Below are positions 1 through 64,000 of a stretch of 64,000 bases of DNA, piece by piece. Each line of letters begins with the position of its first letter. The stretch's first letter is position 1. The translations under genes and the position numbers were made by a program. The notes beneath the pieces were generated by a model that was given only the letters and a program-made list of their open reading frames with translations, did no database searches and had not been told where the DNA came from. The stretch lies in the NCBI GenBank assembly GCA_040218145.1, contig JAVJQK010000128.1:124001-188000 (forward strand). The letters run 5' to 3'. This DNA is from Sandaracinaceae bacterium. Its GTDB lineage: Bacteria; Myxococcota_A; Polyangia; Polyangiales; Sandaracinaceae.

Positions 1-31
1 TGGTGACCCAGCACGGGAATGGAGGCGGACA

Positions 32-742
32 GTGAACAACGCACGCTGGATCGCCGCCGCCGCCGCCCTCGCCGCCTTCGCCGTCCCGGTGGTGCTGACG
101 CTCTCGTGGATCGGCGCGGCCGAGGACCGCCTGGCCGAGGTCGAGGCGGCCACCATCTCCGACGACTCGCCCCCCGCGGTCGCCGTCGCGCGCAACGCGA
201 ACGAGGAGTACTGCACGCCCGAGCTCAAGCAGATCCTCCGGCGCGTCCTGACGAGCTGTGGGCTCATCGGCGGCGCTGGCGGTCGAGGCTGCCAGCCGCT
301 CGAGGCGCGCAACGTCGCGACCATGGACGACGCGGACTTCAACGCGCTCTTCGTGCCCATGCGCGAGCGCGGCGGCATCGTGCAGTACGAGCAGGGCTCG
401 GCCGAGCTGACCGGCCCGGGCGTACAGCTCATCGACCGCACGTTCGCCGACCGTCGAGGCGCCAGCTACTTCTTCGTCGTCTCGCGGGCCTCCCCCGAGG
501 GCGCGACGGATCGCAACCGGGAGCTGTCCCGCGAGCGCGCCGAGGCGGTGATGACCCACCTCGAGGAGACCTTCTCCGACCCGCAGCTCGAGCGGGAGGT
601 CGGCCTGCTCTGGCTCGGCGAGGAGTACGCCCAGCTCGACCCGTCCTTCTGCGACTGGACGCGCAGCGGCGACTCCGGGCAGTGTGAGTCGGAGGATCTC
701 AACCGGAGCGCGTTCATCGCATGGATCGACTGTCGATTGTGA
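32..742 (+). CDS. Exported protein with OmpA-like C-terminal segment
   Basis: Reads from GTG at 32 behind a purine-rich GGAGGCGG stretch (about 21-28). Residues 5-25 form one hydrophobic membrane-anchor or signal segment. The second half (about 150-180) has the OmpA-family pattern: a beta strand SYFFVVSRASPEG, then DRNRELSRERAEAV, like the NxxLSxxRAxxV helix that binds peptidoglycan in OmpA/MotB/Pal domains. The strand RSAFIAWIDC closes it. Four or more Cys residues suggest periplasmic disulfides. I infer an envelope protein anchored in the inner membrane with its domain in the periplasm. The spacing is shorter than a standard OmpA domain, so the family call is moderate. It overlaps the next gene by 22 bases, so the two are probably co-transcribed. 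Confidence 0.7.
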   Translation: MNNARWIAAAAALAAFAVPVVLTLSWIGAAEDRLAEVEAATISDDSPPAVAVARNANEEYCTPELKQILRRVLTSCGLIGGAGGRGCQPLEARNVATMDDADFNALFVPMRERGGIVQYEQGSAELTGPGVQLIDRTFADRRGASYFFVVSRASPEGATDRNRELSRERAEAVMTHLEETFSDPQLEREVGLLWLGEEYAQLDPSFCDWTRSGDSGQCESEDLNRSAFIAWIDCRL

Positions 743-1281
743 CCGCCGCCCTCCTCTTCGTCGGCTGCGGCGAAGAGGGCCCCGCCCCCGCCCCACCCTC
801 GCGCGTGGTCGCGGTGGCGGCGGAGGCGCCCGAGACCGAGAGCTTGTGTGACGCGACGCCGAACACGCGGCTCGCCCTGCCTCCGCTCGCGGAGGGTCAG
901 ACGGCGCCGTCGGTGGAGGGCCGCCGCTGGGTCAACGTCTGGGCGACCTGGTGCCGGCCGTGCGTCGAGGAGATGCCGCTCCTCGAGCGGTTCTCGGAGC
1001 GCCTCGCCGAAGACGGCGCGCCGACCACCCTGAGCTTCGTCAGCGCCGATCGCGACGACGAGAGCGTCGCGCGTTTTCGCCAGAGCCACGGCGACATGCC
1101 CGAGAGCCTGCGCGTGTCCGACCCCGCCGCGGTCGCGGTCTGGGGCGCCACCCTCGGCCTTGGGGAAGCGGCTTCGCTCCCCCTCCACGTCCTGACCGAC
1201 GAAGACGGCCGCGTGGTCTGCGCCCGCGCAGGCGCCGTCTCCGAAGACGACTACGAAGCCGTCCGCGCCGTCCTGCGCTAG
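721..1281 (+). CDS. TlpA-like thioredoxin-fold lipoprotein
   Basis: A 186-residue protein starting MDRLSIVTAALLFVGCGEE: a short signal peptide and lipobox (FVGC), so a lipoprotein with Cys16 as the lipid-bearing residue. The mature part has the thioredoxin active site WATWCRPCVEEMP (Cys-x-x-Cys), followed by helices and the strand LSFVSADRDDE typical of the TlpA/ResA branch. These proteins act as periplasmic thiol-disulfide reductases, for example in cytochrome c or outer-membrane protein maturation; the specific substrate cannot be told. The cis-Pro region reads LPLHVLTDEDG, as in TlpA proteins. It starts inside the end of the OmpA-like gene (22-base overlap), which suggests translational coupling. 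Confidence 0.85.
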   Translation: MDRLSIVTAALLFVGCGEEGPAPAPPSRVVAVAAEAPETESLCDATPNTRLALPPLAEGQTAPSVEGRRWVNVWATWCRPCVEEMPLLERFSERLAEDGAPTTLSFVSADRDDESVARFRQSHGDMPESLRVSDPAAVAVWGATLGLGEAASLPLHVLTDEDGRVVCARAGAVSEDDYEAVRAVLR

Positions 1282-1295
1282 CTAGCCGAACGACC

Positions 1296-1353
1296 GGGGA
1301 CGATCCTATTCATTCGTCAAACTCGAGTATGACGAACGAATAGGATCGTCCCC
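1296..1353. repeat. Paired dispersed repeat forming a long palindrome
   Basis: Left arm 1296-1319 begins GGGGACGATCCTATTC and ends TTCGTCA. The right arm 1330-1353 is its reverse complement with one mismatch. The 10-base loop is 1320-1329. Stem length is 24 pairs. Single-arm copies of the same sequence occur at 26289, 38934, 48604, 55618 and 57344. Here two copies are inverted back to back between convergent genes (TlpA-like ends 1281, Cys-rich lipoprotein ends 1455). It may also stop transcription from both sides, but no T-tract follows. The arrangement is like a BIME pair of REP elements. Confidence 0.85.
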
Positions 1354-1454
1354 GATCCTCACGCGATCCTGACGCGGCTGCTACTTGCGGCTGGGATCGC
1401 GGGCAAGGGCACGGGGCAGTCGGCGGAAGAACGCGAGCGTTCTTCGGCCGACTG

Positions 1455-3572
1455 CTACGGCGCGACGCAGAGGTGGTTCAGCGTGTTGACGAAGAGGTTC
1501 TGCAGGGCGGGCTGGGTGCCGCTGGTGCCGACCCAGTCGACGAGCGGGCCCGAGCCGGACCCGTTGCCGTTCCAGTAGACCACCATGCCACCCGTGCCGC
1601 CGATGCCCTCGGTGATCTGGAGCTTGCTGGAGCCGGAGACGGCGACGACGCGCACCGCGCCGCCGGTCGGCGTGCACTGGTCGTGGTCGGTGCTGCCGGA
1701 GGTGAGGCTCTGACCCATGGTGAAGGTCTGCGCGGGGCCGAGCGCGATGGGGTGCAGCGCGTTCACCACCGAGAGGGCACCGCTGAACGGGCCGTCACCC
1801 GGGCTGGCGCAGCGGACGAGGCCGCCGAGCACGGAGTCGGTGGGGCTCCCGAGCGAGTCGTAGCCGGTCACGATCAGGCGGCCGCCCGCGTTGATCCAGT
1901 TGGTCAGCGCCGTCAGCTCCGCGCTCGACAGGATGCGGTCGTGCTCATGCAAGATGATGTGCGTGTAGCGCGAGAGCACCGCCGGGTCCGACGAGTGCAC
2001 GCCCGTCGTGCCGTTCATGTTGAGCACGTCGAAGGTGTGGCCGTTCGCGGTGAAGAGCCCCTGGATGGTCGGGTCGGTGAACTGCGACTCCTGCCCGATG
2101 AGGCCCCAGAAGCAGCCGGTGAAGGTGCCGCAGCGGCCGGGCGGGGTCGTGCACACGCCGGCCGTGCAGTCGGTGCCGCTCGAGCAGAGCTGCCGGTCGG
2201 CGCAGCGCGGGCACGCGGTCGACCCGCCGCAGTCGACGTCGGTCTCGCCGCCGTTCCGCACGCCGTCCATGCAGGTGGGCGCCTCGCAGGTGCCGGCCGT
2301 GCAGACACCGCTCAGGCAGTCACGCCCCGCCAGGCACATCTCACCCGTGTCACAGCCGAGGCAGCTGCCGCCGCCGCAGTCGAGGTCGGTCTCGGCGCCG
2401 TTCAGCACGCCGTCGCCGCAGCCGGGCGCGTTGCAGCGCATGGTGGGCCCGTCGCAGATGTTGGACGCGCAGTCGGCGTCCACCGAGCACATCAGGCCGG
2501 GCGCACAGGCCGGGCAGGTCGCGCCGCCGCAGTCCAGGTCGGTCTCGTCGCGGTTGCGGACCCGGTCGGCGCAGGAGACGCAGCTGCCGCTGTCGCAGGT
2601 GGCGCCGAGCGCGGAGCAGTCCCCGTCGACCAGGCAGGCCGCGCCGTCGCGGCAGCCACCGCAGAGGGTCCCGCCGCAGTCGATGTCCGTCTCGTCCTGA
2701 TTGAGCACGCCGTCCATGCAGCTGACGCAGAGGCCGGCCTCGCACGCCCCCCCCGCGCAGTCGGAGTCGACGAGGCAGGCCTCGCCGTCGTCGCACGCTT
2801 CACAGAGCGGCCCGCCGCAGTCGACGTCGGTCTCCTCGGCGTTGAGGATCAGGTCGGTGCACGAGACGCAGCCGCCGTCGAAGCAGCGCATGCCCATGCA
2901 GTCCGAGTCGACCATGCACGCCAGGCCGTCGCGACAGGCCGGGCAGATGGCTCCGCCGCAGTCGACGCTGGTCTCGTCCTGGTTCTGGACCCGGTCGTTG
3001 CACGCCGCGTCGGTGCACGTGCCAGCCGCGCAGATCATGCTCGAGCAGTCGTCGCGGTCGAGGCAGCTCAGCCCACCGGCGCAGCGCGGGCAGGTGTCGC
3101 CGCCACAGTCGATGTCGGTCTCGGTGCCGTTCTGCCGCATGTCCTCGCAGTTGCTCATGGTGCACTCGCCACCGCGGCACCGCCCCGAGAGACACTCGTC
3201 GTTCGAGGTGCAGGGCTGGCCGCCTCCGCAGAGCGCGCAGTCCCCGCCGCAGTCGGTCCCCGTCTCGTCGCCGTTGCGGACCCCGTCGGTGCAGTTGGGG
3301 ACGAGGCAGCGCCCGCGCTCGCAGACGCTCGACTCACAGTCTTCGGCCGACAGGCAGTTCTCGCCGTTGGCGCAGGGCGGGCACGAGCCGCCGCAGTCGA
3401 TGCCGCTCTCGTCGCCGTCCTTCATGGCGTTGTCGCACTGCGGCTCGACGCCCGAGTCCGTCCCGGAATCCCGCATGGTTCCGGCGTCATCGTTCATCGG
3501 CGGGATCGGGGTGGTCTCGGTGGAGCAGGCGGCGAGGAGGAGGCAAGAAGCAAGGACGGTACGAAACGACAT
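1455..3572 (-). CDS. Lipoprotein with nine Cys-rich repeats and a GATase-like C-terminal domain
   Basis: Residues 1-16 are a lipoprotein signal (LLLAAC). After an Asp-rich linker come nine tandem repeats of about 47 residues, each of the form CxDGVxNGxETDxDCGG followed by CPxCxxGxxC and a further DC...C...C. That is six to eight Cys per repeat, surely disulfide-bonded outside the cytoplasm. The repeats cover about residues 46-480. The last 220 residues form a separate domain beginning GCFWGLIGQE, with strands and helices like the ThuA/glutamine-amidotransferase-like fold (HIILHEHDR, NAGGRLIVTGYDS). I see no Cys-His-Glu triad, so it is probably a binding or structural version. Such Cys-rich repeats are widespread in myxobacterial surface proteins; the ligand is unknown. 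Confidence 0.85.
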   Translation of the reverse strand: MSFRTVLASCLLLAACSTETTPIPPMNDDAGTMRDSGTDSGVEPQCDNAMKDGDESGIDCGGSCPPCANGENCLSAEDCESSVCERGRCLVPNCTDGVRNGDETGTDCGGDCALCGGGQPCTSNDECLSGRCRGGECTMSNCEDMRQNGTETDIDCGGDTCPRCAGGLSCLDRDDCSSMICAAGTCTDAACNDRVQNQDETSVDCGGAICPACRDGLACMVDSDCMGMRCFDGGCVSCTDLILNAEETDVDCGGPLCEACDDGEACLVDSDCAGGACEAGLCVSCMDGVLNQDETDIDCGGTLCGGCRDGAACLVDGDCSALGATCDSGSCVSCADRVRNRDETDLDCGGATCPACAPGLMCSVDADCASNICDGPTMRCNAPGCGDGVLNGAETDLDCGGGSCLGCDTGEMCLAGRDCLSGVCTAGTCEAPTCMDGVRNGGETDVDCGGSTACPRCADRQLCSSGTDCTAGVCTTPPGRCGTFTGCFWGLIGQESQFTDPTIQGLFTANGHTFDVLNMNGTTGVHSSDPAVLSRYTHIILHEHDRILSSAELTALTNWINAGGRLIVTGYDSLGSPTDSVLGGLVRCASPGDGPFSGALSVVNALHPIALGPAQTFTMGQSLTSGSTDHDQCTPTGGAVRVVAVSGSSKLQITEGIGGTGGMVVYWNGNGSGSGPLVDWVGTSGTQPALQNLFVNTLNHLCVAP

Positions 3573-3627
3573 GGCCCAAGAGTTCCTCGGCTCGTCGGTC
3601 GATGCAATGCGCCTCGGTGAGCCGGGG

Positions 3628-4533
3628 TCACAGGGAGATCCCTGAGCTGGGTCGGCGTCGCGCCGACACGATGAACCCGGCGCACAGCACGAGGAGCGCC
3701 CCGAGGAGGGCCACGGGCGGGAGCCGCTCCCCTAAGCACACCCAGCCGACCAGGCACGCGACGACCGGCTCGACGAAGGCCAGCACCGCCGCGCGCGCCG
3801 CCCCGACCAGCGCGAGCCCCCGCACGAAGGCCACGCCCGCCAGCACCCCCGGCACCAGCGCGGCGACCGCCATCCACCCCACGTCCCGGAGCTCCACCTG
3901 TCCGAGATCCGCCACCGCGAAGGGGGCCAGGAGCAGGGCGGCGGGGAGCGCGTGCCACCCCATGGTGCGCGCGGGACCGATGCGCGCGGAGAGGGGGCCG
4001 ACCAGAAAGACGAGGGCCGCGTAGCCGACCGCGCTCGTGAGCCCGAGCGCCGCGCCCAGGCCGAGCTGGCCCGTCAGCGCGGCGGGCTCCCAGGGGCGCA
4101 GCAATAGGCAGAGCCCCACCAGGGCCAGGCCCGCGGCGGGCAGCGCGCGCGGCGTGGGGCGCTTCTCGATGTGGGGCGCGAGCAGCGCGACGAGCACGGG
4201 GGCGACGGAGTGCGTCAGGACGGCGACGGCCACGCTCGTCACGCCCATCGCGGCGAAGAAGGTGCCGACGTTGAGCGCGTCGAGCGCGGCGTACGCGAGC
4301 AGGAGCGCGAGGGTCCGGCGATCCCAGCGGGGCTCGACGCCATCGAAGCGGAAGAACGGGACGGCGAAGACGAAGATCCCGAGCAGGAGCAGCGGCGCGG
4401 TGACGGTGGCGGGCAAGCCCGTCGGCCGGAGGAAGAGGCTCCAGGTCCCCCACGCGGTGGCCGCGCAGACGATCATCACGGTTCCCATGGACGCGGTGCC
4501 CATGGCCGCGGTGCCCGCGAGGGGAGAACGCAC
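3628..4533 (-). CDS. EamA/DMT-family permease
   Basis: A 301-residue membrane protein with about ten hydrophobic segments, in the two five-helix halves typical of the drug/metabolite transporter (EamA) family. The first half starts VMIVCAATAWGTWSLFL and contains ALDALNVGTFFAAMGVTSVAVAVLTHSVAPVLVALL, the usual TM3-TM4 helix-kink region. The second half ends in EPVVACLVGWVCLGERLPPVALLGALLVL, the standard EPVxAxLxGxxxLGE signature. These are inner-membrane exporters or exchangers of small metabolites; the substrate is not predictable. GTG at 4533 is used as start; in-frame ATGs lie a few codons later. It converges on nothing and stands alone between a Cys-rich lipoprotein and a zinc-ribbon gene. 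Confidence 0.9.
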   Translation of the reverse strand: MRSPLAGTAAMGTASMGTVMIVCAATAWGTWSLFLRPTGLPATVTAPLLLLGIFVFAVPFFRFDGVEPRWDRRTLALLLAYAALDALNVGTFFAAMGVTSVAVAVLTHSVAPVLVALLAPHIEKRPTPRALPAAGLALVGLCLLLRPWEPAALTGQLGLGAALGLTSAVGYAALVFLVGPLSARIGPARTMGWHALPAALLLAPFAVADLGQVELRDVGWMAVAALVPGVLAGVAFVRGLALVGAARAAVLAFVEPVVACLVGWVCLGERLPPVALLGALLVLCAGFIVSARRRPSSGISL

Positions 4534-4563
4534 CGCCGCTCGTTAGCACGGCCGGAGAGCGCG

Positions 4564-5670
4564 TCAGTGCGAGTGGTGGTCGCGGCGGTGACGGCGGCGG
4601 AGCATGGTCATCACCATCGCGTCGACGCGACCCCGGACCACCGACGCGGTGACCGCCGAGAGGGTGGGCCCGCTCGCCATCGATCGGATCATCGCCCGCT
4701 CGCCCGCGACCTCCCCGTCGGTCGCGTACAGCGCGTCGGCCTCGGCGTGGTGAGCGGCGCGGCTCGCGCGCACGAAGGGATCCAGCTCACCCCCGTCGAG
4801 GTAGAGGCCACCGCAGCAGCCCGCGCGATCCACCTCCAGCACGCCGGCGAGGGTGGACACTCTCCACGCCTCCATGGGCGGACCGCACGCGGGGCACGAC
4901 AGCTCCGAGGGGCCGGCCGCCTGGGCCGCCGAGGGCCCGACGCCGAAGAACGCCGCGGTGTGCGCGCCGGCCGCCTCCGACTCCCCCGGGTCGAAGAACA
5001 TGCTCCCGCACGCGGCGCAGTAGTCCACCTCGAGCCCATCCGCGCGGTCGGCGCGATAGGGGCCGCGGCAGCGCGGGCAGGCGCGGTCGCTCGCCTCGGT
5101 CGGATCGAGCTCGCGGAGCGGCGCGACCGAGCGCGGCTCGTGCGCCACCACCCCCCGCAGGATGTCACCGAAATGCCCGCCCGGTGTGCTCGAAGGCGGC
5201 GGCGGCGGCGCAGCGAACACGGCCCCGGTGGACGTGCGCACGTTGTCTCCCGCGGAGCCCGACGATGGGCTGGGCGAAGGGATGGGTGACGGACGAACCG
5301 GCGGCGCCCCCGCGAGCTGGGCGGCGCGCTCGGCCGCCGCCGCGAAGTGGGACTGCTCGCCCGCGTCCAGGAACACGCCGCCGCAGCACGCGGCCCGGTC
5401 GACGTCGAGCGCGCGGCCGTCGGTCGCGACGATGCGGTAGCGAACCATGGGCTGCCCATGCGCGGGACACGGCCGACCGTCGGCGCCCACGCGCGTCGCC
5501 GCGCCCGCGCCCACCCCGAAGAGCGCCGCGGTGTCGACCCCGGCCAGCTCGGGCTCGTTCGCGTCGAAGAAGACGCCTCGGCAGCGCGGGCAGATGTCGA
5601 GCTCGACACCGAAGACGGGGCGCGACTCCATCGAGGCGCCGCAAGCGGGGCAGGTTCGCGGTGCAGTCAC
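4564..5670 (-). CDS. Duplicated TFIIB-type zinc-ribbon protein
   Basis: A 368-residue protein made of two copies of a roughly 150-residue unit. Each unit has two half zinc ribbons: CPxC..., then CPRCRGVFFD or CAACGSMFFD, followed by a FGVG-rich linker, then CPxxG... and CCGGVFLD or CCGGLYLD. The pattern CxxC-x20-CxxCGxxxxDxGE is that of the zf-TFIIB domain (PF13453). In the second ribbon of each unit one Cys pair is replaced or rearranged (CPAHG, CCGG). A proline/serine-rich spacer separates the units. Function is unknown; such proteins are common in Myxococcota and are often annotated only by the ribbon. The start is GTG at 5670. Confidence 0.8.
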   Translation of the reverse strand: MTAPRTCPACGASMESRPVFGVELDICPRCRGVFFDANEPELAGVDTAALFGVGAGAATRVGADGRPCPAHGQPMVRYRIVATDGRALDVDRAACCGGVFLDAGEQSHFAAAAERAAQLAGAPPVRPSPIPSPSPSSGSAGDNVRTSTGAVFAAPPPPPSSTPGGHFGDILRGVVAHEPRSVAPLRELDPTEASDRACPRCRGPYRADRADGLEVDYCAACGSMFFDPGESEAAGAHTAAFFGVGPSAAQAAGPSELSCPACGPPMEAWRVSTLAGVLEVDRAGCCGGLYLDGGELDPFVRASRAAHHAEADALYATDGEVAGERAMIRSMASGPTLSAVTASVVRGRVDAMVMTMLRRRHRRDHHSH

Positions 5671-5800
5671 CGAGCCATCCTACATCACGCCGCGTATGCT
5701 CGGCCGGATGCCGCGTCGCCTGCGCACTCGCTTCTTCGATGGCTCCTCCATCCCCGAGGAGCTGCTCCGCGCGGCCTGGTCACTGCGGCTGAGCGCGCTG

Positions 5801-6373
5801 ATGATCCAGCGCGTGAGGTTCGTCGCCCTCGGGCTCGCGCTCTCGAGTGGCTGCGGCGCGGCGCAGCCTCCGAGACGGGCTTCGGCCGAGGAAGCGCTCG
5901 AGCTACTCGCGGCATGGATCACCTTCGTCGGGATCGACGACCGAGAGCACCTGGAGAGCCTGCAGAGCGAAGACTTCGTCTACGCGGAAGACGGAGCGCC
6001 GGCGGTCGAGCGCACGCGGCACCTTCGGGTCTGTGGCGAGCCCACGATGGAGGCGGTGCCGGGCGGCTGGGATGTGACCTTGGTCGTCCGCACGCTCGGG
6101 CACGACGGCCTGCTCCGTAGCGGCGTGCGGCGGCTGGCGCTCCGGGACCGGGAGGGGCGGCTGCTGGTGGCGCGGGACACGTTCGACGTGGAGACGACGC
6201 GCGCGCCGCGGCCGCCGGTGGTCTGGCCGCAGGTGGCCGAATGCCACGACTCCACGCCGCGGGGATGCCTCGTCATCGATCTCGACGGAGACAGGGCCCA
6301 GCGCCGGCTCGAGCTCCCCGAGCCTTTCCGACCGCCGCCTGGGGCGCTCTCCCCGCTCGAGCTCGACGAATGA
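5801..6373 (+). CDS. Small lipoprotein, function unknown
   Basis: I chose ATG 5801 because it gives MIQRVRFVALGLALSSGC, a short basic N-terminus, hydrophobic core and lipobox ending at Cys18. A longer frame opens at ATG 5696 but has no export signal. The mature 170 residues carry an alpha-helix with EEALELLAAWITF, then alternating strands (WDVTLVVRTLGHDG, RRLALRDREGRLLVARDTFDV), and two Cys (CGEP, EVCHD region). It resembles SnoaL/NTF2-type lipoproteins in layout, but no motif proves it. It converges with fabF (ending 6389). Confidence 0.6.
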   Translation: MIQRVRFVALGLALSSGCGAAQPPRRASAEEALELLAAWITFVGIDDREHLESLQSEDFVYAEDGAPAVERTRHLRVCGEPTMEAVPGGWDVTLVVRTLGHDGLLRSGVRRLALRDREGRLLVARDTFDVETTRAPRPPVVWPQVAECHDSTPRGCLVIDLDGDRAQRRLELPEPFRPPPGALSPLELDE

Positions 6374-6388
6374 CGAAGATCGGGAGGA

Positions 6389-7609
6389 TCAGAGGCGCGC
6401 GATGACGAGGCCGGCGTTGCTGCCGCCGAAGCCGCTGGAGACGCTCATGACCGCGTCGACCTTCTTCTGGCGGGTCTCGCCGCGGATGAGGTCGAGGCCG
6501 GCGGTGGCCGGGTCGGGGTCTTCGAGGTGGAGCGTGGGCGGGAGCGAACCGTCGCGCAGCGCGAGGGTGCTGAAGACCGCCTCGACCGCGCCCGCGCCGC
6601 CGAGGGCGTGACCGGTGGCGCCCTTGGTGCTCGAGACGGCGACACCGGGCAGCACGCGGGCGAGGACCTGCGCTTCGATCTCGTCGCCGACCGGGGTGCT
6701 GGTGGCGTGCCCGTTGACGTAGCCGATGGCGTCGGCGGGGATCCGGGCGTCGCGCAGGGTCTCCTCGATGGCGAGCTGGAGGCCGACGCCGTCGGGCGCC
6801 GGGCTCGCGATGTGGAAGGCGTCGGTCAGGGTCGCGTAGCCGCGCAGCTCGGCGAGGATGTTCGCGCCGCGCTTCTTCGCGTGCTCGAGCTCCTCAATGG
6901 CGATCACCGCGGCCGCCTCGCCGAGCACGAAGCCGTTCCGGCGCGTGTCGTACGGGCAGCTGGCCGCCGCGGGGTCCTCCTCCTTGCTGACGGCCCGGAG
7001 CGACGCGAAGCCGGCGAGCGCGACCGCGTCCACGGAGGACTCGGCGCCGCCCGCGAGCGCGACGTCGCAACGACCGTTGCGGATCATCCACATCGCCTCG
7101 CCGATGCCCATGGCGCCGCTGGTGCACGCGGCGGTGGTCGACATGTTCGGGCCGCGGCAGCCGAAGCGGATCGCGACCTGCCCCGCCGCGAGGTTCCCGA
7201 CCATCGCGGGCACGAGGTAAGGAGAGACCCGGCGCGGGCCCTTCTGGTCGATGGTGCGGGTCGCGTCCTCGATGTGCCGCATCGAGCCCATGCCGACGCC
7301 GATCATCACAGCGGCGCGCTCGAGCGCCTTCGCGTCGAGGCCCGCGTGGGTGACCGCCTGGTCGGCCGCGTCGACGGTCATGTGGATGAAGCGGCCGCCC
7401 TCGCGGAGCTTCTTCTTCTCGGTCACGCGCTCGGGATCGAAGTCGAGACACTCCCCCGCCACGTGCACGGGGATGCGCGGGTCGGGGTGCTCGGCGATCT
7501 TCCGGATGCCGCACTCCCCCGCCACCAGGGCGTCCCAGGACTTCTTCACGTCCCGTCCGAGAGGGCTCACGAGCCCCAGTCCGGTGATCACCACGCGCCG
7601 TGTCGTCAT
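6389..7609 (-). CDS. fabF: Beta-ketoacyl-ACP synthase II
   Basis: A 406-residue thiolase-fold condensing enzyme that elongates acyl-ACP with malonyl-ACP in type II fatty-acid synthesis. The N-terminus RRVVITGLGLVSPLG is standard for FabF. The catalytic triad is present: Cys162 in STTAACTSGAMGIGEAM, His301 in VNGHATSTPVGD and His334 in KGATGHALGGAG, with the conserved Lys329. The length matches the family (about 410). No acpP or fabG lies next to it here, so it could be a second, specialised FabF rather than the housekeeping copy. A few such genes serve polyketide or unusual lipid pathways. ATG 7609 is the start. Confidence 0.93.
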   Translation of the reverse strand: MTTRRVVITGLGLVSPLGRDVKKSWDALVAGECGIRKIAEHPDPRIPVHVAGECLDFDPERVTEKKKLREGGRFIHMTVDAADQAVTHAGLDAKALERAAVMIGVGMGSMRHIEDATRTIDQKGPRRVSPYLVPAMVGNLAAGQVAIRFGCRGPNMSTTAACTSGAMGIGEAMWMIRNGRCDVALAGGAESSVDAVALAGFASLRAVSKEEDPAAASCPYDTRRNGFVLGEAAAVIAIEELEHAKKRGANILAELRGYATLTDAFHIASPAPDGVGLQLAIEETLRDARIPADAIGYVNGHATSTPVGDEIEAQVLARVLPGVAVSSTKGATGHALGGAGAVEAVFSTLALRDGSLPPTLHLEDPDPATAGLDLIRGETRQKKVDAVMSVSSGFGGSNAGLVIARL

Positions 7610-7654
7610 GGCCGGGACCCTAAAGCGTGGCGATGCGCTCGGCCAGGGTCGCGG

Positions 7655-8074
7655 TCACTTGGCCAGCAGGTTGCGGAACGGCTTTCGCCGCTTGAAGCGA
7701 TAGGCGCCGAAGTCCCGCGCGTCCGTCGAGAGGATGCGCCCATCGTCTCGCTCTTCCGCACAGATCACGAGCGAAGCGTCCGCGAGGTCCATCGGGAGGT
7801 CGCGATACTTGCGCATGAGCGCGGCGACCCTCTCGAGGTGCGAGACCGAGATGTCGAAGATGCTCGCGGCCCCATCATGAATGCTCTCCACGAACGCTCG
7901 GACGAGGTCCGGGCCAGACGTCCGCTGGATGAGGTGAGTCGTCTCCGTGAGGACCGGCCACGTGGTGAGAAACCCCTCCGCGCCATACTTCTCGGCGGCC
8001 GCGACGGCGGCGCGGTGATGGGCGTCGCTGCGCACGACCAGCGCGACGAAGAACCCGGTGTCGGCCAGGATCAC
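7655..8074 (-). CDS. PIN-domain ribonuclease toxin
   Basis: A 139-residue PIN-domain protein of VapC type. The four acidic residues that bind metal at the active site are visible: Asp5 (MILADTGFF), Glu44 (PVLTETTHL), Asp99 (MDLADASLV) and Asp118 (ILSTDARDF). VapC toxins cleave tRNA or rRNA when freed from their antitoxin. The GTG start overlaps the stop of the upstream ribbon-helix-helix gene (GTGA at 8071-8074), the usual antitoxin-first coupled arrangement. The variation F-F after the first Asp places it with the MNT/AbrB-independent PIN group seen in many chromosomes. Confidence 0.88.
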   Translation of the reverse strand: MILADTGFFVALVVRSDAHHRAAVAAAEKYGAEGFLTTWPVLTETTHLIQRTSGPDLVRAFVESIHDGAASIFDISVSHLERVAALMRKYRDLPMDLADASLVICAEERDDGRILSTDARDFGAYRFKRRKPFRNLLAK

Positions 8075-8346
8075 GTGGAGCCCTCACCGTGCTTGCTGGA
8101 GTAGTCGATCTGCTCCTTGTAGGTCTCGGACAGATCCGTCGGGCCCGAGGCGGCGCCGACGACGCCGTGTCGGCGGAAGATGTCGAGTGGAGAGCGCTCG
8201 TCCAACAGCGACTTCGCATAGGCGCGAAGAGCCGCCTTCATCACCGCGCTGGTGTTCTGGCCGGTAAGCGACCGCACGCGTTCGAGGAGCGCGCGCTCCT
8301 CCTCGTCGAGCCGCGCGATGATGCGATTGTCGCGGGATTTGCTCAC
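8071..8346 (-). CDS. Ribbon-helix-helix antitoxin
   Basis: A 91-residue protein. The N-terminal 45 residues, RIIARLDEEERALLERVRSLTG followed by NTSAVMKAALRAYAK, fit a CopG/MetJ-like ribbon-helix-helix fold (one strand, two helices). That part would bind operator DNA as a dimer. The C-terminal half, rich in polar residues, would wrap the PIN toxin encoded immediately downstream (4-base overlap). The start is GTG 8346. A palindrome CATACGTATG lies 9 bases upstream, well placed for autorepression. The Shine-Dalgarno sequence is weak. Confidence 0.82.
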   Translation of the reverse strand: MSKSRDNRIIARLDEEERALLERVRSLTGQNTSAVMKAALRAYAKSLLDERSPLDIFRRHGVVGAASGPTDLSETYKEQIDYSSKHGEGST

Positions 8347-8354
8347 CTGTCTGA

Positions 8355-8364
8355 CATACGTATG
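8355..8364. promoter_or_regulatory. Candidate operator of the toxin-antitoxin pair
   Basis: Perfect 10-base palindrome CATACGTATG just upstream of the GTG start of the antitoxin, in a stretch (8347-8372) with flanking TGTC/GACA half-sites. Ribbon-helix-helix antitoxins bind short palindromes overlapping their own promoter. No clear -35/-10 pair can be fixed by eye. Confidence 0.45.
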
Positions 8365-8430
8365 ACACTGCGACCGGTCAAGCGGCGCGCGTGTTCACTC
8401 GGCGCGTCGGGGTGGCGATGCGCTCGGCGG

Positions 8431-9075
8431 TCACGCTCGGGCAATCTTCAGGTGGCGCCTCCAGCTCCGCCGCTCGACGAAGAACGCCGCGACCGCCGCG
8501 AAACCGATCAGGACGAGCACGAGCGTCGTGGGGGAGAGGTAGGCGTGGGCGCGGCGCTCGTGCACGACCACGACGTCCTCGGCTTCGCCATCGAGGTCAC
8601 GCGACAGTTCCCATGACGAGACGCCGGGTGTGATGAGCGGGAGCGCCCCGACCACCTCGAAGGTGCGAGGGCCCAGCCACTCGACCGCCTCGGCGCTCCG
8701 CTCCCCCTCCGTGACCCACTCGACCACCGCGAACTGGCCCGTCCGGATCATGACGTGCGCCGGACCGGGCGCGCTCGGCGACCGCAGCGGCAAGTACACC
8801 GCCTCCACCCGCCCGTTCTCCACCTCGGTGACGGCCCGGCCGAGGTCGGCCACGCAGCCGTGGAGCTCGAGCCGCAGCTCGGGGGGCGGGGACCTGAGCT
8901 CCGCGCAGTCGTAGACGCCGAGCTCCCAGTTCGCGGCCAGGTAAGCGGCGTATCCGAGCGCGCCCACCAGGAAGGCCGCCGCGAGCGCCCCTGCGCCGAT
9001 CGCCCGTCGACGGTGCTTGTCCACCTCGACCCACGCCTGGCGCCTGGCCCTCGTCTCCTGCGTCTCCTCGACCAT
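8431..9075 (-). CDS. Two-TM membrane protein, unknown function
   Basis: About 214 residues. A basic cytoplasmic N-terminus (KHRRRAIGAG) leads into a first membrane helix (about 27-48). A 110-residue extracytoplasmic part holds two Cys (DCAELR, HGCVADLG) that probably form a disulfide. A second helix (about 180-200, TTLVLVLIGFAAVAAFFVE) returns to a basic tail. The topology resembles E3-ubiquitin-ligase-like GIDE/MAPL proteins of bacteria, which also have two helices and a strand-rich loop, but the key motifs are not clear. ATG 9075 or the GTG one codon earlier could be the start. Confidence 0.6.
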   Translation of the reverse strand: MVEETQETRARRQAWVEVDKHRRRAIGAGALAAAFLVGALGYAAYLAANWELGVYDCAELRSPPPELRLELHGCVADLGRAVTEVENGRVEAVYLPLRSPSAPGPAHVMIRTGQFAVVEWVTEGERSAEAVEWLGPRTFEVVGALPLITPGVSSWELSRDLDGEAEDVVVVHERRAHAYLSPTTLVLVLIGFAAVAAFFVERRSWRRHLKIARA

Positions 9076-9106
9076 CACACGAGCCTGTCAGGCTCGGATG
9101 CGAATG

Positions 9107-10870
9107 TCACTCGCCGCGGCGGAGGTGGCGGCCCATCCAGTAGGCGACGCGGAAGTCGACGCCGGGGAAGAGCGAGGTTCCGTCGGCCTCGCGGTTCACG
9201 CGGTAGGGGTCGCTGCGCCAGTGGTAGTTGCTGGGCGGGCGGAGGGCCATCGGCAGCGCCTCCGCCGCGACGAGCTCGTCGCCCCGTCCCACCTCGCCGA
9301 GGAGGGTGAGGGTCGTCTCGCCGTCGATCGCGGTGCAGGTCATCGCGGCGATCTCCGCCTCGTCGCAGTTGATGACCGACTCCTCGAAGAACGGCGCGGC
9401 GGGGAAGCCCGTCAGGCTCGCGAGGCCGCGCGCGTAGGCCGGCTCGCTCACGGCCGAGAGCGGGCGGGTGACGGTGGCGTCGCCGTGCGCGGCCTCGAAG
9501 ACGAAGTCGTAGAAGGTCTGCGCCTGGCTCGACGGCTGACGCTCCGCCCCCTCGGCGCCGTAGAGCGCGCTCGTGCCCTCCGCCACGGCGGAGCGAGCGA
9601 GGTCGTCGCAGAGGTAGCGCTGCGCGAGCCAGAGCCCGGTGAAGGACATGTTGTAGTTGGAGAAGTTCGAGCGGGTGCCCGCGTCGATGAGCGTGGCGTT
9701 CTCGCGCACGATCTCGTGCAGCGCGCGCCGCTCGATCAGCTCCTCGTGGAGGTAGCGCGCGAGCTCCGCGTCGCCCGAGACCCGCGCGAGCACCGCGATG
9801 ATGCCGAGCGCCATCGCGGCGTGCTGCCCGTTGACGCCGCGGCCCGGCAGGTACACCCGGTCGACCGCGTTCTCGTGCAGGTAGGCGTGGAAGGTGAGCC
9901 GCCCGTCCGCGTCGTGGATCTCGAGGTCGTAGCCGTCTTCACCCACCTGCATCAGGGAGTGGCCGATCGCGCGGGCGTCGTCCGCCATGCGCTCGAGGAG
10001 CGCCGCGTCGATGGTCGGGTCCGCGCTCGCGACCTCCCACAGCGCGGCCATGCCGAGCACCCAGCCGATCAGCATGTCGCGGCTGCACGAGTCCTCCCAG
10101 ATGTACTCCGGGTAGAGACCCTCGGCGGAGTTGTCCTCCCGCCAGGTGCCGTTCGTCTTCTCGGCGGGGAGCGGCGCGCCGCTCGCGTCGAACAGGGGCA
10201 CCGTCTCGATGGACGCCGCGCCGGGCACGTCGGTCCGGATGAAGCCCCGCGCGATGACGCCCTCCACGCCGGTGATGGCCGTCGCGCGGTGGTGCGCCTC
10301 GATGGCGGCCAGCACGTGCTCGCGGGCGCGGTCGACGTCCTCGCATGCGGCGCCCGAGTCGCGCAGCGTGGCGTACCGGAACGCGTCGGCGACGGCGCCC
10401 GCGCCTCCATAAGCGCCAGCCACTTTGCGCCACTCCACCATGTCGTGGACGGCGCGGCCCGCGTGCGCCTCGAGATCCCAACCGTCGGTCTCGAGCAGGA
10501 AGGTACGCACCGCCTCTCGGTCCGCCTCGAGCGCCACGCGGACCTCCGTGTTCACCCCCGTGTGCAGCGCGTGGATGGCGTGGAACTGCCGGTCGCGCCG
10601 GCGCGCCTCCGCGTCGAGCGCCGCGTCGTAGCCAGGGTCGCCAGGGCCGGGGAGGAGCGATCCCAGCGCGCTCGGGCCGCTCCCGCACGCGGGCGGTGAG
10701 ACGGCGGGGAGCGCCTCGCACGTCGGCATGGGCCGAGGCGGCGCGTCCGGCGGCGGGGTCGAGGCGTCGAGCGCCGCGTCGGACCCCACGGCCGCGTCCG
10801 GGGCGTCGCCTCCATCACACGCCGACACCAGGAGCAAGGCCAGCGCCCAGCGGAGAGCCGAAGAAGCCAT
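9107..10870 (-). CDS. Large lipoprotein, possible alpha/alpha-toroid fold
   Basis: A 587-residue exported protein: signal and lipobox (ALLLVSAC, Cys19), then a linker GGDAPDAAVGSDAALDAS typical of Polyangia lipoproteins. The mature part is rich in helices with repeated aromatic/Trp-bearing segments (EYIWEDSCSRDMLIGWVLGM, YLHENAVDRVYLPGRG, NFSNYNMSFTGLWLAQRYL). Those read like the inner helices of an (alpha/alpha) toroid, as in glycoside hydrolases, polysaccharide lyases or lanthionine cyclases. I cannot point to a catalytic motif, so the function is open. Several Cys pairs support a location outside the cytoplasm. Confidence 0.65.
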   Translation of the reverse strand: MASSALRWALALLLVSACDGGDAPDAAVGSDAALDASTPPPDAPPRPMPTCEALPAVSPPACGSGPSALGSLLPGPGDPGYDAALDAEARRRDRQFHAIHALHTGVNTEVRVALEADREAVRTFLLETDGWDLEAHAGRAVHDMVEWRKVAGAYGGAGAVADAFRYATLRDSGAACEDVDRAREHVLAAIEAHHRATAITGVEGVIARGFIRTDVPGAASIETVPLFDASGAPLPAEKTNGTWREDNSAEGLYPEYIWEDSCSRDMLIGWVLGMAALWEVASADPTIDAALLERMADDARAIGHSLMQVGEDGYDLEIHDADGRLTFHAYLHENAVDRVYLPGRGVNGQHAAMALGIIAVLARVSGDAELARYLHEELIERRALHEIVRENATLIDAGTRSNFSNYNMSFTGLWLAQRYLCDDLARSAVAEGTSALYGAEGAERQPSSQAQTFYDFVFEAAHGDATVTRPLSAVSEPAYARGLASLTGFPAAPFFEESVINCDEAEIAAMTCTAIDGETTLTLLGEVGRGDELVAAEALPMALRPPSNYHWRSDPYRVNREADGTSLFPGVDFRVAYWMGRHLRRGE

Positions 10871-10985
10871 CGGCCGACTCTACGCAAAGCCCGCGTCGGG
10901 CGCACTCGGTGCGTGCTCGCGGGCCCCGTCCGCGCGAACGATCCGGATGGCACGACGGCTGCTCCGAGCGTCGACGGGGGGAAAC

Positions 10986-11708
10986 ATGGGAGAACACAGG
11001 CTGGGCTTCGAGGCGGTGGCCGTGGGCATCGTCGCCTTCGCGCTGCTGATGGGCTGTGACTCCGAGGATCCCGGCGTGCCGGAGTCCTTCGAGCTGCTCG
11101 ACGGGGCTGTCTGCGACGCCGCCAACGGCCGCTTCACGCGTGAAGTCGACCACCCCTACTTCCCGCTCGCGGTCGGGAGTGAGTGGGTGCTCGAGGGGGT
11201 GGAGGAGGGCACACCGATCCGGATCGAGATCACGGTGCTCGAGCGGACCGAGGTCGTGTCCGGCGTGGTCACGCGGGTCGTCGAGTCGGTGGAGTTCGAG
11301 GGCGGCGCGCTCGTCGAGATCTCCAACAACTACTTCGTGCAGGCCGAGGACGGCACGGTCTGCTACTGGGGCGAGGAGGTCGACAACTACGAGGACGGGG
11401 TGGTCGTCGACAACGAAGGCTCCTGGCGCGCGGACGAGCCGGGCCACGCGGGCGGGATCCTGATGCCGGGCGACGTCCGACCGCGCGTGCGCTTCTTCCA
11501 GGAGCGCGCGCCGGGGATCGCGGAGGACATGTCGGCGATCCTGGACGTGGAGCTGGAGGTGCAGCTGCCGATCGGGGAGCTCGAGGAGGTCGTCTGGGCG
11601 CGCGACTGGAACCCGCTCGAGGGGCAGTCGAGCGCGGACGGAGACGACAAGTGGTTCGCGCCCGGCTTCGGGCTGGTCGCGGACGGCGCGGCCCTGCGGG
11701 TGGAGTGA
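10986..11708 (+). CDS. Lipoprotein, unknown function
   Basis: ATG 10986 follows a GGGGGG run with 4 bases between, and gives MGEHRLGFEAVAVGIVAFALLMGC with lipobox Cys24. An in-frame ATG at 10947 would add a basic extension. The mature domain begins FTREVDHPYFPLAVGSEWVLEG, a pattern shared by many myxobacterial and actinobacterial exported proteins in which a PxxPLxxGxxWxY motif opens a beta-rich domain. A second part ends WFAPGFGLVADG, matching the usual closing 'wfaPGvGlV' of the same domain. Probably an envelope beta-barrel-like or lipocalin-like module. Ligand unknown. Confidence 0.7.
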   Translation: MGEHRLGFEAVAVGIVAFALLMGCDSEDPGVPESFELLDGAVCDAANGRFTREVDHPYFPLAVGSEWVLEGVEEGTPIRIEITVLERTEVVSGVVTRVVESVEFEGGALVEISNNYFVQAEDGTVCYWGEEVDNYEDGVVVDNEGSWRADEPGHAGGILMPGDVRPRVRFFQERAPGIAEDMSAILDVELEVQLPIGELEEVVWARDWNPLEGQSSADGDDKWFAPGFGLVADGAALRVE

Positions 11709-11711
11709 GCC

Positions 11712-12146
11712 TCAGGCTCCGTGGAGCGCGGTCATCTTCAGGTCGAATAGCATCCAGAACGCGACCTGCGGGTCGGTGCTGAAGAACGGGTGCGTACGGT
11801 CGCGGCGGTAGCGCTCCGGTCGACGCGCTTCGCTCGGGCGGTCCGGGTCGTCGAGGTTGATCAGGTGCATCGACCAGTCGTCGAAGCGGCGCCCCTGGAT
11901 CAGCGAGTAGTCGACGAGGCGCACCTGATCGTGGCGCGCGTCCTTGACGATGCGCGCGAAGGTGTCGCTCACCGCGTCCCCCTCGCCCTCGAGCACCTGC
12001 ATGAAGTGGCCGCCGCCGAAGCAGAGCAGCCCGGTGATCCCGTTCGCCTCGTTGTTCGGCTTCGCCGCGTCGAGGATCGCCATCGTGTCGCGGAGGGTCA
12101 GCTTGCGCGTCGCGCGGCTGACGTAGATGAGCTGAGAGAGCGCCAC
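11712..12146 (-). CDS. Single-domain BLUF photoreceptor
   Basis: GTG 12146 is chosen because the BLUF domain begins immediately (ALSQLIYVSRA) and the gene upstream ends at 12167. The flavin-binding residues are all present: Tyr8, Asn32, Gln50 (FMQVLEG), Trp91 and Met93 (DDWSM). Their spacing, Tyr +24 Asn, +42 Gln, +83 Trp, +85 Met, equals that of AppA (Tyr21, Asn45, Gln63, Trp104, Met106). So it should bind FAD and sense blue light by the Tyr-Gln hydrogen-bond switch. After the domain there is only a 45-residue tail with an amphipathic helix (QVAFWMLFDLKMTAL), so it must signal through a partner. No obvious partner is adjacent; it ends 4 bases after a convergent lipoprotein gene. Confidence 0.9.
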   Translation of the reverse strand: MALSQLIYVSRATRKLTLRDTMAILDAAKPNNEANGITGLLCFGGGHFMQVLEGEGDAVSDTFARIVKDARHDQVRLVDYSLIQGRRFDDWSMHLINLDDPDRPSEARRPERYRRDRTHPFFSTDPQVAFWMLFDLKMTALHGA

Positions 12147-12166
12147 GGGGTTAGCGTACCGCGTCC

Positions 12167-13270
12167 TCACCAGCGAATGGCGACCTCGTCGACGCGCACG
12201 CGGGTCCCGGAGGGGGTGAGGCAGCCGAACCGGAAGCCCGTCACGTCGTCCCCGGTCGCGGTGTCGTAGTCGAGCCTCTCTCCGGCCGCCCCGAGCCGGT
12301 GGAGGGGGAACTGGATGAGGTGATACGCGCCGTCTTGTCGGGGCACCAGAGGCTCGTGGTTCCACGCGCTGTCAGCCCCGCCGCCGACGTTGACGCCGAT
12401 CACGCACCAGAAGGAGGGCTCGACCGCGTCGACGGCCACCGCCATCTCCACGTACGCGAGCTCGTAGTTTCCGGCCCAGAAGTCGAGCCGCCTCGATCGG
12501 ATGTCTTGCCAGCGCACGATCTCGTAGCAGAGCGAAGCCGTGCAGTCGTACTCGTAAGCGAGGTGGTGAGTCCCGGCGTAGGGGGACTCCATCGAGTGCG
12601 CGATGTCGCCGGGGAAGGGGTAGCCAGTCGGACGCTCGTCCGAGAACAGCACCAGCCCGTCGATGGGCGCCGCGTTCGTCATGGTGGTGACGATGTTGCT
12701 GCGCGACGCGTGCCCGGCGAGGTCGGTCGCGACGAGCTGCGCGACGTAGCGCGTGCCCGGCGTGTGCGCGTCGGTGAAGACCGAGGTGATCAGGTGCATT
12801 CCAGTCATGACCCGCGGGCGGTACAGCTCTCCGAGGCTCGCGCGCTCCGCGCTGTCGATCACGCGCGCCGTCCCCGACCGGGACCGCAGGTCGTCCTCGT
12901 TCTCCGCGATCACCAGCGTCAGCTCGTTGAACTGCGAAAGGTCGCCGGACAGCGTCCACGTCCAGTGCAGGCTGTTCGGGGTCTGCCAGTCGGACTGGAA
13001 GGTCTCGACCCGGACCTGTCCTTCGGGAAGGCCCGCGTCCGACTCCCCCGCATCCGATTCGCCGGCGTCGCGCGTCGGGGCTGGCGGGTCGACGCCCGCG
13101 TCGAGGGGCCCCGCGTCGCGCACGAGCGCCCTCGGGACGCACTGCTCCGAGACGCAGACGAACGCCGGGGCGCAGGGACATTCCTTGTCGGAGAGATCCA
13201 GCTGCGGGTTGCAGCCGGCGATCCCACCGAGCGCAGCGAGCCAGAGGAGGAGCGTTCGGGGCATCGCCAT
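12167..13270 (-). CDS. Lipoprotein, paralogue of the next gene upstream
   Basis: 367 residues: signal and lipobox (LGGIAGC), then NPQLDLSDKECPCAPAFVCVSEQCVP, a small Cys cluster, then a linker with repeats of DAGESDAG, then a C-terminal domain. The same order and many identical strings (SDWQTPNSLHW, LTLVIAENE, RVIDSAERASLG, RYVAQL, RVRVDEVAIRW) occur in the protein of 13317-14366, so the two arose by tandem duplication. The C-terminal 170 residues (THHLAYEY..., AYVEMAVAVDAVEPSFW) look like a beta-jelly-roll of carbohydrate-binding type, and the middle like a fibronectin-III-like domain. No enzyme motif seen. Confidence 0.75.
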   Translation of the reverse strand: MAMPRTLLLWLAALGGIAGCNPQLDLSDKECPCAPAFVCVSEQCVPRALVRDAGPLDAGVDPPAPTRDAGESDAGESDAGLPEGQVRVETFQSDWQTPNSLHWTWTLSGDLSQFNELTLVIAENEDDLRSRSGTARVIDSAERASLGELYRPRVMTGMHLITSVFTDAHTPGTRYVAQLVATDLAGHASRSNIVTTMTNAAPIDGLVLFSDERPTGYPFPGDIAHSMESPYAGTHHLAYEYDCTASLCYEIVRWQDIRSRRLDFWAGNYELAYVEMAVAVDAVEPSFWCVIGVNVGGGADSAWNHEPLVPRQDGAYHLIQFPLHRLGAAGERLDYDTATGDDVTGFRFGCLTPSGTRVRVDEVAIRW

Positions 13271-13316
13271 CAGTGTGGCGCACGCGAGCCAGATCCCCCG
13301 ATTATCTCCGCTGATC

Positions 13317-14366
13317 TCACCAGCGGATGGCGACCTCGTCGATGCGCACGCGGGTCCCGACGGGGAAGATCGCGCCGAGCCGGAAGCCGTTGACCGAGCG
13401 CGCGGCGAGGTGCTCGAAGGTGAGCGACTCTCCGCCGCGATCGAGCACCCGGAGCGGGACCTGGATGATGTGGTAGCCGTCGCCGTAGCGCGGCACGAAG
13501 GGCTTGAAGAGCCAGGTCTCGTCGGGCCCCTCGACGTGGAGGTTGATGCCGATCTCGGACCAGAAGGACGGCTCGACCGCGTCGATCTCGACCGCCATCT
13601 CGAGGTAGGCGAGCCCGAACGAGCCGCCCGTGAAGGCGGGCGCGCCCGCGCGCAGGTCCTGCCATCGGATGTTCTCGAAGCAGAGGGGCTCGCCCCCCGG
13701 GCACTCGGTCTGCACGTACTCGATGTGATGCGTGCCCTCGTGCGGCGCCTCGGTGGAGAGCGTGACCGGCGGCACCTCGGGCAGCGGGTAGCCGCGCGGC
13801 CGATCGTCGGAGAACAGCACGAGCCCGGCGCCGGGGAGGGGCGCGATCGTGGTCGTCGCGGGCGCGATGTTGCTACGGGAGGTGTTGCCCAGGCTGTCGG
13901 TCGCGATCATCTGCGCGACGTAGCGCGTGTTCGGGGTGTGCTGATCGGTGAAGACGGAATCCACGAGGTCCTCCTCCCCGCTCGTGCGCCGCCGGTAGTA
14001 GACCCCCAGGCTCGCTCGCTCGGTCCGGTCGATGACGCGCGCGGTGCCCGTCTGCGCGAGGAGATCCTCTTCGTTCTCCGCGATGACGAGGGTCAGCTCG
14101 GCGAAGTCGGCCTGCTCGCCGACCAGGGTCCAGCGCCAGTGCAGGCTGTTCGGCGTCTGCCAGTCGGAGCGGAGCCCGGTGATCTGGATCAGCCCCGCGG
14201 GCCCACCGGCGTCTCCGCCCGACAGCCCCGGAACACACAGGTCGTCGACGCAGAAGAAGCCCGGCGCGCAGGGGCACGGCTTGTTGGAGAGATCGAGCTG
14301 GGGGGCGCACCCGGGCAGCAGGACCAGGAAGACGAGCGCACAGAAGAGAGCGAGCGAGGAGCGCAT
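13317..14366 (-). CDS. Lipoprotein, tandem paralogue
   Basis: 349 residues with lipobox (LLPGC) followed by APQLDLSNKPCPCAPGFF and CVDDLCVPG, a Cys cluster that matches its neighbour at 12167-13270. Its linker is much shorter. The fibronectin-III-like part (SDWQTPNSLHWRWTLVGEQ, LTLVIAENEEDLL) and the jelly-roll-like C-terminus ending GTRVRIDEVAIRW are shared with the paralogue. The intergenic gap is 46 bases, so both could be one transcription unit, also with the STAND regulator gene upstream (14407). I infer surface-exposed sugar- or protein-binding lipoproteins. Confidence 0.75.
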   Translation of the reverse strand: MRSSLALFCALVFLVLLPGCAPQLDLSNKPCPCAPGFFCVDDLCVPGLSGGDAGGPAGLIQITGLRSDWQTPNSLHWRWTLVGEQADFAELTLVIAENEEDLLAQTGTARVIDRTERASLGVYYRRRTSGEEDLVDSVFTDQHTPNTRYVAQMIATDSLGNTSRSNIAPATTTIAPLPGAGLVLFSDDRPRGYPLPEVPPVTLSTEAPHEGTHHIEYVQTECPGGEPLCFENIRWQDLRAGAPAFTGGSFGLAYLEMAVEIDAVEPSFWSEIGINLHVEGPDETWLFKPFVPRYGDGYHIIQVPLRVLDRGGESLTFEHLAARSVNGFRLGAIFPVGTRVRIDEVAIRW

Positions 14367-14406
14367 GCGACCACGCTAGCACTGCGACCGTGCGATGGCC
14401 GACGGC

Positions 14407-17211
14407 TCAGCCGGCTCGCGTGGCGCGGCGCACCACGCCCCCGAGCCGGTAGCCGGTGTCGGTGGTGAGCAGGCGCTCCGGCCGCGACGAGTCGTCTTCG
14501 ATGGTCTGGCGCAGCTTGCGGATCGAGACGTGCAGCTTCGCGTCGTGCCGGCCCGGGTGGTACTCGCGCTCGTCCCACGCGGCGAGCACGAGCTCCTCCT
14601 TGGAGGCCGTGCCCCCGCCCTCGAGCAAGGTGACCAGCACGCGCCAGAGGAGCGCGCGGCTCGAGAGATCCACGCCCGCGCCGGCGCTCGTCCAGACCCG
14701 CTGCACCCGGTCGTCGAGGCCCCAGCCGGCCTCCCAGCCGGCCCCGCGCGCGAGCACCGTCTCCACGCGCAGCCCGGTGTGCGCACGCAGGGCGCCCACG
14801 ACGGCGTCGTCGACTTCGTCCATCGCCGGCGCGCCCCCGAGCAGCGCGCGCGCCCGCCGCGCGACCCGCGGGGCGACCCGCTCCTCGGCCGCCAGGCGCT
14901 CGAGGGTGGACGGGTCGTCGGCCGAGAGCACCAGCTCCGCGCAAGCCCGCCAGCGCTCGGAGCCCATCCAGCCTGCCAGGTCCGCGAGCGCGGCGGCGCG
15001 ATCCGGGAGCTCGCTCCAGAGCCCTCCGCAGACGGCCGCGTCGCAGCCGAGGGCCATCGCGCGCGCCTGCAGGAGGCGCTGCTCCGCGAGGGCGGCCTCG
15101 CGGGCCGCGTTGTCGGCGTGCTCGAGGGCGCGCCCCGGATGCCCCGCCGCGAGGGCCGCGCGCCCGGCCGCGATGCGCTCGTGCACGCGGTGACGCGCGG
15201 TGGCGCTCTCGGCGCTCTCCCCGGTCAGCCACGCGAGCTCGATCGCCTCCGGGGCGAGGTCGATGGACGCGATCGAGGGCGGCGGCGTCGCCCGCTCGGA
15301 CGCGAGGCGCCAGGCCAGCGCGCTCACCCGCGCGTGACAGCGTCGATCGACCGGCTCGGCCTCGCGCGCGGCCACGTCCAGCCGCGCCTCGAGCCCCTCG
15401 AGCTCACCCACCGCGAGCGCCCGCCCCGCGTCCAGCTCGAGCACGAAGGGGCGGAGCAGCGACGGCGCGCGGGAGTACGGCCGCACCAGATCGAGGATCG
15501 CCGCCGCCTCGACCAGCTCGCCCGCCTCGAGCCGGATGCGCGCGCGCAGGACGAGGGCGCGGCGCGCGACGAGGAGCGACGCCTGGCCGCCGCGGGGCGT
15601 GGCCAGCACGTCCTCGAGCAGCTCGTCCGCGGCGTCGTTCCGTCCCAGCGCCTCGAACGCGGCCGCGAGATCGAGCATCGCCTCCTGCGGGACCTCGTCG
15701 GCCGGAGACGCGCGCCACGCTCCCAGCACGCGATCGGCGGGCGCCCGGTCGCCCATCAGCGCCGCGCGGTACGCGAGCTGCGCGTCGCGCCGGGTGGCGA
15801 ACGGCCCGGACCCCGGCAGCGCCTCCAGGGTGACCCGCGCGCCCTCGAGGTCCAGCAGGTGGAGCGCGCAGCGCGCGGCCAGGAGGTGGGCGTCCGCCGC
15901 GGCCGGCCCGCCGCGACGCGCCGCCGCGCCGGCCTCCCGACGCGCCTGCGCGACGTCCCCCTGCGCGTAGAGGGTCTGGGCCCACGCGAAGCGCTCGGCG
16001 TCGTCCGGCTTCGCGGGCGCGTCCACCGCCGACAGCGCCGTGGCGTTGCCCAGCTCCGCCGCGCAACGGAGCGTCAGCTGCACCAGCTCGGGGTCGCTCA
16101 GCCGCCCGAGGATCTGCCACAGGCGCGGCGCGAGCCCGTGGGCCAGCAGCTCGTCGCCCCGGCCCTTCAGCAGCACACGGAGCGCGGCGAGGTCGGGCAG
16201 CTCCGCGAGCAGGCGGGCCGCCTCCAGCGCCGCGTCGGGATCGTCGCTCGCGCCGAGGGCCTCGGCCGCGGCCCGCGCCGCCTCGGCCCGCCGCGGATCC
16301 ACGCCCGCCTCGAAGAAGAGGCCTCGCAGCACGTCGTGCATGCGGATGCGGCCCTCCGCGTGCTGCACGAGCCCACGCCGCTCGAGCTGCGCCATCGTCG
16401 CGTCGTCCGGGATGGGCGCGAAGCTCGCCACCAGCTCGGTCGGCATCGGCGCGCGCAGCACCGCGAGCCGCTCCAGGAAGGTGGCCGCGCGCGGGGGCAG
16501 CTCCGCCAGCAGCTCGTCACGGGACAGCTCGCGCGCGGTGTCCCCCATCGACACGAGCTGCTGCAGCATCCAGGGCGAGCCCGTGGCCGCCCGCACCGCG
16601 CGCCGCGCCGCGTCCGCCGACTTCGACGGCGCCATCGCCTCCGCGAGCATGAGCAGATCGCGATCCGCCATCGCGCCGAGCTCCAGGCTGTGCCGAGCCA
16701 GCGGCGGGATCGGGCGCCGGCTGGTCGCGATCCACCGGCTGTTGCGCGCGTAGGTCGCCAGCCGCGTCAGCAGCTCCTCGACGCCGTCCGCCTCGCCGTG
16801 GTGCACGTCGTCGAGGACCACGACGCGCGAGGAGGCCTCCGCGAGATCGATCGCGGCCGCGAGCATGGCGTCCGGCTCGCCTCGCAGCGCGTCGATGTCG
16901 AGGTCCGAGCCCTCCGCCGCCGCGAGGAGGCGCACCAGCTGGTAGCGGAGCTGGTCGACCGGCTCGTCGGGGGGCACGCCCACGTAGAGCGCCTGCCCCA
17001 CCCGGTCGGCGTGGCTGGCGTGGAGGGTGGCCAGCACGAGCGCGGTCTTGCCGATCCCGCCGGGCCCCACCACGAGGGTCACGGGGCCGAGCGCGAGGGC
17101 CTCGTCGAGCCGCCGCGTCTCCTCCTCCCGCCCCAGGAACGGCCCTCCGGGGTTGGGCAATCGATGCTCGAGCGGCAGCGGTCGAGGGCGGCCGCTCTTT
17201 CGCCGCGCCAT
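14407..17211 (-). CDS. STAND-type ATPase regulator with winged-helix C-terminus
   Basis: 934 residues. An N-terminal P-loop NTPase of the STAND (MalT/AfsR/NB-ARC-like) class: Walker A GPGGIGKT at 49-56, Walker B VVVLDDVHH at about 131-137, sensor RWIATSRRP at about 160. Then a winged-helix/arm region (PRAATFLERLAVLRAPMP). Residues about 300-830 are Ala/Leu-rich helical repeats of TPR/HEAT kind that would sense a signal or partner. The last 90 residues (SSRALLWRVLVTLLEGG to LLTTDTGYRLGG) are an OmpR/SARP-type DNA-binding winged helix, with the recognition region DAKLHVSIRKLRQTIEDD. So a nucleotide-gated transcription factor. The location of the DNA-binding domain at the C-terminus, as in MalT/LuxR types but with an OmpR-type fold, is notable. 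The gene downstream is a lipoprotein pair it may control. Confidence 0.85.
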   Translation of the reverse strand: MARRKSGRPRPLPLEHRLPNPGGPFLGREEETRRLDEALALGPVTLVVGPGGIGKTALVLATLHASHADRVGQALYVGVPPDEPVDQLRYQLVRLLAAAEGSDLDIDALRGEPDAMLAAAIDLAEASSRVVVLDDVHHGEADGVEELLTRLATYARNSRWIATSRRPIPPLARHSLELGAMADRDLLMLAEAMAPSKSADAARRAVRAATGSPWMLQQLVSMGDTARELSRDELLAELPPRAATFLERLAVLRAPMPTELVASFAPIPDDATMAQLERRGLVQHAEGRIRMHDVLRGLFFEAGVDPRRAEAARAAAEALGASDDPDAALEAARLLAELPDLAALRVLLKGRGDELLAHGLAPRLWQILGRLSDPELVQLTLRCAAELGNATALSAVDAPAKPDDAERFAWAQTLYAQGDVAQARREAGAAARRGGPAAADAHLLAARCALHLLDLEGARVTLEALPGSGPFATRRDAQLAYRAALMGDRAPADRVLGAWRASPADEVPQEAMLDLAAAFEALGRNDAADELLEDVLATPRGGQASLLVARRALVLRARIRLEAGELVEAAAILDLVRPYSRAPSLLRPFVLELDAGRALAVGELEGLEARLDVAAREAEPVDRRCHARVSALAWRLASERATPPPSIASIDLAPEAIELAWLTGESAESATARHRVHERIAAGRAALAAGHPGRALEHADNAAREAALAEQRLLQARAMALGCDAAVCGGLWSELPDRAAALADLAGWMGSERWRACAELVLSADDPSTLERLAAEERVAPRVARRARALLGGAPAMDEVDDAVVGALRAHTGLRVETVLARGAGWEAGWGLDDRVQRVWTSAGAGVDLSSRALLWRVLVTLLEGGGTASKEELVLAAWDEREYHPGRHDAKLHVSIRKLRQTIEDDSSRPERLLTTDTGYRLGGVVRRATRAG

Positions 17212-17236
17212 CGCCCGAGACTATCCGCCCCGGGCG

Positions 17237-18025
17237 TCAGCGCCAACGGACACGTAGCGCGAGGCTGTTCGGGGCGACCCGGACCGCGACCTCGGGATCA
17301 TCCCCGCCGGGCGCGAGCGCGAGAGCGACGATCCACCCCGTGAGGCCCACGGCGCCGAGCACGCCGCCCGCCACGAAGAGGATGTTGGCCGCGGAGCCGA
17401 AGTCCTGCGCCTCGCCGAGGGCGATCGTGGCCAGGTCGTGGCTGCGCGCCTGACGGGCCTCGTCGAGGCGCAGCTCCGAGAGGATCCCCAGCGTCGCCGC
17501 CACGCCGAGGGTGGCCAGGGTGGCGACGGAGACCACGGCCGCGGTGACGACCCACGGCTCGGAGGGGTCGGTCGGCGGCGGAGCGGGCGGGGGCGGCGGG
17601 GGCCTGCGTCTCGCCTCTTCGGCCGCGTCCAGCTGCGCGCGCAGGGTGGCGAGGCGACGCTCGATCGCGCCTCGGTCCGGGGTGTCCGGCACCGCCTCGA
17701 GGAACGCCTCGTAGTTGTCGCGCGCCTCGGCCAGGTGCCCGAGCGCCTCGTGGGCGCGGGCCAGGTTGTAGAGGAGCACCGGCTCCGGATAGAGCCCGTA
17801 CGCCTCGTCGAGGAGCTCGACCGCGTGGGCGAGGTCCCCCGCGTTGTAGGCGACCTCGGCCTCCTCGAAGAGCGCGGCCGAGCGGGCCATGTCCTCCGGC
17901 GTCGGCTCGGTCGCCTCCTGGGCGCGACTGATCGAGGCGGAGAGACACACGCACGTGAAAATCGCCGCAACCGTGCCTCGCCAGAGGCGGCCGTGATAGG
18001 GTTTCGTTTCGTTCGAGGAGTACAT
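17237..18025 (-). CDS. TPR membrane protein next to a Ser/Thr kinase
   Basis: 262 residues. An N-terminal signal peptide (about 18-36, ending SRAQ). Then two or three TPR units (SAALFEEAEVAYNAGDLAHAVELLDEAYGLYPEPVLLYNLARAHEALG, LAEARDNYEAFLEAVPD), a proline-rich linker, and two membrane helices (about 157-177 and 213-237). Periplasmic TPR proteins of this design are very common beside kinases in Polyangia and may act as assembly or signalling adaptors. The ATG at 18025 lies one base from the TTG start of the divergent kinase gene at 18027; no other plausible start codon exists before the hydrophobic segment. Confidence 0.75.
   Translation of the reverse strand: MYSSNETKPYHGRLWRGTVAAIFTCVCLSASISRAQEATEPTPEDMARSAALFEEAEVAYNAGDLAHAVELLDEAYGLYPEPVLLYNLARAHEALGHLAEARDNYEAFLEAVPDTPDRGAIERRLATLRAQLDAAEEARRRPPPPPPAPPPTDPSEPWVVTAAVVSVATLATLGVAATLGILSELRLDEARQARSHDLATIALGEAQDFGSAANILFVAGGVLGAVGLTGWIVALALAPGGDDPEVAVRVAPNSLALRVRWR
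18015..18020 (+). promoter_or_regulatory. Ribosome binding site that supports a TTG start
   Basis: GAGGAG lies 6 bases before TTG 18027 and fixes the start of the kinase gene. The same bases are also codons 2-4 of the divergent TPR gene on the other strand. Confidence 0.7.
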
Positions 18026-18026
18026 C

Positions 18027-19643
<1,617 letters not shown>

Positions 19644-19648
19644 CGGCG

Positions 19649-20722
19649 TCATCGAGCGGGGGCGCAGCCGATGCGCTCGGTGCTGACCACCACGTCGTCG
19701 AACGAGACGCGGTTCGCGTGCCCCTCGGCGTCGCTCTCGGTGATGTAGTGCTGCAACCGCACCCGGTTCAGCGCGAGGCGCTCGGTGGTCCGCCACATCA
19801 TCCCGTCGACGCGGTGGGCGAGCTCGTCATCGATCCAGTACGCCATCTCGCCGTCGTGCGCGCCGGGGGTGTTCGCGCGCATGGTCATCTCGAAGCAGAA
19901 CCACTCGCCGACCGGGAAGGCCACGGGCGGATCGGGCTCCTCGTGGTTGCCCCAGCAGCACTGCGGCTGCTCGTCGCAGGTGGGCAGCCCCTTGTCGGCG
20001 CACTCCGCGCAGATGCGGCCCACGTCCGCATAGCGGTCGCAGCGCGTGTCGCAGCGCATCTCGGGGTGGTAGGCGTAGAAGAACGACTCGTGGGTCCCCT
20101 CGCGGTGATCGACGGTGGTGCCCATCGCGAGCTCGCCGTTGGGCAGGCAGCCGGCCGTGCCGTGGTACCAGAAGTCGTCCGGCTGCGAGCCCCCGACGCT
20201 CAGGAAGTGGTGCACGTAGCGGTGGTCCTCCGCGAAGCGCACGTAGGCGCGGAAGTAGAGCTGGTCGTGGCTCTCGAGCCCGCAGCCGCTGGCCTGCTCT
20301 CCGTCGCAGTCCCACCAGTCGAGCGTCGCTCCGCGGTTCCCCGCGCTCGCCGCGGCGGGCAAGTACGCCGCCCAGCCGCCCGAGAACGGCTCCGCGTCCG
20401 ACAGCGTGATGCGGCCCCGGTCGTCGCCCCCGATCGCGGCGACGAAGTCGGTCTGCCCCCACCACGCGTCCCAGTCGCCGTCGCCCGCCTCGAAGTCCTC
20501 GCAGAAGACCCACGCGGGGTCCGGATCGTCGCAGCTGGCCACGCGCCCGGGCCCCCCGTCGGTCGGCGGCGGCGGCGGCTCCTGCGCGTCCGGGGGATCC
20601 GTCACGCGCGCGTCGCCACGCGTCGCCGCGTCCATCGACGGCGTCTCCGCGTCGGGCGGCCCGAGCTCCGCGCCATCGCAGCCGAGGAGAAGGACGAGAG
20701 ACGCGGCGAGACGATACGACAT
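19649..20722 (-). CDS. Lipoprotein with concanavalin-like jelly-roll domain
   Basis: Start ATG 20722 gives MSYRLAASLVLLLGC, lipobox Cys15, then an acidic/Pro linker of the DAETPSMDA type. The mature domain from about residue 75 (WVFCEDFEAGDGDWDAWWG) to the end (ANRVSFDDVVVSTERIGC) has the opening 'FEdFE' and closing 'fDDvvvs' strands typical of concanavalin-like/polysaccharide-lyase jelly-rolls in which the two terminal strands pair. Several Cys pairs (CDTRCDRYADVGRICAEC, CDEQPQCC) insert as loops. It is divergent from the STAND regulator at 20790 with a 67-base shared upstream region. Carbohydrate binding is an inference. Confidence 0.7.
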   Translation of the reverse strand: MSYRLAASLVLLLGCDGAELGPPDAETPSMDAATRGDARVTDPPDAQEPPPPPTDGGPGRVASCDDPDPAWVFCEDFEAGDGDWDAWWGQTDFVAAIGGDDRGRITLSDAEPFSGGWAAYLPAAASAGNRGATLDWWDCDGEQASGCGLESHDQLYFRAYVRFAEDHRYVHHFLSVGGSQPDDFWYHGTAGCLPNGELAMGTTVDHREGTHESFFYAYHPEMRCDTRCDRYADVGRICAECADKGLPTCDEQPQCCWGNHEEPDPPVAFPVGEWFCFEMTMRANTPGAHDGEMAYWIDDELAHRVDGMMWRTTERLALNRVRLQHYITESDAEGHANRVSFDDVVVSTERIGCAPAR

Positions 20723-20789
20723 GACCCGAGCCTGCCGAACCAGCCCCCGCGGCACCACTAATCCCTCCTGATCCGGGTCGCGGCGAGGC

Positions 20790-23510
20790 GTGGTAGGCAT
20801 GCGCATGCGCTCGGGGGCGAAGGGCGGAGGCGATGGACGGCCCGGCGGGCGACGCGCGCGCACCAACCTCGCGCCGCCGACCTCGCCCTTCGTCGGACGC
20901 GCGACCGAGCTCGCTCAGCTCGCAGAGCTCTTCGAGACGGCGCGCCTCGTGACGGTGCTCGGGCCCGGCGGCATGGGCAAGACGCGCCTCGCGATGCACC
21001 ACGCCGAGGCACACCTGGCGAGCTACACCGGCCGCGGGGCGGGCGGCGTCTGGTTCGTCGACCTCTCGGACGCACGCGACGCATCGGGCGCGCTCGCGGC
21101 AGCGGCGGGCGTGCTCGGCGTGGAGCTGATGGGGCTGCTCTCCGAGGACGAGATCGCCGACGCCGTCGGACGCCGCGTCGCGCGACTCGGCCGCGTCCTG
21201 ATCGTGCTCGACAATTTCGAGCGGGTGGTGACGGAGGCGGGCGCCGCCGTCGAGCGGTGGGCGCGGCTCGCGCCGAGCGCGCGCTTCCTCGTCACCTCGC
21301 GCGTGGTCCTTGGCGTCGAGGGCGAGCACACGCTCGCGCTGGGCCCGCTGTCGCGCGCCGACGCGACCGCGCTCTTCGTCGGGCGAGCGCGGCTCGTTCG
21401 GCCGGATGACGGTTCGGAGGACCGCGCGCTGGTCGGCGCCATCGTCGACGCGATCGACCGGATGCCGCTGGCCATCGAGCTGGCGGCGTCGCGGACCCGC
21501 GTGCTGTCGACGTCCGAGCTCCGGACGCGCCTCGACCGCCCGCTCGATGTCCTCCGTGGCGCGCGCACGGAGGAGCGCCACGGCTCCATGCGTCGCGCGA
21601 TCCTGGACTCGGTCGAGCTGCTGTCGGAGGGCTCTCGGCGCGTCTTCCCGCTGGCCTCCACGCTGCGGAACGGCTTCACCCTCGAGGCGGCGGAGGCCGC
21701 TCTGGGCGGCCACGCCGTGCCCCTAGAAGACGTGCTCGACCGCGTCGACGAGCTCGTGCGCACGTCGCTCCTCCGGGTTCAGGTCGAGGGCGACGCCCCC
21801 GCGCGCTACGGGTTCTTCGAGACGATCCGCGACGTCGCCGAGGCGCTCGCGTCCGAGGACCCCGCGCGCGACGACGTCCTCCGGGCGCACTCGCGCTACT
21901 ACGCGAGCGGGCTGGGGCGCGCGGCGCTCGACGACCTCGACAACCTCGCCCTCGCGCACGAGACCGCGGTGAATCAGGCGAAGGCGTCGGGCGACGGCGA
22001 GGCGGCGGGCCGCGCGGTGGCGATCGCGGTGGGCCTCGAGCCGCTCCTCTCCACGCGCGGTCTGTCTCGGCAACGCGCCTCTCTCTTCGACGAGACGCTC
22101 GCCGCCCTCGCCGCCACGGAGGCGGGCGACACGGAGGCGCTTGCGCGTGCGCACCTCGGCCGCGGCGTGGCGCGCCGCGAGCTCGGCGAGAGCGCCGCCG
22201 CCCGCGCCGACTTCGAAGAGGCCTCGCGGCTGGCGTCCGGGGCTGGCCTCGACGGCCTGAGCGCGCTGGCGCTGACGCGGCTGGCCAGCCTCGACGACCT
22301 GGCGGGCGACACCCGCGGCGCCCGCGCGCGCCTCGACGAGGCGCTGACCCTGCTCGCGCGCACCACGGAGGGCGACGTGCGGGCGCTCCGGGAGGCGGAG
22401 GCGCAGCTCATGCTCGGTCACGCGCACCGCCGCGAGGCCAGCCTGGCCGCGGCGGAAGCGGCGCTCGCTCGCGCGGCCGAGCGCTATCGCTGGCTGAATC
22501 ACGACGAGGGGCTCGCGGCGACCACGTACGAGCTCGCGGTGGTCGACATGTTCGCGGGTCGCCGCGACGCAGCCCACGCCCGCTTCGAGGAGGGGCTGGC
22601 CGTCGCGCGGCGCGGGGGCGTGCGGATCCTGGAGGGCGCGCTGATCACGGCGCGAGGCTGTCTGCTCGCCGAGGAGGGGAAGCTGCAGGCGGCGCTCGAA
22701 CACCACGCCGAGGCCGCGCGCATCTTCCGCGACCTGGGCAGCCGTTACCGCGAGGCGAGCGCTCTCCATTACCTCGCCACGACCTACGTCGAGCGAGGCG
22801 AGCCGACCGAGGCGCTGGAGGTGCTCGACCAGGCGCGGCGCCGGCTGCAGGGGGTGGGCGCGCCCCGCTACGAGGCGCTGATGGCGGCCTGCGCGGCGAG
22901 CGCGCTCGCGATGCTCGGGAGACACGAAGAAGCCGCCGACGCGATCGCCCGCGCCGAAGCCGCGCTGGCCAGGGTCCCGAACGAGCCGTCGCTCGCCACC
23001 GCGGTCGCCGCCCACGGTCTCGTCGTGCAGACTCGCGCGGGGAGGCGACCGGCCAACGAGGCTGTCGCCGAGGCCCGGCCGCTCGTCGACGCCACGCCGA
23101 CCGACGACACCCGCTTCGCGCTCCGCGCGCTCGAGGCCGCGACCCGCTCCACCGACGCGACCGGAGCCGCCGCGCTCCACGTGGCCGCCGACGGCGGCGC
23201 GTTCACGCTCCCCGGCGCCACCGAGCCGGTGACTCTCCCGAGCCGCTCGCCGCTCCGGCGCATCCTCGCGCACCTCGCGACCCTCCGCGTCGAGGCGCCG
23301 GGCGAGGTCGCCTCCATCGACGACGTCATCCGCGCCGGCTGGCCGGGCGAGAAGATCTTCGCCGAGGCCGCGCTCAACCGCGCATACGTCGCGATCGCCA
23401 CCCTGCGGAAGAAGGGCCTCGCGGAGCTCCTCGTCCGCACCGACGGCGGCTACGCGATCTCGCAGGCGGTGGTCGTCCGCCGCGAGAGCGCAGGGATTAA
23501 GGCCCATTAA
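20790..23510 (+). CDS. STAND-type ATPase/TPR regulator with winged-helix tail
   Basis: 906 residues counted from GTG 20790; ATG 20799 and ATG 20805 are equally possible. Order: P-loop NTPase with Walker A GPGGMGKT (about 58-65), Walker B LIVLDNFE (about 138), LVTSR sensor (about 170) and the MPLAIELAASR motif (about 230) that marks the AfsR/LuxR-like NB-ARC group. Then a winged-helix (SRRVFPLASTLRNGFTLEAAEA), then ten or so TPR units (about 440-760). The C-terminal 110 residues (LPSRSPLRRILAHLATLR ... ALNRAYVAIATLRKKGLAELLVRTDGGYAI) form an OmpR-like winged helix. Thus it has the same unusual domain order as the 14407-17211 protein, and they are distant paralogues. It may govern the divergent and downstream lipoprotein genes. 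Confidence 0.85.
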   Translation: MVGMRMRSGAKGGGDGRPGGRRARTNLAPPTSPFVGRATELAQLAELFETARLVTVLGPGGMGKTRLAMHHAEAHLASYTGRGAGGVWFVDLSDARDASGALAAAAGVLGVELMGLLSEDEIADAVGRRVARLGRVLIVLDNFERVVTEAGAAVERWARLAPSARFLVTSRVVLGVEGEHTLALGPLSRADATALFVGRARLVRPDDGSEDRALVGAIVDAIDRMPLAIELAASRTRVLSTSELRTRLDRPLDVLRGARTEERHGSMRRAILDSVELLSEGSRRVFPLASTLRNGFTLEAAEAALGGHAVPLEDVLDRVDELVRTSLLRVQVEGDAPARYGFFETIRDVAEALASEDPARDDVLRAHSRYYASGLGRAALDDLDNLALAHETAVNQAKASGDGEAAGRAVAIAVGLEPLLSTRGLSRQRASLFDETLAALAATEAGDTEALARAHLGRGVARRELGESAAARADFEEASRLASGAGLDGLSALALTRLASLDDLAGDTRGARARLDEALTLLARTTEGDVRALREAEAQLMLGHAHRREASLAAAEAALARAAERYRWLNHDEGLAATTYELAVVDMFAGRRDAAHARFEEGLAVARRGGVRILEGALITARGCLLAEEGKLQAALEHHAEAARIFRDLGSRYREASALHYLATTYVERGEPTEALEVLDQARRRLQGVGAPRYEALMAACAASALAMLGRHEEAADAIARAEAALARVPNEPSLATAVAAHGLVVQTRAGRRPANEAVAEARPLVDATPTDDTRFALRALEAATRSTDATGAAALHVAADGGAFTLPGATEPVTLPSRSPLRRILAHLATLRVEAPGEVASIDDVIRAGWPGEKIFAEAALNRAYVAIATLRKKGLAELLVRTDGGYAISQAVVVRRESAGIKAH

Positions 23511-23547
23511 GCACCGCCGCAGTCCCGGGCACGTCACGACTCTCGTC

Positions 23548-24486
23548 ATGACCCGATCCCTCACCGCACCTCGCCTCGGACCCTCGCTGGCCGCCCTCCT
23601 GCTGCTCGGGTGCGCGAGCTCGTTCTCGATCGAAGAAGCAGACGCGGGCCCCCCGCCCATCGACGCGGCCTGCGAGCTCGGTGAGGCGCTGCCGGCCGAG
23701 GTCGTCGGCCACTTCACGTTCGTCGAGCCCGGCTGCCGACGCGAAGGTCCTTGGCCGGGCGACGACTGGGTGATCCACGTCTTCTGGGTGGACTGGTGCG
23801 GTGACGCCGGCACCTTGACCCTCGACGGGCGAGATTCGACCGGCCGAGCGAGGCGAGTGGGAGACGGCTTCCGGTACGAGACGAGCGCCGGGCCGACCGG
23901 GAGGCCGTTCGCGTTCGAGTTCCGCGCCCTCGGCCGGGGGGATGATGGCGCGCCCGCGCTCGCGGTCGAGTCCGTGGCGGGCGCTCCGTCGTACTTCACG
24001 TGGGGCCTGAGGATCGGCGACCCCGACGGCGACACCGACCCCAGCGAGGTCCCGGTCGTGCGGGCCTGCGCGGAGCGAGAGTCCTGGAGCGCCCACGAGC
24101 TCACCCGCTCCGGCGCGGGTCGACGCCTCGGGCAGGGAGAGGCGACGCTCGTCGGCCTCGCCGCGAGCCGGGTCGAGATGAGCGTGGAACGCCCGGGAGA
24201 GATCCAGATCCGCGATCCCCGGCTGATGGGGCTCCCGGGCGAGGCGCGCTTCCATTCCCGCGTGCGCGACTGGGACGCAGCCGCCGGGGTGGGGCGCTTC
24301 GGCTGGCCGCTGCAGGCCTGCACCGAGCTCGACGGGCAGGTGGAGGTGGAGTGGAACGGAGCGCGGCTCGTGACCCGGGTCGACTGGCTGGTGCGCGACA
24401 CCGAAGACCTGGACCGCGACGGCGATCGTGAGGAGCTCCTCGTTCGTCGAACGCGAACCGAGTCGCGCCCGGAGGCGTGCCCCTGA
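23548..24486 (+). CDS. Lipoprotein, unknown function
   Basis: 312 residues: signal MTRSLTAPRLGPSLAALLLLGC with lipobox Cys22. The rest is beta-rich with four Cys (ACELG, GCRREG, DWCGD, ACAERE) and an EF-hand-like acidic run DPDGDTDPSE, and another near the end (DLDRDGDREE), which may bind calcium. I do not recognise the family. It starts 37 bases after the STAND regulator and may be co-transcribed with it. Confidence 0.65.
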   Translation: MTRSLTAPRLGPSLAALLLLGCASSFSIEEADAGPPPIDAACELGEALPAEVVGHFTFVEPGCRREGPWPGDDWVIHVFWVDWCGDAGTLTLDGRDSTGRARRVGDGFRYETSAGPTGRPFAFEFRALGRGDDGAPALAVESVAGAPSYFTWGLRIGDPDGDTDPSEVPVVRACAERESWSAHELTRSGAGRRLGQGEATLVGLAASRVEMSVERPGEIQIRDPRLMGLPGEARFHSRVRDWDAAAGVGRFGWPLQACTELDGQVEVEWNGARLVTRVDWLVRDTEDLDRDGDREELLVRRTRTESRPEACP

Positions 24487-24588
24487 CGAGTTGCGATGGG
24501 CGACGCGGACACGCGGGGCGCGGCCGCGGTCCGTCGCGGTAAGCCCACGACAGCGGCCGGAGGGAGGGCGACGTGGGAGCCTCGCTCC

Positions 24589-25752
24589 ATGACTCGTCTC
24601 GCCATCGCCCTCACGCTCGTCCTGGTCGCCTGCGAGAGCCCGGCGGAGTCCCCGGAGGACGCCGCGCTCCCGCCCCGGGACGCGCGCGCCGACGCGGGGC
24701 GAGCCGAGGACGCGGCCGTGCCCGACACCGGAGCAGAGGACGCGAGCGCGCCCGGCCCGCGGGCGGAGGGCGTGACGGGGACGTTGGCGGACGGAGAGGT
24801 GGTCACCATCGCGTGGGACGGTGAGCGCGGCTTCGGAGACCTCGGCCCCGACGTGCTGATCTTCGATCGCTTCGAGGGGGCTCCGGGCGAGGAGATCCCC
24901 CCCGAGAGCCCCGACGTGGGCGCGTGGTCGGGTGCGGGCGGCAACCCTGCGCTCTTCAGCGACGAGACGGCGCGCTCCGGCTCCACCGCGATGCTCGCGT
25001 ACGACGGGAGCGCCGGGGGGATGCGCCAGCTTCGCCTCGGGTTCGAGCCGCGGAGCGAGCTCTTCCTCTCGTTCTGGGTCGCGCTGCCCGAGGGCTCCCG
25101 GTTCCCGGGCGGGGGCCACCTCCCGAGCGGCTTCAGCATGGACAGCTCGTGGAAGTTCACGTGGGTCTTCGACGGCGCCGACGGCTACGGCCACGACGGC
25201 CGCTACGATCAGTGCATCCCGACCCACACCGGTCGGGGCGCCTTCGCCCTCGGCGGCAACGACGGCAACTGGAGCTGGCTGTCGAACGACTGGTTCGGGT
25301 GGTCGACCTGGACCCGGATCACCGTCCGCGGCCGCCCCGGAGCGGCGCCCAGCGTCGACGACGGCGAGGGGTTCTTCCAGACCGTCTCCGCGCTCGGCCA
25401 CCAGCGGCGCGAGCTCGACGACCGCCCGATGTACCAGGGCGGCACCGAGCAGTTCGACCACCTGAACGTGCCCGGGTGGATCCGCACGGGAGGCGACGAT
25501 TCCGTGCGCCCGCACTACGACGACCTCTACTTCGCCGCCGGGCCCGGAGCCGCCGCGCGCGTGGAGCTCGGCGACGCCGAGGACTACGCGTCGTGCACGA
25601 ACCTGGTCATGGCGGTGCCGCTGCGCTGGACGGACACCGAGCTCGAGGTCCGGCTCCACGGCAACCGCGACATGGCCAGCTTCGACAGCGCCTGGATCCA
25701 CATCCACGACGCCGACGATCGCCCCGTCGGCGCGCCTCGCGCCATCCGGTGA
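24589..25752 (+). CDS. Lipoprotein with polysaccharide-lyase-like jelly-roll
   Basis: ATG 24589 gives MTRLAIALTLVLVAC (lipobox Cys15), then a 45-residue Asp/Ala linker. The mature domain starts with VLIFDRFEGAPGEEIP and SGSTAMLAYDGSAGGMRQLRLGF, followed by strands LFLSFWVALPEGSRFPGG and SSWKFTWVFDG, and closes with PHYDDLYFAAG. The order is that of concanavalin-like domains of the polysaccharide-lyase/LamG kind; it is comparable in design to the 19649-20722 product. A last 70-residue segment (CTNLVMAVPLRWTDTELEVRL) is a further strand-rich module. I infer binding or cleavage of a surface polysaccharide; no catalytic residue is certain. Confidence 0.65.
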   Translation: MTRLAIALTLVLVACESPAESPEDAALPPRDARADAGRAEDAAVPDTGAEDASAPGPRAEGVTGTLADGEVVTIAWDGERGFGDLGPDVLIFDRFEGAPGEEIPPESPDVGAWSGAGGNPALFSDETARSGSTAMLAYDGSAGGMRQLRLGFEPRSELFLSFWVALPEGSRFPGGGHLPSGFSMDSSWKFTWVFDGADGYGHDGRYDQCIPTHTGRGAFALGGNDGNWSWLSNDWFGWSTWTRITVRGRPGAAPSVDDGEGFFQTVSALGHQRRELDDRPMYQGGTEQFDHLNVPGWIRTGGDDSVRPHYDDLYFAAGPGAAARVELGDAEDYASCTNLVMAVPLRWTDTELEVRLHGNRDMASFDSAWIHIHDADDRPVGAPRAIR

Positions 25753-25890
25753 GCGTTCACTGGCTTCGAGAGCGGGGGGAGGGGGGGAGCGTCACGCGTC
25801 GTTTGTACCTCCGGCCGACCTGCGTGCCGAGGCGGCGAGCGCTTGCGGGGCCCCGACCTGCGGGGCAGGGTCGCGCTCGAGGAGGTGAGC

Positions 25891-26280
25891 ATGGCCCGAG
25901 TGACCGGCATCGGCGGCGTATTCTTCAAGGCGCGAGACCCCAAGGCGCTCGCGCAGTGGTACGTGACGCACCTCGGCGTGAAGCTCGAGGACTGGGGCGG
26001 CGTGATCTTCGACTGGGAGGCCGATCAGAAGGCGCAGTCGGCGAAGGGCGTGACCGTCTGGCACCTCGCGGACGCCGACGGCGACTGGTTCGCGCCGAGC
26101 ACCTCGCAGGTGATGATCAACTATCGCGTCGACGATCTGGCGGGCCTGCTCGAGCAGCTCGCGGCGGCGGGCATCGAGCCGGTCAAGGGCCCCGACGACG
26201 AGTTCAACGGCCGCTTCGCGTGGGTCATGGACCCCGAGGGCAACAAGGTCGAGCTCTGGGAGCCCCGAGACCCCGCCTGA
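25891..26280 (+). CDS. Glyoxalase/VOC superfamily protein
   Basis: ATG 25891 sits 6 bases after GGAGGT. The 129-residue product has the paired beta-alpha-beta-beta-beta modules of the vicinal-oxygen-chelate fold: GIGGVFFKARDPKALAQWYVTHLG in the first half, and DLAGLLEQLAAAGIEPVKGPDDE then FAWVMDPEGNKVELWEP in the second. The last Glu (VELWEP) is the usual metal ligand. The first-module ligand is not clearly His (GVFFK), so activity as a metal enzyme is uncertain. Such single-domain proteins are often annotated as bleomycin-resistance-like. The function here is unknown. Confidence 0.85.
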   Translation: MARVTGIGGVFFKARDPKALAQWYVTHLGVKLEDWGGVIFDWEADQKAQSAKGVTVWHLADADGDWFAPSTSQVMINYRVDDLAGLLEQLAAAGIEPVKGPDDEFNGRFAWVMDPEGNKVELWEPRDPA

Positions 26281-26288
26281 GGCGGGTG

Positions 26289-26318
26289 CGAGTTTGACGA
26301 TTGAATAGGATCGTCCCC
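26289..26318 (-). repeat. Dispersed repeat copy
   Basis: A single copy, in reverse orientation, of the repeat seen doubled at 1296-1353: it starts CGAGTTTGACGATTGAATAGG and ends GATCGTCCCC. The inner arms GACGA and TCGTC are 10 bases apart and could form a small hairpin. It lies 8 bases after the VOC gene and 42 before the SDR gene; a further GGTCCCC follows at about 26326. Confidence 0.8.
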
Positions 26319-26360
26319 GAAGTTTGGTCCCCGCAGTCGGGACAGAGGGAAGCAGGAGAC

Positions 26361-27371
26361 ATGGGACAGCTCAGCGTCGTCACGGGAGGAGGAGGCTTCG
26401 TCGGCCGCCACCTGGTCGCCTCGCTCGTCGAGCGTGGAGACGAGGTGCGGGTGCTCGACATCGTGGAGCCGGAGGGGCTCGACGCCGAGTTCCGGAAGGT
26501 CGACATCACCGACGCCGCGGCGGTGCGCGACGCGCTCGAGGGCGCGGAGTGTGTCTTCCACAACGCGAGCCTCGTGCACACCAAGCACAACCGCGCGGAG
26601 CTCGTGCAGCGGGTGAACCTCGACGGCACGCGCCACGTGCTCGAGGCGTGTCGGGCGCACGGTGTGCCGAAGCTCGTCTACGTGTCGAGCGGCAGCGTGG
26701 TCTACGACGGCCAGGACATCGAGGACGGCGACGAGTCGCTGCCCTACGCGGAGACGAACCAGGCGCCCTACGCGCACAGCAAGGTGCAGGCGGAGAAGCT
26801 GGTGCTCGCGTCCAACGGAGAGGGCGGCGTGGCCACCACGGCGCTGCGGCCGCACGTGATCTTCGGGCCGCACGACTCGCGCTTCCTCCCCGCGGTGCTC
26901 GCGCACGCCAAGAGCGGGCGGCTGCGCTACCAGGTCGGCCGCGGGACCTGGCTGAGCGACTACACCTACGTGCAGAACCTCGTCGACGCGCTGCTCCTCG
27001 CCGACGAGCGCCTCGCGCCCGACTCGCCCGTCGCGGGCACGCCGTACTTCATCACCAACGGCGAGCCGATGCCCTTCTGGGACTTCGTCCGGAGCGTGCT
27101 CGACCGGCTCGGGCTGCCTCCGCTGCGCGGCAAGATCCCGCACCAGATCGTGTACGCGATCGCGGCCGTGAAGGAGGGCTTCGACACCCTGCGCGGCGGC
27201 ACGATCAACGCCGAGGACGGGCTGACGCGCTTCGCCATCCGCTACATGTGCACCCACCACTACTTCAGCATCGACCGCGCGCGGCGTGACCTCGGCTACG
27301 AGCCGAAGGTGTCGATCGCGGACGGCATCGAGCTGACCTGCCAGCACCTGCAGGACACGGGCGCGATCTGA
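26361..27371 (+). CDS. NAD-dependent SDR, 3-beta-hydroxysteroid-dehydrogenase-like
   Basis: ATG 26361 follows GGAG (5 bases). 336 residues of the extended SDR family: Rossmann motif TGGGGFVGRHL (GxxGxxG), Ser of YVSSGSVVY, and the catalytic YxxxK in PYAHSKVQAEK. The lines FHNASLVHTKHNRAELVQRVNLDGTRHVLEAC and LRPHVIFGPHD resemble the 3-beta-HSD/sterol-4-alpha-carboxylate dehydrogenase branch. The substrate is not proven; a sterol, hopanoid or nucleotide sugar is possible. It is followed after one base by another SDR gene, so the pair probably acts in one pathway. Confidence 0.85.
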   Translation: MGQLSVVTGGGGFVGRHLVASLVERGDEVRVLDIVEPEGLDAEFRKVDITDAAAVRDALEGAECVFHNASLVHTKHNRAELVQRVNLDGTRHVLEACRAHGVPKLVYVSSGSVVYDGQDIEDGDESLPYAETNQAPYAHSKVQAEKLVLASNGEGGVATTALRPHVIFGPHDSRFLPAVLAHAKSGRLRYQVGRGTWLSDYTYVQNLVDALLLADERLAPDSPVAGTPYFITNGEPMPFWDFVRSVLDRLGLPPLRGKIPHQIVYAIAAVKEGFDTLRGGTINAEDGLTRFAIRYMCTHHYFSIDRARRDLGYEPKVSIADGIELTCQHLQDTGAI

Positions 27372-27372
27372 G

Positions 27373-28284
27373 ATGGAGCTGTCCGGCCGAGCCATCGCCG
27401 TGACCGGCGCGAGCGGCATGGTCGGCCGCTACCTCGTCCGTGCCTTGGCCGATCGCGGCGCGCGCGTGGTCGCCGTCGTGCGCAGCCCAGAGAAGATGGC
27501 GCGGACCGGCCTGCCCGCCGAGGCGCGGCGCGCCGACCTCGCCGACGTGGACGCGCTGACGGCCGCCTTCGACGGCTGCGACGCCGTCTTCTCCAACGCG
27601 GGGGTGGTCTCGATCGGCGGGCAGAGCCGCGAGGCGCTGATGCGGTCCAACCTGGAGGGCACGCGCAACGTCTTCGAGGCCATGCGGCGCGCGGGCGTGC
27701 GGCGCGCCGTGATGACCTCGTCCGTGACCGTCTACGAGCCGCAGCGCGGCCACGTCTACGCAGAGGACGCCCCGCTCTTGTCCGAGTCGGCCCGGGTCTC
27801 GCGGCCGCTGTACTACGCGCTGAGCAAGGCGCTCGCCGAGCGCGAGGCGCGGCGCCTCTCCGACGCGAACGGCATCGATCTCAGCGTGGCCCGCCCCTCC
27901 GGGATCTACGGGCTCCACGATCGAGCGGGCTTCACGATGTGGCTCCATCGCTTCGCCGCGGTGCCGCTCGTGACCGTGTTCCCCACGCACCTCTACATGC
28001 CCAACGTCTACGCGGGAGACCTCGCCGAGGCGATGGTGCGCATGCTCGAGCGGCCGGCCGCGTCGGGCCGCGCCTACAACATCTCGGGTGATCGAGATGT
28101 CTCATTCTGGGCCATGCTCCAGGCCTACCGCCGCGCGGGCTGGCCCGCGCCGAGGCTGGTCGTGCCGATTCCCGTGCCGTTCCGGCGCGTCTACGCGACC
28201 GACCGCGCGCGCGACGACCTCGACTTCGAGAACCGACCGCCCCTCGACGCGTTCACCGAGATGCGCGCCCAGCGCGTCGGCTGA
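27373..28284 (+). CDS. NAD-dependent SDR family dehydrogenase
   Basis: 303 residues, extended SDR. Rossmann motif TGASGMVGRYL at about 11-21, Ser in VMTSSVTVYEP, and YYALSKALAE with the Tyr-x-x-x-Lys pair. NAD(H) rather than NADP is suggested by the acid-free VVRSPEKM after strand 2, although this is a weak guide. The gene starts one base after the stop of the preceding SDR (TGAGATG), so translation is coupled. Together they look like a two-step oxidation/reduction of a cyclic or sugar substrate. Confidence 0.85.
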   Translation: MELSGRAIAVTGASGMVGRYLVRALADRGARVVAVVRSPEKMARTGLPAEARRADLADVDALTAAFDGCDAVFSNAGVVSIGGQSREALMRSNLEGTRNVFEAMRRAGVRRAVMTSSVTVYEPQRGHVYAEDAPLLSESARVSRPLYYALSKALAEREARRLSDANGIDLSVARPSGIYGLHDRAGFTMWLHRFAAVPLVTVFPTHLYMPNVYAGDLAEAMVRMLERPAASGRAYNISGDRDVSFWAMLQAYRRAGWPAPRLVVPIPVPFRRVYATDRARDDLDFENRPPLDAFTEMRAQRVG

Positions 28285-28289
28285 TCTTT

Positions 28290-28329
28290 CCGTCGCGACG
28301 AGCCGGCAGCTCGAAAATCGTCGCGACGG
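28290..28329. terminator. Hairpin after the SDR pair
   Basis: Two perfect 12-base arms, CCGTCGCGACGA at 28290-28301 and TCGTCGCGACGG at 28318-28329, with a 16-base loop. It lies 5 bases after the stop of the second SDR gene. No T-run follows, so an intrinsic terminator is only likely, not certain. Confidence 0.55.
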
Positions 28330-28401
28330 CCTCCGACCGTTGCGGATTTCTGGCCCGAGCCGCTCAAGCCCGGCCGGTCGATGCCGTTGGCGGAAGCTAC
28401 G

Positions 28402-28971
28402 ATGACAATTCGACCAGTCTTTCTGCCCTCCGGCGCGCTCGCGCTGGGGCTCTGTGCCGCCCTGCTCTTCGCCGCCCCCGCGTCCGCGCAAGACGAGGGG
28501 CCCGCAAATGAGTTGACGGCGCCGGGGCTCGACTCGACGGCGCTCGCGCTCTTCGACGCCTCGGTCGCGTTCCAGGAGGGCCGCTACGAGAGCTCGGTGG
28601 CCCACTTCCGCCGCGCCCACGCGCTGAGCGCCCGCCCCGAGCTGCTCTATCGCATCGGCTCCGCGGCGGACCGCGCCGGCATGCACGAGGTCGCCCTCGA
28701 CGCCTACCGTCGATACCTCGCCGAGGCCCCGGAGAGCGCTCTCCACGAGCGCGCGCGGGAGCGCCTGGCGGTTCTCGAGCAGCAACGAACCGGCGACCCA
28801 CGCACGAGGCGAGCGCCGGAGCAACGGGCCGCCGCACCGCGCGCCGTGGAGCCGCCCGCGCCGCCTGCCCCGTCCAGCCCGGACCGAACGGGCACCGAGC
28901 AGCCCCGCCCCGCTCGAGCGACCCCGGAGCGAGCGGCGAGCCACGCGCCTCCTACGACCGGGCCGGCCTGA
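28402..28971 (+). CDS. Exported TPR protein
   Basis: Start ATG 28402 is preceded by GGAAG at the right distance; the ATG at 28381 has none. The product has a clear signal peptide (cleavage near APASAQ), then two TPR-like units (LALFDASVAFQEGRYESSVAHFRRAHALS, LLYRIGSAADRAGMHEVALDAYRRYLAEAP). The last 55 residues are Pro/Ala/Arg-rich and disordered. Compared with the TPR protein at 17237 the two C-terminal membrane helices are missing; it may be a shorter relative. Confidence 0.7.
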   Translation: MTIRPVFLPSGALALGLCAALLFAAPASAQDEGPANELTAPGLDSTALALFDASVAFQEGRYESSVAHFRRAHALSARPELLYRIGSAADRAGMHEVALDAYRRYLAEAPESALHERARERLAVLEQQRTGDPRTRRAPEQRAAAPRAVEPPAPPAPSSPDRTGTEQPRPARATPERAASHAPPTTGPA

Positions 28972-29081
28972 GGCGCGATCAGCTCGGACCCCGTTCGACC
29001 ACAGCGTGGATCCACGGGGGACGACCCTCGTCGTTCATCATATCCGCGAGCCGCGCGTCGGCAGCTCGCTCGGCCGCAAGC

Positions 29082-29750
29082 TCAGAACACGGCCGGCTGA
29101 GTCGCGCCGTGCAGCGCGGCCAGCCCCCGCTCCTGGCGCTCGGTCAGGGCGCGCACCATCAGGATGGCGAGCGCCGCACTCCCGATCGCCACGACGCTCT
29201 GCACCATCGACATGAGGGTCGCGTTCTCGAGCCCGGACACCGTGTCGGTGTTGGAGAGCCTGAACACGACTTGACCGAGGATGTTGCTCCCCACCCAGGC
29301 GATCCACCAGATCGTCACGAGCGGCGGGACCTCTTTGAACGTCACGTCTTCGTCATCGGTCGCCGGCATGTCCTTGCGAAAGATCTCCTTCGTCATCTGG
29401 TAGGGCCAGAACAGCGAGGCGATCGGGATGAACCAGACCCCGACGGCCCACCCCGAGGTGCGCTCCCGCATGTGCCCGAGCGCCTCGACGTTGGAGTACG
29501 CGCGGTGGAACCACATCAGGAAGACGATCGCGGTGACCAGGAACAGCGCCGTGCCGCCGAAACCCAGGAGCATCTCTCGCAGGTCGTTGGCCTCGAGCTC
29601 CGCCTGGGTGAAGTCCCCCACGTGCATGCGCTCGAGGAGGCCGAGCTGCATGGAGCCGGATCCGATGGAGACGGCATCCCAGAGCACGTTGAGCCCGAGC
29701 AGGGCGACGGTGGCTTTGCCGAGAGACTCGAGCGACTTGGCTTCGGTCAT
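29082..29750 (-). CDS. DUF4328 membrane protein
   Basis: 222 residues from ATG 29750. Four membrane helices and the family signature MWFHRAYSNVEALG, then TSGWAVGVWFIPIASLFWPYQMTKEIF, which I recognise from DUF4328 (PF14219) proteins of myxobacteria and actinobacteria. The function of the family is unknown. Reading further upstream is possible but adds only a basic stretch. It is divergent from the zinc-ribbon protein at 29836, with 85 bases between. Confidence 0.8.
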   Translation of the reverse strand: MTEAKSLESLGKATVALLGLNVLWDAVSIGSGSMQLGLLERMHVGDFTQAELEANDLREMLLGFGGTALFLVTAIVFLMWFHRAYSNVEALGHMRERTSGWAVGVWFIPIASLFWPYQMTKEIFRKDMPATDDEDVTFKEVPPLVTIWWIAWVGSNILGQVVFRLSNTDTVSGLENATLMSMVQSVVAIGSAALAILMVRALTERQERGLAALHGATQPAVF

Positions 29751-29835
29751 GGAGACAGCATGCCACAACGCTCGCGAACCGGTCCTTCGAGATCCGGCGA
29801 CAGGAACATCCCGCCGAGTGGTACGTTGACGGGCC

Positions 29836-30447
29836 ATGGGGGCAGTCAAGTGTGAGCGCTGCGGACGTGTGGCGCAGGAGCGAACGGACGAGCGGTTCTT
29901 CTGCGAGCCCTGCGGGGTCTTCCTCGCGGCGCCCACCTGGTTCTTCACCTCCAAGAGCGAGGCGCCCTCGGCCAGCTATCGCGACCAGGCGGGAGAGCCC
30001 GTCTTCCGCCTCGAGCACCGCTACCACGCGGACCGAAAGGTGAGGCTTCGCAAGGTCGCGGGGGCGTGCCTCGGCGGCGCTTCGCTGTTCGGTGCGCTGG
30101 GCTTGCTCACCGGTGGGGAGATGATCTGCTTCCTCCTGTGGGGGTTCCTCGCCGCGATGCTGCTGTCCGCCGCGGTGCTCTCCTTCGGCGGCTCGTTGGT
30201 CGGGCGCGACGGTCGCACTCGAGTGCGCGTCGCCGATGGAGAGCTGCGGGCGGGGCGACGTCGAGTCCGGATCGACGACGTGGAGGCGCTCGAGGTGAAG
30301 CCGTCGACCGGCGGCGAACACACCCTCGTCGCGCGCACCGCGTCGGGGGAGGTGACGCTCGTGCCGCACTTGCAGGACGACGTCACGGCCGAGGAGGTGC
30401 GCGTCGCCCTCGCCGATGAACTGGAGCGCCGCCGGAGGCGCGCCTGA
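29836..30447 (+). CDS. Zinc-ribbon membrane protein, unknown function
   Basis: 203 residues. CERCG and CEPCG about 20 residues apart form an N-terminal zinc ribbon. Two hydrophobic segments (about 73-93 and 96-116) follow, and a C-terminal strand-rich domain with RVRVADGELRAGRRRVRIDDVEALEVKPS, comparable with PH-like membrane-associated domains. No known partner nearby; it may sense a metal or lipid. Confidence 0.65.
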   Translation: MGAVKCERCGRVAQERTDERFFCEPCGVFLAAPTWFFTSKSEAPSASYRDQAGEPVFRLEHRYHADRKVRLRKVAGACLGGASLFGALGLLTGGEMICFLLWGFLAAMLLSAAVLSFGGSLVGRDGRTRVRVADGELRAGRRRVRIDDVEALEVKPSTGGEHTLVARTASGEVTLVPHLQDDVTAEEVRVALADELERRRRRA

Positions 30448-30488
30448 AGAAGGCTGTCGCGGGCACGGCGCATGCACCGCCATGAAGC

Positions 30489-31187
30489 GTGCGCACGCTC
30501 TCGACCCTGGCCCTGTTCTCGGTCCTGCTGCTGCCGGCCTGTGAGCGCTGGCGTTCGCGGCGGGCTCCGGCGGACGAGCAGAGCGCGGAGTCGCCCCGGG
30601 ACCAGCCGGCCTCGCGCTATCCGCTCGACGCGCACAGCCGCCGCGTCCCCGAAGAGGGCCCGCTGGAGTGCCCGGAGATCGACCTGGTGCACCACCGTGG
30701 CGGGGAGATCTCGTACGGGCGGGGCGTTCGTGTCGCGCCCGCCTTTCGGGAGAAGCTGGAGCGCTTCGAGCAGATCGCGGCCGAGGTCGGGGAGGAGGTC
30801 CTGCTCCGACCTCCCGAGAGCGTGCGCCACTTCGGCGCCTTCGTGTGTCGGCGGGTGCGCGGGCGGCCCTACCGCATGAGCGAGCACGGCCTCGGCAATG
30901 GCATCGACGTCTCCGGCTTCCGCTTCGGCCCCGCGCCGCGCGAGGCCCGCGACAGGCTCCCCCGCCGGCTCTGGTGGCGCACCACCGTGAGCGTGCTCGA
31001 CCACTGGGCCGCCGCGGACGACGAGACGAAGGACGAGGCCGACGTCCTGAAGTCACGGTTCCTCCGCGAGCTGACCCGGCGCCTCGCAGAGGAGGACGTG
31101 TTCCGCGGCATGCTCGGCCCCGCGCACCCACGGCACCGGAACCACTTCCACTTCGACTACGGTCCCTGGCGCTACCGGATCCTGTAG
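30489..31187 (+). CDS. Extensin-like lipoprotein, possible peptidoglycan hydrolase
   Basis: 232 residues from GTG 30489. Lipobox (LLLPAC, Cys18). The mature domain fits the extensin-like C-terminal family (PF06904), structurally related to LAS D-Ala-D-Ala metallopeptidases: SEHGLGNGIDVSGF contains His133 and Asp140, and HRNHFHFDYG near the end has the third ligand, His. Two Cys (61 and 120) may bond. So it likely cuts or binds peptidoglycan in the periplasm. It converges with the HEAT-repeat gene (4-base gap). Confidence 0.82.
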   Translation: MRTLSTLALFSVLLLPACERWRSRRAPADEQSAESPRDQPASRYPLDAHSRRVPEEGPLECPEIDLVHHRGGEISYGRGVRVAPAFREKLERFEQIAAEVGEEVLLRPPESVRHFGAFVCRRVRGRPYRMSEHGLGNGIDVSGFRFGPAPREARDRLPRRLWWRTTVSVLDHWAAADDETKDEADVLKSRFLRELTRRLAEEDVFRGMLGPAHPRHRNHFHFDYGPWRYRIL

Positions 31188-31191
31188 ACGC

Positions 31192-32526
31192 TCACTCGAG
31201 CGCGTGGAGCAGGCGGGTGAGCCGCTTCTTCTCCAGGCCGACGCTCCGTGCGTGGAGCCGCTCCAGGGCGTCGCGCGAGGCGCGCGCTGCGGGGCCGACG
31301 CGCTCGATCGCCTGCACGGCAAGGTGCCGGAGTTCACGGTCGCCGAGCGCCTCCTCGATCGTCGGCCGCGCGCGCTCGAAGTCGAGCCCGGCCAGGACCG
31401 ACGCCACCCTCATTCGCTCGCGCAGCGAGTCGGCCTCCGCGAGCAGGTCGTCGAGCGCGGCGGTCAACGGAGCGGCGCGCGGGCCGAGCGCCGAGACGAG
31501 CCGCGCGTGCTGACGCAGCGCGTCGAGGCTGTCGAGCCGCTCGGCCAACCGCTCGCAGAGCCAGGCCACCTCCGCGTCGGATGGGCGTCGGAGACTGTCG
31601 AGCGCCCACCACGCGGCGCGCGAGGGGGGGCCGTCGGAGAGCAGCATCGCGAGCAGGCGCGCGCGGAACGGGGCGCCTGCGGTCGGCAGCGCGGCGAAGG
31701 CGAGCCCGGCGTCCATGTCCCCGGTCTCGATGCGGCGAAACAGGACGTCGGCGACGCCGGGGTCGTCGTACTCTGCGGCTGCCCGGAGGACGTCGGCGTG
31801 ACCGCCGCTCTCGATGCGCGCCAGGAGCTGCGGCAGGTCTTCGGGGAGGAGCGCCGGGCCGACGGCCCGGAACGCCCTCGCGGCCTCCCGCTCGTGAGCC
31901 CGTCCGAGCAGGAGCAGCGCCGCCTCCCGGGAGCCCCGATGCAGGCCGAGCTCACGGATGGCGTCCTCTCGCTCCGCTCGGTTGCCGTCCTGGAGCGCGT
32001 GTCGGAGCGCGTCGAGCACGTCGTGGGGCGCGGAGTCACCGCGACGCTGGGCGAGCTCGACCTCGAGCACGCGGCGCAGGCGGGGGTCGTGACCAGCATC
32101 GACCACGCCCTGCACGGCCGCCAGCTCCCGATCGTCGAGCGCGGCGAGATGGTCCGTGACGAGCTCGTAGAGCACGCGGCGGGCCCCCCCTCCGCCGCCA
32201 TTCAGGCAGCGCTCCGCGACCGGGAGCACCGCCGCTCGACCTAGCGGCTTCAGCTTCTCGGCCGCGAGGTGGCGGATCGGCAGGTCCTCGTGATGCACGT
32301 AGAGGTACTCCACCATCATGACGCGGTGCGAGCCGCCGTCGTCGAGGGCCCGCGCGAGCAGCCCGAGCACCTTCGGATCGAGCATCCGCCCCTCGAGCAC
32401 CCTGCCCCTGGAGTCGCGGACCTGGACGCGCTCGATCGCCTCGTATCGCGCTGCCGCGTCGCCCTCTCGAAGCACGCGCTCGAGCTCGTCGAAGGTGATG
32501 CCGGCCCCCATGCGTTTTCGTAGCAC
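31192..32526 (-). CDS. HEAT-repeat protein
   Basis: 444 residues without signal peptide. The sequence is a continuous series of paired helices of about 30-40 residues with Ala/Leu/Arg repeats, e.g. PKVLGLLARALDDGGSHRVMMVEYLYVHHED, ALRHALQDGNRAEREDAIRELGLHRGSREA, RPTIEEALGDRELRHLAVQAIERVGPAA. That is an Armadillo/HEAT solenoid (PBS-lyase type). It would be a scaffold for protein-protein contact in the cytoplasm. GTG 32526 or ATG 32511 could be the start; no Shine-Dalgarno is clear for either. Divergent from the beta-propeller lipoprotein. Confidence 0.75.
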   Translation of the reverse strand: MLRKRMGAGITFDELERVLREGDAAARYEAIERVQVRDSRGRVLEGRMLDPKVLGLLARALDDGGSHRVMMVEYLYVHHEDLPIRHLAAEKLKPLGRAAVLPVAERCLNGGGGGARRVLYELVTDHLAALDDRELAAVQGVVDAGHDPRLRRVLEVELAQRRGDSAPHDVLDALRHALQDGNRAEREDAIRELGLHRGSREAALLLLGRAHEREAARAFRAVGPALLPEDLPQLLARIESGGHADVLRAAAEYDDPGVADVLFRRIETGDMDAGLAFAALPTAGAPFRARLLAMLLSDGPPSRAAWWALDSLRRPSDAEVAWLCERLAERLDSLDALRQHARLVSALGPRAAPLTAALDDLLAEADSLRERMRVASVLAGLDFERARPTIEEALGDRELRHLAVQAIERVGPAARASRDALERLHARSVGLEKKRLTRLLHALE

Positions 32527-32596
32527 GACACCGACGCGGGCCGGCGGCGCTCGCGCGGTCGAGCTCCCCTGTCACGTCCTTTTCTTCTGGCATACG

Positions 32597-34891
32597 ATGC
32601 TCGATGTGCGCGAGGCGACTTGCATCCTGGTGCTCGCGGTCGCCTGCTCGGCCGCGCCCCTCGAGCCCGCTCGAGAGCCCCGGACTCCGCCCCCTTCGCC
32701 ACCGGTGCGCGCGTCCGCGCCCGAGCTCGTGCTCCAGGGCGGACACGTGGGATGGATCCACGCGCTCGCTCTCTCTTCGCGCGGCGACCGCGCGGCGCTC
32801 CTGAGCCTCGACCACCCGGACTTCGGCCAGACGCTCTCGTCCCCCATCCCGTTCGCCACGCTCTCGGTGGTGGACGTCCCTTCGGGCGTGACCCGAGCCG
32901 CGTGGCGCGTCCCCGCCCCGGAGCGGTCCGGTGGCGCGACGGTGCGCTTCGGCGGCGGCGACCGGCTGCTCACCGTCGACGGCCGCGTCGCGCGCGCGGT
33001 GCGGCTCACGGACGGGCTCACCCGCGTCTTCGACTTCGGGGAGCCCGCCCTCCCGCGTGACCTCGCGAGCGCCGTCGTCTGGCGGCCCGATGCGGTGGAG
33101 CATCGAACCGCCCGGGGCAAGACGCTCTGGTCGTCGTCGGTCGAAGCCTTCGATCTCTCGCTCGACCGCGAAGGGGCGCTGAGGCTTCGGGTGGGGAGCA
33201 CGCTGCTCGGGCTCGACGCGTGGGGTTGCAAGACATCCTCCGTCGCGGTCTCGGAGGAGACGGACGCTCGAGCGGTGCTGGCGAGGAGCCTGGACGGCCG
33301 CTGGTCGGTCGAGCGAAGCAACCATGGGCACGAGCTGCTCGAGGGCCCGACCGCCCGAGCGAGCCTCTCCGACGCGACGAGCGTCGACGACGACGCGCTC
33401 TTCGTCGAGCCGTCGTTCGCCTTCTCTCCCATCGACGACCGGCTGTGGGCCTGTCGTGTGATCAGGCCAGAGGAGGACGGCGAGGCGCGGGTTCGCTGCT
33501 GGGAGCTCGACCGGGCGGGGCACTCCGTCAGGCACTTCGATGTCCACCCTGAGCGTGAGCTCGACCGCGACGACCGAACCCTCGGGGCGCACCTCGTGAT
33601 CGCAGGGAGCGGGCACCTGGTGATCGCGGCCTCGCGGTCGGCCTGGATCACGACGCCGACGGGCGAGGTCGTCCATTCGCTGGAGGACGAGGAGCTCGAG
33701 GTCCTGGTGAGAGGCGCGATGGAGACGGATGACGGCTCGATCGCGCTGTCCTCCGCCGTGGCCCTCGGGTGGTGGGGCCCATCGGGCGCCGGGGCGTCGC
33801 TCTGCCCGGATCTACCGGACCGCGAAGCACGTCTCCGCCGCGTGGACGGCGTCCCGACGGCGTTCGCGTGGCGCTTCGTCTGTCCGCTGGGAGAGCCCGC
33901 CACGATGGCGGGACCCATGCACGCCGTCTCGCCCGACGGACACGGCCGCGTCGTGAGCGAGGAGGACTCGTTCGCTGGCGAGGTGGCGACGCTGGCCCGA
34001 GGCGGCCGCGTCACGCCGCTCGAGGGGACCGACGACGTGTGCTCGTTCGACGGCTGCTACCCGCGAGCGCGCTTCTCGCCCGACGGTCGATGGCTCCTGC
34101 TCGACGGCGCGCTCTTCGACGCGCACACGGGGCGCCGGATCCGGGCGCTCTCGGCCAGCGAGACCGTCGACCGCGCGTGGCGTCGCACCGTCCGCATCGT
34201 CGAGCGCGGAGGAGCTCTCCACGCCGTGGTGTTCGACCTTCTCGAGGCGGAGGTCGAGCTGGCCGCGCACGCGCTCGGGAGCCCCGAAGCCTTCTACCGC
34301 GCGGAGGCGCGAGTGCTCGTCGTCCGAGAGAGAGGCACACGCCTGGTGTTCTCGCTCGCCGACCACGATCCCTCCCGGCCGTGGTGGAGCCTCCTGGCGG
34401 ATGCGGTGGTGACGAGGGACGGTGGGCGCCTGACGGTGACCTGGCTCGACGACGGCGAGACGAGCGTCGAGCGCGTACCCGTCGGAGCCCCGATCGCGGT
34501 GGACCCGGAGCGCGGCCGGCTCGCGTGGTGCGACCTCGATGAGCTGAAGGTCTGGCGCCTCGGCGAGTCGCCTGCCCGATCCCTCGGCTCGTGCGCCGGT
34601 CGCGCCGTCCACGTGGGCGAGCGCTACGTGGTGACCGCCGACGGCTCGCGGGCTCGCGTCACCCGGCTCGACGACGGTCGTGGGCTGTGGGTTCGCACGG
34701 TCATCCGCCCCCGCCACCACGCGTGGACGATCGCCGAGGACGACGCGGGACGTTTCTGGATCGACCCCGCGCGCATGGCCCACGTACGGCGCCGCGCAGC
34801 GGGCCCTCTGCTCGACGCGGCGGTCTCCGAGGTGACGGTGCACACCGAGGGCTACGATCCCGAGCTCGTGCGGCGCTTCTTCGCCCCCTGA
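32597..34891 (+). CDS. Large beta-propeller-like lipoprotein
   Basis: 764 residues: MLDVREATCILVLAVAC, a lipobox at Cys17. Then a Pro-rich linker and a long strand-rich region starting GGHVGWIHALALSSRGDRAALLS, like a first WD40 blade, and repeated blade-like turns (RFSPDGRWLLLDGALFDAHTGRRIRALS). No enzymatic motif is seen. Roughly two seven-bladed propellers could fit. It lies between two divergent/convergent neighbours and appears monocistronic. It may be a protein-binding surface lipoprotein. Confidence 0.7.
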   Translation: MLDVREATCILVLAVACSAAPLEPAREPRTPPPSPPVRASAPELVLQGGHVGWIHALALSSRGDRAALLSLDHPDFGQTLSSPIPFATLSVVDVPSGVTRAAWRVPAPERSGGATVRFGGGDRLLTVDGRVARAVRLTDGLTRVFDFGEPALPRDLASAVVWRPDAVEHRTARGKTLWSSSVEAFDLSLDREGALRLRVGSTLLGLDAWGCKTSSVAVSEETDARAVLARSLDGRWSVERSNHGHELLEGPTARASLSDATSVDDDALFVEPSFAFSPIDDRLWACRVIRPEEDGEARVRCWELDRAGHSVRHFDVHPERELDRDDRTLGAHLVIAGSGHLVIAASRSAWITTPTGEVVHSLEDEELEVLVRGAMETDDGSIALSSAVALGWWGPSGAGASLCPDLPDREARLRRVDGVPTAFAWRFVCPLGEPATMAGPMHAVSPDGHGRVVSEEDSFAGEVATLARGGRVTPLEGTDDVCSFDGCYPRARFSPDGRWLLLDGALFDAHTGRRIRALSASETVDRAWRRTVRIVERGGALHAVVFDLLEAEVELAAHALGSPEAFYRAEARVLVVRERGTRLVFSLADHDPSRPWWSLLADAVVTRDGGRLTVTWLDDGETSVERVPVGAPIAVDPERGRLAWCDLDELKVWRLGESPARSLGSCAGRAVHVGERYVVTADGSRARVTRLDDGRGLWVRTVIRPRHHAWTIAEDDAGRFWIDPARMAHVRRRAAGPLLDAAVSEVTVHTEGYDPELVRRFFAP

Positions 34892-34915
34892 GGGCGAGCG
34901 GCCGGCGGAGCCGAA

Positions 34916-34937
34916 GCTGAGCGAGGAGCCGCTCAGC
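34916..34937. terminator. Hairpin between convergent genes
   Basis: GCTGAGC (34916-34922) and GCTCAGC (34931-34937), a 7-base perfect stem with an 8-base loop, between the end of the propeller gene (34891) and over the last codons of the HNH gene (34933). It could stop transcription from either side. No T-run. Confidence 0.45.
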
Positions 34938-36315
34938 GAGACCACATGAGCGGGTACGCGAGAGCTTCGTGCCGCTCCGGGGGACGCACCCACGTGGGGG
35001 TCGGCGGGCATGCACCGTACTCCGCCAGCTCTTCGCGCACGCAGCCCCCGATCGACACGCCCCGCAGCGCCAGCCGCAGCGCTTGCTCGGCCGTCGTCTC
35101 GGCCCCCACGTGGGGGCGCGCCTCGTCCACGAGTCGACGCGCCTCCCTCTCCTTGAAGCTCAGCGCCTTCAGCATCTGAAACACCTCGGCCAGGACGTGC
35201 GCCTTCTTCGGCTCCACCTTTGGCGAGCCGTAGGCGGACCCATCTGGGTGCTCGAAGATGAAGCCCGCGGACCAGGTGCCGCGGATGACGATCTTCCCTT
35301 CGTGCGCGATCCGGTGATGGGTCGAGCACAAGAGAATGAGCCGCTCGGGATCGTGGCTGCCGCCCTCGGACTTGGGGTCGCAGTGGTGCACGTCGCAGCT
35401 CGTGTTCTTGCACCCCGGCACCGCGCAGACGCCGCCGTGCCGACGCACCACCGCGCGGCGCACCGCGGGCGGGATCACCTGGCTCGCCCGCTCGTAGCCG
35501 GCCGAGATGTCCACCCGGCCGATGACCTGCGCGTCGCACTCGGCTACCTCGACCACTTCGGGCCCGACGGGGACCTGCTCGCCGCTCGCGTCCTGGGTGG
35601 CGGCCTTGCAGCACTCGCACACCGTCAGCGCGATCTGGTGCCGGCTCCGCGTCTCGTCCGCCCCGCCTCCGCCCGAGAGCGCGGTCGAGGCGAGCAGCTC
35701 GATGAACGCGTCGTCGTCGAGGTGCGTGCCGCCGCTCTCCGTGCGGAGCACGTCGCGCGCTTGCGCCAAGAGCGCGTACGCCGAGGGCGAGAGGTTCAAG
35801 GTCACCCGCTTGCGCTCGAGCTCGGGCCGCGTCGGATCGCTCGGCCGGTCGCCGGGCCTCTTGCCCGAGGTCATGCGCCCGATCTGCGACGCCGTCTTGC
35901 CGTCGGCGACCTCGAGCCACTCGGCTTCGGTCTCCGCGTCGGCCACCCGCGTCAGCTCGCGCACCGCGGAGTAGACGAGGTCACCCGCCGCGAAGGCGGC
36001 GCTGAGCTTCGGCAGCTCGTCGAGCCGCATCGCGACACGCACTCGCTCCTCGGTCGCGCGGCCCGAGCAGCCGAACCAGCGCTCGGCGTACTCCCGGAAG
36101 CTGGCGAATCCGTAGAGGTCGTGGACCTTCAGCCGGAAGCCGCAGAGGAACCACTGACAGAGCTCGAAGTCGCTCGCCGCGCGCAGGCGCCCGAGCTTCC
36201 TGAGAGTCTCGTCGGCTACCTGGCGAGAGGTGTCGGCCGACGGACCGTGTTCGATGAATGCCCCATGCAATTCACCTAGCACCAACCAGTACACTCGCCA
36301 ACTGTTTTTGCGCAT
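34933..36315 (-). CDS. HNH endonuclease with a RuvA-C-like tail
   Basis: 460 residues. A helical N-terminal part of DUF222-like type (LGRLRAASDFELCQWF, YAERWFGCSGRATEERVRVAMRLDELP) precedes an HNH nuclease: HGGVCAVPGCKNTSCDVHHCDP followed by PERLILLCSTHHRIAHEGK. The Cys-x4-Cys, His-His and His-His groups bind a metal and the catalytic His is in DVHH. After it, LKALSFKEREARRLVDEAR and EQALRLALR repeat the pattern of the RuvA C-terminal UBA-like domain. Such genes are common in actinobacteria and myxobacteria and may be selfish or DNA-repair associated. The upstream region (36316-36834) is AT-richer than the surroundings. Confidence 0.85.
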   Translation of the reverse strand: MRKNSWRVYWLVLGELHGAFIEHGPSADTSRQVADETLRKLGRLRAASDFELCQWFLCGFRLKVHDLYGFASFREYAERWFGCSGRATEERVRVAMRLDELPKLSAAFAAGDLVYSAVRELTRVADAETEAEWLEVADGKTASQIGRMTSGKRPGDRPSDPTRPELERKRVTLNLSPSAYALLAQARDVLRTESGGTHLDDDAFIELLASTALSGGGGADETRSRHQIALTVCECCKAATQDASGEQVPVGPEVVEVAECDAQVIGRVDISAGYERASQVIPPAVRRAVVRRHGGVCAVPGCKNTSCDVHHCDPKSEGGSHDPERLILLCSTHHRIAHEGKIVIRGTWSAGFIFEHPDGSAYGSPKVEPKKAHVLAEVFQMLKALSFKEREARRLVDEARPHVGAETTAEQALRLALRGVSIGGCVREELAEYGACPPTPTWVRPPERHEALAYPLMWSR

Positions 36316-36559
36316 TCACTCGCAGATTCTACCGTTTGATTTGTTCTACATTATGACCTCTGGAAATAACTACTGATGAAGCAGCGAAGGTGACGTCGCG
36401 CAGTCACCATTCTTGCCGCGATGGCACCGCGCCGTGTTTCGAAGCTTGCGCTCATGAGAGCGACTCCTCGTTGAAGTGTCGACCCCTCTACGAGAAGACG
36501 CCAGGGACATCGTTCGAGGCGGCAATTCGAGCCCAGATGGGCGCAGAAACAGCTCCACG
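36316..36559. other. AT-richer intergenic region upstream of the HNH gene
   Basis: This stretch between divergent genes is clearly poorer in G+C (e.g. 36326-36372 with TTTGATTTGTTCTACATTATG) than the rest of the window. On the minus strand TAGAAT lies about 10 bases upstream of the HNH start and CATAAT a little further, which may be -10 elements. No convincing gene. Two short frames exist on either strand (about 60 codons) but lack a ribosome binding site or recognisable product. Confidence 0.4.
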
Positions 36560-36734
36560 CGTCAAAATCGACGAAGCATGACTCTCAGCATCGATTTCCC
36601 GTCGAAATCGACGACTTTTCGATAGTCCTTCTCGAGTTATCGTCGAGATTGACGGTTCTCGGCTCTCTGTGACGATTTCTCGTCGAGATCGACGGAAACT
36701 TACTCTCCATGAGTTTCCTGGTCGAATCTGACGA
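36560..36734. repeat. Five palindromic boxes at about 40-bp period
   Basis: Boxes begin at 36560, 36600, 36641, 36681 and 36720 (spacing 40, 41, 40, 39). The consensus is CGTCGA-NN-TCGACG, a 6+6 inverted repeat with a 2-base centre. Boxes 2 (CGTCGAAATCGACG) and 4 (CGTCGAGATCGACG) are perfect. Box 1 has one and box 3 one mismatch; box 5 (GGTCGAATCTGACG) has more. The 25-base intervals differ in sequence, apart from a T-rich lead-in (GATTTCYC) before boxes 2 and 4. The spacing places each centre on nearly the same helix face. It may be a multi-site operator. Confidence 0.75.
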
Positions 36735-36834
36735 CTTCAGCGCGATGGAGGCGGCTGTCTTGCGCCTTGCTGATGCGATGACGGATCCGAACCCAGCGAC
36801 GACGTGGCCAGCCCGGTGCCGTATGCTCCGCGCG

Positions 36835-37383
36835 ATGGAACGCTGCCTTCGAACCATTGGCGACCGCTCACCCTGGAGCGCGCTCTCTTTCGTTGCGCTG
36901 TTGAACGGGTGCGCGGGCGCGCCCGCTCCCGTCGAGAGCGCGAGCGTGCAGCCCGTCTCGTCGCCCGGCGCCGATTCCGAGTCAGAGCCCGAGCCCGAGC
37001 CGCTCGTTGCGTCGACACCGACACCGACCGAGACCGACCAAGAGCGCGCCGCGGCCGCGCTCGAGCGCCTCGTCGAGGCCTGTCGCGCGGGAGAGTTCGA
37101 CGCGGCGGCGGCCTGCATCGTGGACCGAGGCCCCGGAGCGCCGCCCTGGTCGCGCGCCACGGACGCCAGCGACCCTGCGGCGCGCCGCCAGGTCGAGGGC
37201 ATCTGCGGCCGGATCGTCGGCGACCTGCGCGGCGGCGCCTACGAGCGGCTGGGCTATGAGAAGGCGCGACAGGGCGAGGGGCTCTGGCACGTGTGGCAGG
37301 TCCGCTACGCCGCGACCGGCGAAGAGGCGGTGTTCGCGTTCCTCGATATCGATGGCGTGATGCTGCTCGGCGACATCGACTGA
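36835..37383 (+). CDS. Small lipoprotein, unknown function
   Basis: ATG 36835 (or 36823) gives a signal sequence with lipobox ALLNGC (Cys23). A Ser/Glu/Pro linker follows (residues about 24-60, with SESEPEPEPL). The 110-residue mature part, starting ERAAAALERLVEACRAGEFDAAAACIVDRG, is a helical pair followed by strands (WHVWQVRYAATGEEAVFAFLDIDGVMLLGDID), an NTF2-like layout. The N-terminal ORF upstream of 36835 overlaps the palindrome array and is unlikely to be translated. It lies 5 bases from the convergent hydroxylase gene. Confidence 0.65.
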   Translation: MERCLRTIGDRSPWSALSFVALLNGCAGAPAPVESASVQPVSSPGADSESEPEPEPLVASTPTPTETDQERAAAALERLVEACRAGEFDAAAACIVDRGPGAPPWSRATDASDPAARRQVEGICGRIVGDLRGGAYERLGYEKARQGEGLWHVWQVRYAATGEEAVFAFLDIDGVMLLGDID

Positions 37384-37388
37384 AGTTC

Positions 37389-38195
37389 CTATCGCGTCGC
37401 GCGCCCGCCCTTCTGCGTGCGCCGCTCGCCCGTGCCCATGAGGTGATCCCACACGATCAGCGCCTCGCCGAAGTTGATCGACGCGTCGGCGTGGTGGCGG
37501 TTGTGGAAGGCGGAGGTGTTGAGCCCGACCCGCGGGAGGGTGGCCTCGACCAGCCGCGAGGCCACGCCGCAGTGGAGGTAGAGGTTCAAGCTGATGAAGC
37601 CCGCGACGAGCCCGAAGTACACGGGCGCGTAGTGGGGCGCCCACGGGAACGAGAGCAGCACGATGGGCCAGAACGTCAGGACGGACTCCACCGTCCCGAC
37701 CGCGAACGAAGAGAACGACGTCGGGTCCTTGTAGCCGTGGTGGGCGCGGTGGAAGCGGAAGAGCCAGCGCGTGTGGAGGAGCCGGTGCTTCCAGTACAGC
37801 CACGCATCGAGCGCCAGGATGCCCAGCAGGTTGCCGAGCACGACCGGGACGAGACCGCCCGCCTCCTCGAGGGTCCACACGAGCCCCGTCGAGTGACCGG
37901 CCCAGAGCGACGACAGGGGCCAGGCGAGGAAGCAGGCGGCGACGAGCGCGGCCCCGAGCGTGTCCCGCGCGCCGCGCCAGGCGAAGCGGGCGAGGCGTCG
38001 CGGGCCCTGGAGCCGCTCCCCCGATCGCTCGGCGATCCACGTGACGAGCGCCGCGCCCGAGAGCACGACGCCCGCGATGCCCACGAAGCCCACCGCCAGC
38101 GCGACGTAGAAGCGCGCCGGGCCCGCCGGGCTCGCGAGCCCGGACGCCACCAGCGCCGCCAGGACTGCCCGCTCGATCCACCGTGCCGACGCCAT
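37389..38195 (-). CDS. Sterol-desaturase/fatty-acid-hydroxylase-like membrane enzyme
   Basis: 268 residues, four to six membrane helices. Three histidine groups that bind the di-iron centre are visible: HRLLH (about 138), FHRAHH (about 150) and HNRHH (about 233), together with HCGVASR. This is the fatty acid hydroxylase superfamily (PF04116). The enzyme hydroxylates or desaturates a sterol or lipid at the cytoplasmic face, using O2. Divergent from a TetR regulator with only 96 bases between the start codons, and with an operator palindrome in the middle. So a lipid-like ligand may control it. Confidence 0.9.
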   Translation of the reverse strand: MASARWIERAVLAALVASGLASPAGPARFYVALAVGFVGIAGVVLSGAALVTWIAERSGERLQGPRRLARFAWRGARDTLGAALVAACFLAWPLSSLWAGHSTGLVWTLEEAGGLVPVVLGNLLGILALDAWLYWKHRLLHTRWLFRFHRAHHGYKDPTSFSSFAVGTVESVLTFWPIVLLSFPWAPHYAPVYFGLVAGFISLNLYLHCGVASRLVEATLPRVGLNTSAFHNRHHADASINFGEALIVWDHLMGTGERRTQKGGRATR

Positions 38196-38215
38196 GTTCC
38201 CCCCCCTTCGCCTTC

Positions 38216-38230
38216 GTTACACCGTGTAAC
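38216..38230. promoter_or_regulatory. TetR-type operator palindrome
   Basis: GTTACAC-C-GTGTAAC, a perfect 7+7 inverted repeat around one centre base, lies between the divergent hydroxylase (start 38195) and TetR (start 38292) genes. Its size and symmetry are classic for TetR-family operators. It most likely is the binding site of the adjacent regulator and controls both promoters. Confidence 0.8.
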
Positions 38231-38291
38231 GGAGTTCATGACACGTCTGCGCTTCCAGGGGAAGGGGGCAGATGCGGTAGCCTCGGGGCGC

Positions 38292-38912
38292 ATGGCGCGG
38301 CGGCAGAAGAAGGCGCGGACCGCCCGGGTCCCGACCGCGGAGCGCCGCCGGCAGCTCATCGCCGAGGCGTCGCGGATCCTCGGCGAGGAGGGTCTCGAGA
38401 AGCTGCAGATCAGCGCGCTCGCGGAGCGGGCGGGGGTCTCGCGGCCGCTCGTCTACCGGCAGTTCCCGACCCGGCAAGCGCTGACGCGCGCGATCCTCGA
38501 GGACTTCACGTCGGCGATCGACGCGCGCTTCCACCAGGCGCTGCTCCGCACGCTTCCGGCCGCCGATCTCGAGAGCGTGACGACCGCGTTCGTCGAGGCG
38601 TGCTGCGACGTCATCGAAGACAAGGGCGCGGGGCCCTGGCTGCTCCTCGACGCGCGCGGGAGCGACCCCGAGGTCGCGCGCGTGGGCCGTGAGACGTTCA
38701 GCGGCCTGCTCGGCCCCTGGCAAGATCAGCTGCGAACCTTCACCGGCACCGACGCCAGGCGCGCGGCCAACGATCTCTGGATCATCGTCGCGGCCGGCCG
38801 CGCCGCGCTCGGCGGCTGGATCGACGGCACCCTCGAGCGGCCCGAGGCGGTCGCCGACGCCACGCGCGCCGTGACCGCCCTGCTGGCGGCCTTCCAGGAC
38901 CGTGGGCGCTGA
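38292..38912 (+). CDS. TetR-family transcriptional regulator
   Basis: 206 residues from ATG 38292 (GGGGC ahead of it). An earlier in-frame ATG at 38238 would start almost within the operator's downstream edge, so it was not chosen. The helix-turn-helix ISALAERAGVSRPLVYRQFPTRQALTRAIL at about 39-69 is typical. The C-terminal helices (DARFHQALLRTLPAADLESVTTAFVEACCDVIE) form the ligand pocket. It is divergent from the hydroxylase gene and probably represses it until a lipid or hydrophobic compound binds. Its 3' end is duplicated downstream at 38971-39038. Confidence 0.92.
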   Translation: MARRQKKARTARVPTAERRRQLIAEASRILGEEGLEKLQISALAERAGVSRPLVYRQFPTRQALTRAILEDFTSAIDARFHQALLRTLPAADLESVTTAFVEACCDVIEDKGAGPWLLLDARGSDPEVARVGRETFSGLLGPWQDQLRTFTGTDARRAANDLWIIVAAGRAALGGWIDGTLERPEAVADATRAVTALLAAFQDRGR

Positions 38913-39038
38913 GGTCGCCCCGAGCGACCCCGTCGAGTTCGAATGTTCGAATAGGATCGTCCCCCCGCCCCACGCGCGCCATGACCCTGCTGGCGGCCTT
39001 CCAGGACCGAGGGCGCTGAGGTCGCCCCGAGCGACCCC
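38861..39038 (+). repeat. Direct duplication of the TetR gene end
   Basis: Bases 38861-38931 (the last 17 codons of the TetR gene plus 19 bases of downstream sequence) recur at 38971-39038 with a 3-base deletion and two substitutions. The spacer holds a copy of the dispersed repeat (38934-38962). The second copy has no start signal and is not a gene. Confidence 0.85.
38934..38962 (-). repeat. Dispersed repeat copy inside a duplication
   Basis: Reverse-oriented copy: CGAGTTCGAATGTTCGAATAGG then GATCGTCCCC, with the first hairpin arm changed to GTTCGA. It sits exactly in the spacer between the two copies of the TetR gene end. Confidence 0.7.
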
Positions 39039-39049
39039 ACGCGCTCGGC

Positions 39050-40261
39050 TCACCAGCTCATGGGAACGGGCAGCTCGCTGTAGGGGCCAGGGTTGGAGAA
39101 CGGCTGGGCCAGCGCGCCGAGCAGCCCGTCGCGGTTGTCGCCCCAGCAGCACACGTTGCCCTCCGCGAGCAGCGCGCAGGCGGTGTCTCGGCCCGACGTC
39201 ATCACGTGGGTGGCCGGGCCCATGTAGCCGCGGAGCCGGGGCTCGCTGAGCTCGCGCGCCATGCTCTCGTGGCTGCCCCAGCACCAGGCGCCTCCCTGCA
39301 CGTCGGCGGCGCAGGCGACGGTGTCGTTCAGGGACAGGCTCGTCACCGGCGGCAGGCCGACGACCTGCACGGGGGCGTCCATCTGCCCGAGGCCCTCGGG
39401 TCCGAGCGTGCCCATGCCGCCGTCGCCCCAGCACCAGACGGTTCCGTCCGAGAGGCGCGCGCAGGCCGCGGCGCGCCCGACCTCGACGGTGACGGCTGGC
39501 GCCGGGAGACCGTCGATGCGCTGTGGCCGGTCGGAGCGCACGAGCGCGCCCCAGCAGCTCACCCCGCCGTCCATGCGCACCGCGCAGCTGCTGTCGTGCC
39601 CCGCGCCCACCCAGCGCGCGCGGAGCCCGCGGACGCGCGCGGGCGCGGGGGCCATGTCGCGGCGCCGGTTGCCGATCTGCCCGGCGCCGTTGGCGCCCCA
39701 GCACGAAACCTGTCCGCGCGCGCTGACCGCGCAGCTGTGCTGTCGCCCGACGCCGAGCTGCGCGATGCCCCGCAGCCCCGTGACCTCCAGCGGAGCGCGG
39801 GTGAGCGTCCCCTGGGTGGGCGCGCCGATCTGACCGATCGTGTTGCCGCCCCAGCAGACCACGCGCCCACTCCGGAGGAGCGCGCACGAGTGCGATCCGC
39901 CCGCGCCCACGGTCTGCGCGTCGGCGACGTCCCGGACCTCTACCGGCGTGACCCGCCGCGCCGTCGTGCCGTCGCCGAGCTGCGACGCGTAGTTGGAGCC
40001 CCAGCAACGCACCGTCCCGTCGCCGAGCGCCACGCAGGCGTGCGCGTAGCCGACCGTCAGGCTGCTCGTCGGCTGCCCCTCCGGGCCGGGTCCCTCGCAG
40101 CGCGGCGGCGCCTGCGCCTCTGGCGGCGGCGCCGTGCCTGGGCGCAGGTCGTCCCGCACGCGCACCCGGATCACCACCTCGTCCGACGCACGCTGCACGA
40201 TCTCGGTCCGCGTCCCGCAGGCCGAGAGCAGCGCGGCGAGCCCCAGCATCGTCCTCTTCAT
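39050..40261 (-). CDS. RCC1-repeat lipoprotein
   Basis: 403 residues from ATG 40261: MKRTMLGLAALLSAC, lipobox Cys15. A Pro-rich linker, then seven RCC1-type blades, each with a CWG core (e.g. RCWGSNYASQLGDGTTARR, SCWGANGAGQIG, WCWGDGGMGTLG, CCWGDNRDGLLG). Each blade carries HxCA or similar plus Gln/Leu-Gly. So a seven-bladed propeller outside the cytoplasm, disulfide stabilised. Such alpha-tubulin-suppressor-like proteins are abundant in Polyangia. A partner is unknown. Its start is 5 bases from the stop of the upstream RCC1 paralogue. Confidence 0.88.
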   Translation of the reverse strand: MKRTMLGLAALLSACGTRTEIVQRASDEVVIRVRVRDDLRPGTAPPPEAQAPPRCEGPGPEGQPTSSLTVGYAHACVALGDGTVRCWGSNYASQLGDGTTARRVTPVEVRDVADAQTVGAGGSHSCALLRSGRVVCWGGNTIGQIGAPTQGTLTRAPLEVTGLRGIAQLGVGRQHSCAVSARGQVSCWGANGAGQIGNRRRDMAPAPARVRGLRARWVGAGHDSSCAVRMDGGVSCWGALVRSDRPQRIDGLPAPAVTVEVGRAAACARLSDGTVWCWGDGGMGTLGPEGLGQMDAPVQVVGLPPVTSLSLNDTVACAADVQGGAWCWGSHESMARELSEPRLRGYMGPATHVMTSGRDTACALLAEGNVCCWGDNRDGLLGALAQPFSNPGPYSELPVPMSW

Positions 40262-40266
40262 CGCCT

Positions 40267-41430
40267 TCACCACGGCACCAGGTACGGGTCGGGGATCTTG
40301 TTCGGACGCTCGAGCCCGACCTGGCCCGCGCTGTTCTCGCCCCAGCACCAGACGCGCGCGCCGTCGTGCGCGCACACGTGGTATTGACCGACCGCGATCC
40401 CGCGGATCCCGGTGAGCGGCAGGTAGGTCGGGCGCGTCCGGGCGGCGTAGGTTCCGTCCCCGAGCTGACCCGCGAGGTTGCTGCCCCAGCACGCCACCGT
40501 GCCCTCACCGGTCCGCGCGCAGTACCCGCTGCCGCCGGCCTGGACCTGCGCGGGGTCGTCGATTCCCTCGACGCGCCGGAGCGCCAGCACCGGGTCGCGA
40601 GACTGCATCCGACGGCTCCGCCCAGTCTCGCTCACGAATACTCGCCCCGCGCGGTCGACCACGAGCACCTCGTCTTCGTTCTCCGTCTTCATCGCGACCA
40701 TCGCCGCGCCTTCGACGCCGAGCAGCCGGAAGGTCGGGCTCTCGGCGCGCTCGGTGGCGTAGTAGTTGTGGACCAGACCCCAGCACCGCAGCTCGCCTCG
40801 CTGCAGCAGCGCGCACCCCCGCTGCATGTTCCAGACGATCTCCACCGGCGCGTCGATGGGCACCCGCTGCGGGGTTCGCCACCTCGGGCCATACGGCGGG
40901 CGGACGTCGCCCCAGCAGAAGGCGCGCCCTCCCTCGTCGACCACGCAGCCGCGCCGATGGCCGAGCGCCACCTGGCGCACGTCCGCATAGACCAGCTGCA
41001 GCGGCCCCTCGGCGTCGTCGGGCAGACCGGTCGCGCCCCAGCACCAGACCCGGCCGTCCTCCTCCGCGCGGGCACAGGTCTGATCGGCCCCGGCCCACAC
41101 CGCGTCCATGCGGGGCAGGCCCGGCACGCGGCCCGGGACCCAGGTGCGCTCGTCGCCCACCTCCCCGAGCTGCCCGTACTGGTTGGAGCCCCAGCAGTAC
41201 ACGCCTCCGTCCTCGGTCAGCGCGCAGCTGTGGTCGTACCCGGCGGCCAGCATGCGCGGCGGGGGGATCTGTGGCGGCGGCGGCGGCGGGGCCGGCGGCG
41301 GAGCGCAGCGCGCCCCCTGGCAGGGCACGTGGATCACGACGTCCGCTTCCGTCGGCGGCGCCTGCACGTACGCCGTGCGCGACCCGCAGCCGAGGAGCAA
41401 CACCCACACGAGAGCTCGAAGCGTCTGCAT
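40267..41430 (-). CDS. RCC1-repeat lipoprotein, tandem paralogue
   Basis: 387 residues: MQTLRALVWVLLLGC, lipobox Cys15. The linker contains eight prolines in a row-like region (APPPAPPPPPPQIPPPR). Six CWG blades (YCWGSNQYGQLG, WCWGATG, FCWGDVRPPYG, RCWGLVHNYY, ACWGSNLAGQLGDG, WCWGENSAGQVG) plus one degenerate blade without Cys (VLVVDRAGRVFVSETG) make up a seven-bladed propeller. The gene directly precedes the other RCC1 gene and was probably co-transcribed with it. Both share the N-terminal motif EADVVIHV / DEVVIRVRV. Confidence 0.88.
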   Translation of the reverse strand: MQTLRALVWVLLLGCGSRTAYVQAPPTEADVVIHVPCQGARCAPPPAPPPPPPQIPPPRMLAAGYDHSCALTEDGGVYCWGSNQYGQLGEVGDERTWVPGRVPGLPRMDAVWAGADQTCARAEEDGRVWCWGATGLPDDAEGPLQLVYADVRQVALGHRRGCVVDEGGRAFCWGDVRPPYGPRWRTPQRVPIDAPVEIVWNMQRGCALLQRGELRCWGLVHNYYATERAESPTFRLLGVEGAAMVAMKTENEDEVLVVDRAGRVFVSETGRSRRMQSRDPVLALRRVEGIDDPAQVQAGGSGYCARTGEGTVACWGSNLAGQLGDGTYAARTRPTYLPLTGIRGIAVGQYHVCAHDGARVWCWGENSAGQVGLERPNKIPDPYLVPW

Positions 41431-41510
41431 GACCCGCTCATCGGAGCACGCCGCCGCCGGTTTCCGATGATCTCCATCTGGAGCGCGGGCTCGACACCGA
41501 TGCATGCGCT

Positions 41511-42917
41511 CTACTCGTCCACGGAGCTCGGCGCGTCGTCGTCGACCGGCTCGTCCTCGCGCCCGAGGAGCTCCTCGGCGACCTGTCGGCCGACCGCGGC
41601 CGCGGCGCTCCCCGCGCCCACGAAGTAGAGGAAGAGCGTCTGGCTCGAGACGTCCGCCACGCCGTATGTGGGCGCGCCGAGGTCGGAGAACGGCGCGGTG
41701 GTCAGGCCTCGGCCGAAGCCGAACGCGCCCACCACGCCGATGGTGAAGTCGACGTCGTCGGTGATCACGCCGACCCCCAGCGTGGCGCCGATGACGTGGA
41801 TGCGGTCCGGGCGGTACGAGGTCGGGGCGCCCTCGATGGGAGGCGCGGCGGAAAAGCTCGTGAACACGCCGGCCGAGATCGGCACGAGCCCCTCGATCAC
41901 GCCGCGCCCACCGATCGCGAGATCGCCGACCCAGTCGGCGTGATAGCGGGTCGCGAGGAACCGGCCGAGGATGGCGGGGTCGTCGGGGTCGACACGCAGC
42001 CGCTCGATCGGGGCGCTCGCCGAGCCGAGGGGGCCCTCGAGGATCGCGTCGGCGTTGAGCATGAAGCTGTCGCTCGGGCGCCACGAGGCGCCGAGGCGCG
42101 CCTGGAATGGCAGCGGTGAGTCCGCCCCGATCTCGTCGCTGAAGAAGCGCGTGTCGATCGGCCCGCCGTCCATCGTCCCGGCGGCGGTGCCGCTCACCGT
42201 GGCGCGCCCTCCGAGCACCGCACCGGGCGGCTGGACCATCAGACCCAGCGAGAAGGTCGGGTCGATCTGCCAGAGCGCGCCGATCCGGAACACGAGCAGC
42301 TCGGCGCCGAGGTCGACCTGCGCAAACCTCGTGAACAGCGACCGCGCGCCTTCGGTCACGATCTCCTCCTCCTCGTGGCGAAAGCTCCGCACGGCGAGGA
42401 AGGCGCTGACGCCGATGCCGAGCTCGGGGATCGGGCTCAGCCCGTAGGACACGCCGTACCAGCGGGTGCGATCGACTCGATGGATCTGCACCGAGCGGGT
42501 CTCACCGCCCTCCTGCGACGCGGCGGTGAAGCGACGGTTGACGTTGTTGGGCGAGAACGTGGCGAACGCGAAGCCGTGTCGGACGACCGAGCCGTCGACC
42601 TGCACCGAGCCGCCGGCGTAGAACGGCACGCCGAGCGCGTCGCGATACTCGAGCGCCGTCGAGCTCGGGTCGAACGCGCCCAATCGGTACTCGTCGAGGA
42701 TGCTGACCGAGAGGCTGACCCCGACGTTCCCGCGGTGGCCGACCGGCAACCCGCCCGGGTTGTAGTAGGCGGCCGACGCGTCGTCGGCGCGGCCGGTGTA
42801 CGCGCCAGCCATGCCGACCGCCTCCTCGCCCACCGGGAACGCCTGACGGTTCATCTCCTGAGCGCGCGCCGGAGCGGCGACCAGGAGGACCATCGCGAGC
42901 CAGGCGGGGCGGTGCAT
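41511..42917 (-). CDS. FadL/OMPP1-family outer-membrane protein
   Basis: 468 residues: signal peptide (cleavage after APARA), then AVGMAGAYTGRADDASAAYYNPGGLPVGHRGN, the N-terminal plug signature of FadL/TodX (NPAGL). The rest consists of many amphipathic strands, enough for the 14-stranded barrel, with a last strand near FLYFVGAG and an acidic C-terminal tail (EEPVDDDAPSSVDE) that goes beyond the usual C-terminal aromatic. It should carry hydrophobic compounds across the outer membrane. The substrate is unknown. The barrel part seems complete. Confidence 0.82.
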   Translation of the reverse strand: MHRPAWLAMVLLVAAPARAQEMNRQAFPVGEEAVGMAGAYTGRADDASAAYYNPGGLPVGHRGNVGVSLSVSILDEYRLGAFDPSSTALEYRDALGVPFYAGGSVQVDGSVVRHGFAFATFSPNNVNRRFTAASQEGGETRSVQIHRVDRTRWYGVSYGLSPIPELGIGVSAFLAVRSFRHEEEEIVTEGARSLFTRFAQVDLGAELLVFRIGALWQIDPTFSLGLMVQPPGAVLGGRATVSGTAAGTMDGGPIDTRFFSDEIGADSPLPFQARLGASWRPSDSFMLNADAILEGPLGSASAPIERLRVDPDDPAILGRFLATRYHADWVGDLAIGGRGVIEGLVPISAGVFTSFSAAPPIEGAPTSYRPDRIHVIGATLGVGVITDDVDFTIGVVGAFGFGRGLTTAPFSDLGAPTYGVADVSSQTLFLYFVGAGSAAAAVGRQVAEELLGREDEPVDDDAPSSVDE

Positions 42918-42978
42918 GCGGGGATGCTATCTCGCCGCCGCGCGCCCCGCGTGATTCCCGCGGCCGCGCCCGTCGCGC

Positions 42979-44343
42979 TCAACCGCGGGTCGACTCCAAC
43001 CCGAGCTCGCGTCGGAGGCGCCCGACGTCGAAGCGCTCGTCCGGCGGAGCGCCACTCTCGTGCCGCTCCATGTCGGCGAGGAGCGCCTGCACGCGCTGGC
43101 GCGTGCGCTTGCCCTGGACCGCCTCGAGCGGCGTCTTACCGTCGAGCGCCGGCAAGGGCTGGGAGCACCAGTCGGCGTAGTGCCGCTCCTTCATCTCCCG
43201 CAAGATCGCCGCTACCTCCTCGCGGTCGACGCCCTCCGGGAGCCCCGAGCCGCTCGGGTCGGGCTGAGGGAGCTCGTCCACCGGTCGAGCGTCGCGCTCG
43301 ACGAAGCGCAGATGATCGAGCAGAGGCCCGAGCGCGGCACCCGCCGCGTCGGCGCGCTTCTCCGAGTTCGTCTCGACGACCAGCTCCGCGGCGCCGAGAC
43401 GGAAGACCGCCATCGTCGTGTTGTCCCAGCCTCGGTGCATCGCGTTGCCGGGACGTGTCAGGTTCAGGACCGTCTCGCCGTCGTCCTCGCCGGCCTCGAC
43501 CGCCCCCGGGAGCTCGGCGAGCGCGCGGAGGAGCGCCGCCCGCTGCTCCGGATCGAAGGAGTAGCGCTCGCGGACGAACAGGAGCGGATCCCCATCCGTG
43601 TTGCGGAGCTCGGGCGGCCGGCGCTGCCGAAAGCTCGCCTCCCATGTGTGGAGCAGCGCGAAGGCGACTCGGGGATCGCACATCTCGGCCGGCTTCAGGC
43701 GCGCGCGCGGGCGCATCCCCAGCGTCTCGTGGAGCGCTCGGCGAGCGAGCTCGTACAGCTCTTGGCCCTGCATCGCGCTCATGGGGCGCGGGTGAAGGCC
43801 GTTGAGCAAGCCGACCCCGTCGATCTCGACGACATGGGCGAGGATGTGATGACCCAGCCTGAGCGCTTCGCTCGCGCTCACCTCGTGAACCACCGTCTCC
43901 CGCTCCGTGAATCGGCAGCGCAGGGTCACGCTGATCCCCGGCCTCGACTCGAGCACTTCATGAATCGAGAAGAAGGCGTGCCGGTTCGCCTCGAGCCACT
44001 GCCGCTCCCGCGCGTCGAGCTTGCGCCCTTGGGCCTCGAGGTAGCGCGAGGCGATCGGGAGCCCGCCGTCGCGCATGGGCCGGACATGGAGCGCCCACGA
44101 GACCAGGAGCGGCACGTGGGGCTCGCTGTCGGGGCCGAGCTCGTAGGGGAAGTCCTCCATCGGTGGCGGTTCGTCCGGGAACGTCTTCTCGACCCAGCGG
44201 AGCGCCTTCCGCACGAGTCGCTCGTCCACGTCGTGCCAGTGGCTCTTGCGGCCGAGCGGCGTCACCCCGCCCGCGCCACAGCAGCGCTTGTGCTTCTTCC
44301 CGCTGCCGCAGGGGCAGGGGTCGTTCCGTCCGACCTTCGCCAT
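42979..44343 (-). CDS. SEC-C motif protein
   Basis: 454 residues from ATG 44343 (ATG 44355 four codons up is possible). The N-terminus [22 protein letters not shown] is a SEC-C zinc motif. The middle ([23 protein letters not shown]) is not recognised. The C-terminal part, [24 protein letters not shown] followed by [11 protein letters not shown], resembles the MbcA/ParS toxin-binding-like segment often found after SEC-C in similar proteins. No role can be stated; nucleic-acid or chaperone association is possible. Confidence 0.7.
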
Positions 44344-44365
44344 GGAGACCTGCATGCCGCATGAG

Positions 44366-44383
44366 GCCCTGGTTGACCAGGGC
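44366..44383. terminator. Hairpin after the reductase-LRR gene
   Basis: GCCCTGG (44366-44372), TTGA loop, CCAGGGC (44377-44383): a 7-base perfect stem in the 65-base gap between the end of the reductase-LRR gene (44409) and the SEC-C start (44343). No T-run on the minus strand. Confidence 0.45.
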
Positions 44384-44408
44384 TCACGCGAACGCAGGGT
44401 GCCGCTGC

Positions 44409-46748
44409 TCACGCGCGGCCGCGGTAGACCGAGTCGATGTGGAGCACGCGCTTCGGCTGACGCAGAAGCCGCCGCGTCGTGTGACCGTGCCGCAGCGCAT
44501 GCGCGCCGACGCCCTCGAGCGACTGGTCGGGCCCGAGCGCGGCGATGAGTCGCGCGACGCTCGCCTCGGGGAGACCCGCGTTCGCGGCGTTCAGCAGACG
44601 GAGCGAGGGGTGACGCGCGAGCAAGCGCACGAGCGGCGTGACGTCCGGGTCGAGCCGATTGGCGCGCTCGCCCATGTCGCGCGTGCTCTTGTAGGTGCCG
44701 AGGTCGAGGTGGACCAGGGCGGGACACGCGCCGAGCAAGGCGTCGACCAGGGGATCGAGATCCGGACGCGACAGCCCGATCGCGCCCACGTCGAGCCGCT
44801 TCAGCCCGGCGAGCGCGCCCTGGCGGATCAAGCCCACGAGCGCCTCGAGGCCACGCTCGCCGAGCCGGTTCATCGACAGGTAGAGCGACGCGATGGACGA
44901 CGGCGAGGGCCGCAGCATCCGCCCGAGGGCGTCCACGGCGGCCGGCCCGAGCGCGTTGGCGGACAGGTAGAGGTGACGCAGCCGCAGCGGACCGCCGTCG
45001 CGCTCGAACGCGCGGGCCATCGCCTCGACGCCCTCGTCGAACAGCCCCGTGTTGTGAACGTCCAGCAGCCGCAGCGACGCGCTGCGCGCGAGGAGCCGCC
45101 CCAGCGCGGGCGCGCCGTCGGGCCCGATGGGGTTGCGCTTGAGCCATAGCGCCTTCGCGTGCCGGCTCGACGCGAGCGCCTCGGCGATCACCGCGAGGTC
45201 GGCGGGGCCGATCGCGTTGCCGGCCAGATACCAGGTCTCGATCTCGCTCGCGGGGTCGGCCATCAGTCGTGCGAGCGCCTCTGCGCCGGCCGTCGAGTCA
45301 CCGGCGCAGGCGACGTTGTTGCCGAGCAGGAAGTGACGCACGCGCTTGGAGCCCGGCCGATGCCGCGCCTGCGAGGCGACCGCCGCGCAGAGCGCTCCGA
45401 CGTGATCGGGGCCGACGACCTGCTTGCAGAGATCCATCCGCTGGTCGGGGAAGTACGTGCCGCGCGGAAACGTCACCGGCAGCGCGGAGCGGGGGCTCGG
45501 CGACGCCAGGAAGGCGAAGAACGGCGCCAGCTCGCGCGCGGGCGAGACCTCCACCGGCATGGCGGCAGGGAACGCGACCGCGGCCGAGACCGGCGCGCCC
45601 TCGACGCACGGGACGGACCGACGCGAGGCGTGATCCACGGGCACCGCGCAGCGGCTGGGCTTGGGCGTGGTGACGGGGGGCGCGAGCGCGCGGAGCTTCC
45701 GCACGAGCGCCCGGAACCGATCCTGGCGCGACGCCGCCGCGTCGTCCGGGAAGAGCAGCCGCGCGACCTGTTGCGCCAGCGGATCGGTCATCAGCTGTCG
45801 ATGCGAGCGAAACGGCAGCCGGTGTGCCGTGTCCGAGACGGCCCGCCCTGTCTGCGCCGACTGGGCGTCGTTGGCCAACAGGTTTGCGACCGTCCGCACG
45901 TACGCGCCCGTGTCGGTGACGTCGTCGAGCGCCGCGATCGACGGAGGCGCGGCCCGGTTCGGGAAGAAGCGCCGCGTGTCGATGGCGTAGAAGGCGTTGA
46001 TCGTCGCCATGTCGTGCGCCGTGATGGTGCCGACCTTCGCGACGGCCTCCGCGAGCTCGCGCAGGTGATCGTCCCGCGTGCTCGACACCACGGGCTCGAC
46101 GCCGAGCTGGTGGGCCCAGCGGACGAGCAGCGCCGCGGGCGACGCGTCGTAGGCCGCCGCGAGCGCGACGAGCGGCGCGAAGCCGAGCCGCTCACCGCGC
46201 GTCAGCAGGGTGTGGGCTTGCACGCGAATCGAGCGCGCGGCGCAGAAGGCGAGCAGTGGCTGCACCGGCCCGACGAACGGGTGCAGCTCCACCTGATCGA
46301 CGACCGGCGGACGCAGCCCCATCTCGAGCAGCGCCTCGAGCTGCTCGACCGTGTGATTCGAGACGCCGATCTCGCGCGTGTGCCCCTCGTCCACGCACGC
46401 GTTCAGCGCGCGCCACATGATGGGCGGGAGCGGCCGGTGCAAGAGCACGCGGTCGAGCGGCCGGCCGAGCGAGCGCGCCGACGCGGCGATGGTCTCGACA
46501 GCGGGCTCGAAGCGCAGCTCGTCGAAGACCTTCGTCGTGACGTGGACGCGCTCGGTCGGGTGCGCGGCCTCGAAGTCGCGCACGGCCGCGAAGACCTCGG
46601 CTTCGTTCCGGTAGAGCGGCGCCGTGTCGACGCGCCGGACGCCGAGAGCGAGGGCGGCGCGCACGCGGGCCGCCGCGCTCGGGCCGTCGAGCCGGTAGGT
46701 GCCAAAGGTGATCGCGAAGGGCGCGTTGTCGGTCGATGGTGTCTCCAT
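44409..46748 (-). CDS. Aldo/keto reductase fused to leucine-rich repeats
   Basis: 779 residues from ATG 46748, which has GAGGAG 6 bases ahead. Residues 10-265 are an aldo/keto reductase: the catalytic tetrad Asp41 and Tyr46 ([10 protein letters not shown]), Lys73 (VTTKVF) and His104 (LLHRPLP) is complete, and the C-terminal cofactor loop reads [12 protein letters not shown]. About 265-460 is a helical linker. From about 465 to 770 runs a ribonuclease-inhibitor-type LRR array (e.g. [59 protein letters not shown]) of eight or more repeats. No signal peptide. An AKR with a C-terminal LRR solenoid is unusual; the solenoid may bind a partner protein and the reductase sense NADPH. Confidence 0.88.
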
Positions 46749-46804
46749 GGTCTTCTCCTCAGTCGTCTGCACGGACGGTGAAGTCGGATCCCGAACGCAA
46801 AGAG

Positions 46805-46914
46805 CCGCCCGAGGCAGGTGCCTGGGGCGGTCCGGCGAGGGATCCGAGCTCTCGTTTGGGTTGCTCTACCCGCGCCAGCCACGCACCACGGCACCTCGCC
46901 ACGCGAAGTGGCGA
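46805..46914 (-). ncRNA. Two strong hairpins in the leader of the reductase-LRR gene
   Basis: Hairpin 46805-46830: 12-base stem (one mismatch) around GG, CCGCCCGAGGCA against TGCCTGGGGCGG. Hairpin 46896-46914: TCGCCAC, loop GCGAA, GTGGCGA. Both lie 57-165 bases upstream of ATG 46748, in a 311-base gap without a gene. They could be a structured 5' leader or a small RNA; no known class is recognised. Confidence 0.35.
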
Positions 46915-47059
46915 CCCGTCACGCGCTGACTGCATCGGCGGAAGAGCATCTACGAGACAGAGCCTGAGCCGAGTCGACGCAGCGCGCAAGGTCCCTGTCT
47001 CAGATCCTCGCGAGGAGCGCGGTTGGACTGGCGGTCGCGCAGAGGATAGTCATGCGAGC

Positions 47060-47230
47060 ATGCGTCCACCGACCCGCGTCGCGCCCATGCTCCTGCTGCT
47101 GGCCGGCATCGGACTGCTCGGAGGCGCGCCATCGCTCACGGGCTTCCCCATGCTGGCCGCGATGCTCGCGGGTCTCGTCTCGGTCGTGGTCGGCGCCACG
47201 CTCGTGCACCGGCAGCGCCGCGGAGGTTGA
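47060..47230 (+). CDS. Small two-helix membrane protein
   Basis: 56 residues, MRPPTRVAPMLLLLAGIGLLGG..., with two hydrophobic helices (about 9-23, 30-48) and a basic C-terminus HRQRRGG. No clear Shine-Dalgarno, though ATG 47060 is the only start that gives a sensible basic N-terminus. It converges with the esterase-like gene. Function unknown; a small integral membrane protein. Confidence 0.45.
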   Translation: MRPPTRVAPMLLLLAGIGLLGGAPSLTGFPMLAAMLAGLVSVVVGATLVHRQRRGG

Positions 47231-47244
47231 GGGGTACCTGACGG

Positions 47245-48567
47245 TCAGTCGGTCTGATCGGTGACGGGAGCGCACGTCGAGATCGTCGGAGGCGCGGTGT
47301 CCACCACGGCGACGTCGTCGCCCGCGAGCCAGCGCACGACGGCGTCGTGGAAGGTCACCTCCGCGCCGTCCGCGGTCATGCTCGCGCTGAAGAACCAGTC
47401 GTCATTGGTCAACCCGACGTGCTGCTCACATCCGGGCCCGTAGACCGAGATGGGACGCGCGGTCGATTCGAGCCCGCCGCCCGCGGCGGCCGTCGAGAGC
47501 GCGCTCTGCACGCCCGTGGCGAAGGCGTCGAGGTCGAACCCGGCCGCGACGTACGAGTCGCTGATGGCGCGGTCCGCGAGCGACATGCGGAGGAAGAGGG
47601 GGGCCTCCGTGACGTGGTTCGCGAGCACGTAGCCGGACCACTCGCAGCGCCACGGGTCGGTCGGGTGCATGGCGACGCAGCTCTCGTCGTGGTTCGTGTT
47701 CGAGTAGCGCTCGGTGAGGTCGAAGCGCGCTCGGCGCCCCGCGAGCAAGGCGTCGAGCGCGGCCCCCGCGGGGAGCTCGCTGTCGGTGGGACCGAAGTTG
47801 GCGTCGCACACGAGCGCCGGGCTGACGCCGAGGGCCCGCATCCGTGCGGCGAAGCGGTCCGCGGTGTTCGCCACGCCCTGACATCCGCCCGACGTCCCCG
47901 TCCACAGCGCGGTGCCCCCGCCCCCGAGCGCGGGCAGCGTGACGGCTCCGTCATCCGAGCTCGCTCCCTCCTCGAGGGCGTCGAGCGCCGCGTCGACGAT
48001 CGCGTCGCCCTGGAAGTGGAGCCGGAACCGAGGCACGTCGCCCTCGGCCGCGACCACGGCGTCGGGCGCGCGGCCGGCCCAGTTGTCGGAGCTGCAGTAG
48101 TAGAGGAAGACCTGGTTCGCGTCGCCCAGGGCGTTCTCCGGCCCCCGGCGCATGAGGCCGACCCCTCCCATCGAGCTCGGGGCCCCCGCGGTCGTCATCT
48201 TTGAGTTGCGACCACACCAGCGCGCGGCGCAGTCCGGCCCGCCGCACGCGCCGCCTCCTTGCAGGTGAAAGACCCAGCGGTCCTCCTGGTCGGGCGAGGC
48301 GGCGCGCCGCACGTACATCACCGCCGGGGTTCCGTCGTTGCAGACCGCACGCGGGTCGCTCAGCGTCACGCGCACCAGGTCGTCGCCCTCCGCGACCCCG
48401 GTGTCGGGGATCGGCGTGCACGGGAGCGCCTCGTCGAGCATCGGCACGGCGTCCGCCCCTCCGTCTGTGACGCCGCCGTCGGGCTCGCTCCCTGCGTCCG
48501 GTGGGCTCGAGGGACCGCAAGCGAGCAAGGTCAACGCTACGCACCACCAGATGTCGGTCGCTCTCAC
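47245..48567 (-). CDS. Notum/pectinacetylesterase-like lipoprotein
   Basis: 440 residues from GTG 48567: lipobox LTLLAC (Cys17) and a DAGSEPDGGVTDGG linker. The enzyme part fits the pectinacetylesterase/Notum family (PF03283): HLQGGGACGGPDCAARW holds the oxyanion Gly-rich loop, FLYYCSSDNWAG the conserved YCSSDxW, and LWTGTSGGCQG the nucleophile Ser226 in GxSxGG-like context. A C-terminal His (VTFHDAVVRW) may complete the triad. So a carboxylesterase acting on acetylated polysaccharides or lipidated proteins at the surface. The tail is TISTCAPVTDQTD. Confidence 0.8.
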   Translation of the reverse strand: MRATDIWWCVALTLLACGPSSPPDAGSEPDGGVTDGGADAVPMLDEALPCTPIPDTGVAEGDDLVRVTLSDPRAVCNDGTPAVMYVRRAASPDQEDRWVFHLQGGGACGGPDCAARWCGRNSKMTTAGAPSSMGGVGLMRRGPENALGDANQVFLYYCSSDNWAGRAPDAVVAAEGDVPRFRLHFQGDAIVDAALDALEEGASSDDGAVTLPALGGGGTALWTGTSGGCQGVANTADRFAARMRALGVSPALVCDANFGPTDSELPAGAALDALLAGRRARFDLTERYSNTNHDESCVAMHPTDPWRCEWSGYVLANHVTEAPLFLRMSLADRAISDSYVAAGFDLDAFATGVQSALSTAAAGGGLESTARPISVYGPGCEQHVGLTNDDWFFSASMTADGAEVTFHDAVVRWLAGDDVAVVDTAPPTISTCAPVTDQTD

Positions 48568-48603
48568 GCGACGAGGGTAGCAAGCGCGGGGTACCTCGTC
48601 GCA

Positions 48604-48616
48604 GGGGACGATCCTA
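48604..48616 (+). repeat. Partial dispersed repeat
   Basis: GGGGACGATCCTA, the first 13 bases of the repeat found at 1296, between two minus-strand lipoprotein genes (start 48567, end 48624). The other end is missing. Confidence 0.5.
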
Positions 48617-48623
48617 GCGGGTC

Positions 48624-49343
48624 TCAGACGCGGACGCACGCGGTGACGAACGTCGACGACGCGTCGTCGTGCAGGAGGTCGCACACCGCGTGGGGACCGC
48701 ACTCGTCGTTCGTCTCGCACTCGAGCACGCACAGGCGCTCGACTCCGTCGAGGCTCACGCATCGGCCGCCCGGGCCGCACTGCGCGTCGGTGGAGCACGC
48801 GTTCGTGCAGATGGTCCCGCCGCCTGCCGGGCTCCCGACATGGCGACACTCGAGCGCCTCGCCGCACGATCCCTCGCACGGCTCGTACCGGGCGGCGCCC
48901 CGGCGGTGCGCCTCGACGCACGAAGACCATGTGTCTTGCTCGGATCCACAGGCGGCGCGCGCGCCCTCTTCGGTGCAGATGGCGAGCGAGTGTCGTGACG
49001 CGCACGAGATCACGCCCCACATCTCGGGGCCGCAGCCTGCCTCGCTCGCGGTTACTGCGAGCGAGACGCACTGATCCAGGCAGAGCGACGCTTCGGCTCC
49101 GCACGCCTCCTGGGCAGAGCGGCAATACCCGACGCACTCCTCGATGCAGCGGTCGGCGAGCGGCGTGTCAGCGCAGGAGTGCGCGGGCGCCGACGGCGTC
49201 TCGGCGGTCTCGGCGTCCCCCTCGCCTTCAACCTGGGGTCCGGCGTCGGCCCAGGTGGACGCGGGGTCGGTCGTGTCGGAGACGCAGCCGGCGGCGGTGA
49301 AGGTGAGCAAGGAGAGTGCGGCGAGAGAGGCGTAGGTGCGCAT
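48624..49343 (-). CDS. Cys-rich lipoprotein
   Basis: 239 residues: signal MRTYASLAALSLLTFTAAGC, lipobox Cys20, an acidic linker and over 20 Cys. The motifs CIEECVGYCRSAQEACGAEASLC, CTNACSTDAQCGPGGRC and CVLECETNDECGPHAVC are small disulfide-knot units of the kind seen in myxobacterial 'Tryptophan-less' Cys-rich proteins. No catalytic residues are seen. Likely a secreted or surface-bound structural protein. Confidence 0.7.
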   Translation of the reverse strand: MRTYASLAALSLLTFTAAGCVSDTTDPASTWADAGPQVEGEGDAETAETPSAPAHSCADTPLADRCIEECVGYCRSAQEACGAEASLCLDQCVSLAVTASEAGCGPEMWGVISCASRHSLAICTEEGARAACGSEQDTWSSCVEAHRRGAARYEPCEGSCGEALECRHVGSPAGGGTICTNACSTDAQCGPGGRCVSLDGVERLCVLECETNDECGPHAVCDLLHDDASSTFVTACVRV

Positions 49344-49472
49344 GGTGGACTCCAGTCGTGAGGACTCCCCAGCGATAGCCAGCGCCCTGACGGCGAGCCG
49401 CTAAAAGATCCTAAATCCGCGCGCCCCGTAGGGCTGGCCGACAGGGCGGATCGACGCCACGCTCCGCGCCTC

Positions 49473-50203
49473 ATGACGGACCTCGTGCTCCATCAGTTCC
49501 CCGGCGCGTACGGGATGGAGAGCCTCAGCCCCTTCTGCACCAAGCTCGCGAGCTACCTCCAGCTCGCGGGGGTGCCGCACGAGCGACGGCTGGGCGACCC
49601 GCGCGAGGCGCCGCGGGGCAAGCTCCCTTACGTGCGCTGGGACGGCGCGCTGCTCGGCGACTCGCAGCTGATCATCGAGCGCTGCCAGACGGAGCTCGGC
49701 GACCCGCTCGACGGTCGGCTCGACGCGGAGGCGAAGGCGCTTGGCCATCTCTTGCGCCGCGCGGCCGAGGATCACCTCTACTGGGCGCTCCTCGCCATGC
49801 GCTGGGGCGACGACGACGTGTGGCGCGCGAGCTACCGCGACGCGATCGCCGGCGCGCTGCCGAAGGGGACCGGCTGGTTCCTCCCGGGGCTCATCCGCCG
49901 CGGCGTCGTGAAGTCCCTGCATCACCACGGCCTCGGTCGGCATTCGCGCGAGACGGTGGACGCGCAGGGCATCGCCGATCTCGACGCCGTCGCCGCCGCG
50001 ATGCGAGGCGACTTCTGCTCGGCGACGCCCCGACGAGCTTCGATTGCTCGGTCTGGGCCATGGTCGAGCACCTCCGCGTCACCCCCTCGGAGCGTCCGCT
50101 CGTGCTCCACGCCCGCGCGCACCCGGTCCTCGGCCCCTGGTGCGAGCGCATGCGCGCCGCGACCTCGACGACGACGACGCGCGATGGGAGGCTCACCCCG
50201 TGA
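49473..50203 (+). pseudogene. GST/metaxin-like gene with a frameshift
   Basis: The first frame from ATG 49473 encodes a metaxin/failed-axon-connections-like GST N-terminus (VLHQFPGAYGMESLSPFCTKLASYLQLAGVPHERR, then GKLPYVRWDG). It runs through RGDF at about 50014. From there the matching C-terminal domain (LLGDAPTSFDCSVWAMVEHL, HPVLGPWCERMRA) is read in the +2 frame to the stop at 50203. Adding one C after 50014 would restore a single 243-residue product. The alternative first-frame tail is Arg/Ser-rich and non-natural. It may be a real pseudogene or a sequencing error. Confidence 0.8.
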
Positions 50204-50258
50204 CGCGATCAGCGCCCGCGACGAGACCACCGAGCGCTTCCGCCGCCCCGACTGACGC

Positions 50259-50891
50259 TCAGCCGACGCCGTCGAGCTCGGCGACGTGGGCGGTGCGCTG
50301 CGCGTAGTACGGGTGGGCGACGATGGCCGCCCGGAGCGCGTCGACCTCCGCGGGAAGAACGGCTCGTGGGGGTGACTCCACCGACGCCAGCCGCTGGCCC
50401 ACCCGGTCCGCGGCGGCGATGATCGCGTCGACGCGGGGGTTCCGAGGCGAGCGCGGGGCCTCCCGATCTTCGATGCGAGCGCGCACGCTGACGTCGGCCC
50501 AGGTGGTCCCGCGGCGGGCCAGGAAGAGCGCTTGAGCCGTGTACGCAGCGACCTCCGACTCGATGACGTTCATGGGTCGGCCTCGCATGTCCTGGATGGC
50601 GTGTGTGCACTCGTGCACGACGAGGGCCTGCGTGATCATGCGCGTCAGCGAGGCGCCCCGCCGGACGTAGAGCGTGTCGTAGTCGGTGCGCTCCGTCTCG
50701 GTGAAGGAGTAGAACGCGCTGGGGCTCTTGGGTCCACCGCCGTCGAGTCGCTCGACGAGGATCCGCCGATCGAGGAAGGCGTCGGCGACGCGCGCGTAGT
50801 GGGTGGGCCCGTAGGTGTGACCGCCGACGGTGAACTGTACGCCGCGCATGGGCTGGCTTCGGAGCAGCTGCGCGATCTGATTGGGGCTCAT
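50259..50891 (-). CDS. Small HECTH metalloprotease-like protein
   Basis: ATG 50891 follows GGAGGAGAAGAC. 210 residues. ALVVHECTHAIQDM has the zincin motif HExxH (His93, Glu94, His97), and ESEVAAYTAQ 16-20 residues later gives a third ligand (Glu113). So a gluzincin-like or M90-like fold. It has no signal peptide. Before it, TYGPTHYARVADAFLDRRILVERLDG looks like a substrate-side strand pair. Could be a toxin-like or housekeeping peptidase; the divergent gene at 50961 may be functionally tied. Confidence 0.7.
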   Translation of the reverse strand: MSPNQIAQLLRSQPMRGVQFTVGGHTYGPTHYARVADAFLDRRILVERLDGGGPKSPSAFYSFTETERTDYDTLYVRRGASLTRMITQALVVHECTHAIQDMRGRPMNVIESEVAAYTAQALFLARRGTTWADVSVRARIEDREAPRSPRNPRVDAIIAAADRVGQRLASVESPPRAVLPAEVDALRAAIVAHPYYAQRTAHVAELDGVG

Positions 50892-50960
50892 GTCTTCTCC
50901 TCCGCGCCCCTCTTCGGACGGACGCGCCGCCGGTTGCGGAGGCCGGTGGTATCGTCGCCC

Positions 50961-51563
50961 GTGCCCATCCTGCCGGAGCCCCTCGAGCTCGACCACGCCG
51001 AAGGAGGCGCCCTCCCGGCCTTCGTTCTCGGCTGGGACGCGCTCCCCCCGGAGCGAGCCGCGCCCTCGTTCGTCGGGGTCCATCACCAGTACGGCGGCTA
51101 CGCGTGTAGCCAGACCATCCTGTCGGGCCTCGTGCTCCCGCTGCACGCCAACCTGGACCGCGCGCGCACCGACGCGGTGCCCTTGCTGGAGGCGTTCCGA
51201 TCGGTCGCGGAGTCGCAGCAGGGGCGCGCGGCCGTGTTCGCGCATCGTCAGCTGGAGCTCGTGCGCGACGGGGCCGGGACCCACGGAGCGAGCATGAGCC
51301 GCCGCGACCTCGAGCGGTGGGGCGCGCTCCTCGGGACTTACTACGAGCTGCCTCGTCCCATCGCGGGGGTCGAGGCGATGCTGACGTTCGGCGATACGCC
51401 TGACCTCTCGCTCGAGGGCTGGCGCGCGCTCGCGCTGAACGGCGAGGACGCCGAGCTGTTCGTCGTCGACCGCGACACCCTCGACCGGCTGCACGCCCAG
51501 CCTCCGAGCGACCGGGCGTCGCGCGGGCCTCGGCTCCATCTCATCTGGGAGAGCTCGGATTGA
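50961..51563 (+). CDS. Conserved-looking protein, unknown function
   Basis: 200 residues from GTG 50961. No signal peptide or known motif. HAEGGALPAFVLGWDALP and VHHQYGGYACSQTILSGL suggest an alpha/beta fold; the C-terminus ends LHLIWESSD. It overlaps the next lipoprotein gene by TTGA at 51560, so the two are coupled. I do not recognise a family. Confidence 0.5.
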   Translation: MPILPEPLELDHAEGGALPAFVLGWDALPPERAAPSFVGVHHQYGGYACSQTILSGLVLPLHANLDRARTDAVPLLEAFRSVAESQQGRAAVFAHRQLELVRDGAGTHGASMSRRDLERWGALLGTYYELPRPIAGVEAMLTFGDTPDLSLEGWRALALNGEDAELFVVDRDTLDRLHAQPPSDRASRGPRLHLIWESSD

Positions 51564-52258
51564 GAGCGACGCACCAGGCGCTCGTCCTCGCGACACTCGC
51601 TCTCGCATGCGGCGCGCCGGTCGAGCGCGTCGAGCCGCAGGCGACGCCGGTCGAGCGCCTCGAACCGCAGGCGAGCCCGGTCGCCGCGCTCCCCGCAGAG
51701 ACAGAGACCGAAGCGCCATCGTCGAGCGCGTGCGCCACGGATGACGACTGCCACTTCGACGACCCATGCGTCCCGCAGGCGTGCACCGCGACCGCGCCGC
51801 CCGACCTCGCCTGCGCGGAGTCGAGGCCGCCGCCGGGGAGCTGCGTGTGCGTCGCCGAGCGTTGCGTGATGCGACGCGACATGCCCGAGGGCTACCTCCT
51901 GTCGGAGGAGACCTGCGTGCACGGATTCGGTGGGCCGCCCTGCGGGATCTCGCTCGCCGAGGGGACGTGCACGCCCGGCGGCGAGCACCGCGCCCATGGC
52001 GGACACGACGAAGCGCGGCCGGTGTGCGGCTGCCACGGAGCGCCCCCCGACGCGCGCTGCCGACTCGAGTGGCACGAGCCGCCCACGTGCGAGACCGAAC
52101 GCGACTGCTGGTTCGACGACGACGGTCCCGTGCTCCGGCCCATCCGCAGGCCACGGCGCTTGCGCGGCCACCGCTTCGAGCCCTGCGTCGACGGGGAGGT
52201 CGCGCCCGCGTGTGTCGGAGGGTTCTGCACCCGGGCCCCGGTGGCCTTCGGCTGCTGA
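51560..52258 (+). CDS. Cys-rich lipoprotein
   Basis: 232 residues from TTG 51560, which overlaps the previous stop (TTGA). MRATHQALVLATLALAC is the lipobox (Cys17). A linker with two near-identical units VERVEPQATPVERLEPQA follows. The mature part contains about 18 Cys in pairs (SACATDDDCHFDDPCVPQACTA, GSCVCVAERCVMRR, RPVCGCHG, CETERDCWFDDD). It is unlike any enzyme that I recognise. The stop lies in a 15-base tandem repeat. Confidence 0.65.
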   Translation: MRATHQALVLATLALACGAPVERVEPQATPVERLEPQASPVAALPAETETEAPSSSACATDDDCHFDDPCVPQACTATAPPDLACAESRPPPGSCVCVAERCVMRRDMPEGYLLSEETCVHGFGGPPCGISLAEGTCTPGGEHRAHGGHDEARPVCGCHGAPPDARCRLEWHEPPTCETERDCWFDDDGPVLRPIRRPRRLRGHRFEPCVDGEVAPACVGGFCTRAPVAFGC

Positions 52259-52277
52259 CCAGTCGGCTGCTGACCAG
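52248..52277 (+). repeat. 15-base tandem duplication over the stop codon
   Basis: TCGGCTGCTGACCAG occurs twice in tandem (52248-52262 and 52263-52277). The first copy holds the codons FGC and the stop of the lipoprotein gene. Confidence 0.85.
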
Positions 52278-52291
52278 GAGGTCGCCGCGTC

Positions 52292-53332
52292 CTACGCGCC
52301 GTCGAGGAAGCGGGTCAGCGCGCCGATGTAGTCGTCGTACGCCTCGACCTGCGGGATGTGGCCGACTCCTTCGAGCTCGACCAGCGACGCGTTCGGGATC
52401 GCGTCGCGGGCCGCGCGCCCGAGCCGATCGTAGCGCCCGAGAGTCTCGCGCACCTCGGCGCTCACCCGACCCTTGCCGAGCGCGGTGCGGTCGCGCGTAC
52501 CGATGATGAGCAGCGTGGGCACGTCGAGGCGACCGAAGTCGTGCACGACCGGCTGCGTGAAGATCATGTCCGCCGTCAGCGCCGACACGTAGGCGAGCGC
52601 CTCGCGGTCGGGGCTCTCGGTCCAGCCCATCTGCAGCTCCGCGAGCGCGTCGTACTCCGGCTCCCAGCGCCCGTCGAAGTAGCTCTCCCGCATGTAGTGG
52701 CGCACCGCGTCGGGCGTCTTCTGCAGCTCGGCCTCGTAGAGCGCCTCCACCGGCGCGTACGGCACGACGGCCTGCCAGTCCTCGAGGCCGATCGGGTTCA
52801 CGAGCGCCAGGCGCTCGGCGCGCTCGGGGAACATCAGCGCGAAGCGCGTCGCGAGCATCCCGCCCATCGAGTGGCCCACCACGGTGACCCGATCGACCTC
52901 GAGCGCGTCGAGCAGCGCGCGCGTCTGCGTGGCCATGGCCGCGAAGGAGTACTGATAGCGCGTCGGCTTGGACGACTTCCCGAAGCCGATCTGGTCCGGG
53001 ATGACCACGCGGTGTCCCCGCGCCACGAGGTCTCGCGCGGTGCGCTCCCAGTACGCGCCGCTGAAGTTCTTGCCGTGCAGCAGCAGCACCGTCGAGCCGC
53101 TGGGCGACTCGGGCCGGACGTCCATGTACGCCATCTCGAGCGGTTGCCGCTGCGCCTCGAAGGCGCGGACCTGCACCTCGAACGGGTACTCGTAGAGCGA
53201 GAGCCGGGCGTCGAAGCGGGACGGCTCCGTCTCACCCCGGGCGTCGTCGACCGGCGGCGGCGTGGAGGCGCCACACCCGACGGCGAAGCTCGTCAGCAGG
53301 GCGAGGGCGTGTCGTGAGAACGGCTGGCGCAA
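52292..53332 (-). CDS. Alpha/beta hydrolase lipoprotein
   Basis: 346 residues from TTG 53332, with GGAGGAG 7 bases ahead. Lipobox VGC (Cys20). The domain has [13 protein letters not shown] (oxyanion His-Gly), nucleophile Ser155 in VVGHSMGGM, Asp281 in IIGTRDRT and His325 in GVGHIPQ, so the catalytic triad is complete. It belongs to the epoxide-hydrolase/lactonase-like branch with a cap of about 70 residues. It would act at the cell envelope on a small ester or lactone. The substrate is unknown. Confidence 0.88.
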
Positions 53333-53424
53333 GGGTCGACTCCTCCGGTGTACGCGGCGTCTCTAGGGCTCGCGACTCACGGGGCAAGGGCAGCGCCGGG
53401 ATGAAGGCGAGGTACTCTCGCGAG

Positions 53425-54705
53425 ATGGCCAGTGGCCACGTTCAGCTCGGCTCGTTCGACTGCCCGAGCGGGGTGCTCGTCCTGCTCGATCTGGGGCTGG
53501 CGCACCACTGGGAGCGGCGCGGGGTGCCGGAGCATCGGCGCGAGCGATTGCATGACCTGGCGATCGAAGGCGCGGACGCCGAGGAGGCGGGGCTGGCCTA
53601 CGACCGGAGCTACGACCCCCTGCGGCGCTACGACCTTCGGGATGCCGACAGGGCGATGCAGCACTTCGCCGACTTCGCCCAGGGCGAGGGCTTCGCCGCG
53701 CGCGCGCTCACCCTCCCCTCGCAGGTGCCGCACGCGGAGCGTGCGCGCCGCGCTCTGACGGCGCGTGAGCCCGGCATCGGCCGCTTCTCGTACGACCGAC
53801 TGTGGGCGGTGGGGGTCGGAGAGCTCCCCCGAGATCGAGCGCTGCCCGTGGTCGGGATCCCCATGCCTCCCGGCGAGTTCGCGGGGCGCTTCCGCTCGAT
53901 CGACGTCGTGATCGATCCCGAGGCGGCCGTCGTCCGGAGCGAGCGCGTGTTCGGCGTGATGGTGGACCACGGTCAGCTCGCGTGCGTCGACCTCGACGTG
54001 CTCGACGCGCTCCACGCGCGGCGGTCTCTCGACGGCAAAGCGGACTACCTCTTCTGGGGTCCCGACGCGTCCGCGCTCGCCGAGGAGTTCGAAGCGCCGC
54101 GCCTGAACGAGCGCGAGCACGGCTGGCTGGACCTACCGGACCCCGAGGTGGGGCGGTACGCGGCGCCCATCCAGGCGGCGGTTGACGAGCGCGGCCTTCG
54201 GGTCAGCGTCGATTACCGCCCTCACTGCCACGTCGAGCAGATCAACCAACAGGTGCGGAGCCAGAAGAGCCGCGCGGGCGAGATCCGGGTGGGAGACCAC
54301 CGTGTGTGCGGCTTCGACAACCGCTGGGGCGACGGGATCTTCGACGTGTACCGCGACACCGACGAGGCCGGTCGCCTCGTCCGGATCCGCATCGACGTCG
54401 GCGGTGAAGAGGTACAGCGTGTGATGCGGCGCGTCGCTCATCGACGCCAAGGCGCCCTGATCACGCGAGCCGTGCTCGAGGACGCGGAGCCGGCGCGCTT
54501 CGTCGACCGGTACGAGCCCAAGCGCCGGGATGACAGCGGCTGGGTGATCACCTCGGGCACCGAGCCGGAGGGCGACCCCGGCTTCCAGGTCATCGCGGTC
54601 ACGGAGCTCACCGCGCGCTACCCCGAGCTCGAGCCCCTGCTCGCCGAGCCCGTGGGCGCCCGCTTCCGGCTGGTGGGCGACCACGAGTACGAACGAGAAG
54701 CGTGA
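53425..54705 (+). CDS. Cytoplasmic protein of unknown function, DUF4241-like
   Basis: About 426 residues from ATG 53425 (ATG 53401 is also possible). No signal peptide. The N-terminal part starts SGHVQLGSFDCPSGVLVLLDLGLAHHW, which recalls DUF4241 proteins (gene product usually around 220 residues). The second half (VEQINQQVRSQKSRAGEIRVGDHRVCGFDNRWGDGIFDVYRD) repeats a similar theme, so two related domains may be fused. I would not assign a function. The frame continues upstream to overlap the divergent hydrolase gene, but that part is not natural. Confidence 0.6.
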   Translation: MASGHVQLGSFDCPSGVLVLLDLGLAHHWERRGVPEHRRERLHDLAIEGADAEEAGLAYDRSYDPLRRYDLRDADRAMQHFADFAQGEGFAARALTLPSQVPHAERARRALTAREPGIGRFSYDRLWAVGVGELPRDRALPVVGIPMPPGEFAGRFRSIDVVIDPEAAVVRSERVFGVMVDHGQLACVDLDVLDALHARRSLDGKADYLFWGPDASALAEEFEAPRLNEREHGWLDLPDPEVGRYAAPIQAAVDERGLRVSVDYRPHCHVEQINQQVRSQKSRAGEIRVGDHRVCGFDNRWGDGIFDVYRDTDEAGRLVRIRIDVGGEEVQRVMRRVAHRRQGALITRAVLEDAEPARFVDRYEPKRRDDSGWVITSGTEPEGDPGFQVIAVTELTARYPELEPLLAEPVGARFRLVGDHEYEREA

Positions 54706-54930
54706 GCATCCACCGACCATTGCTCGGGCCACTCGGAGGCTTCAGGGGGCCGCTGCGAATCAGGGCCCAGCTCTTTTCCGCGTTTCGGGAGCGCATGTGG
54801 ACGGCCGACAGAGGTAGCGGGGACTCGATGACGGGTCGCCCAACCTTCATGAATGGGTTGGTCGCGATCGTGGCCCGCCCGAGCGGCGCTCGATCGGAAT
54901 AGGGCGACGCGTTGGTCTGGTTTGCGCTCC
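54706..54930. other. Intergenic stretch
   Basis: No gene seen. It contains CCAACC and GGTTGG around a TTCATGAA palindrome (about 54840-54862), which may be an operator or weak hairpin. Confidence 0.3.
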
Positions 54931-55668
54931 ATGCGACCTCGGACGAGTGGCGTCTTCGCAGCGTTGCTGTGGCTCGGCTGCGCGCACTCGCCGCATCCGG
55001 AGGGCGCGGTGGCCGAGACTCTCCAGCGACGCCCTTCCAACCGCGAGGGGCGAGCCGACGTGGCGACACAGATCATCGCTTCCGATTGCGTGGCGGTCGA
55101 GATCACGGATTGCGCGACGGTCGCGCGCGCGCCTGTGCCTTCCGCGGCGGCGTCCGAGCTCGGCCTCGTGCTCGACGTGGACGGGAACGTGACCTGCGAC
55201 CCCGATGTCGTGGCCTGCGCGGTGCTCGGGCCGCCCGAGGGTATGGTCGTCGAGCGCCTCAGCGAAGCGTGCGGCTTTCACGGCATGGCCCTGCTGCGCA
55301 CTCCGACCGGGGTGTATGTCCGGTTCCCTCAGTCGGTCGGAGCGCAAGGGGGTCCGGGCTACTTCCTCGGGCGGATCGAGAACGCGGACCCGGCGACGTA
55401 CGAACCGCTGGGCGCAATGATGGGACGCGACGCAGACGCGGTGTTCGACTACGGGAGCCGCGTTCCCGACCTCGACCCAGTGACGTTCAGCGCGATCTCC
55501 CCAGAGCACGGATGTCGCGGCTGCGATGCCCACCGATGCGTCGTGGACTGCCCGGGACATCCGCTGAGCCGTCCTCGCTTCTGCTTCGTCCCTCGTCCCG
55601 AGTCCGAAGGGACGCCCGGGGACGATCCCACTCAGCCGTCAAACTTCGAAGGCGATCTCTCTCGATGA
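54931..55668 (+). CDS. Lipoprotein with repeat-derived C-terminus
   Basis: 245 residues from ATG 54931: MRPRTSGVFAALLWLGC, lipobox Cys17. The mature part contains DVDGNVTCDPDVVACAVLGPPEGM and a Cys-rich end (HGCRGCDAHRCVVDCPGH). The last residues GDDPTQPSNFEGDLSR come from a degenerate copy of the dispersed repeat at 55618-55650. So the original stop may have been lost. No family recognised. Confidence 0.6.
   Translation: MRPRTSGVFAALLWLGCAHSPHPEGAVAETLQRRPSNREGRADVATQIIASDCVAVEITDCATVARAPVPSAAASELGLVLDVDGNVTCDPDVVACAVLGPPEGMVVERLSEACGFHGMALLRTPTGVYVRFPQSVGAQGGPGYFLGRIENADPATYEPLGAMMGRDADAVFDYGSRVPDLDPVTFSAISPEHGCRGCDAHRCVVDCPGHPLSRPRFCFVPRPESEGTPGDDPTQPSNFEGDLSR
55618..55650 (+). repeat. 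Degenerate dispersed repeat inside a gene end
   Basis: GGGGACGATCC then CACTCAGCCGTCAAACTTCG matches the repeat in both ends with 4-5 changes in the middle. It is read in frame as GDDPTQPSNFE by the lipoprotein gene. Confidence 0.6.
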
Positions 55669-55841
55669 CGAGCCTGTACGTCGTCGCCCGCTGGCCCGAG
55701 TGTCACGAGCCCTCGAAACGTCCGCGTCGCTCGCCGGCTCCCGGACGGCCAGCTCCACATCCGGGGAGCTCGACGACTCGATCGCGATCGCGTTCATGAC
55801 GAAGCAGCATGCCCGGGCCCGCGCTGCGGTAGTCTGCGCGT

Positions 55842-56255
55842 GTGTCCCTCGCACGCAGCGGACTCGCGCTCCTGCTCGCCGCGAGCGTGACGGTCATGGT
55901 GAGCTCTTCGCGGGCCGACGTCTCCGAGACGCCCCCATCCATGCAAGGCGTGTTCAGGGCCCGAGGCGGCGACGCGAGAGCCTGCCTCTCGGTCGCACCA
56001 CACGTCGTCGTCTTCGAGTCGCGTGAGCCGGACGGCGAGGGCGGAGAGCGAGGGTGCTTCGCGCGGCTCGAGGTGCGGCGCGTAGCGCGCGGTCGGATCG
56101 AGCTTCGGGAGGGCGAACGCGCGGCCGTCCTGCAGGTGACCCCCTCCCAGCTCCGCTTCGGCGACTCGCGCCCGCTGTGTGCGCACGCCGGGGCCGAGCG
56201 CTTCGTCTTCTCCCGAGCGTCTCGGCAGCCGTCGGGCCCCTGCTTCGTGGACTGA
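55842..56255 (+). CDS. Small exported protein
   Basis: 137 residues from GTG 55842. Signal peptide MSLARSGLALLLAASVTVMVSSSRA. The mature part has four Cys (ACLSV, GCFAR, LCAHA, PCFVD) and strand-rich segments (VVFESREPDG, RRVARGRIELREGERAAVLQV). It has no lipobox. No family recognised. Confidence 0.55.
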   Translation: MSLARSGLALLLAASVTVMVSSSRADVSETPPSMQGVFRARGGDARACLSVAPHVVVFESREPDGEGGERGCFARLEVRRVARGRIELREGERAAVLQVTPSQLRFGDSRPLCAHAGAERFVFSRASRQPSGPCFVD

Positions 56256-56428
56256 CGGGCCTCCGCCGTCCAACTCGAGCTCGTCGCAGACCTCGACAGG
56301 CAACGTCGCAGCCGAAGCTCCGGCGTCCGAGCTCGTACTCGGGCCCGTGCAGTAGCCCTCGACGAGCGGCGATGAATCCGTGCGACCTGAGACCCGATCC
56401 CGGACTCATCTCAGGCGGAAGGTGTCCG

Positions 56429-57310
56429 ATGTACACTGGGGTACGCGTCATGATGCACGACCATGCAGCGCATGTGATCTTGCTGCTCTGGGCCCTCGTG
56501 CTCGGCGGTTGCTTCAGCCTTCATGAGGGGGGCGACGGCGGCGACTCGGGGGTCGAGCCCGGAGGGGATGGAGGCCACGGGCTGGACTCGGGAGCTGCGT
56601 CCGAGTGTCCGCGAGTCGGCGCGACCATACTCTGTGGGCGATACTGCGACACGCCGGCGTGTGGGGGCGGGCTCTGCAATTCGCTCTACGATACGTGCGT
56701 CGGAGACGACCACCGCGGCGGCAACCGATGCGGCGAGGGTGAAGACGGCTACTTCGAGCAGTTCTGCCTGGGCGGCAGCGTTTGCATCATGAACGACCGT
56801 GGCCAGCAGTGCGTAGACCCCGAGTTCTGCCGCTGGATCCGCGACCGCGACGAGCCCGAGTACACCTCCGCGGTTTGCCGCTACTCGGATGGGACGACCT
56901 TCGTGGATGGGCCGCTGGAGGGCGACTGCGGAGACGGTGCCGACCCCGACCTGCCCTTCTGTGGGGGCGCGTGCGGGGACACGTGTCCCGCGGTCAGCTC
57001 GAGCGTGTCGGTGTGGGGGCCCGGGTGCTTCGGGTTGAGCGAGCACCGCGCGTTCGGGGTCTGCTCGCCCAACCCCCACCCGCCCTGCGAAGAGCGCAAC
57101 GCAGACCGGCTCCTGCTGGAGTGCGCGCTCGATCTGCGCCTCCTGTCCGGCGTCTGGATGCCCGCCTGCGCGTGCATGCGCCTCACGCGGGAGCCCGGCG
57201 GCGCGCTGCCCGACCGAGGGGAGCCAGTCGCGCTGCAGAGCTGCCTCGCCTACCGCGAGATCTATCCCGACCAGGTGAGCTGCCTCGATGGCGAGTGGAA
57301 CGAGCTCTGA
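56429..57310 (+). CDS. Cys-rich lipoprotein
   Basis: 293 residues from ATG 56429, preceded by GGAAGG (6-base spacing); ATG 56450 is also in frame. LLWALVLGGC is the lipobox. A Gly/Asp linker (GGDGGDSGVEPGGDGGHG) follows. The mature part has about 20 Cys (CGRYCDTPACGGGLCNSLYDTC, CGGACGDTCPAV, CGDGADPDLPFC), and an acidic Asp-rich loop. Similar in kind to the product at 48624, but not clearly homologous. A hairpin and the dispersed repeat follow. Confidence 0.7.
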   Translation: MYTGVRVMMHDHAAHVILLLWALVLGGCFSLHEGGDGGDSGVEPGGDGGHGLDSGAASECPRVGATILCGRYCDTPACGGGLCNSLYDTCVGDDHRGGNRCGEGEDGYFEQFCLGGSVCIMNDRGQQCVDPEFCRWIRDRDEPEYTSAVCRYSDGTTFVDGPLEGDCGDGADPDLPFCGGACGDTCPAVSSSVSVWGPGCFGLSEHRAFGVCSPNPHPPCEERNADRLLLECALDLRLLSGVWMPACACMRLTREPGGALPDRGEPVALQSCLAYREIYPDQVSCLDGEWNEL

Positions 57311-57315
57311 GCCCT

Positions 57316-57334
57316 CTCGATGACACGCATCGAG
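57316..57334. terminator. Hairpin after the lipoprotein gene
   Basis: CTCGATG (57316-57322), ACACG loop, CATCGAG (57328-57334), 6 bases after the stop codon. A 7-base perfect stem between convergent genes. Confidence 0.5.
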
Positions 57335-57343
57335 GTGGGCCAC

Positions 57344-57378
57344 CGAGTTTGACGAATGAACAGGATCGTCCCCGATCC
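57344..57378 (-). repeat. Dispersed repeat copy
   Basis: CGAGTTTGACGAATGAACAGG then GATCGTCCCCGATCC, one base different from the 1296 sequence in the core (C for T). Arms GACGA and TCGTC are 10 bases apart. It is between two convergent genes (ends 57310 and 57390). Confidence 0.85.
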
Positions 57379-57389
57379 ATCCGTCCGGG

Positions 57390-58841
57390 TCAGTTCCAGG
57401 GGTTGAGCACGTCGCCTTGCGCGGGGCCTCGTCGCGGGAGGTCGTAGGTGTAGTCGACGTCGAGCTCGCTGCGGCGGAAGCGGGAGAAGCGGGCGCGGCG
57501 GACGGCGCGGAGGACGCAGGCGCGCTCGGGTGCGGGCGCGGTGCCGCTGCCGTTGACGCGGGTGACGCGGCCGCTCGAGCCGTCGACGGTGGCGAGCACG
57601 CGCACGTTGCCGCCCTGGCGGCCGCACTGCTCGACCTGAGGGCGCAGGCCGCTCATCACGCGCACGATCTCGGTGCGCGGCGGCAGGTCGGGGATCGGGC
57701 CGCTGGGCGAAGGGCTGGGAGACGGGCTGGGCGAGACCACGTGGGTCGGGGTCGCCTCGCTCGGAGTGGGGGCGACGGCCACGCCGCCCGGCGCGCAGAC
57801 GAGGTGCACGTCGAAGCGCTCGAAGCTGCCCTGATCGGCGCCCGCGTCGTCGTGCACGATCATCGTCCAGCGGCCCCGCGTGCTGCGGCCGCGCAGGGAG
57901 GAGAGCTGGCGGTCGTCGAGGTCCCAGGTGCGGCGGAGGTTGCGGCGGCCGCCGCCCTGATGACGCTGGAGCACGAGGTCCTCGGACCACGGGGTGCGCA
58001 GGACGATCCGCAGGTCGCCGACGAAGGTGTGGCGGATGTCGACGCCGAGCTCGGCCTCGGTGATCGCGCAGGCCTCGGCCACCTCCACCGCCAGCGCCGC
58101 GCTCTGGTAGTCGCGGATGGGCTGCGACTCCTCCGCGCTGACGTCCACGACGGTGGGGCCGATCGGGGTGAGCTGGCCGTGCAGGACGAGGGCGCCCTCG
58201 GTGACGGTGCCCGTGACGCGGACCTCTTCGTGCTCGGGCAGCGACAGCGTCCAGGTGCGCTCCTGGCCGGCCTCGCTCGGGGGGACGCTGAGCACGAACA
58301 TGGCGGGCGTGGTGCCGACGACCTGGCCACCCGGATCCGCGACCTGGGCGCCGGGCGGGTCGCTCGTGATGGTGACGCTGACGTCGCGGGCGTCGCCCTG
58401 CGCGACGGCGGGGGCGGCGTCGGCGCCGTCGGTGAACAGCTCGAGCTCGTAGGCCAGCGCGGCCGGCTCGCGGAGGGCGGCGACGTAGATCGCGTACTCG
58501 CCCGCGCCCTCGTAGGCGAGGCTCGGCGCGTGCCCGGAGCCCTCGTCGCTGTCGCAGCGGACCTCGTCGCCGCGGGCCACGGCGAGCGCGAGCGGGCCGT
58601 CGCTCGAGCGGACGCGGACGGTGAAGGGCGTCTCGCCCGTGACCTCGACGAGGTGACCCGGGGTCTCGACGTCGAGGTAGCCGGGGCAGCCGGGCGCGAG
58701 CTCGAGCGCGGCGGCCTGGCCGAAGGTGGTCCCGGTCAGGGCGACGCGCGGCGCCGCCTCGGACAGCGCGGCCTCGCCGTAGCGGGGCTCGGGGCCGCCG
58801 CACGCCAGCAGCAGGATCGCAAAGAACGCGCACCGCCTCAC
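57390..58841 (-). CDS. P-domain lipoprotein with AgmX-like C-terminus
   Basis: 483 residues from GTG 58841, which overlaps the previous stop by 4 bases. Lipobox ILLLAC. Order: an N-terminal strand-rich part (about 25-140), a PEGA-like piece (ITSDPPGAQVADPGGQVVGTTP), then a proprotein-convertase P-domain (about 245-340: DIRHTFVGDLRIVLRTPWSE, GRWTMIVHDDAG), a Pro/Ser linker and a C-terminal AgmX/TonB-like domain (QVEQCGRQGGNVRVLATVDGSSGRVTRV, CVLRAVRRARF). P-domains are usually attached to secreted proteases; here it is without protease. It is the last gene of the VWA operon. Confidence 0.82.
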   Translation of the reverse strand: MRRCAFFAILLLACGGPEPRYGEAALSEAAPRVALTGTTFGQAAALELAPGCPGYLDVETPGHLVEVTGETPFTVRVRSSDGPLALAVARGDEVRCDSDEGSGHAPSLAYEGAGEYAIYVAALREPAALAYELELFTDGADAAPAVAQGDARDVSVTITSDPPGAQVADPGGQVVGTTPAMFVLSVPPSEAGQERTWTLSLPEHEEVRVTGTVTEGALVLHGQLTPIGPTVVDVSAEESQPIRDYQSAALAVEVAEACAITEAELGVDIRHTFVGDLRIVLRTPWSEDLVLQRHQGGGRRNLRRTWDLDDRQLSSLRGRSTRGRWTMIVHDDAGADQGSFERFDVHLVCAPGGVAVAPTPSEATPTHVVSPSPSPSPSPSGPIPDLPPRTEIVRVMSGLRPQVEQCGRQGGNVRVLATVDGSSGRVTRVNGSGTAPAPERACVLRAVRRARFSRFRRSELDVDYTYDLPRRGPAQGDVLNPWN

Positions 58842-61375
58842 GCCGCCTCCTTCCTGGGCTCTTCCGAGTGCATGGACTTTCGCTCGCGCCCCCAGCGGCG
58901 GCGCTTGCGCTCGGGCCGCACCACCGTCGCTCCGACCGAGTGGTCGGGCAAGCGCAGGAGCAAGAGCCCCAGCAGATACATCAACAGCGCCGCTGCGAGG
59001 AGCGGGGTGCGGAGCGAGCGCATGACCGACTCTTCGTCGACCGCGCCGACGATGCCCCCGAGCTCGTCGAGGACCTCACCGCCGCCCGCCGCGGCCAGGC
59101 GCTCGAGCTCCGCGCGGTGGGTGCCGAAGAGCGACAGCTCCGGGTCGTAGGGGCGGTCGTGGCCCACCGCGACGGTCGGTCGCTCGTCGCCCGGCATGCG
59201 CGCGTCGAGCAGGAAGCCGCCGTCGGCGAGGATCTCGGACTGCCAGACGCCGGGGCCGCGCTCGAACAGCTCGAGCGGCTCGCCCTCGCCGGGGGCGCGG
59301 AAGATGCGGACGAGCGGCGCGGGGTCGCTCTCGAGGGTCGGCGCGAGCACGGTCGCCACCTGCACGCCGTCGAGGAGCGGGTGCGGCGCGAGCCGAATCT
59401 GCGGCGGGTCGACGGGGCGGGTGCGCAGCATGCCCTCCGCCATCGCGACCCAGAACGCGCGGTAGCCGTCCCAGCCGCGCCAGCCGTCCGCCCAGGCGCC
59501 GCTCGTGGCGCTGGTCCAGGTGGCGACCTGGCCGAGGCCGCGGTGCCAGTGGGCGAGCACGGGGCGACGGTCGGGGGTGGAGAGCACCATGGTGGCGCCC
59601 CGCTCGAGGCCCGCGAGCGCGTGGCCACCGAGCTGCGGCGCGGATTCGAGGTCGACGTCCTCGAGCATCGCGAGGTGCGTGACGACGCGGGGCTCGAAGC
59701 TGCTGCGGCGGTGCGCGGGCGGCTGGCGGTATTGCGCCTCGCGCACGAAGAGGCTGGGCAAGGAGCCCGCGCTGTTGGTCACGTGGTAGCGGCCGCGGCC
59801 GATCTGCGCGATCTGCGCCATCAGGTCGTTGCGCGGGCCGATGGTGATGGCCGAGATGCTCACCCCGCGGCCCGCGAGCACGGTGGCGGCGGCGAGCGCG
59901 GGCTGGGGCGAGCTGACTCCGTCGGACAGCAAGATGACGTGATGAATGTAGCGCGGGTCGTTGCTCATCACCGCGTTGGCCGCGCCGAGCGCCGCCGCGA
60001 TGTTCGTGCCGCCCGAGGCGTGGATGCCGCCGATGAACTGGATGAGGTCGTCGCGCTGGTCCATGCCGACGGGGGCCATCACCCGGTCCGCGCCGCCGCT
60101 GAAGGCGACCACGCCCGCGCGCGCGTCCTGGCGCAGCGCGCGCACCGCGGCGATGGCGGCGTTGCGAGCCTGCATCATCTTGATGCCGCTCATCGAGGAG
60201 GAGCGGTCGATGACCAGCACCAGCTCCAGCGGCCGCGGCTCCGGGATGGCGGGCGGGATGGTGATCGGCTCCATCTCGCGGAAGATGCGCGGGGTGCGGC
60301 GCACGGGGTTGGTGCCCGTCGCGCTGATGAGGCCGCCGCCCTCGTCCTCCACCCAGTCGCGCAGGACCTGCTGCTGCACCTCGGTCAGGTCGCCCGGATC
60401 GGCCTCGTCGACGATGACGAGGTTCACGTCCTGCAGCTCCGAGAGCGCGAGCGGGGCGGCGGTGATCGGCGTCGCCTCGACGCGCATGCCGCCTTCGTCG
60501 AAGACCTGCGACAGGAGCGGCGGGCCGTTCTCGGGGTCGTAGAGGATGCGGACGCGCGGCTTGGGAGAGATGCGCACGAGGCTGCGCCAGACGTCGTTCT
60601 GGGGGACGACGTCGCCCGCGGCGCTGAGGGCCACGGTCAGCTCGTGCACGCCCTCGTCCTCGGGGAACTCGACGCCGATGGAGGCGCTCGAGTCACCGCG
60701 CCGCGCGACGGCGTCGGTGCGGCCGACCTCCTCGCCGTCGAGGGCCATCGTCAGGCTGACGTTCGCGTCCCGGGCCGCGTGCAGCTCCACGCCGACGTCG
60801 ATGCGGTCGCCCGCCCGGATCATGCGCGGCACGGAGAGCCCGGTGACGCTGACGAGATCCATCGGCGGCTCGTCGCCCATGGGCACGACCGAGACCTCGA
60901 CCCCGGCCCGGTGCGCGGCCGCGATCGCCGCGCCCAGGTCGGCGCCGCGGTCGCGCCCGTCGGTGGCCACGATCATGCGGCGCACGCGGTCGCGGGGCAG
61001 GAGCGCCACGCCGACCGAGACGTCGGTGCCGGGGCGGACCGCGGTGGGAGACGTGGCGTCCACCCACGCGACGTCGTCGTTCTCGGCGCGCAGCTCCGCG
61101 AGCTGCTGCTGGACGCGCTCGCGATCGGGCACGGTGACGCTGGGCGTGCCGTCGATCACGGTGGCCACCGCGAGCTCGTCGGTGGGCAGCCCGAGGCGCA
61201 GATCCGCCATCGCGAGCACGAGCAGCGCGGCCGTCAGGACGCGGGTGGCGATGACCGCGGCGCGGCGCTTGGGCCCGATGGGGAAGCGGCTCCGCAGCGC
61301 GAGCAGCACGAGGAGCGGCGCGGCGATCAGGCCCCACAGCGCGAGCGGCCAGCCCACCGTCAGGTCGAGGCCCAT
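58838..61375 (-). CDS. Membrane VWA-domain protein of the Bat type
   Basis: 845 residues from ATG 61375. Two N-terminal membrane helices and a last one near the C-terminus (about 805). In the middle, LELVLVIDRSSSMSG opens a von Willebrand A domain with the MIDAS residues Asp-x-Ser-x-Ser, Thr in SGGTNIAAAL and Asp in LLSDGVSS, all intact, so a metal ion is expected. Before it lies a glutamine-amidotransferase-like part (DVNLVIVDEADPGDL). After it, a domain as in 'GATase-like BatA' proteins. It overlaps both neighbours by 4 bases or less. Likely a periplasm-facing partner of a MoxR ATPase system for envelope stress. Confidence 0.85.
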   Translation of the reverse strand: MGLDLTVGWPLALWGLIAAPLLVLLALRSRFPIGPKRRAAVIATRVLTAALLVLAMADLRLGLPTDELAVATVIDGTPSVTVPDRERVQQQLAELRAENDDVAWVDATSPTAVRPGTDVSVGVALLPRDRVRRMIVATDGRDRGADLGAAIAAAHRAGVEVSVVPMGDEPPMDLVSVTGLSVPRMIRAGDRIDVGVELHAARDANVSLTMALDGEEVGRTDAVARRGDSSASIGVEFPEDEGVHELTVALSAAGDVVPQNDVWRSLVRISPKPRVRILYDPENGPPLLSQVFDEGGMRVEATPITAAPLALSELQDVNLVIVDEADPGDLTEVQQQVLRDWVEDEGGGLISATGTNPVRRTPRIFREMEPITIPPAIPEPRPLELVLVIDRSSSMSGIKMMQARNAAIAAVRALRQDARAGVVAFSGGADRVMAPVGMDQRDDLIQFIGGIHASGGTNIAAALGAANAVMSNDPRYIHHVILLSDGVSSPQPALAAATVLAGRGVSISAITIGPRNDLMAQIAQIGRGRYHVTNSAGSLPSLFVREAQYRQPPAHRRSSFEPRVVTHLAMLEDVDLESAPQLGGHALAGLERGATMVLSTPDRRPVLAHWHRGLGQVATWTSATSGAWADGWRGWDGYRAFWVAMAEGMLRTRPVDPPQIRLAPHPLLDGVQVATVLAPTLESDPAPLVRIFRAPGEGEPLELFERGPGVWQSEILADGGFLLDARMPGDERPTVAVGHDRPYDPELSLFGTHRAELERLAAAGGGEVLDELGGIVGAVDEESVMRSLRTPLLAAALLMYLLGLLLLRLPDHSVGATVVRPERKRRRWGRERKSMHSEEPRKEAA

Positions 61376-63147
61376 CACTCGAGCCTCCCGCGGTGGAGCA
61401 GCGTCCACTCGAGCACCATCAGGCCGAGGAGCGCGAGCGCGACGAGCACGGCCAGGGGCGGCAGCGGGTCGACGTTGCGGAAGCGGCCGCCGCTGGTGCC
61501 GACTGACAGCTCGCGCGCGTGCACGGCGCCGCTGAAGGCGATGGCGCGCTCACCCTGGTGGTAGATGCCTTGACGACGGATGGCCGCGAGCTCGGTCGCG
61601 CTGACGGGCTCGCCGTCAGGGCCGAGCACGGTCTCGTCCGCGTAGAGGGGCTCGCCGAGCCGGCGCGGCAGCGGGATCTCGTCGCGCGCGCTCGCCGCCC
61701 AGTGCAAGCTGTCGTGCACCATCAGGGGAAACGCCTCGCGCTCGACGAGATCGGTCGCGCCGAGGTCGAGGCCGTAGGCGACGAGGCGGCGCCCGCGGGC
61801 CTCACGCGCGACGGCCAGCGCGTCGGCGCCGGAGCGGATGAGGACCTGGTCGCCGGGGTCGGTGGCGAAGCCCAGCGAGCGGCCCACGCGCACGCCGTCG
61901 AGGCGCACGCCGTGGAGCGCGGGGTGGCTGGCGAGGAACGCGGTCACGCGCGGCGCCTCGGCCTCGCCCGACGCGGCGAGCTGCCCGCTCGTGGGCGCGA
62001 AGAGCACGACCGAGCTGTGCTCCACGCCCTCGGGCAGCGGGGTGCGGTCGAGCACGAGCACGTCGTAGGCGGAGAGGTCCGTGGCGCCGAACGCGTCGGG
62101 GGTGATCTGCGAGACCTGCGCGTTGGGGTGCACGGCGAGCGCGGCCTCGAGGAAGAGGCTGCCCGGCGAGACGAAGAGCACGCGGAGCGGCGAGAGCGGC
62201 GCGACCACCGCGAAGGCCTGGTCGTCGACGGCGAGCGCGTCCTCGCTCGCGGTGATCTCGATCTCCTCGAGGCGCGCGGTCAGCTCGGCGCGCTCGGCGC
62301 TGAAGCCCTGGGCGAGGAGCCGCGCGCCCTCTCCGGCCGCGAGCGTCACGCGGCGATCGAGGAGCGGCACGTCGCCGTCGAGGATGCGCAGGCGCGCGCT
62401 CGCCTCCCGCGACGCGAACGACTGGAGCTGGACCTCGGCCACGAACTCGCCCGCCGCGAGGGGATCGCGCCGCGCGGTGAAGTCGGCGATCGCGATCGTG
62501 TCCGACGGCACGCCGACGGGCACGAGCACGCGGGTGCTCTCGGTGTCCATCTCCACGTCGCGGTCGGCGACGAGCAGGATCTGCCCCGCGTCTCCGCTCG
62601 CCGCGACGATCCGGTCGGCGAGCAGCAGCGCGCCCTCGAGATCCGCCGGGCCGTCGTCGAGCTCGAAGCCCTCGAGCGCGCGCTCGAGGTCGGCGTTGTC
62701 CTCCGTCAGCGCGAGCAGGGTCTCGGGGCGCATGCCCGCGCGCACCACCGCCACGCGCCCGCCCGCGGTCGAGCGGTCGACCCACTGCCGCACCTCGCGC
62801 ACCGCGCGGTCCACGCGCCGCTCGCCCGCGTCTTCGGCCCCCATGGAGCGGCCGGCCGCGAGCACGATCACGGTGGTGCCGCGCACGCCCTTGCCGAAGC
62901 GCGGGTCGCCCAGCTCGGCCACGAACAGGAGCGCGACGAGCAGGCTCACCAGGAACGCGATCCACGGGATCTTCGAGGCGCGGAGGAAGCGCGGCCGGCT
63001 CGACTGCGCGGCCCGCATCCAGAACGTCACGTTGCTCACGAGCTGCGGCTTGGGCGTGCGGCGCAGGAGATACAGCGCGAGCACGGTCAGCGCGGTGAGG
63101 CCCGCGAGCCCCCCGAGCAGCCCCCAGCTCAGCCCCGCGAAGGTCAT
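61375..63147 (-). CDS. BatA-like membrane protein
   Basis: 590 residues from ATG 63147. FAGLSWGLLGGLAGLTALTVLALYLLRRTPKPQLVSNVTFW is the 'aerotolerance regulator N-terminal' domain (PF07584); a second helix at about 48-68 and a C-terminal helix (PPLAVLVALALLGLMVLEW) complete the topology. The VWA-like domain has lost the MIDAS motif (VIVLAAGRSMGAED), so it does not bind metal in the usual way. It overlaps its upstream partner by 4 bases (ATGA). Confidence 0.85.
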   Translation of the reverse strand: MTFAGLSWGLLGGLAGLTALTVLALYLLRRTPKPQLVSNVTFWMRAAQSSRPRFLRASKIPWIAFLVSLLVALLFVAELGDPRFGKGVRGTTVIVLAAGRSMGAEDAGERRVDRAVREVRQWVDRSTAGGRVAVVRAGMRPETLLALTEDNADLERALEGFELDDGPADLEGALLLADRIVAASGDAGQILLVADRDVEMDTESTRVLVPVGVPSDTIAIADFTARRDPLAAGEFVAEVQLQSFASREASARLRILDGDVPLLDRRVTLAAGEGARLLAQGFSAERAELTARLEEIEITASEDALAVDDQAFAVVAPLSPLRVLFVSPGSLFLEAALAVHPNAQVSQITPDAFGATDLSAYDVLVLDRTPLPEGVEHSSVVLFAPTSGQLAASGEAEAPRVTAFLASHPALHGVRLDGVRVGRSLGFATDPGDQVLIRSGADALAVAREARGRRLVAYGLDLGATDLVEREAFPLMVHDSLHWAASARDEIPLPRRLGEPLYADETVLGPDGEPVSATELAAIRRQGIYHQGERAIAFSGAVHARELSVGTSGGRFRNVDPLPPLAVLVALALLGLMVLEWTLLHRGRLE

Positions 63148-64000
63148 CGGGCCCCCGCGGCCGAGCGAAGGCGCGGCGCGCCGAAGATGCGGAGGAGCTG
63201 CGCGTCGGTGGCCATGGAGACGTCGACGTCCTGGAACCAGCCGCCCGTCTTGCGGCAGCTCTCGCGCACCGCCTCGAGGTGCCGCTGGACCTCGGCGCGG
63301 TACCGCTTCAGGAGCGCGTCGTTCACGCGCAGACGCACCCGCTCGTCGGTCTCGGCGTCGCGCAGCTCGAGCTCGCCGCGCCACGCGGGCTCGAGGTCCT
63401 CCTGGCAGCGCACGTGGATGACGCGCAGCTCGTGCCCCATCGCGCCGAGGCGACGGAAGCCGTCCTCCCAGCCGTCGGGGGCCATGAAGTCGCTGATCAC
63501 CACCACGAGGCCGCGGGGCAGGCCGCGCGCCGCGAGCTGCCGGATGGCCTCGTCGAAGAAGGTCGGGCCCGCCGCCTCGCTGTCGCCGAGGAAGCGCTCG
63601 AGCTGGGGCAGGTCCTGCGGGCCTCGGATGGCGAGCGGGCGGTCGTCGAGCTCGTCCGCGAACGGGATGACGCGCGCGCGGTCGAACTGGCGCATGCCGA
63701 CGTAGACGAAGGCGCCGGCCAGCGTGCGCGCGACCTCGATCTTGGGCGGGGCGCCGCGGCTCATCGAGCCGGTCACGTCGAGCAGCACGTGCACGAAGGC
63801 GTCGCGCTCCTCCTCGAACTGACGCAAGACGAGGTGACCGTGGCGGGCGAAGGCCTTCCAGTCGATGTGCCGCACGTCGTCGCCGCTGACGTAGGGGCGG
63901 TGATCGGCGAACTCCACGCCGCTGGCCTTGAAGGGCGAGCGGTGCCCACCCTGGCGGGCGGCGGTCGCGCTCGGACGGACGACGAGGCGCATCCGATCGA
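63144..64000 (-). CDS. DUF58 protein, N-terminus beyond the window
   Basis: At least 282 residues. Signature GVEFADHRPYVSGDDVRHIDWKAFARHGHLVLRQFEEERD identifies DUF58 (PF01882), and HVLLDVTGSMSRG is the VWA-like Asp-x-x-Gly-Ser. ATG 63992 lies in frame but the usual start, LxRLDRMRL, continues upstream, so the reading frame is likely cut by the window end. It works with a MoxR-type AAA ATPase, expected just outside. It couples to the BatA-like gene by ATGA. Confidence 0.85.
   Translation of the reverse strand, partial: DRMRLVVRPSATAARQGGHRSPFKASGVEFADHRPYVSGDDVRHIDWKAFARHGHLVLRQFEEERDAFVHVLLDVTGSMSRGAPPKIEVARTLAGAFVYVGMRQFDRARVIPFADELDDRPLAIRGPQDLPQLERFLGDSEAAGPTFFDEAIRQLAARGLPRGLVVVISDFMAPDGWEDGFRRLGAMGHELRVIHVRCQEDLEPAWRGELELRDAETDERVRLRVNDALLKRYRAEVQRHLEAVRESCRKTGGWFQDVDVSMATDAQLLRIFGAPRLRSAAGAR

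Follow-up and report, generated by a model that had tools for sequence, protein, structure and literature searches.

A row of five short palindromes, repeated about every 40 bp, lies between two divergent genes in the window (the whole stretch of 64,000 nucleotides that was analysed). Its regularity raises the question of whether the row is a multi-site operator, as the original prediction proposed, or a tandem repeat that happens to resemble one.

The box array in the window

Five boxes of the form CGTCGA-NN-TCGACG begin at 36560, 36600, 36641, 36681 and 36720, giving box-to-box spacings of 40, 41, 40 and 39 bp. Direct reading of the sequence, together with shuffling, confirmed the predicted boxes, two of them perfect, and their predicted placement between a minus-strand HNH open reading frame (34933-36315) and a plus-strand lipoprotein-like frame that starts at about 36823 or 36835.

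34933..36315, minus strand: DUF222-HNH endonuclease gene, divergent from the lipoprotein-like gene; the genome carries nine or more copies of it
36560..36573, plus strand: box 1, CGTCAAAATCGACG; one mismatch
36600..36613, plus strand: box 2, CGTCGAAATCGACG; perfect 6+6 dyad
36641..36654, plus strand: box 3, CGTCGAGATTGACG; one mismatch; four positions differ from strain MED-G138 (G183)
36681..36694, plus strand: box 4, CGTCGAGATCGACG; perfect dyad; outer arms ATTTCT...GGAAA partly symmetric
36720..36733, plus strand: box 5, GGTCGAATCTGACG; weakest dyad, up to three mismatches; found only at a looser threshold
36823..37383, plus strand: lipoprotein-like gene; no Pfam match; among ten genomes of the family, found in this species alone

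The 14-base box by itself is common in this GC-rich window (104 matches at two or fewer mismatches); the unusual feature is the regular row of boxes. Among 2000 dinucleotide shuffles of positions 36300-36850, none contained more than one box at one or fewer mismatches, against four in the real region, and none contained a pair of boxes 38-42 bp apart. The island that holds the array is, as had been noted, richer in AT than its surroundings, with a GC content of about 53% versus 70-75%. The proposal that the boxes share one face of the helix did not hold. At 10.5 bp per turn, 40 bp corresponds to 3.81 turns, which takes the boxes off a strictly common face; successive boxes are rotated by about 69 degrees per 40-bp step, and the spacing is not helically phased.

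The intervals between the boxes had been described as different in sequence. They are indeed not identical, but their summed pairwise alignment score (-39) exceeds that of every shuffle (mean -78, maximum -51; 0 of 150 reach the real score), and boxes 2, 4 and 5, with box 3 more faintly, show a unit of approximately GACTCTC....CGATTTCTCGTCGAaaTCGACGgAAAA. The repeat unit thus includes the intervals, and the explanation that had been named as fatal to the original prediction, an ordinary tandem repeat of 40 bp, is partly correct, although Tandem Repeats Finder did not report the window array. By this alignment the array reads as a decayed tandem repeat of a unit of about 40 bp, of which the palindrome appears to be the best-kept part. 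A tandem repeat and a set of separate sites are not exclusive descriptions; the array is both.

A duplicated module and its divergence between strains

The array is contained in a larger module with one paralogue (locus C148) in the 11-Mb genome of the host, a myxobacterial relative. Both copies have orthologues in Sandaracinaceae bacterium MED-G138 (G183), the nearest public relative met and the other strain compared here.

34801..34939, plus strand: segment X, the 3′ end of a neighbouring 746-aa open reading frame; found inverted near the C148 HNH copy, at C148:39416-39562
36365..36599, no strand assigned: non-coding stretch that starts 5′ of the array and runs into it; almost identical in the two strains, with 0-1 changes over most of its length
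36487..36752, plus strand: module holding the array, 266 bp, 87% identical to its paralogue at C148:43196-43460

A DNA search of 57 genomes, comprising this one and its relatives, revealed no further copies of the module. In the four homologous arrays the 40/41/40/39 spacing is identical and free of indels, at a divergence of 10-17% between paralogues. Sequence divergence between paralogous arrays is 5.7-10% in boxes and 16-17% in intervals, a difference that rests on small counts and is not significant alone. Both module copies adjoin a copy of the DUF222-HNH gene, and segment X is shared between the two places, which suggests that module, segment X and HNH gene were copied as one segmental duplication.

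The baseline difference between the two strains is about 1.5-2%. The window array exceeds it, at about 10%, while the C148 array differs by about 2%. Gene conversion or an imported allele could account for the fast divergence of the window array. A second dyad, GGTGAC-N8-GTCACC, is found near 36389 within the strain-invariant stretch.

Box arrays at other loci

To find more distant relatives of the array, the analysis used a model of the unit's sequence and also read through about 2.05 Mb of the genome base by base. At C113:35150 there are two boxes exactly 40 bp apart, with ATTCTCGTCAGAATCGACG common to both. At C140:22553 there is one clear box, and the orthologous place in strain G183 carries two, spaced by 40 bp; unit number is therefore different between strains at C140, and is constant at two loci. 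In another genus of the Sandaracinaceae (g3, genome G002), four boxes with the core GTCARAATCGAC or a variant follow one another at a period of exactly 40 bp. The G002 period lay within the range set by the search pattern, whereas the periods at C113 and in G183 were not imposed, and occurrence outside this species rests on the single G002 locus. With 59 control motifs, made by permuting the arms, no cluster reached three boxes. The intervals at C113, the G183 orthologue of C140 and G002 differ from those of the window array, and the 40-bp beat is common to all. With about four box loci found in this genome by the scan and the unit model, the arrays look like a small family of 40-bp period; on sequence resemblance, the species has at least three further members and a related genus has one.

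Several other matches were set aside. Repeats of GTCGA at 39-41 bp in related families (G001, G048, G133, G160-G164) consist of unrelated units and were read as tandem repeats picked up by the search pattern, and weak matches to the unit model elsewhere in this and related genomes fall mostly inside long open frames and were taken as chance. The plasmid collection gave no match, and in viral contigs a 17-base core pattern matched 11 times, each time singly and at scattered places. Six-base repeat tracts of the GCGGTCGCGGAAGCGG type, as at L130:1720-1910, occur at more than 60 places in the genome, and two of them adjoin box arrays.

At all five loci the boxes precede a gene start by about 30-260 bp, and it is possible to align the units in one orientation towards that gene, with the exception of unit 1 at C148, which scores better inverted. 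The downstream genes encode a sensor histidine kinase at C148, a secreted metzincin-like protein at C113 (its Pfam M10 match is below the curated cut-off, and the boxes lie about 30-80 bp upstream), an amidoligase at C140 and an unassigned protein in G002. In the window, the lipoprotein-like gene is the likeliest target. Control of both divergent genes had been envisaged, but for the HNH gene this is doubtful, since its other copies keep the same upstream region of about 80 bp and no array was found in those of their flanks that were examined.

Operator or minisatellite

Because the palindrome appears to be the most conserved part of the unit, four arrays share an indel-free spacing, and the 40-bp beat recurs upstream of genes, the original proposal of a multi-site operator survives as the best reading, for an array that is also a degenerate tandem repeat of about 40 bp. 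The promoter region holds several dyad-symmetric sites, as such an operator would. We hold with moderate confidence, at about even chances, that the array is an operator or upstream activating array through which a putative dimeric regulator controls the downstream gene; protein binding, the regulator with the sign of its effect, and the gene it governs are what we infer from arrays, homologues, period and upstream positions read directly from the DNA. A dimeric DNA-binding protein would recognise GTCR-N4-YGAC, often with TTCTC on the left flank, at putative sites spaced 40 bp from centre to centre, and the bound array would control the lipoprotein-like gene on the plus strand. The array would then belong to a small dispersed family of promoter arrays, with a 40-bp period and two to five boxes each, present in this species and in one or more further genera of Sandaracinaceae, with new units arising by tandem duplication, after which intervals would drift while box and period are kept.

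The main rival, which is less probable and yet a serious contender, is an inert intergenic minisatellite, in which a palindrome-cored unit of 40 bp was duplicated in tandem, copied to a few sites and left to decay neutrally. It would explain the residual similarity of the intervals, the strain differences in unit number and sequence at C140, the nearly perfect tandem repeat in G002, the apparent movement of the 266-bp module with segment X and the HNH gene, and the abundance of simple repeats in this genome. The 10% strain divergence of the window array also favours it, and by comparison with the baseline appears fast for an operator. No solo boxes outside the arrays stood out in the unit-model search or the scan, and therefore no regulon is visible; this also counts against an operator, as do a period that is not a whole number of helical turns and the histidine kinase orthologues of other genera, which lack the array. 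Four features sit poorly with neutral decay, however: the absence of spacing indels from four arrays, the exact 40 bp at C113 and in G183, the retention of the dyad core where intervals are unrelated, and the positions upstream of genes.

A third reading, which we consider unlikely, is a lineage-specific module in which a putative dimeric protein would polymerise along, or wrap, the DNA over boxes 40 bp (3.8 turns) apart. Such a module would spread from promoter to promoter as whole arrays are copied, and would diverge rapidly between strains.

The HNH gene family and RNA structure

A tie to the DUF222-HNH family, with the array as a target of the nuclease or the end of a mobile HNH element, seems improbable. 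Two arrays do lie 200-450 bp from HNH copies, in equal relative orientation. The family comprises at least nine copies (window, C75, C7, C148, C50, C124, C61, C53 and C47) that are roughly 89-95% identical, form a nearly star-like tree and occupy orthologous positions in the other strain; they are more diverged between strains than their flanks, suggesting gene conversion. An element end would be present at every copy, but no array was found in the flanks examined of the other copies, several of which end at contig ends, and the region of about 80 bp upstream is common to the copies. For these reasons the array is not part of the HNH unit, nor the module a standard control region for it. Moreover, a gap of 200 bp separates the module from the end of the HNH repeat unit at about 36282, and the contigs of the C113 and C140 arrays have no HNH match.

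Around 36255-36275 nearly all other HNH copies have ATGGGGGCATT, and the window copy has ATGGGGCATT. In the window copy the usual start would fall out of frame, and translation would need a start further upstream. The HNH protein was not filed as IscB, since its match to the IscB model, 45.6 bits against a cut-off of 175, is weak and spans the HNH region.

Still less probable is a transcribed structured RNA, with a row of hairpins in a 5′ leader. The plus strand folds modestly better than shuffles (z -2.6), but the minus strand reaches only z -1.6, the core in sense orientation often has A-C mismatches (C113, G002), the loops are not conserved, and Rfam gave no match. Pairing is no better between the two arms of one unit than between arms taken from different units, either in the core (0.86 vs 0.89-0.90) or in the outer arms (0.44 vs 0.46 for different units within arrays), and this comparison revealed no base-pair covariation within units. 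With modest folding on one strand and no covariation, half-sites for a protein are a simpler reading than a hairpin. The suggestion of a partition-like site or iterons found no support: the chromosome has copies at several loci, and neither a Par nor a Rep gene was seen beside the array.

Comparison with known elements

Multi-site operators of dimeric HTH regulators, such as the P. putida xre-res promoter with its several repeats (PMC12204516), offer the closest parallel to the preferred operator reading. Like them, the window array places several copies of a short inverted repeat in a promoter region; it differs in its long and regular 40-bp beat and in that several unrelated genes carry an array of its kind. 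BOX elements and MIRU/VNTR loci consist of short tandem units that are intergenic, dispersed and strain-variable. These properties are common to the arrays, but here there are about four loci in the genome, a strong dyad in each unit and heavily diverged intervals. The REP13E12 elements of mycobacteria are DUF222-HNH repeats, and the HNH gene beside the array likewise comes from a many-copy DUF222-HNH family; the box array, however, lies outside the repeated HNH unit.

A CRISPR array was rejected, as the core is only 12-14 bp versus repeats of about 24-37 bp, the repeats are degenerate, and the would-be spacers are related to each other and common to the paralogues. A coding repeat was rejected as well, with a period (40/41/40/39) that is no multiple of three and paralogue differences that, by eye, ignore frame.

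Implications

If the array is inert, it serves as a warning that degenerate palindrome-cored tandem repeats can mimic operators. A regulatory array would illustrate the copying of a multi-site promoter array from one gene to another, and it would provide a ready bait for its regulator in a little-studied family of bacteria with large genomes.
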